From the IMG/VR virus record IMGVR_UViG_3300044953_000256, positions 1-21,608 of that record: a DNA stretch of 21,608 nt; one strand, written 5' to 3'. The stretch is from a virus. Under the pieces are notes generated by a model. It searched no databases. It was not told where the DNA came from and worked only from the letters and a program-made list of their open reading frames with translations. A program made the position numbers and the translations under genes. Of this stretch, positions 1 through 21,608 are shown one piece after another (within the stretch, counting starts at the first letter, position 1; the number at the start of each line of letters is the position of its first letter).

Positions 1-401
1 GGTATAATTGAATTTAACTCATTTATATAATATTTTTCACGATTAAAATTAATGTGTATTTTAGTATCAAATTCTGACTCATCAACATATATGTCAAAAT
101 TTAAGTCAACTAAATTATCACCTGGTAGAAAATATAAATGGAATTTTTTATCTAACACATATACTGTATCAATACTAGATATAAATTGTTTAACTGTTTC
201 CCAATTTAATTTAAATGCTTCACTATGGTCTATAGGTAATATATAACCTTTTTCTCCATCATTATAATATACTAAACATGGTTTAGTTAAAGATGGATGG
301 CGATTATCATTTGTTGTGATAATATTAACAAAACATCTATTTAACTCTGATTTGTCAAATAGATATTTTAGTTGTTCTTCTGTTTCAACAATGTAATACA
401 T
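1..401 (-). CDS. Partial gene, possible N-terminus of a phage DNA polymerase
   Basis: An open minus-strand frame begins with ATG at 401-399 and runs 133 codons to the window edge without a stop, so the 3' part is missing. The protein begins MYYIVETEEQLKYLFDKSEL and continues with an acidic/aromatic mixture including YVLDKKFHLYFLPGD around residues 80-94. This N-terminal style (a short strand, a TNDN segment, a GYILPI segment, then a VLDKK..LYF segment) reminds me of the N-terminal region of family A DNA polymerases in some marine phages, but no catalytic motif lies inside the window and the call is recall-based. The gene follows the 204-aa gene after a 30-base gap that carries an AT-rich promoter-like motif. 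The plus-strand frame lying opposite it is judged a shadow. The coding status is much better supported than the function. Confidence 0.6.
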   Translation of the reverse strand, partial: MYYIVETEEQLKYLFDKSELNRCFVNIITTNDNRHPSLTKPCLVYYNDGEKGYILPIDHSEAFKLNWETVKQFISSIDTVYVLDKKFHLYFLPGDNLVDLNFDIYVDESEFDTKIHINFNREKYYINELNSII

Positions 402-416
402 AACCTTTATTATAGG

Positions 417-424
417 TTAAATAT
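417..424 (-). promoter_or_regulatory. Weak AT-rich promoter-like motif
   Basis: ATATTTAA on the coding strand, 15 bases upstream of ATG 401. It shares only the first seven bases with the exact motif, so support is low. Confidence 0.25.
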
Positions 425-431
425 AACAAAG

Positions 432-1046
432 TTAACTTGGCTTACCAAACTGAGTTAAATCTGTAAAATATAAAGACAGGTTAGGTATAAATTTTTCTGC
501 TTCTGTTAGTGATCTTTTATTTGTATCAATTATACCAGACACCATTCTAATGTTATCTTTATAAACATCATATAATGGACCTGTTAATTTCCAAAGAAAA
601 CTAGTTGGTTTATATAATACTAATAAATCATTAGATTGTATTATAGTTAAATATTTACTATTTGTTATTTCAATAAAATCTGTAATTTGGATACTAATAG
701 TAGGTTTAACTACATAACGAATAAAAAAACCATTAATATAATTTTGAGCGGTAGGATAAATAAAATCAGATTGTATTGATGTATTAGGTAAAACTTTTGG
801 ATTTAATTTATTATATCCTATGTTAAGATGATTAAGTTTAGTTACATTATCCTTTAATAAAGTATCACCATTATCAGATATGTCTATTAATTTAACAGAT
901 GAATCAGTATGAGTTTGGCCTGACCAATAATTTCCGCTTTTATCTTTATGGTAGTATCCAACATAATTTTGTTGTGTTGATTCAACAGCAAATTTAAATC
1001 CATCTGTGTAATTTACTTCTACTATATTTGAAACAGATATGTACAT
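432..1046 (-). CDS. Hypothetical virion-associated protein, 204 aa
   Basis: The start codon shares one base with the stop of the 1167-aa hub gene (TAATG at 1048-1044), so the two are almost certainly translationally coupled. The N-terminal 50 residues carry a pattern I associate with small structural proteins of marine T4-like phages: a strand with YVGYYHKDKSGNYWSGQTHT, then a leucine/isoleucine segment. The rest is mixed alpha/beta, with no signal peptide, transmembrane segment or catalytic motif visible. Its place at the end of the baseplate operon makes a baseplate or tail-tip accessory role likely, but that is inference from position. No T4 gene number can be assigned. Confidence 0.72.
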   Translation of the reverse strand: MYISVSNIVEVNYTDGFKFAVESTQQNYVGYYHKDKSGNYWSGQTHTDSSVKLIDISDNGDTLLKDNVTKLNHLNIGYNKLNPKVLPNTSIQSDFIYPTAQNYINGFFIRYVVKPTISIQITDFIEITNSKYLTIIQSNDLLVLYKPTSFLWKLTGPLYDVYKDNIRMVSGIIDTNKRSLTEAEKFIPNLSLYFTDLTQFGKPS

Positions 1047-4000
1047 TACATTGTTTTAACTTCTTTTATAAGTTTATCTTGATCAGCCAAAATAGTTGGA
1101 TCATAACTAATAGGAATTATTTTGTTTAAATCTGGGAAAGAAACTGGTCTAGAATATAGAGGTACTTTTAGGTTAGTATCCATTAATTGTTTTAGATATC
1201 GTAATATTAAATGTCGTAAAGTAGGTTTATTTATATAATATTTAATATCTCCAATAGAAACTCCTCCTAAAGTTCTGACAAAAGTTGTGCCTTGAACCTT
1301 TATAATACCTCCCCAAGTATTAATTGGTCTAATATCAATAGGGGCTACAGGTCCTACTATATTTTTAATATCTTCAACAAGAGTAGAGTAAGCGCCAGTG
1401 ACAAAGTCCATTACATTTGTTGATGGTAATTGGGTATTATGTATTAAAACATCAAGATTAGATTTACCAGCAGTTTTAAGAGCTTCTATTTCTGATCCTC
1501 CTGGAGCACCAGCTGAGTTTGATAAAACTACAGCTAAATTAGGATTTTTTCTTCCAAGAAAACTATAGTTTCTGTAAACATTTTGTTGATTTCCTTTAAT
1601 AGGAGGACTGGATATTAATGTTCCACCAGGTATAGCTATATTACCTCCTAGTAGATCATAAACTAAATTATCAACCCAAGATGTATTGAATTTATCATTC
1701 GCATCTCCTGTTGGGTTAAGCATTTTAGCTACAGTTGATGGAAATTTAATAGCTGAGGCGCTAGATCCAACAGCCGCTAATTCTTTAGGATGCCAATAAT
1801 TAAGGTATGTATTAAAGTCTTTTAAATTACCTACACGAACATTATTAATTATATCAGTGAATTTAGTAGCAGGATGAGTGGCTCCTATAATTATTTTTCC
1901 ATTAACTGTTATATTTGGATCTTTGATGGTGTTTATTTGCTCTTTTTCAGCAGCTGCTAAAAATATTTCTGTTAGATAATCAGCTATAGCAAATATAATA
2001 TATGATGCTTCTTGATTAGCAACAGCTATTTTCTTTAAAGTTGAAAATGGTATTTCTGGTTTTACTTGCTTTTTACTATCAGCATCTAAAACACATATTT
2101 GTGTTTTGATAACTGTTATCCAATCATTATTTTGTAATGAATGAGATATACCTGTTATGATAAAACCAATACCGCTTTCACTATAAGCATATGGTAGTAT
2201 GTTTTCATTAATTTTGAATACTTGACCTTGTACACAGCCTGCTAAACCATCTAATGTTATTTCTAATTCAAAAGGAATAATAGCCTTATATTGTAACTCA
2301 TATCCTTTTACTTGATATAAATAAGTTTTTAATGCTGAAACAGCATTAGAAATTTCTTCAGGTTTTGGTACAACAATTCTTTGAATAGAAGTAGGAGGTA
2401 TTGCTGTAGGTGGTGGTGAGGTAGATGGAGGTGAAGTAGAAGGTGGTGATGAAGAAGAAGGTGGGGGTGGTGGAGGTATAATTCCACCTACTAAACTAGG
2501 GTCTGCTAATACTTTGGTTCTTAAATAATAACCTAAATTAGCTATAACACTATATACTTGCTCAGCATATGTTTTACTTGAACCATCATTATAAATAAAT
2601 TTTTTAGGGATTAATCTGTCTGTTAGTCCTTCATTAAGGTATACTTGAGTTGATGAGTATAAATCACCAACATTGGATGTATCCTGAGCTGCTATTGCAA
2701 TCATTGTTGATTGAGACTCAAATATACGTGATTGGATTTTTATATCACGACAAATACTTTTTAAACCTAATAAATCAAACTCATATTTGTCTTTGGATGT
2801 TAATCCTTCTTCAAGGTACTTCACATCAATAATTTGAGCTGAACTTTTTGTTGTGTATAATTGAAAGTTATTAATACCACCTAAAGCTCTAGATACTTGA
2901 TTTAATACTTGTTTTAAATATTCTGTAGTTATAACTTCAGAATTATTTTGCATTTTAGAACGATATATCTCAATTAATTTAGGTATAGCTAAATAAATAT
3001 TACTTATATATCCTCTATTATCTGTTTCTGTTTTTAAAAATTCTTTTATAACAACTAGTGTGACATTTCCTGTGTCTGGGTCATAATCTCCTGACACTAC
3101 CTTTGGATCAAATCCAGGTCCAAAAGTATCATCTTGTAATAGTATTTTTTTAGCTTTTGTGTTTTTAATTATACATGTTGTTGGATCAACAGATACAGTA
3201 TCTGAACTGGCTAAACAAGTATTATATTTAGGTATTCTTATATCAGCTATTATTTTATTATCTTCATCTTTAAAATTAAAATAAAAATTTAATAAAGCTA
3301 TAAAAATATCCATTCTGATATACTCAATACCATATCCACCATTCTCATAAGTTGTACCTGCTGTTAATAAAGTACAACCACCATAGTTATTAGTAGGAGT
3401 ATTTATTTCTGTATCTAGGGCAGAATTCCAATTAGCATCTCCATCATCAAATAATTTTATTTTACTATTTAATTCTTTTAATTTAAATAAAAAAGCTTCT
3501 GTAGTACTAGGTGTTATTTGATTTGATAATGGATTGTTATTTTCAACATCTTCAGTTGGAGGAATATAAGAAAATTGCCCACCACGTTTATTTTCAGAAC
3601 CATTTATTAAAGCTGAGTAGTTAAATAATATCTGCTCAAATTGAGATAATGTAGGTACCGCTAAATTTCCTGAAGTAAAGTTAGCTGAGTTATTATTAGA
3701 ACTTACTTTAATAGTTGATATAATTTCACCTCTTGATATTAAAATTGTTGTACAATCATATCCACCATTAGGCATAATTTGCCATGAAAAATTTTTAATA
3801 TAACCTAACATAGCATCATAGTTACCATAAGTTGATCTATTTAGACTTTCTATTTGTCTATAAATAACTTCATCAGGAGATAAGTTTGAATCTGATTTTA
3901 TATTAAAGGTATTAATAGTAGGAGTATTAAAATTTTCTATTGTTATATTAGATAAATCTTTAGAATTTAAATATTGAGACCACCCCCACTCAAGTAGAAT

Positions 4001-4549
4001 AGAATATCCAGTTCTCATAAACAATAGTTCTAATTCTTCTAATTGGTGTTTATCCCAACAATAAAATTTAACATTTGCTTCTCTTAATGAGCCATAAGCT
4101 GATTTGTTAACAATTTGAGCTGATGCTATACCAGGCATTGGTCTATAACCAAATGGTCTATTTCCTCCATCATCAATATTACCACCATATACTGAACTTT
4201 GTTTTGCTACTCCTGATCTTAAATTAAATTTTCCAGGATTAGTTGGATCTTCAAACAATGTACCTCCTTCTAAAATGTATTTTCTAGCTAATTCATCTCC
4301 TGAATATTTTTTAGATCCTATTATTTTAGTGACATTCACAAAAGAAGTCATTCTAACCCAAGAATTTTTACCTGTTGTAAATTGTAAAAATTTACTATCT
4401 CTAGATACTAAACCATATGGAGAAACATTATTATATTTTTTATCAGGATTATTAGGATCAGGAATATATTGTCCTTGTGAAATTATTATTTCACGGGCTT
4501 TTAATTGATCTTGAACATACTTATCTAATGTACCTTGGAATATAGACAT
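1046..4549 (-). CDS. Large baseplate hub-like protein, 1167 aa
   Basis: This is the largest gene in the window. The region at about residues 150-195 (ANVKFYCWDKHQLEELELL, then LLEWGW) and the region at about 795-815 (GFIITGISHSLQNNDWITVI) resemble the tube-like hub domains of contractile tails (T4 gp27 / gpD / VgrG type), where the second element is the strand pair closing the hub barrel. Between them lies a low-complexity linker at about residues 688-716 with six consecutive prolines followed by Ser/Pro/Thr repeats. About 330 residues after the hub motif match nothing I recognise. T4 gp27 is about 390 aa, so this protein is about three times longer and may be a hub fused to extra baseplate modules. 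It lies 9 bases after the gp53-like gene and overlaps the next gene by one base. The hub assignment is moderate; the role of the C-terminal third is unknown. Confidence 0.7.
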   Translation of the reverse strand: MSIFQGTLDKYVQDQLKAREIIISQGQYIPDPNNPDKKYNNVSPYGLVSRDSKFLQFTTGKNSWVRMTSFVNVTKIIGSKKYSGDELARKYILEGGTLFEDPTNPGKFNLRSGVAKQSSVYGGNIDDGGNRPFGYRPMPGIASAQIVNKSAYGSLREANVKFYCWDKHQLEELELLFMRTGYSILLEWGWSQYLNSKDLSNITIENFNTPTINTFNIKSDSNLSPDEVIYRQIESLNRSTYGNYDAMLGYIKNFSWQIMPNGGYDCTTILISRGEIISTIKVSSNNNSANFTSGNLAVPTLSQFEQILFNYSALINGSENKRGGQFSYIPPTEDVENNNPLSNQITPSTTEAFLFKLKELNSKIKLFDDGDANWNSALDTEINTPTNNYGGCTLLTAGTTYENGGYGIEYIRMDIFIALLNFYFNFKDEDNKIIADIRIPKYNTCLASSDTVSVDPTTCIIKNTKAKKILLQDDTFGPGFDPKVVSGDYDPDTGNVTLVVIKEFLKTETDNRGYISNIYLAIPKLIEIYRSKMQNNSEVITTEYLKQVLNQVSRALGGINNFQLYTTKSSAQIIDVKYLEEGLTSKDKYEFDLLGLKSICRDIKIQSRIFESQSTMIAIAAQDTSNVGDLYSSTQVYLNEGLTDRLIPKKFIYNDGSSKTYAEQVYSVIANLGYYLRTKVLADPSLVGGIIPPPPPPSSSSPPSTSPPSTSPPPTAIPPTSIQRIVVPKPEEISNAVSALKTYLYQVKGYELQYKAIIPFELEITLDGLAGCVQGQVFKINENILPYAYSESGIGFIITGISHSLQNNDWITVIKTQICVLDADSKKQVKPEIPFSTLKKIAVANQEASYIIFAIADYLTEIFLAAAEKEQINTIKDPNITVNGKIIIGATHPATKFTDIINNVRVGNLKDFNTYLNYWHPKELAAVGSSASAIKFPSTVAKMLNPTGDANDKFNTSWVDNLVYDLLGGNIAIPGGTLISSPPIKGNQQNVYRNYSFLGRKNPNLAVVLSNSAGAPGGSEIEALKTAGKSNLDVLIHNTQLPSTNVMDFVTGAYSTLVEDIKNIVGPVAPIDIRPINTWGGIIKVQGTTFVRTLGGVSIGDIKYYINKPTLRHLILRYLKQLMDTNLKVPLYSRPVSFPDLNKIIPISYDPTILADQDKLIKEVKTM

Positions 4550-4558
4550 AACTCATTA

Positions 4559-4858
4559 TTATTGATTTAATTCTTTTAAATTTCTAATCATATCAGTATT
4601 ATATACTGGAAGTCGTAATTGATATCCTAAAGGAGGATATAATGAATCTTTAGGTAAATCTGGGTTAGCAGCTGATATGAACCACCATAAAGTTGAGTCA
4701 TTATAAAATTGGTTAGCTAAATTATCTAATCTATCACCATATTGCGTTATAATATATGAATCATTATAGGATAAAGGAATCTCTGGATATCGAGTTGATG
4801 AGCGATATCTAGGTGTATTTGATTGTTTAATTACATTATTGTATTCATAGCGATTCAT
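4559..4858 (-). CDS. Baseplate wedge protein, gp53-like with LysM-type fold
   Basis: This 99-aa protein has a LysM-like core at about residues 33-68: YIITQYGDRLDNLANQFY, then a WWFI.AANP segment, followed by a proline/leucine strand ending in LRLP. That arrangement (strand, helix with an NLA..FY signature, tryptophans before an 'AN/NP' turn) is typical of the small T4 gp53 baseplate wedge protein and similar LysM-domain tail proteins of contractile phages. T4 gp53 is about 196 aa, so this is a short version. The gene is sandwiched between the 611-aa tail/baseplate protein and the hub gene, as expected for a wedge or hub-connecting protein. Its start codon lies at the foot of a perfect-core inverted repeat that fills the upstream gap. 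Confidence 0.72.
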   Translation of the reverse strand: MNRYEYNNVIKQSNTPRYRSSTRYPEIPLSYNDSYIITQYGDRLDNLANQFYNDSTLWWFISAANPDLPKDSLYPPLGYQLRLPVYNTDMIRNLKELNQ

Positions 4859-4893
4859 GATAATAAATATTGAAGTTCAATATTTTTATTATC
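4859..4893. other. Inverted repeat filling a gene gap
   Basis: The arms GATAATAAATATTGAA and TTCAATATTTTTATTATC pair with a two-base bulge around a single central G. The structure fills the gap between the 611-aa gene stop (4894-4892) and the gp53-like start (4858). It could control translation of the wedge protein or mark a processing site. It has no U tract and the AT-rich stem would be weak in part. Confidence 0.65.
4862..4870 (-). promoter_or_regulatory. AATAAATAT-type motif
   Basis: Reads ATATTTATT on the coding strand, 3 bases before the gp53-like ATG and inside the inverted repeat. This position is too close to the start for a promoter, so it may belong only to the hairpin. Confidence 0.2.
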
Positions 4894-6727
4894 AAACATT
4901 TATTTTATTAATATTAGGGACACTAGTACCTGGTCTTAAATTTAAATTTCTTATATTTTGATTAAGGTTATCAATATTTTCAAGTAATTTAGATTGAGAG
5001 CCCCAATCCCCTGTATTTAAATAAGCATTGGTTGTGTTTGATTTTTCGTTTAGAGTTGGATAAGCTACTTTATCAGGAGTGATGAATGGTGCTGGGAATA
5101 TTTGTCCAACTGTTCCTGAAGCGTTTTTAGAGCTATAATTTCTTCTTGGTAGGAATGTGTGTATTGGTTTAAATGATAAACCTACTTTTATCATTCTAGG
5201 TACTTGATATTGTCCATTAGATTCTCCATTATTATTTAATCCTGTTTCCCATGATCCCTCTAACATTCCGCTTAATTTAATATCAGTGAATACACCTGGT
5301 TGTCTAAATAAATAATCTCCTACAGTTAGATAACCTATATTACCTCTCATTTTTAATTGAGAACTATAATCTGGAGTCATAGCTGACATTAAATAATTTA
5401 ATTTACTATATAATGGAGCCATTTCAGCATCATTATGAGCATGTATAGTAAATGACACTCCTATATCTCTTGTAAATCCATCATAAACAAAAAATTCTTC
5501 ACCTCTACCCATATAACGATATGAGCTCCATTTAGCATTCATTCCATCACTGAAGTCATCTAAATAAGCTCTAAAAGTTAAAATATCAGTGTTTACAGTA
5601 TTATTACCAGTTAATAATTTTTCATTATTTAAAAACTCAATTCTAAATTTAATTAAATCTTCTCCATACTCATCTTGTACTTTCTTATGATTAACATATG
5701 ATTGAGCTTGTTTGTCTTTATCTGCACCATAAAAAACTTCACTACCTACTATATTAATAGTATTAATAGCATCTAATTGATGATTTAATCCGCTATTAGT
5801 TGATACACCATATCTACTTTCAAGAGTATAGCCTGGAGGGTTATATGCTTTATATTGATATTGTGCGGAACCAGTTGATGGTAATGGTATAAATGGTATA
5901 CTAGTTGAAGATTTATTTGATGGATTTGCTATATTACTTATTTCTTTATTAGTAAATGGATCAAAACCATTTAATCTAACAGATAAATTAATTTTATCAT
6001 CAGTTCTAATTGTTGTTCTATCAAAATAAGAAAAGGTATTTGTAAATCCTATACCATAAACTGAATTGGCACCTCCTAAATAAGGTCCATCTAATTTTAC
6101 TCTATTATCTTTTGATGAATTATCATTAATTATTTTAGATGTATATCTTAAAAGTCTATTTTTAGAATCTTTATTAATACTGTTATTACTAGAATTAAAA
6201 TTATTAGTGTAAGCTACTCCACCTAAAGGTCTATCAATATCACCACCATATTTTTGATTATCTCTTACAAAACCTAAAAGTCCAGGTTGATCAAAATGTA
6301 AACCAAGAGCGGTTCCTGCTACAGATAATGCTAATCCAACACCAGTAAATTGGCGATTAAATCCTCCTAATAATGGAGGAGATGTTGATGGATTATCATT
6401 CCATTCTAATCTAGGATTAGATAATTGTAATCCAGCTTGTTTAAGTAAAAATAAAACACCTTTAGTATTATTATCAGTTCCTTTTGTAATAAACTTTCCA
6501 AGACGAGATAAATCTTGTCTAATAGCTAAAGTAGTATTTAAAATACCACCACGTATAAGACCCTCATCACTTATTTTAAACTGATCTCCATCAGTTGGTA
6601 TTGTTGGTTTTTGAGTGTTAGTTACATTTGGATTAGTAGCTGTACCAGCAAAACTACCATTATTATTGATGTTATTGTAATATTGAGCTAGATTGCTCCA
6701 ACTGTTATTTAGGGTGATAAACGGCAT
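4892..6727 (-). CDS. Tail-tube-like baseplate protein (gp48/gp54-like), 611 aa
   Basis: The N-terminal half has an alpha-helical segment at about residues 52-108 (DEGLIRGGILNTTLAIRQ onwards) followed by a Gly/Asn-rich stretch. The C-terminal half (about 370-540) includes YMGRGEEFFVYDGFTRDIG, then HNDAEMAPLYSKLNYLMSAM and a GDYLFRQPG turn. This order (GR.E.F.v..G.tR, EM.PLY.KLNYL, GDY...QPG) is what I associate with baseplate proteins that adopt a tail-tube fold and cap or start the tube, such as T4 gp48 and gp54. It precedes the gp53-like gene and follows the tape-measure block, a fitting position for a tube-initiating protein. No enzymatic motif is visible. The exact T4 equivalent is uncertain. 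Confidence 0.68.
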   Translation of the reverse strand: MPFITLNNSWSNLAQYYNNINNNGSFAGTATNPNVTNTQKPTIPTDGDQFKISDEGLIRGGILNTTLAIRQDLSRLGKFITKGTDNNTKGVLFLLKQAGLQLSNPRLEWNDNPSTSPPLLGGFNRQFTGVGLALSVAGTALGLHFDQPGLLGFVRDNQKYGGDIDRPLGGVAYTNNFNSSNNSINKDSKNRLLRYTSKIINDNSSKDNRVKLDGPYLGGANSVYGIGFTNTFSYFDRTTIRTDDKINLSVRLNGFDPFTNKEISNIANPSNKSSTSIPFIPLPSTGSAQYQYKAYNPPGYTLESRYGVSTNSGLNHQLDAINTINIVGSEVFYGADKDKQAQSYVNHKKVQDEYGEDLIKFRIEFLNNEKLLTGNNTVNTDILTFRAYLDDFSDGMNAKWSSYRYMGRGEEFFVYDGFTRDIGVSFTIHAHNDAEMAPLYSKLNYLMSAMTPDYSSQLKMRGNIGYLTVGDYLFRQPGVFTDIKLSGMLEGSWETGLNNNGESNGQYQVPRMIKVGLSFKPIHTFLPRRNYSSKNASGTVGQIFPAPFITPDKVAYPTLNEKSNTTNAYLNTGDWGSQSKLLENIDNLNQNIRNLNLRPGTSVPNINKINV

Positions 6728-6741
6728 TTACCTACTTTGTT

Positions 6742-7050
6742 TTAGTATCTACCATCACGCGGTCCTTTATCTCTATATGGTCCACCTAAAGATGGATAGT
6801 AAGGTCTACCAGCAAAAGTATCAGGTACTGATACTGGTGGTTGAGAAGGTGGTACTAATGTTGAGTTAGGAGCAATACCATATCTTCTTCCAGCTAACAA
6901 GTCTTGAGAAGCTTGTAAAGCATTAGAGTTAGCTAATGCCTGGATATTTGAAGTTGTGCGTTGTCCTTCATTTTCAAAATTAGGACCAGGTTGTCCTTGT
7001 AAACTTAAATTTTGAGGTGTACTGCCATTTAATTGGTTTCTTATTGACAT
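6742..7050 (-). CDS. Hypothetical small Pro/Gln/Asn-rich protein, 102 aa
   Basis: The protein is rich in Gln, Asn, Pro, Ser and Gly, with low hydrophobicity, no transmembrane segment and no cysteine; it is probably largely disordered with a short central helix (about residues 30-55, SNIQALANSNALQASQDLLA). The C-terminus is Pro/Tyr/Arg-rich (PYYPSLGGPYRDKGPRDGRY). It sits between the tape measure and the 611-aa baseplate protein, 33 bases after the tape-measure stop, with an ATATTTATA motif in that gap. A structural linker or assembly role in the tail tip is inferred from place only. I do not recognise a family. Confidence 0.65.
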   Translation of the reverse strand: MSIRNQLNGSTPQNLSLQGQPGPNFENEGQRTTSNIQALANSNALQASQDLLAGRRYGIAPNSTLVPPSQPPVSVPDTFAGRPYYPSLGGPYRDKGPRDGRY

Positions 7051-7073
7051 CTTGTTTATAATTTATTGTTTGA

Positions 7074-7082
7074 TATAAATAT
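7074..7082 (-). promoter_or_regulatory. Candidate late promoter motif ATATTTATA
   Basis: Exact ATATTTATA on the coding strand, 23 bases upstream of the ATG of the 102-aa gene, just after the tape-measure stop. One of six exact copies seen in short gene gaps. Confidence 0.4.
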
Positions 7083-7083
7083 A

Positions 7084-9441
7084 TTAAGCAAATGAACTAG
7101 GCGCACCATATTGTGATTGAGCTGTTTGAAGACGTAATAAAGTATCAGTGTTTGCTTGAATGTTTATTGATATTGGACGATTTGCTATAGCATCTATATC
7201 CGCTTTACTAATTCCACCACCACCAATCATATTAGCTGCATTTGGAGCAGCTACTACTTGGTCAGCTGGATCTGTAATAAATGATCCTTTAGGACCTGAT
7301 ATTAATAATCCACCTGATGGGCTGATAGCGGCGTCTTTTACATCTACAGCTGCTTTTGTTTGTTCTATACCTTCATTTAAAGCACCCATCATAGTTATTA
7401 TACCGGCAGCAACAGCGATAGCTCCAATTCCTAAAGTAATAGCTGATGCTGTAGCTATAGCTCCAGCAGCGGTAACACCAGCAGCAACAGCTTGTATAGC
7501 GAATTGAGCACTAGCTGCTATCAAACCAATAACCATTTTTCCTCCAATTATAGTAGCTATAGTGTTAATAATATTTTGAATAGTACTTATAATACCTTTT
7601 AAATTTTCAGCTTTACTGATAAAATTAGCAAATTGCTCAATCATATGAAGCATAGGGCCTGATGCTATACGAGCAAATGTTTCTTTTAATTTATCAACTG
7701 CTTCTTGGAATTTTTCTTGGGCTGATTGTTGGGCCCCCATAGCTAATAGTTGCTCACCATTAGCGGCTTGCCTAACGTTAGCCTCAAATTCAGCTAATGT
7801 ACCATTTTGCTCAGCTATTTTACGTTGTTCTAAAAATGCTTCTTTAGTAGCAAAAGCAGTTCCTCTTAATAATTCTTGTTGTTTAAAAGCATCTGCCATT
7901 TCATCAGCGGTCATACCAACAGCTTTAGCTAAAGCGTTTTGCTGAATAATATTTAAACTTTGGAATTCTGATAGTCCGCCTACTTGGTCTAATAATTCTT
8001 TAGCAGCGTCTGCTGTTTTGCCTTGTAAAGCTAATGCTCTAGCTTTTTCAAGATTAAGTCGCTTACCTGTTAATAATTCTGCTTCTAATTCATTTTCTAT
8101 TGATGATTCAAAATCTAAAAGCGATTCAGATATTTTTCTTGATTGTTCTAATGTAATACCTAATTTTTGAGCTTGCATAACAGCAGCTGCTATTTTTTTA
8201 GGATCATTACCTAAATTAGCTGATAATTGACCATGAATTTTAGTAACATCTTGCATTACTTTTTTCATATTAAGCTGAACACCTGTTTCTTTTTTAAAAG
8301 CTACAATTTGATCTCCAATTTCAGTTGATATATTCTCTTGTGATTTTCCGCTTAACAAAGAAAACTTAGCGAACTCAGCTGCTTCTTCATTACTTAAACC
8401 TAATCTTTTAGTTAATAAGACTTGACCAGCTACCATTTCTCCAGTAAACAATTCAGCTGTACCTAGAGCATCATTTAACTCATTAGTAGCATGCATTTGA
8501 GCTTTAATACTAAAAGTACCAGCTGTTAAATTTTTACTATATTGTCCTACATTATAGGACATATTATCAAAATTCTTTGCTAATATATTGGTAGCGTTTT
8601 TAGACATTCCTATATTTTTAGCAAAATCAGTTAAATATTTATCTACTTCTAAAACTGTTTTAATCAACATTGTGAAAAGACCAGCTATACTAGTCACAAT
8701 AACTAAAGGATCCATTAAAGATTTTCCTATTTGAGAAAAAGTTTCTTTAACACCTGTTCCAAATACACCCCAAGTTGATTTTCCAGCTGCAGCGGCTTCT
8801 TCCATTGCTGATTTTACCTTATCAATCTTTATTAAGGAATTAAGTATAGGTATTTTATTTATACCATCAAATATTTTATAAGTTATACCTAATTTCTTTT
8901 CAAATTGTTCAGCTTTTTTATTTATTTCATCTAATATAGCTTTTTGCTTGTCATATTGTTTATTAGCGGCAGATATTTTATCTAATTTAGTTTTCTCAGT
9001 AATTACACCTTCTCTAGCTGCTTCCTCTAAAGCATATACTATATTTCTTTGTTTATCTTTAGCTGCTGATATTCGCTTTTCAACATCAGCAGTTTTAATA
9101 GAACCATTTAATTGTTTTTTCTGTAAATCTAAAATACGACCTGTTTCTTTACCTTGTTCTTTAAGAGCAGATACAATATCTTTTTTAATACCTAAACCAA
9201 CATTTTTAAATTCAGATTTAGCTGTTTTTAATTTTTTGTCAGCTATTTCTACAATTTCAGCGGCTATACCTCTAAAAGCATTTTTAACATCTAAAACAAT
9301 TTCTTCAGTCTCAGATAATACTTCATTAGTTTTATTTAATTCACTATTTAATTTTTGTTGATTCTGAATATCTTGAGCAGATGCTGCTCCTCCTGTTGTG
9401 TTAGGATCAAAAAAACGTCTGATTGGATTGTTACTAAACAT
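7084..9441 (-). CDS. Tail length tape-measure protein, 785 aa
   Basis: The protein is long and helical, with Lys/Glu/Ala-rich coiled-coil segments in the first 200 residues (for example ISAAKDKQRNIVYALEEAAR) and at about 330-620. It has a hydrophobic segment at about residues 242-265 (DPLVIVTSIAGLFTMLIKTV) and a long Ala/Gly/Ile-rich stretch at about 630-685 that could form two membrane-spanning helices. These are hallmarks of tape measures, which fix tail length and enter the host membrane during DNA ejection. At about 1.5 angstrom per residue, 785 residues would correspond to a tail near 115 nm; T4 gp29 has about 590 residues for a tail of about 100 nm. It directly follows the tail assembly chaperone pair, the canonical gene order in contractile and non-contractile phages. 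No lytic-transglycosylase or peptidase motif is apparent. Confidence 0.85.
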   Translation of the reverse strand: MFSNNPIRRFFDPNTTGGAASAQDIQNQQKLNSELNKTNEVLSETEEIVLDVKNAFRGIAAEIVEIADKKLKTAKSEFKNVGLGIKKDIVSALKEQGKETGRILDLQKKQLNGSIKTADVEKRISAAKDKQRNIVYALEEAAREGVITEKTKLDKISAANKQYDKQKAILDEINKKAEQFEKKLGITYKIFDGINKIPILNSLIKIDKVKSAMEEAAAAGKSTWGVFGTGVKETFSQIGKSLMDPLVIVTSIAGLFTMLIKTVLEVDKYLTDFAKNIGMSKNATNILAKNFDNMSYNVGQYSKNLTAGTFSIKAQMHATNELNDALGTAELFTGEMVAGQVLLTKRLGLSNEEAAEFAKFSLLSGKSQENISTEIGDQIVAFKKETGVQLNMKKVMQDVTKIHGQLSANLGNDPKKIAAAVMQAQKLGITLEQSRKISESLLDFESSIENELEAELLTGKRLNLEKARALALQGKTADAAKELLDQVGGLSEFQSLNIIQQNALAKAVGMTADEMADAFKQQELLRGTAFATKEAFLEQRKIAEQNGTLAEFEANVRQAANGEQLLAMGAQQSAQEKFQEAVDKLKETFARIASGPMLHMIEQFANFISKAENLKGIISTIQNIINTIATIIGGKMVIGLIAASAQFAIQAVAAGVTAAGAIATASAITLGIGAIAVAAGIITMMGALNEGIEQTKAAVDVKDAAISPSGGLLISGPKGSFITDPADQVVAAPNAANMIGGGGISKADIDAIANRPISINIQANTDTLLRLQTAQSQYGAPSSFA

Positions 9442-9467
9442 CTAAATAATTATAGATTAATGCTAGG

Positions 9468-9476
9468 TATAAATAT
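9468..9476 (-). promoter_or_regulatory. Candidate late promoter motif ATATTTATA
   Basis: Exact ATATTTATA on the coding strand, 26 bases upstream of the tape-measure ATG and immediately after the hairpin at 9478-9503. Confidence 0.45.
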
Positions 9477-9477
9477 G

Positions 9478-9503
9478 AAAGCACCCTATTTTTTGGGCGC
9501 TTT
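9478..9503 (-). terminator. Hairpin at stop codon of chaperone extension ORF
   Basis: On the minus strand AAAGCGCCC (9503-9495) pairs with GGGTGCTTT (9486-9478) as a 9-bp stem with one G-U pair and an 8-base A-rich loop; the stop codon TAG is at the loop end. No U tract follows on the minus strand, whereas the plus strand has TTTTATTTTT but an A-C mismatch. It may be a weak terminator or a mRNA stabilising element. Confidence 0.45.
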
Positions 9504-9809
9504 TATTTTTGATGTAAAATCAGCTTGTGGTATATTTGGACGGGCTAATAGTTTGTTTGATGAAACTGATGATTTTTTCATTGCTTTTTCCTCAGCTTCT
9601 GCTTTTTTCTCTAAATATTCATTGATCTTTTGTATATGGTAACGTCTATAAATTACAGGCATATTATATACAGTATCATAAGGAAAACCACCTCTTCCAT
9701 GATAAATCAAATCATGAACTTCAGCCATAAATACTGCTCTATAAGCTGGAGTCAGGCCAAAGAAAGCTAATACCAATAGGCAAACTGACGCCCTCCACAA
9801 CGTCACCAT
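9486..9809 (-). CDS. Tail assembly chaperone, frameshift-extension ORF (T-like)
   Basis: This 107-codon frame lies +1 relative to the upstream chaperone gene and overlaps it by 71 bases; the frame is open back to a TAA at 9851-9849. The first 15 residues from ATG 9809 look like non-coding translation (WRASVCLLVLA), whereas protein-like sequence begins at FFGLTPAYRAVF and continues with HDLIYHGRGGFPYDTVYNMP, an RRYHIQKI helix and a Lys/Glu coil. The 'YNMP...RR' style is common in the second chaperone ORF before tape measures of marine T4-like phages. Because GLTPAYR precedes the internal ATG at 9728 and straddles the stop of the upstream gene, I infer it is made as a fusion by +1 frameshifting at 9757-9765, giving about 331 residues. 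Independent initiation at 9809 or 9728 is the alternative. A hairpin overlaps the stop codon. Confidence 0.7.
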   Translation of the reverse strand: MVTLWRASVCLLVLAFFGLTPAYRAVFMAEVHDLIYHGRGGFPYDTVYNMPVIYRRYHIQKINEYLEKKAEAEEKAMKKSSVSSNKLLARPNIPQADFTSKIKAPKK

Positions 9810-10482
9810 TATCTTTAGTATAGCTAAACTTAAGATTAAGTTCTGGAGTTATTTTATTAATATGTTTACGTAATTCTCTTAAATCTGTAATTAACATATT
9901 ATCTACAAATTCACGAATAAGAGTTGTATCTCTATCACCATTAATAGCCACAATAGTGTGTTTTAGGCGAGTTGTTTGATCAAATGAACCTTGTGGATTT
10001 ACTTTTTTCAGACCTTGAATTTCTTTATCAATTTTTTTCTCATCACCATGTGTTAATAATTTAAATGATACAGTGACATTGGCTTTAGGTAAATGAAAAT
10101 CAAATTCATTTTTACCTGGTTTTAAAATATCACTTAGTGGTAATGGATCAACTGTTGATAAGTCAAAATTTATTTTTTGTCCGTCATATTCAAATTCATA
10201 ATCTTTACCATAACCTAAAATACGAGCCGCTACTAATAAAGCATTTTTATCACAAACTAATAAGTCATCATAACTAATAGATGTGACAATCATTGATTGT
10301 AATAACTTATCAATAACAGTACCATTTTTTAAAAAGTTCACATTGGTTAAAATGTCTTCTTCTTTAGCAGACATATACTTCATTTCAATTACACCTTTAG
10401 ACAATGGAGAGTCAGGTGAGTAAGGTAAACCTTTTGATGGTAAATCAATTTGCTCTGTTGGAAACTTTAATTTTTCTTCCAT
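9739..10482 (-). CDS. T4-type baseplate/tail assembly chaperone (gp26-like, G-like)
   Basis: This 247-aa protein starts MEEKLKFPTEQIDLPSKGLP and contains KYMSAKEEDILTNVNFLKNG, a signature I associate with the T4 base-plate protein family PF12322 (T4 gp26-like). In the region at about 75-95, VCDKNALLVAARILGYG is the conserved helix; the C-terminus has a LREL.KHI helix and ends LPIGISFLWPDSSL. In position it matches lambda gpG: directly upstream of the tape measure and overlapped by an ORF in another frame. The likely job is to bind the tape measure and assist tail/baseplate hub assembly without remaining in the virion. An ATATTTATA motif sits 22 bases upstream of the ATG and a strong terminator precedes it, so it probably begins its own transcription unit. 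The assignment to PF12322 is from recall, not a search. Confidence 0.7.
   Translation of the reverse strand: MEEKLKFPTEQIDLPSKGLPYSPDSPLSKGVIEMKYMSAKEEDILTNVNFLKNGTVIDKLLQSMIVTSISYDDLLVCDKNALLVAARILGYGKDYEFEYDGQKINFDLSTVDPLPLSDILKPGKNEFDFHLPKANVTVSFKLLTHGDEKKIDKEIQGLKKVNPQGSFDQTTRLKHTIVAINGDRDTTLIREFVDNMLITDLRELRKHINKITPELNLKFSYTKDNGDVVEGVSLPIGISFLWPDSSL
9757..9765 (-). other. Probable +1 ribosomal frameshift site (TTT CTT TGG)
   Basis: On the coding strand the zero-frame codons are TTT (9765-9763), CTT, TGG. UUU-C allows the Phe tRNA to move +1 onto UUC, and CUU-U allows the Leu tRNA to move +1 onto UUU, both known +1 types (UUUC in influenza PA-X; CUUU in RF2). A shift here joins the zero-frame ...PIGISF to FGLTPAYR... 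in the overlapping ORF. The overlap window open in both frames is 9848-9739. Confidence 0.5.
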
Positions 10483-10504
10483 AACGTTTTATAAATTTTA
10501 TATA

Positions 10505-10513
10505 TATAAATAT
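10505..10513 (-). promoter_or_regulatory. Candidate late promoter motif ATATTTATA
   Basis: Exact ATATTTATA on the coding strand, 22 bases upstream of the chaperone ATG and downstream of the strong terminator at 10562-10606, which makes a new transcription start here plausible. Confidence 0.5.
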
Positions 10514-10561
10514 ATTAAGAGATAGCCTCTGATAATGTTTGTTTAAATATATTTTATGTTG

Positions 10562-10606
10562 TTTTTAATAAAAAACCTCCTTCGATAACAAATATTGAAG
10601 GAGGTT
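10562..10606 (-). terminator. Strong rho-independent terminator after tail tube gene
   Basis: On the minus strand a perfect 10-bp stem (AACCTCCTTC and GAAGGAGGTT, at 10606-10597 and 10583-10574) encloses a 13-base loop and runs into TTTT-A-TT. It lies between the tube gene and the assembly chaperone gene. It should separate high-level sheath/tube expression from the baseplate unit. Confidence 0.85.
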
Positions 10607-10645
10607 ATAAAGATGTCTAAGGACGATTAAATTCTTAATTAAAGG

Positions 10646-11131
10646 TCAATAATTGAGAATGCAATAATCCATAGCAATTGTTATACTGATAGCTACATAT
10701 GCTTCATTAGCCCAATCATACTCACCAAAGTTAGCTTCTTTACAATAAGCACCTTTGATAATCCATTCACCTACTACATCACCAACTGGTCCTAAGATAT
10801 TTAAACGTAAGTCTTTTTTATAGAAATCTGAATATCCATCACGTCCAGTTACTGATTCATGTGCTAAACGAGCCCATTCCATTACTGCTTGAGCACCACT
10901 TGGAGTTACAGGATCATAAAGTTCTAAAGTCATATCATTCCAACGAACTTTACCTTTAACTTTACGGTAAACATTGATGTGGTCTAATACAATTTCACCT
11001 GCATTAAATGATGGGCTAGAAACCTTTCTGATTAAATATGATGGGATACCACCGATGTACATCAAAAAGCGATTCTGAACTTTAGGTTCAAATGCAGTGA
11101 ACATTATTTCATTTGGATCTAATACAGGCAT
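10646..11131 (-). CDS. Tail tube protein, gp19-like
   Basis: The 161-aa protein has the length and pattern of T4 gp19 (163 aa, PF06841). It begins with PKVQNRFLMYIGGIPSYLIR, the N-terminal strand pair of the tube fold, then VSSPSF and an EIVLDHINVYRKVKGKVRW segment, followed by LELYDPV and a helix (GAQAVMEWARLAHES). The C-terminal part carries LNILGPVGDVVGEWIIKGAY and closing strands (AYVAISITIAMDYCIL). It forms the hexameric rings of the inner tail tube, through which DNA passes. It follows the sheath and the 92-aa gene and is followed by the strongest terminator in the window, in keeping with very high expression. There is an ATATTTATA motif 15 bases before the ATG. Confidence 0.92.
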   Translation of the reverse strand: MPVLDPNEIMFTAFEPKVQNRFLMYIGGIPSYLIRKVSSPSFNAGEIVLDHINVYRKVKGKVRWNDMTLELYDPVTPSGAQAVMEWARLAHESVTGRDGYSDFYKKDLRLNILGPVGDVVGEWIIKGAYCKEANFGEYDWANEAYVAISITIAMDYCILNY

Positions 11132-11146
11132 TTTATTGTTATTTTA

Positions 11147-11155
11147 TATAAATAT
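11147..11155 (-). promoter_or_regulatory. Candidate late promoter motif ATATTTATA
   Basis: Exact ATATTTATA on the coding strand, 15 bases upstream of the tail tube ATG. It could give extra tube mRNA beyond read-through from the sheath. Confidence 0.45.
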
Positions 11156-11164
11156 TATTAAATA

Positions 11165-11443
11165 TTATTTTTGTGCAACTGGTTTTTTGTCTTTATCATC
11201 AAGATCTGATTGCATCTTATTTAAGTAATTTAATACCATTTTATAGTTTTGATTACCATCAAGACTACTCAATTGAGATCCTTTTTTTCTTTGTAACCAT
11301 TTAGCTATGGCTTCTATTGCTCTAGAAAAATCTTTTACATTAGTCACAGCTGAAGCTAATTTAGTTAATGAAGATGTTATACCATCAATTGCTTGATCAG
11401 CTGATATGTCATCTTTAAACTCTTGTAATTTTTTATTTTTCAT
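11165..11443 (-). CDS. Hypothetical helical protein between sheath and tube, 92 aa
   Basis: This small, charged, mostly helical protein has a central amphipathic helix (SSLTKLASAVTNVKDFSRAI) and a Lys/Asp-rich C-terminus (SDLDDKDKKPVAQK). It has no cysteine, membrane segment or motif that I recognise. It starts 21 bases after the sheath stop and ends 33 bases before the tube start, so it is co-expressed with two of the most abundant tail proteins. In T4 the sheath and tube genes (18 and 19) are adjacent, so this is an insertion relative to T4. A chaperone or regulator of sheath/tube assembly is possible, but that is only inference from position. Confidence 0.7.
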   Translation of the reverse strand: MKNKKLQEFKDDISADQAIDGITSSLTKLASAVTNVKDFSRAIEAIAKWLQRKKGSQLSSLDGNQNYKMVLNYLNKMQSDLDDKDKKPVAQK

Positions 11444-11464
11444 TTTTTTTACTTTATATTTTTA

Positions 11465-13618
11465 TTAGCTACCAAATTCTACACCAGTTGGTAAGATATT
11501 GAAATCTAAGAGGATAAATTCAGCTGTACGAGTTGGTTGTAAATAAATTTGACCTACTAATTGATTACGATCAATTACATCTGGAGTGTTATTTGATTCA
11601 TCCATTACTACTTTGAAAGCATATAAACCTTGTCTTTGTTGTACACTTTCTAAGTATGGAGTAACTTGAGTTAAGAATGCATTACGAGTTACAGTTGTGT
11701 TTTGTTCAAATACTAAGTTCTCAGATACATTACTAATAAATCTCTTAAGAGCAATTAATAGACGACGAACATTGATACGATCTAAAGCACTAGTTTTTTT
11801 CTGTAATGTTTTCTGACCAAAAGCAGCTACACCAATATTAGGGAAAGTAGCGATTGGGTTAACTTTACCAGCATATAAATTATCACGATCTGTTGGAGAT
11901 AATTTTCTTTCAGCTTGTAATACATTACCTAATCCACCTCTTGTTAAACCAGCTGGAGCAAACCATTCAGCACTCACATTATCATTGAATGCATATACAC
12001 CGGGCATGATTGTTGAAGCTGGAACCCATACACGCTTACCAGTTTCTTGAGATATTACTTGAACCCAAGGCCAATAAGCACCAGCATAGTTAGTATCTAA
12101 ACCAGCAGCTGTATTAGTAACTTGTGATAAAGTAGCTCCATATGGTCTTAAATCTGTAATATAGAAGCAATCACCTCTTTCTTCAGCTAAACTGATAAAA
12201 TCACCCACTGCTGAAGAGTGTAATGATTGAATTAAACCTGGAGTAGATAATAAACTAAAATCATACTCATCTTTGTTTGATAATAAATCAGAAGCTGTAG
12301 CGTAAGCTGTAGCAGCTAAACCTTGAGTTGTTGAACCAATATTAGTAAATAATGTATTACCAATATTATTTGTATCATCACCTAAAGCACTACCAAAAGA
12401 TCCACCTTCAGATCCACTACCATTTACTGGAATAGAAGCTGTGTATTCATTTTTAGCAACTCCTGAGTTATCAAAATAGTTTGGAGTTGTATAGTTAACT
12501 TGTTTCACACGAACATAGCGGCTACCATTAGCATAATCACCAGATGTTCTAATATAGAAATTACCATCAGCATCTTGAATAACTTGTTTTACCTGGTTAC
12601 CAACAACAGCCTCTAAGTAGTTTGGTTGATTTGGATCTAATGATAAGTTACTAAATGTTTCTAAAACAGTTTTACTATTATTATTATCATTACCTTGACG
12701 AACTAATAATGTGAATGTACCACTTGCTGTGTTAGCGTTTTGAATTTCCCATCTTACATTCATATTAGATCCACTAATTAATGAATTATCAGATAAAATA
12801 GAACCTGAGTTATTCATTATAATACCAGTAGATAAAGTTTCTAATACAAATGTTGAAATACTAGGTGTTGAAGCAAGTGAACCACCACCTAATATTGATT
12901 GTGATGGGAATGATTGGAAGGCACTGAAATAAAATTGACCACCATACCAGTTAGAGTTATTAAGACTAGTACCATCTGAAGAAGCTGTTATCTCAAATAT
13001 ATTAGTAGCAGCATCATAACTAGCTGATAAATACTGATTAAGAGCTGGTGTGTTGTTGATTATATTTTTAGTTACTGTACCAAAAGCATCAGCACCCCAA
13101 GATCCAGCATTATAAGCATTTACATAATATACATTTTGATTCTCATCAAAATATGTAAAATTAGAAGCCGCTATTTTAACATTATCAAAAGCATTTAAAT
13201 CAAATACAAATCCTTTACTCCAATCATCAAACATATCATTAGTTAAATTCATGCTAGCTGTAGCCTTAGTATTATTTCCTCCAGTTCCAGCCACATTATT
13301 TGAAATTAAACTAGATGTGGCTGAGGTATAAGTACCTTCAGTCACCCTAGTGATTAAAGCTGTAGTACCACCTTGTTGGAAATAATTTCTAGCTGTGATT
13401 GATGTTAAAAACTCATAATTTGCACCACCACTAGTAAACATACCACCAAATTTATTCTTGAAGTCACTATAAGAAGTAACTACTGTAGGTATATTAACTG
13501 GACCTATAACTGTTGGACCAACTAAAGATAAACCAACAGTAACTGGATTCTGTGTTATTTGTGATAAATCATTCTCACGTACGAGTACGCCTGGAGAAAT
13601 TAATGTTTCTTGCGCCAT
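11465..13618 (-). CDS. Contractile tail sheath protein, gp18-like
   Basis: The 717-aa protein opens with ETLISPGVLVRENDLSQ, the standard sheath N-terminus that forms the strand swapped between subunits, then SLVGPTVIGPVNIPTVV and YSDFKNKFGG. The middle (about 60-430) is a variable Ser/Thr/Asn-rich insertion. The conserved C-terminal sheath domain is clear from about residue 450: GDCFYITDLRPYG, YWPWVQVI, KRVWVPASTIMPGVYA, NPIATFPNIGVAAFGQKTLQ, RRLLIALKRFISN, and NQLVGQIYLQPTRTAEFILL. T4 gp18 is 659 aa, so the length is normal. It polymerises around the tube and contracts during infection. It is preceded by a terminator and an AATAAATAT-type motif (13642-13650), so its unit probably starts here. 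Confidence 0.95.
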   Translation of the reverse strand: MAQETLISPGVLVRENDLSQITQNPVTVGLSLVGPTVIGPVNIPTVVTSYSDFKNKFGGMFTSGGANYEFLTSITARNYFQQGGTTALITRVTEGTYTSATSSLISNNVAGTGGNNTKATASMNLTNDMFDDWSKGFVFDLNAFDNVKIAASNFTYFDENQNVYYVNAYNAGSWGADAFGTVTKNIINNTPALNQYLSASYDAATNIFEITASSDGTSLNNSNWYGGQFYFSAFQSFPSQSILGGGSLASTPSISTFVLETLSTGIIMNNSGSILSDNSLISGSNMNVRWEIQNANTASGTFTLLVRQGNDNNNSKTVLETFSNLSLDPNQPNYLEAVVGNQVKQVIQDADGNFYIRTSGDYANGSRYVRVKQVNYTTPNYFDNSGVAKNEYTASIPVNGSGSEGGSFGSALGDDTNNIGNTLFTNIGSTTQGLAATAYATASDLLSNKDEYDFSLLSTPGLIQSLHSSAVGDFISLAEERGDCFYITDLRPYGATLSQVTNTAAGLDTNYAGAYWPWVQVISQETGKRVWVPASTIMPGVYAFNDNVSAEWFAPAGLTRGGLGNVLQAERKLSPTDRDNLYAGKVNPIATFPNIGVAAFGQKTLQKKTSALDRINVRRLLIALKRFISNVSENLVFEQNTTVTRNAFLTQVTPYLESVQQRQGLYAFKVVMDESNNTPDVIDRNQLVGQIYLQPTRTAEFILLDFNILPTGVEFGS

Positions 13619-13641
13619 GTTTTAATTAGATTTTGTCTACT

Positions 13642-13650
13642 AATAAATAT
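13642..13650 (-). promoter_or_regulatory. Candidate late promoter motif ATATTTATT
   Basis: One mismatch to the exact motif, 23 bases upstream of the sheath ATG and downstream of the probable terminator at 13665-13702. Confidence 0.45.
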
Positions 13651-13664
13651 ATAGAGTGTATTAT

Positions 13665-13702
13665 AAAATAAAGAAGCCCTAACATTGCTGTCAAGGCTTT
13701 CT
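13665..13702 (-). terminator. Probable terminator upstream of tail sheath gene
   Basis: On the minus strand a 7-bp stem (AAGCCTT at 13699-13693 and AGGGCTT at 13680-13674, one G-U pair) with a 12-base loop is followed by CTTTATTTTAT. It follows the 76-aa gene and precedes the sheath promoter region. The stem is short, so moderate confidence. Confidence 0.6.
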
Positions 13703-13735
13703 TCTATATTAACTCCTAACACCTAATAATACATA

Positions 13736-13966
13736 TTATGCTTTTACTTCTCCTGTTTCAAGATCAATAGTACCTTCACCATATTTTTCTTGTAATTGCT
13801 TAGCAATTTGTTTTTCTCTAGCTGTTATATCTTTTTGAGTGTCTAATAACATAGCTTTTTGAATTTCTACTTCACCTAAAGTATAAGCTAATTTTGTATA
13901 CTCTTCTTTAATCGCTTTAACAGCTTGTAATTCTTCAGCTGTTAATTTTTTACTTACAATACCCAT
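13736..13966 (-). CDS. Hypothetical coiled-coil protein, 76 aa
   Basis: The start codon overlaps the stop of the 153-aa gene by one base (TAATG), indicating coupled translation. The protein is one long charged helix with heptad-like spacing (LTAEELQAVKAIKEEYTKLA and following residues) and ends with a GTIDLETGEVKA turn that resembles a beta-hairpin. Proteins of this type (short helix plus 'G.id..TGe.' tail) occur as hypothetical genes in many T4-like marine phages. No enzymatic motif. A terminator-like hairpin lies downstream at 13671-13702, so this appears to be the last gene of its unit. Confidence 0.7.
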   Translation of the reverse strand: MGIVSKKLTAEELQAVKAIKEEYTKLAYTLGEVEIQKAMLLDTQKDITAREKQIAKQLQEKYGEGTIDLETGEVKA

Positions 13967-14427
13967 TATTTATCAACTTTGATTAACTTAAAAAACACTG
14001 GATAGTTATTACTTGATTCAATGCTTTCTAGTTCATCAAGTTTAAAACCCTTATATTCTAATTCACGCTCTTCATCTAGTAATGTGTTGAATTCATTTTG
14101 GAATTTAACAAATTTAGGATTTACTTCACGTGAAATTACATTACCTTCTTCATCAACTTGCTCATTAGCGTAAAATGGAATACTAACATTACCATTAGCA
14201 TCTGATTCACCATGCTTTTGAATAAGTTCATTTTTTACTTTTTCAACAGCTTCTTTTTCAGCAACTACTTTTTTAACTAAATCAGACAACCAGTATTTAG
14301 TTGTTAATTTAACTTTTTCGTTTAATAAACCATTAGATAATTTTTCACCAGTTTGTTGATTCACAACACCGTTTAATTCGGCTTCTAATTGATAAAACTC
14401 AGATAGCTTTAAACTAATCTTTTCCAT
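13966..14427 (-). CDS. Hypothetical helical protein, 153 aa
   Basis: The protein is acidic and mostly helical, starting with EKISLKLSEFYQLEAELNGV and ending with a short strand (YPVFFKLIKVDK). The centre contains a beta segment (GNVSIPFYANEQVDEEGNVI) followed by another charged helix. It is coupled to the 76-aa gene downstream through TAATG, and starts only 3 bases after the stop of the membrane/lysine-rich gene. The two coupled helical proteins may form a complex with each other; that is inference. I recognise no family, and the role is unknown. Confidence 0.7.
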   Translation of the reverse strand: MEKISLKLSEFYQLEAELNGVVNQQTGEKLSNGLLNEKVKLTTKYWLSDLVKKVVAEKEAVEKVKNELIQKHGESDANGNVSIPFYANEQVDEEGNVISREVNPKFVKFQNEFNTLLDEERELEYKGFKLDELESIESSNNYPVFFKLIKVDK

Positions 14428-14430
14428 ATA

Positions 14431-14676
14431 TTACTTTGATTTTTTTACTGATTTCTTAGCAATTGCTTTTTTGCTAACAACAGCTTTCTTTTTAGAAGCT
14501 GGTGTAGCTTTTTTAGCTATAGTTTTTATAATAGCTGATTCTGGAGTAGCTTCAGGAGCTAAATCATTAATCCATGAATCATTAGCTTCATTTAAACCTT
14601 TGTTTTGTTTGTTGTTTAAAATCCAAAGCCCAACAGTAATAGATAATACAGCGGCAATAATTAAAAATGTTACCAT
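14431..14676 (-). CDS. Small membrane protein with lysine-rich tail, 81 aa
   Basis: Residues 2-19 (VTFLIIAAVLSITVGLWI) form one clear transmembrane helix. A short polar segment follows (about 20-48), and the last 30 residues are made of Ala/Lys/Ser/Val (KKATPASKKKAVVSKKAIAK), reminiscent of histone H1-type or ribosomal tails. The lysine-rich tail probably faces the cytoplasm (positive-inside rule), where it could bind nucleic acid or anionic lipid; that is inference. The start has an ATATTTATA motif 15 bases upstream. No signal-peptidase site was evident. I know of no characterised homologue. Confidence 0.68.
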   Translation of the reverse strand: MVTFLIIAAVLSITVGLWILNNKQNKGLNEANDSWINDLAPEATPESAIIKTIAKKATPASKKKAVVSKKAIAKKSVKKSK

Positions 14677-14691
14677 AATTTATTTATTTAA

Positions 14692-14700
14692 TATAAATAT
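14692..14700 (-). promoter_or_regulatory. Candidate late promoter motif ATATTTATA
   Basis: Exact ATATTTATA on the coding strand, 15 bases upstream of the lysine-rich membrane protein ATG, in the 43-base gap that ends the glycan cluster. Confidence 0.4.
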
Positions 14701-14719
14701 ATACAAGATTAAGAAACCA

Positions 14720-14929
14720 TTATTTTTTTAAACCATATTTAATATAACGATACCAGATACGTTCATGTATGTAATATTGTAGTGGTTTATATGTTAATTC
14801 AGCAATGCCAAATGCCGCACCTACTTTAACAGATCCACTAACAACCCACATAATTACAAACCCAATAAAGGTACTGATAATGCGATAGCTGATTGTTTTA
14901 GCTATATGTCGTTTTTTCTCTACATGCAT
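14720..14929 (-). CDS. DUF2061 family small membrane protein
   Basis: The 69-aa protein has the DUF2061 (PF09834) pattern: an N-terminal basic segment followed by KTISYR (residues 11-16), a membrane helix (about 18-31, IISTFIGFVIMWVV), a glycine-containing second hydrophobic stretch, E44, K48, and YYIHERIW at about 52-59. The function of this family is not established. It is often found near or fused to sulfate-activation enzymes, and here it lies in the same cluster as an APS-kinase-like gene. It follows the 77-aa gene with a gap of one base. Two membrane segments are likely, with both ends on the same side. Confidence 0.85.
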   Translation of the reverse strand: MHVEKKRHIAKTISYRIISTFIGFVIMWVVSGSVKVGAAFGIAELTYKPLQYYIHERIWYRYIKYGLKK

Positions 14930-14930
14930 A

Positions 14931-15164
14931 TTATCTTACAATTACTACATCGCCTCTCCAAATTACTTCATTTGCTTTGCAGCTGATGTGATGTTTATCT
15001 ACATCTTGTTTTTTGAGAGAGTCCCAAACATTATCTCGTGTTGTATGAACAGGAATTAAAAATATAACATTAGAGCAAATTTGTTCTTCACCATCAATTA
15101 AAATTCTCCAAAATAGATGGTTGTCTTGACACATAGTGTTATATCTTACTTTAACATCTATCAT
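14931..15164 (-). CDS. Hypothetical protein, 77 aa
   Basis: The protein is a small mixed alpha/beta molecule beginning MIDVKVRYNTMCQDNHLFWR and ending IWRGDVVIVR, with strands at both ends and cysteines at residues 13, 30 and 62. There is no membrane segment. It overlaps the HAD phosphatase gene upstream by 4 bases and abuts the DUF2061 gene, so it belongs to the activation/glycan operon. Such short proteins next to sulfate-activation or nucleotide genes occur in marine phages, but I cannot assign a family or function. Confidence 0.65.
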   Translation of the reverse strand: MIDVKVRYNTMCQDNHLFWRILIDGEEQICSNVIFLIPVHTTRDNVWDSLKKQDVDKHHISCKANEVIWRGDVVIVR

Positions 15165-15499
15165 ATTCCTCTGTTTCTATTTAAATTAATAGCTACAGCC
15201 CTATCAACAAGTGGTTTTTTGGGGTCTCTATCATTTATAATATAACGAGTTCCTCTGCCAATTCCAAAGACAATTTGATGGTATTTTACTCCTATTTTAT
15301 CAAGTTCTTGTTTTGTAAACAATTCAAGCTCAGGAGGACGAGCAGTTGTAATCACAATGTGTGCTCCTCTATTGTATTCTTTATTTACTAAATCAATAAC
15401 GCTTTGAATAGGTTCAGGTTCTGTTGCTTGTAGAGTATTAAACGTTCTATACTTAACTAAAGTACCATCTATATCTACAAAGCAAGTTGGGTGTTTCAT
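15161..15499 (-). CDS. HAD-superfamily phosphatase
   Basis: All HAD motifs are visible in 112 residues: motif I FVDIDGTL (Asp9 nucleophile, Asp11), motif II as ITTARP (Thr51/Thr52), and motif IV as INDRD (Asp90, Asp92). Motif III Lys is not certain (K63 or K68). No cap domain fits this length, which is typical of small capless HADs acting on phosphorylated sugars, nucleotides or nucleic-acid 3' ends (GmhB, PNK-phosphatase type). It overlaps both neighbours by 4 bases (ATGA-type), so it is translated together with the nucleotidyltransferase and the 77-aa protein. In context it may remove a phosphate during activated-sugar synthesis or recycle 3'-phosphoadenosine; the substrate is not visible from sequence. 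Confidence 0.82.
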   Translation of the reverse strand: MKHPTCFVDIDGTLVKYRTFNTLQATEPEPIQSVIDLVNKEYNRGAHIVITTARPPELELFTKQELDKIGVKYHQIVFGIGRGTRYIINDRDPKKPLVDRAVAINLNRNRGI

Positions 15500-15882
15500 A
15501 ATTTGCCTTCTGCCTTCATTTGTTCGCGAATCTTAGTGGCTGATATATCATGGATTTCTTGTGGTGGAGTATGTTCAATAATATCATATCCAATACCTCT
15601 ACCAATATTAATAGACTCAATATCAGGGATAATAATAACTCTTACTTTTCCTGCTTCTACTAATTCATCTAATTCATTAAATAAATTTAACATTATTTCA
15701 TGTGCACTCCAAGGATTTTTTTCATCTTTAGGTACATCACGAATACATAATAATACTTTTTTATCTTCATTTAATGCTTGGTCAATTAACCAACGATGAC
15801 CATCATGCCAAGGTTGCCAACGACCTATAAACATTGCCCATGTTCCTGACTTATGGGCAGCTTTAGCTAGTATATTTTGCAT
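15496..15882 (-). CDS. HxGH-type nucleotidyltransferase
   Basis: The 128-aa protein has a GRWQPWHDGHRWL segment (HDGH at 26-29), the nucleotide-binding HxGH motif of the cytidylyltransferase/adenylyltransferase superfamily, and a C-terminal ISATKIR (113-119), the equivalent of the ISSTxxR motif. These are catalytic or ATP/CTP-binding elements. It overlaps the upstream APS-kinase-like gene by 20 bases and the HAD phosphatase by 4. I recall this type of domain fused to APS-kinase-like domains; here the two are separate ORFs. Candidate reactions are transfer of AMP or CMP to a phosphorylated sugar or other acid. ATP sulfurylase belongs to the same fold superfamily, but its specific residues are not apparent here. 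The substrate is unknown. Confidence 0.82.
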   Translation of the reverse strand: MQNILAKAAHKSGTWAMFIGRWQPWHDGHRWLIDQALNEDKKVLLCIRDVPKDEKNPWSAHEIMLNLFNELDELVEAGKVRVIIIPDIESINIGRGIGYDIIEHTPPQEIHDISATKIREQMKAEGKL

Positions 15883-16303
15883 ATTCTAAAATTTGGTTTT
15901 TACAATCTTCAATCTCTAACCATTCTGTATTTAGGTATAGAGCTTCATTCTCTGTTGGGTAATCAAAATCACCTACATGGAATTTTTCTCTACCTCTATC
16001 TACCTCATAAGTTAAATATACCCACTTTACATTGCCATCTAAACTATTTAAATACTGTCTTGCCTCTTTATATGGGTATACTAAAGCTAGTATTATATCT
16101 TTATCTGTTGTTGAATTTAAATAATGAGCAATATCACTGGCTCTATTTAGATTTTTAATGCGGCCTTCTTTGCTATAGTCTTTATTTTGAAATATATCTC
16201 TTAATTGATCTCCATCAATAATTTTAACATCTCTTTCTTGCTTTATAGCATTAGCCAATGTTGATTTTCCACTATGTGGTTGTCCAAATAATACTATAAT
16301 CAT
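15863..16303 (-). CDS. APS-kinase-like P-loop kinase (CysC-related)
   Basis: The 146-aa protein begins with MIIVLFGQPHSGKST (Walker A, residues 7-15), then IIDGDQLRDIF (DGD at 30-32 plus R35) and YSKEGRIKNLNRASDIAHYL (43-62). The spacing DGD..R...YS..xR..N..R matches adenylylsulfate kinase, which phosphorylates adenosine 5'-phosphosulfate to PAPS. The following LVYPYKEARQYL matches the family's 'PY...R' segment, but the C-terminal part (KFHVGDFDYPTENEALYLNT) lacks the usual KGLY motif and is shorter than CysC (about 200 aa). A related kinase acts on other 5'-nucleotide conjugates in capsule phosphoramidate synthesis, so the substrate need not be APS. The start lies in a 4-base overlap with the GT9-like gene. 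Kinase identity is secure; substrate is inferred. Confidence 0.8.
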   Translation of the reverse strand: MIIVLFGQPHSGKSTLANAIKQERDVKIIDGDQLRDIFQNKDYSKEGRIKNLNRASDIAHYLNSTTDKDIILALVYPYKEARQYLNSLDGNVKWVYLTYEVDRGREKFHVGDFDYPTENEALYLNTEWLEIEDCKNQILEYAKYTS

Positions 16304-17262
16304 GATTTATCAATTGCTTTATATATATCGTTTATATCAAATATCTCGCTTACATCATTATAAGGACACTCATGAGCAATACCTTCAAATGAATAATCAA
16401 ATAGATATGAATCAATCATTTTAGTATTTCCTTTTGGAGGTTTAGCAACTAAATTTACGTGTATATCGTATCCGAAATTCTTAGGAGAGGTACCAATCCA
16501 CAATACAGTTGATTTTAACTTCATTGCTGCTGCAGCATGTTGTAAAGATGAATCAATTAATACTCGTTTTTCAGATAAGGCTAGCATTGAAAATAACTCA
16601 TGATTTGTCATCGGTTGATTTACAAACTCAATTCCAGGAATAGAGTGGTTTACATGTCTTCCTACTTGAATAATATGATATTTGCTAGAGTATTTATCTA
16701 CTATTGATTGTACAATACCATAAGGCATATCTCGTGTCCAAGAATAAACTGAATCTTGTTGTAATAGGCCTCCATTTGAGTGAAGAATCATTATTGGTCT
16801 TTCACGACGCCAAACATACATTATATCTCTTTGAATAAGATTTGGATATAGAATTGGGGATTGTTTTTCATATTTTATCCCAAGAAGATCACACCAGTTT
16901 TCAATTAGATGTTTTTTCTTCATAATATGATCTGATTGAAAGTATGGTTCGTGTTTGAATACAATAGTATCTTTATCCTTAATAAAATCATCATAGAAGT
17001 AGGACACCATCCCTACTCTATACACTCTGTGAATATCAGGATGATTTAGAAATACTTCAGGATATGATACTACAAGGATTAATTTGCGATCAGGATATTT
17101 CTTTTTTACTGAGGCAATAAGAGCAGTAGCTGCTACATTTTTTCCTAATCCACCTTCAATATGCCAAACGACATATTTAGTGCTAGTGCTTGATTTGTCT
17201 TCCAAAACTGCTAATTTTTCTTCTTTTAATAAATCTGTTTCTGTTTTATACCCAACATTCAT
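16300..17262 (-). CDS. GT9-like glycosyltransferase (heptosyltransferase-like)
   Basis: The 320-aa protein has the two-domain GT-B outline of family 9. The N-terminal motif WHIEGGLGKNVAATALIASV (33-52) is the acceptor-domain glycine loop, followed by PEVFLNHPDI. The C-terminal donor domain includes IIQVGR at 197-202 and LIDSSLQHAAAAMKLKSTVL (about 235-254), the equivalent of the 'D(S/G)...H.A.A' motif that lies near the donor nucleotide. It probably transfers a heptose or other sugar from a nucleotide donor to a surface glycan. It starts 3 bases after the sulfotransferase stop and overlaps the kinase by 4 bases, placing it in the same operon. Family assignment is fair; donor and acceptor are unknown. 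Confidence 0.75.
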   Translation of the reverse strand: MNVGYKTETDLLKEEKLAVLEDKSSTSTKYVVWHIEGGLGKNVAATALIASVKKKYPDRKLILVVSYPEVFLNHPDIHRVYRVGMVSYFYDDFIKDKDTIVFKHEPYFQSDHIMKKKHLIENWCDLLGIKYEKQSPILYPNLIQRDIMYVWRRERPIMILHSNGGLLQQDSVYSWTRDMPYGIVQSIVDKYSSKYHIIQVGRHVNHSIPGIEFVNQPMTNHELFSMLALSEKRVLIDSSLQHAAAAMKLKSTVLWIGTSPKNFGYDIHVNLVAKPPKGNTKMIDSYLFDYSFEGIAHECPYNDVSEIFDINDIYKAIDKS

Positions 17263-17265
17263 AAC

Positions 17266-18087
17266 TTAAATTTTGTATCCAAAATCATTAAAGAACCAAC
17301 GGTAATTATCCTCTAGAATTTTACAAGCATTAGGTCCTAATACCTCTCTAAAATCGTTTTTAACCGGTTTTAATTCACCTCTAATGATATGATCTCCAAA
17401 GATACCATACCACTTATCGTCTTCATGTGTTAATTGAGGAATATTTACAAAGTCATGTTTAAAATAAGGAATTTCAAGATATTCATAAATGCGTTTCATT
17501 TGTGATTCTGGATCCAAGCATAATTCCTCAAACTTAATAAATAAGATATGTTGATGAGTTCCAGCCACAAGTGTTTGATACATTCTATCTAATGCTGGTC
17601 CAATTGGTGGGTTATTTGACCATACAATCATACGTTTATCTGTAGTGGTACCTGTTAAATCACCCCAATTTGCAATATTAGTTTCAACAAGTGGATTGTT
17701 GCGATATTTTTTCTCTAGTGAAGAATAAATAGCTCTAATATCGCGTATCATGCAAATAATCTTAGGGTTTTCATCATAAGCATTAATAAACTCACGCTCC
17801 ATTCCCCAGCCTCTAGATTTATCTATTACATAAGGTTTGTCTGTAATATTATTATAGAAGCCGTAAATACCGTCTTTTAGGAAGCCTTTAAATCCTTGCT
17901 CCATTATCTTGGAGTCTTGTGCTTTCCACTCAATACCATTTGAAAATATGGTACGGCAAGTAGTCATCATCTCAAACAACCCCGAAGTTGGGGTTGTATG
18001 GATGTCTGGGTTTTGACCTAATATATTTTGAATCAGTGTTGATCCAGCTCGTGGTAACGAGCTGTTGTAGAATATTTTTTTAGGCAT
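17266..18087 (-). CDS. PAPS-dependent sulfotransferase
   Basis: The 273-aa protein starts with KIFYNSSLPRAGSTLIQNIL; PRAGST (12-17) is the 5'-phosphosulfate-binding loop of cytosolic-type sulfotransferases. The 3'-phosphate-binding element follows at MIRDIRAIYSSLEKKY (113-128; R115 and S122 or S123). A C-terminal FIKFEELCLDPESQMKRIYE segment (183-202) is the usual helix after the core, and the length fits the family. It would move a sulfuryl group from PAPS to a hydroxyl on a carbohydrate or other acceptor. The gene is preceded by a 38-base gap after the 114-aa gene and is closely linked to the GT9-like gene. Sulfotransferases occur in cyanophages, but here an APS-kinase-like gene is only about 1 kb away. 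Confidence 0.85.
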   Translation of the reverse strand: MPKKIFYNSSLPRAGSTLIQNILGQNPDIHTTPTSGLFEMMTTCRTIFSNGIEWKAQDSKIMEQGFKGFLKDGIYGFYNNITDKPYVIDKSRGWGMEREFINAYDENPKIICMIRDIRAIYSSLEKKYRNNPLVETNIANWGDLTGTTTDKRMIVWSNNPPIGPALDRMYQTLVAGTHQHILFIKFEELCLDPESQMKRIYEYLEIPYFKHDFVNIPQLTHEDDKWYGIFGDHIIRGELKPVKNDFREVLGPNACKILEDNYRWFFNDFGYKI

Positions 18088-18125
18088 AACATAATTTTAC
18101 AAAACTAATTAATTAAATGTTTGGA

Positions 18126-18470
18126 TTAGAATCCGAACATACTAACGCTACCAGATACAACTTGAGTAACAGTAGTTCCTTGAACATCAGCAATAGCATC
18201 TAAAATAACTGAATCATCTTCACCCCAAGTAGTAATAGTAGAACCAGATAATATTACATTATCAGAGTGAACAACATCGAATTTTACTACGCTGCCACTT
18301 TCAAAAATACAGTTTCCGTAAGATACACGGAAATTTACTTGATTAGCTCCTAAAGAATACTGATTGGCTACAGCAGTCATGTAAGAACCAGTTACAAATT
18401 CTGGTGATGGATTAAATAATGTGTCCTGTGTTGCAAGGCTAAGTACTGGGTTGATTTTACCGAAGATCAT
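18126..18470 (-). CDS. Hypothetical small beta-rich protein, 114 aa
   Basis: I place the start at ATG 18470 (MIFGKINPVLSLATQDTLF). The same frame stays open upstream to 18605, but that extension encodes KNKNKNKNK from a hexamer repeat and runs into the methyltransferase gene, so it looks artificial. The protein is rich in Ser, Thr, Val and Gly with alternating hydrophobic residues (GSVVKFDVVHSDNVILSGST), suggesting a beta-sandwich or fibre-like structural fold. There is no membrane segment or catalytic motif. It sits alone between two enzyme genes, with a 52-base leader, and its function is unknown. A decoration or virion protein is possible because this codon style resembles the sheath and tube genes. 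Confidence 0.7.
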   Translation of the reverse strand: MIFGKINPVLSLATQDTLFNPSPEFVTGSYMTAVANQYSLGANQVNFRVSYGNCIFESGSVVKFDVVHSDNVILSGSTITTWGEDDSVILDAIADVQGTTVTQVVSGSVSMFGF

Positions 18471-18471
18471 G

Positions 18472-18500
18472 ATTTTATTTTTATTTTTATTTTTATTTTT
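18472..18500. repeat. ATTTTT hexamer repeat in a gene leader
   Basis: Four perfect ATTTTT copies (18477-18500) with a shorter unit on the left form the leader just upstream of ATG 18470; on the coding strand the leader reads as A-rich AAAAAT repeats. A run of this kind can gain or lose units by slippage, and A-rich leaders can help ribosome loading where Shine-Dalgarno sequences are absent. Confidence 0.75.
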
Positions 18501-18514
18501 TAATGTTTTGCGGT

Positions 18515-18523
18515 AATAAATAT
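18515..18523 (-). promoter_or_regulatory. Candidate late promoter motif ATATTTATT
   Basis: One mismatch to the exact motif, overlapping the methyltransferase stop and 44 bases upstream of ATG 18470 of the 114-aa gene, before the A-rich hexamer leader. Confidence 0.35.
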
Positions 18524-19161
18524 TATATTTTTTTAAAAAGAGCATCAAGTTGAAAAATAGCTCCGCCATAAAGTTGCGGAAAACTATGGTATTCCAAAAT
18601 ATCAACTATTGCAAATCCATATTCTGCCATTTTATCTACTATATCTCCAATTAAAGGAGCACCTTGATTATATTGTACTAGAGATAATTCAGACAATAAG
18701 TAAGATGCGTTTTTTACAGTTTTTTCACCGCCTTTTAATATATCTAACTCAGCACCCTGTACATCGATTTTAATTAAATCTATTGGTTCTCCATCAAAAT
18801 AATTATGACTATCAAGTGTTGTTATAGGAACTGTAATAGTTTCGTAATTTCCATCAGCGTACCACTCTGTGTTTTCTTTGTATAGAGATGCACCCATGCC
18901 TATTGGATTAATTTTTTCTACATATAGTTCCGCAAATCCCTCTTTATCAGAGAGTGCTACTATATCGTATGGTTTTCCAAGTAATCTTAAATACGGCTCA
19001 CAATTTTTATTAGCCTCTACCATCATAATCCTACATTCTGGATTTCTGTAGTAGAGCTGTTTTGTGAAGTTTCCAATATGGGCTCCGATGTCAAGTACTC
19101 GTTTAGGGGTAATGTGTTTAAAAAGTTTGTCCATTCGTTTATTCTTTCGTTCCAACTCCAT
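18523..19161 (-). CDS. FkbM-family methyltransferase
   Basis: The protein has the Rossmann SAM-binding motif PKRVLDIGAHIGNFTKQLYY (19-38), an acidic residue at the end of strand 2 (MMVEAN, 47-52), and the FkbM signature IDLIKIDVQGAELDILKGG (127-145). Its 212 aa (203 if ATG 19134 is used) fit the family, which O-methylates sugars and other natural products. The first 139 bases overlap the end of the upstream GT-B gene in a different frame. ATG 19134 (MDKLFKHITPKR) is an equally good or better start, since the nine codons before it are Lys/Arg/Glu-rich and shared with the glycosyltransferase tail. It likely methylates a glycan made by the surrounding transferases. Confidence 0.85.
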   Translation of the reverse strand: MELERKNKRMDKLFKHITPKRVLDIGAHIGNFTKQLYYRNPECRIMMVEANKNCEPYLRLLGKPYDIVALSDKEGFAELYVEKINPIGMGASLYKENTEWYADGNYETITVPITTLDSHNYFDGEPIDLIKIDVQGAELDILKGGEKTVKNASYLLSELSLVQYNQGAPLIGDIVDKMAEYGFAIVDILEYHSFPQLYGGAIFQLDALFKKI

Positions 19162-20021
19162 TTTGGAGCATAGATTTGTTTTTGTTGTTCTAGATGTAAA
19201 TCTAGTTGACCGTTTCTTACTTTTTCAATTTCCTCTACTAGTATTAAGGCAAATACCTCAGCATGTTTTTGTTTATCCATTAAATATGGATACATTCTAG
19301 CCCATCCCTCTGTTGTTTCAGGTAAAGCACCTAAATTTGATGTTACTACTCTTAAACCAGCAGATAATGCTTCAATAACAGTAATACACGATGTTTCCTC
19401 AAACGTATTTGGATATGCTAATATATCAAATATATGAAGTTCTTTTCGCAATTCCTCATTTGGAGTGAAATCACGATATACTACACCCTCAATAGTCTTA
19501 CATCTATCAAATAACTCTTGATAATTACCTGCAGTAGAGATAGCGAAATCTTTACCATATATTTTAGTGCTGGAGAATATGTGTAGCTCACAGTCTGTAG
19601 GTTTAGCTATTTCCCAAGCATCTAACAGTACATCTAATCCTCTCCAAGGTGTAGAGGTATAACATAGTTTTATTTTATCTTTTTTACCTACAATAGGTCT
19701 TTGCTCTACACCTAAACATGCATTTTTTATTACTTGGGTTTTGAATCCAGGAATACCAAATAGCTTTCTAAACATCTCTGCCTGCCAGTGTGATACGAAT
19801 ACAAATTTATCAATTTTGTCTACACTTCCTCGCTCAGTTAAAAACTGTACTGCTTGTTGATCATATGATAGCTGATTCCAATATATTGTTGGTTTAGAGA
19901 AATCAGCATTAACTGCATAATTAAAGATAGATACTTTATCTTTTATTTCATTTGGTAAACGATGCATGAGCTCCTCATACATCAATTCAGTGCCCCCCAT
20001 TGGTTTATCAAACATAGCCAT
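19023..20021 (-). CDS. GT-B glycosyltransferase (family 4-like)
   Basis: The 332-aa protein has the GT1/GT4-type arrangement: an N-terminal GGTELMYEEL (9-18), FVFVSHWQAEMF (73-84), and IKLCYTSTPWRGLDVLLDAW (117-136), which is the start of the donor domain. The EX7E motif is present as EETSCITVIEALSAG (E209 and E217), followed by VVTSNLGALPE. The C-terminal helix (KWSWNERINEWTNFL) is normal for GT4, after which the tail overlaps the methyltransferase gene. It transfers a sugar from a nucleotide donor with retention of configuration if GT4. It overlaps the upstream GT-A gene by 14 bases. The donor cannot be told from sequence. Confidence 0.87.
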   Translation of the reverse strand: MAMFDKPMGGTELMYEELMHRLPNEIKDKVSIFNYAVNADFSKPTIYWNQLSYDQQAVQFLTERGSVDKIDKFVFVSHWQAEMFRKLFGIPGFKTQVIKNACLGVEQRPIVGKKDKIKLCYTSTPWRGLDVLLDAWEIAKPTDCELHIFSSTKIYGKDFAISTAGNYQELFDRCKTIEGVVYRDFTPNEELRKELHIFDILAYPNTFEETSCITVIEALSAGLRVVTSNLGALPETTEGWARMYPYLMDKQKHAEVFALILVEEIEKVRNGQLDLHLEQQKQIYAPKWSWNERINEWTNFLNTLPLNEYLTSEPILETSQNSSTTEIQNVGL

Positions 20022-20664
20022 TTTTTTCTATAAATTTATTAAAATTGCCTTTGAATTTTTTAGTTCCAATATGATTGAGTGTAATTGTTGGATCCAACCA
20101 CACCTTATATCCCAATGATTTCCATTTATTTCCAAGGACATAGTCCTCTGATATTAAATCACCGTTTTCCACTTTAATATCACATATCATCCTGTGTTCT
20201 TCACCTTCAGACATATATGGATCTGATATTTCCCATAATTTCTCTAATGCAAATTTAGATACTTTCATAAATCCAGTACCAACACCATTAACCTCTATTA
20301 ATTTTTTGTCTTGGGAATATTTTAGTTGTTTATCTAACAGTTTGACTGTGTATCCTTCCTTATCTGTTTTCTTGATTAAGGCACCGCCAACAATTGGTTC
20401 TGGTCTATCCAATAGTCTAAAGAACCACTCTGGTTCCCATTCACAATCTGAATCAATAAAGAATAGATCATCATATCCACCAGTTAGTGCTAAACGAACT
20501 AAACTATTTCTAGCACGTTGAATTAATGAATCGTATGAGGTGTAGATAGCGTGAACGAATATGCCTTTTTTCTCTGCTTGTTTAACTGTAGCAATAAGTG
20601 AATTAGCAAACCATACATCTATTCTACCATCATATGAGGGTGTACCTATCAAAACTCTTCGCAT
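20008..20664 (-). CDS. GT-A glycosyltransferase (family 2-like)
   Basis: The 218-aa protein begins RRVLIGTPSYDGRIDVWFAN and has IQRARNSLV (48-56), followed by DDLFFIDSDCEWEPEWFF (65-82), where D71-S-D73 is the DxD-type motif for a metal-bound nucleotide sugar. A SEDY motif at 172-175 gives the probable catalytic Asp, and VWLDPTITLNHIGT closes the domain. This layout is common in glycosyltransferases of cyanophages and other marine T4-like phages. It is the first of the glycan cluster after the fibre gene, 27 bases from its stop, and overlaps the GT-B gene by 14 bases. The acceptor could be a fibre or host surface glycan. Confidence 0.85.
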   Translation of the reverse strand: MRRVLIGTPSYDGRIDVWFANSLIATVKQAEKKGIFVHAIYTSYDSLIQRARNSLVRLALTGGYDDLFFIDSDCEWEPEWFFRLLDRPEPIVGGALIKKTDKEGYTVKLLDKQLKYSQDKKLIEVNGVGTGFMKVSKFALEKLWEISDPYMSEGEEHRMICDIKVENGDLISEDYVLGNKWKSLGYKVWLDPTITLNHIGTKKFKGNFNKFIEKNGYV

Positions 20665-20691
20665 AACTATAATATACTATATTTTATTTAA

Positions 20692-21608
20692 TTATCCAAC
20701 TTTTGCTTCAAGTGCCTCAACTCTCTTGTCTAGCTCTTGAACTGCTGAGATTATAGGCGCTATCAACTCTTCATATGTTAAACGATAGGCGTCTTTAGTA
20801 TCATCATGTCCTAAAGCATCAAACTCAACGTTCAGCTCTTGAAGTGCTTGTTTTAATTCTTGGGCAATTAAACCATAGCTCTTTTTAGTTCCTGCAAGTG
20901 TACCATCTTTCTGGCCGTATTCATACTTACATTCTCTAACGTATGTTTCACGGTTGTCCCAATTAAATGATACTGGTCTTAGCTTCTTGATCAAGTTCAG
21001 ACCTAAGTTGTCTGGAAGTGATTTGATGTTAGTCTTATCACGACAGTCAGAAACCACAGACCAAGCTACATACACACAGTTACATACGTTATTGCTTGAG
21101 TTACCCCAAACTGTATGATTAGTATTAGGTGATGTTTGAGCACAGTGTCCAACTGCTATTGTGTTATTAACAATAGCATCTATTGATATATCCCATTGAG
21201 CACAGAATCCAACAGCTGTATGACAATTTCTTTCTCCTGTATCACTTATACATCTTAAAGCACCGTAACCAAGAGCGGTGTTTCTAATACCTCCACCTTT
21301 ATTGCAAAGTGCATAATTACCTACCGCTGTATTACCACATCCTGTGGTATTAAACCTTAAGGCATCTCTACCAAAGGCAACATTTTGAACACCTGTTGTA
21401 TTAACTCTTAAAGCAGACCTACCAACAGCTACGTTGTTAGCACCAGTAGTATTACTTCTTAATGCACTATATCCTACTGCTGTGTTGTTTGAACCTATAG
21501 TATTACAAAATAGTGCTCTATAACCTACTGCAGTATTAAGATAACCTACTGTGTTTAATCTCAAAGCGCCATATCCAACTGCTGTGTTTGACACACCAGT
21601 GGTATTAC
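20692..21608 (-). CDS. Tail fibre C-terminus with S74 chaperone domain (partial)
   Basis: The gene runs off the right edge. The GTG at 21594 is not a real start: the preceding codons read T-G in the same repeat pattern. The visible protein has about 6-7 copies of a 17-residue repeat (consensus LR.NTTG..NTAVGY.A) in the first 110 residues, then a spacer. The C-terminus is a Peptidase_S74 intramolecular chaperone (PF13884): VSDCRDKTNIKSL, with Ser182 and Lys187 (numbering from 21594) as the likely self-cleavage dyad, YGLIAQEL, and a terminal trimeric coiled coil (AVQELDKRVEALEAKVG). Such domains trimerise fibres and are released by cleavage before the Ser. Eleven cysteines occur in the visible 300 residues, which is high for a phage fibre. 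It probably recognises the host surface. Confidence 0.88.
   Translation of the reverse strand, partial: NTTGVSNTAVGYGALRLNTVGYLNTAVGYRALFCNTIGSNNTAVGYSALRSNTTGANNVAVGRSALRVNTTGVQNVAFGRDALRFNTTGCGNTAVGNYALCNKGGGIRNTALGYGALRCISDTGERNCHTAVGFCAQWDISIDAIVNNTIAVGHCAQTSPNTNHTVWGNSSNNVCNCVYVAWSVVSDCRDKTNIKSLPDNLGLNLIKKLRPVSFNWDNRETYVRECKYEYGQKDGTLAGTKKSYGLIAQELKQALQELNVEFDALGHDDTKDAYRLTYEELIAPIISAVQELDKRVEALEAKVG
21264..21608 (-). repeat. 51-bp tandem repeats coding 17-aa fibre repeat
   Basis: Degenerate 51-base units, each coding a 17-residue repeat with a GN-T-A-V-G-Y core, run to the window edge inside the fibre gene. The units differ mainly at positions 2-3 and 8-9. They are expected to form a beta-structured fibre shaft. 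The array continues outside the window, so the total number of copies is unknown. Confidence 0.85.

Follow-up and report, generated by a model that had tools for sequence, protein, structure and literature searches.

The closest described counterparts of the locus reported here are the PAPS synthase systems (human PAPSS1/2, and bacterial CysC with Sat or CysDN), where the kinase and the sulfate-activating part are neighbours or fused. To our knowledge, only two kinds of ATP sulfurylase are generally recognised, Sat and CysDN. Other related elements are the NadM-type NMN adenylyltransferases (archaeal NMNAT), the sulfotransferases of the cyanophages S-SKS1, S-SRM01 and S-SCSM1, and the phrog_10255 kinase of Stenotrophomonas, Clavibacter and Xanthomonas phages, in which kinase and nucleotidyltransferase form one fused protein. 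In the COBRA study (PMC10914622) the cysC (APS kinase) genes of freshwater phages were widespread and transcribed, and were taken as assimilatory sulfate reduction.

The window, that is the whole stretch of 21,608 nucleotides analysed, carries on its minus strand (14720-18087) a tight operon comprising a sulfotransferase (ST), a GT9-like protein, a putative APS kinase (KIN), a nucleotidyltransferase (NT), a HAD protein, a small ORF and a DUF2061 protein, where neighbours overlap by 4-20 nt or are 1-3 nt apart. The original prediction had named five of them (ST, the kinase, the nucleotidyltransferase, HAD and DUF2061) as a possible sulfation module, and all five are there, each an intact minus-strand ORF. 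Two more genes, absent from that prediction, lie inside the interval: a 320-aa protein (16300-17262) and a 77-aa ORF (14931-15164). Pfam cut-offs were exceeded by ST, KIN, NT and DUF2061, HAD remaining below. The cassette and its surroundings are as follows:

11465-13618, minus strand: tail sheath protein, downstream of the cassette; nearest relative in Flavobacterium phage immuto
14720-14929, minus strand: DUF2061 small membrane protein, conserved cassette member (PF09834, 2.1e-15)
14931-15164, minus strand: small conserved ORF of 77 aa (33 related loci)
15161-15499, minus strand: HAD-type phosphatase, optional member (HAD_PNKP 1.6e-4, below cut-off; phrog_1238, 6.7e-13)
15496-15882, minus strand: nucleotidyltransferase (NT), proposed NadM-like ATP sulfurylase (CTP_transf_like, 3.2e-5)
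15863-16303, minus strand: putative APS kinase (KIN), short-lid form (APS_kinase, 9.4e-11)
16300-17262, minus strand: conserved enzyme of 320 aa between ST and KIN, GT9-like (weak heptosyltransferase I match, E=0.075)
17266-18087, minus strand: sulfotransferase (ST) (Sulfotransfer_3, 1.5e-16; phrog_27463, 2e-42)
18523-19161, minus strand: FkbM-family methyltransferase, upstream in the gene run of the cassette (PF05050, 1.7e-23)
19023-20021, minus strand: glycosyltransferase group 1, upstream in the same run (PF13692, 2e-9; phrog_2170, 4e-32)
20692-21606, minus strand: tail-fibre-like protein with an S74 chaperone domain, running off the window (PF13884, 5e-11)

The tail sheath protein shares 47.7% identity over 99% with its relative in phage immuto, and the hosts of the NT-carrying phages are probably Bacteroidota.

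We interpret the cassette, with a probability of roughly 0.78, as a phage sulfation module in which NT, KIN and ST would act in this order, NT coming from a proposed minimal NadM-like ATP sulfurylase family that takes the place of CysD/CysN or Sat in many bacteria. NT would convert ATP and sulfate to APS and pyrophosphate, KIN would phosphorylate APS to PAPS, and ST would transfer the sulfate from PAPS to an acceptor, the reactions themselves being inferred. The proposed pair of activities is that of PAPS synthase; KIN belongs to the APS kinase family and has its substrate motifs, and KIN and NT are likewise neighbours or fused. The cassette differs in that the proposed sulfate-activating part is a NadM-like nucleotidyltransferase of 110-160 aa and not Sat or CysDN, and in that NT is a separate phage gene in the window.

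The assignment of KIN is stronger than that of NT. KIN contains GQPHSGKST, DGDQLR and YSKEGRIKNLNR, the P-loop, DGD..R and (F/Y)S..(D/G)R..N substrate motifs being all present, and residues D29, G30, D31, R34, G46, R47 and N50 are invariant in 56 relatives. The APS_kinase profile (PF01583) gave 42.4 bits, over its curated cut-off of 21.1; the stricter TIGR00455 APS kinase equivalog cut-off was not reached (43 vs 139 bits). APS kinases were the top matches in a PDB profile search (5.7e-17), and the AlphaFold model (pLDDT 94.8) had as top Foldseek matches APS kinases with bound APS, with 7yq1 at rank 1 (TM 0.86 on the query). By profile and fold KIN falls among the APS kinases, apart from enzymes that act on other substrates, as the original prediction required. 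Its identity as an APS kinase is supported by sequence and predicted fold, activity on APS being inferred. The kinase part of the phrog_10255 proteins is more divergent, with DAD or NGD for DGD, and no annotated sulfotransferase lies alongside in DLP_6 or Bhz60.

ST contains an SLPRAGSTL loop and matched the Sulfotransfer_3 profile (PF13469) with 61.8 bits against a cut-off of 27. Its 5' loop PRAGST and 3' motif RD..a.ySS are of the PAPS-dependent type, the PAPS-loop residues are conserved across 67 relatives, and P12, R13, G15, S16, R115 and S123 are invariant in 13 representatives. A sulfotransferase lacking PAPS binding would have refuted the module; the PAPS-binding loops are kept across the relatives, although this is sequence evidence without binding data. 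The closest solved structures are protein-tyrosine sulfotransferases (1e-10). The cyanophage enzymes are homologous to ST (25-31% identity), whereas relatives of KIN and NT were not found in the S-SKS1, S-SRM01 and S-SCSM1 records at the thresholds used. The acceptor is inferred; either a surface glycan or tail fibre assembled by the glycosyltransferases nearby, or a tyrosine residue, is probable. A glycan target would fit these glycosyltransferases and the fibre, which makes it plausible without demonstrating it.

NT contains GRWQPWHDGH and ISATKIRE, and its family conserves GR.Q..H.GH, R48, NP, PD, GR..GY and ISAT..R. The closest named relatives are NMN adenylyltransferases; NT has in common with NadM the fold and the motifs GR.QP.H.GH, NP(F/W) and IS.T..R. 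The NadM NCBIfam cut-offs were not reached (37.8 vs 127 bits and 32.2 vs 181 bits), and the match spans only residues 16-93, little more than the N-terminal half. NT is also shorter than NadM, has an invariant Arg at the G of the NadM GSAQ, a PDIxSxNxGRxxGY segment of its own, and APS kinases as genomic partners. Judged by its sequence alone, NT is a minimal NadM-like enzyme (110-160 aa). A Sat-type ATP sulfurylase was ruled out at the same level, as no profile match exceeded the cut-off: the Sat-family profile (PF01747) gave E=0.12 over 24 residues, and the Sat motifs QTRNP.HR.H and GRDHAG are missing, with GRWQPWHDGH there instead. Sat structures were only weak Foldseek matches (yeast Sat at E=0.11, rank 40); the 50 matches listed by VIA-align were PPAT and NMNAT, where the absence of Sat proves nothing. 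Nor is NT homologous to CysD, being an HxGH enzyme and not a PP-loop enzyme. Comparison of the nucleotidyltransferase with ATP sulfurylase profiles, proposed with the original prediction, therefore gave no match, and it is the genomic context that marks NT as a functional replacement.

This context was identified in cellular genomes, NT-like proteins occurring in Bacteroidota, Fidelibacterota, Omnitrophota, Acidobacteriota, Nitrospirota, Planctomycetota, Patescibacteria and other phyla. In 71 cellular loci NT was fused to an APS kinase in 28 and adjacent to one in 33 (together 61/71), with fusions in both domain orders. The cellular partners include full-length CysC above the equivalog cut-off (277 bits), cysQ, cysH and sulfotransferases; in Nitrospiraceae, cysH and sulfite reductase adjoin NT. 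Mutual exclusion was examined in 396 genomes of a single order (Flavobacteriales, the order of genome G032), many genome records being drafts or fragments. NT was present in 8 of the 396, all 8 with cysC and none with cysD or sat, whereas 134 of the 136 cysC-containing genomes without NT had cysD or sat and 2 had neither (Fisher p=1.2e-11; the 8 NT genomes are not phylogenetically independent). The canonical locus (L274, L280) comprises an SprA-like/GcvH/TonB-like flank, cysC-cysD-cysN, cysQ, wzx and sulfotransferases. Three loci (L270, L271, L273) have the same flanks, most flanking proteins being 41-83% identical, but cysC-NT in place of cysC-cysD-cysN, accompanied by cysQ, a flippase and sulfotransferases. 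Among draft genomes with NT and an APS kinase, 36 of 48 lacked both sat and cysD; the other 12 had one or the other, so replacement is not universal.

Because of the adjacency and fusion with APS kinase, the exclusion of cysD/sat and the syntenic swap, NT is very probably an ATP sulfurylase of an unrecognised third kind, APS formation being inferred. Functional replacement of cysD/sat beside cysC holds for cellular NT relatives and is not shown for the window gene: the phage NTs and the short-kinase forms of cells belong to one clade, the evidence for the swap is from a neighbouring clade with canonical CysC, and the function is carried over from that cysC-NT clade by inference. It is likely that NT represents a third, NadM-like class of ATP sulfurylase, one that occurs in many phyla, is frequently fused to APS kinase, and gives the phages that carry it self-sufficient PAPS synthesis and sulfation. 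The open-access literature searched contained no description of this type of NT as ATP sulfurylase, nor of a phage cassette joining cysC and a sulfotransferase.

The cassette is not a chance assembly, since KIN and NT occurred together in nearly all of the 160 loci retrieved from IMG/VR, and most of the tail-region loci also had ST and DUF2061. Among 81 dereplicated phage KIN clusters, NT was near 74, DUF2061 near 56, ST near 49, the GT9-like protein near 42 and HAD near 14. Neither cysD nor sat was identified in 49 phage records, most of them fragments. Synthesis of PAPS for reduction within the phage was rejected and nothing points to it, because no PAPS reductase was identified in 40 phage records. 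The family identity of the COBRA cysC genes with KIN was not checked; the cassette kinases examined here sit with NT and often with ST. That a phage would make PAPS and sulfate something, the core of the original prediction, is strengthened by the grouping of KIN, the loops of ST and the genomic context of NT, in the absence of biochemistry.

The remaining members are less defined. The 320-aa protein is probably a glycosyltransferase of GT9-like fold, its identity uncertain and the similarity weak; no Pfam match was obtained in 22 members and no solved relative was found. The 77-aa ORF has no family at or near cut-off. In canonical Flavobacteriales sulfate-activation loci the gene immediately ahead of cysC encodes DUF2061, which probably assists sulfate activation as an accessory membrane protein; a literature search on it yielded nothing that concerns sulfate. 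HAD has a DIDGT motif. The suggestion that it recycles 3'-phosphoadenosine (PAP) found no support, HAD being an optional member that in some phages lies beside heptose-type genes; a CysQ-like PAP phosphatase was discarded as unsupported, the CysQ proteins of related loci belonging to the inositol-phosphatase family.

Other readings of KIN and NT have to be weighed. In the CDP-phosphoramidate (MeOPN) pathway the CDP-NH2 kinase is an APS-kinase homologue (Campylobacter Cj1415c). KIN and NT might similarly make another activated nucleotide, NT forming a nucleoside-5'-X bond and KIN phosphorylating the 3' position, and the sub-equivalog score and shorter lid of KIN would agree with this. KIN-NT pairs also occur without ST: one phage group, including a 321-kb record, has no Sulfotransfer_3 gene, and among KIN-NT phages without ST nearby only 1 of 40 records had one elsewhere above cut-off (this family only). 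This reading is nevertheless unlikely, as the top solved relatives of KIN are APS kinases, the cellular partners of NT are those of sulfate metabolism listed above, and NT replaces cysD/cysN. Genes for the MeOPN glutamine kinase and cytidylyltransferase were not recognised in the loci read, without a dedicated search.

Alternatively, KIN could use APS made by the host and ST the resulting PAPS, with NT unrelated or accessory; CysD is indeed frequent in the likely host group (243/396 genomes) and KIN is the firmer assignment. In phages as in cells, however, NT adjoins the kinase or is fused with it in nearly every case and stands in for cysD/cysN in genomes without them, and we give this reading little weight. 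Least credible is NadR-like NAD salvage, with KIN as nicotinamide riboside kinase, NT as NMN adenylyltransferase and ST a coincidental neighbour. NMN adenylyltransferases are the closest named families to NT and the fused kinase-NT of phage Bhz60 adjoins a NADAR-domain gene, but KIN is APS-kinase-like and not RNK-like, the NadM match is partial, and the fusion with canonical CysC and the exclusion of cysD would be left unexplained.

If the sulfation module is real, the virus would be independent of host PAPS and would sulfate either its fibres or the surface of the host, and the phage cysC genes of lakes and oceans could come to be read as sulfation and not as assimilatory sulfate reduction. 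A third, tiny ATP sulfurylase would, if confirmed, supply the first step of sulfate activation that is missing from many draft genomes.

The original prediction was of a phage module that makes PAPS and uses it for sulfation, and all the genes it named are present in the 21.6-kb IMG/VR virus record as intact, closely packed ORFs on the minus strand:

17266..18087, minus strand, sulfotransferase (ST)
15863..16303, minus strand, APS kinase (KIN)
15496..15882, minus strand, HxGH nucleotidyltransferase (NT)
15161..15499, minus strand, HAD-type phosphatase (HAD)
14720..14929, minus strand, small membrane protein (DUF2061)

Transcription order runs from an S74-domain fibre through a second glycosyltransferase-like gene, a glycosyltransferase group 1 gene, an FkbM methyltransferase, a 159-aa ORF, ST, a GT9-like 320-aa protein, KIN, NT, HAD, a 77-aa ORF, DUF2061 and three small ORFs to the tail sheath; the cassette therefore lies in the stretch that separates fibre from sheath. 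Flavobacterium phage immuto has the nearest relative of this sheath (47.7% identity over 99%), which makes a Bacteroidota host likely, if not shown. The GT9-like protein (16300-17262) has no Pfam match and no solved relative, only weak similarity to heptosyltransferase I; many phages conserve it at this place, with ST on one side and KIN on the other. Very large ORFs of 1130-1165 aa adjoin the cassette in two phage loci (L122:6775-10167 and L127:2507-6004), apparently joining methyltransferase, glycosyltransferase and heptosyltransferase-like parts.

KIN scored above the APS_kinase cut-off and below the stricter equivalog cut-off. APS kinases ranked top when solved structures were searched with a profile of 56 KIN relatives (best E 5.7e-17), and the first matches of the AlphaFold model (pLDDT 94.8) were APS-bound APS kinases. 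The P-loop and D31, R34, R47 and N50, which are the counterparts of substrate-binding residues in characterised APS kinases, do not vary among relatives; the lid is shorter than that of CysC.

NT, proposed as the ATP sulfurylase, gave no Sat match. Its sequence places it, as a short relative, with NadM-type NMN adenylyltransferases, and its predicted fold (pLDDT 80.9, weaker at the C-terminus) points to that family too. Its own signature is PDIxSxNxGRxxGY together with an invariant R48, where the GSAQ of NadM has Gly; these arginines could bind sulfate, an inference without binding data.

The 84,980 species genomes scanned yielded 75 NT loci, 71 with a scored NT ORF, the APS kinase being fused to NT in 28 (in both domain orders) and adjacent in 33. 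For example, Flavobacteriales contain a full-length CysC-NT followed by CysQ, a flippase and sulfotransferases; Omnitrophota contain NT-CysC and Acidobacteriota CysC-NT fusions; a sulfotransferase adjoins an NT-kinase fusion in Patescibacteria, and cysH and sulfite reductase adjoin NT in Nitrospiraceae. Two Nitrospiraceae (L187, L192) with NT beside cysH also carry a Sat-CysC fusion elsewhere, giving two possible sulfate-activation routes per genome. In kinase-NT fusions of Alphaproteobacteria such as Inquilinus limosus (L223, L231, L235, L236), NADEVR or similar replaces DGD.VR, and these proteins may act on another substrate; Stenotrophomonas phages encode comparable fusions (phrog_10255).

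Among 50 NT genomes, APS kinase was identified in 48, sat in 7 and a strong cysD match in 7; 36 of the 48 had neither. Exclusion was examined in the order to which one NT genome belongs (Flavobacteriales, going by the record title), where 396 genomes gave clearly bimodal NT scores (8 at >=137 bits, the rest <=35). All 8 NT genomes had cysC and lacked cysD and sat, versus cysD or sat in 134 of 136 cysC-positive genomes without NT (Fisher p = 1.2e-11, related genomes not being independent). One locus type (L274, L280) comprises SprA-like, GcvH, TonB-like, cysC-cysD-cysN, cysQ, flippase and sulfotransferase genes, and L270, L271 and L273 contain cysC-NT inside the shared flanks, most flanking proteins being 41-83% identical. 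CysC identity is 47-51% between the two arrangements and 65-71% inside each; the pair cysC-NT was therefore probably transferred as one block. Of all the evidence for APS formation by NT, this replacement is the strongest, the activity itself being inferred from genomic context.

Within 3.5 kb of KIN, across 81 dereplicated phage clusters, NT was identified in 74, DUF2061 in 56, ST in 49 (<=60 nt away in 30) and the GT9-like gene in 42, all lower bounds because contigs end. No cysD or sat was found in 49 phage records searched, nor PAPS reductase in 40. The PAPS loops are retained in ST. In a tree of few columns and many unresolved forks, phage NTs group with short-kinase cellular forms, mainly of Fidelibacterota and Bacteroidota, adjoining from outside the clade with the cysD/cysN swap. 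One phage group, mostly without a Sulfotransfer_3 gene, has KIN-NT beside an N6/N4 DNA methylase (L042 at ~5.4-7.5 kb, L081, L148, L066, L050), its records including 309-321 kb (two >300 kb).

DUF2061, a membrane family of unknown function, directly adjoins cysC in five canonical Flavobacteriales cysC-cysD-cysN loci (L275, L277, L279, L283, L285), an independent link that suggests a role in sulfate activation. Recycling of PAP by HAD found no support; heptose-type genes adjoin it in some relatives. Some phages (L114:6742-8996, also L017, L030, L109, L117, L129) have ~1.8 kb extra between HAD and NT, comprising in L114 cytidylyltransferase-like, PfkB-type kinase and epimerase genes, resembling ADP-heptose synthesis.

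NCBIfam (June 2026) gives the name ATP sulfurylase neither to this NT nor to its cellular relative, and the open-access literature searched contained no report of such a role or of cysC combined with a sulfotransferase in a phage cassette. Phage cysC was reported as assimilatory sulfate reduction in the COBRA study (PMC10914622); for the KIN family at least, gene context suggests sulfation and not sulfate reduction.
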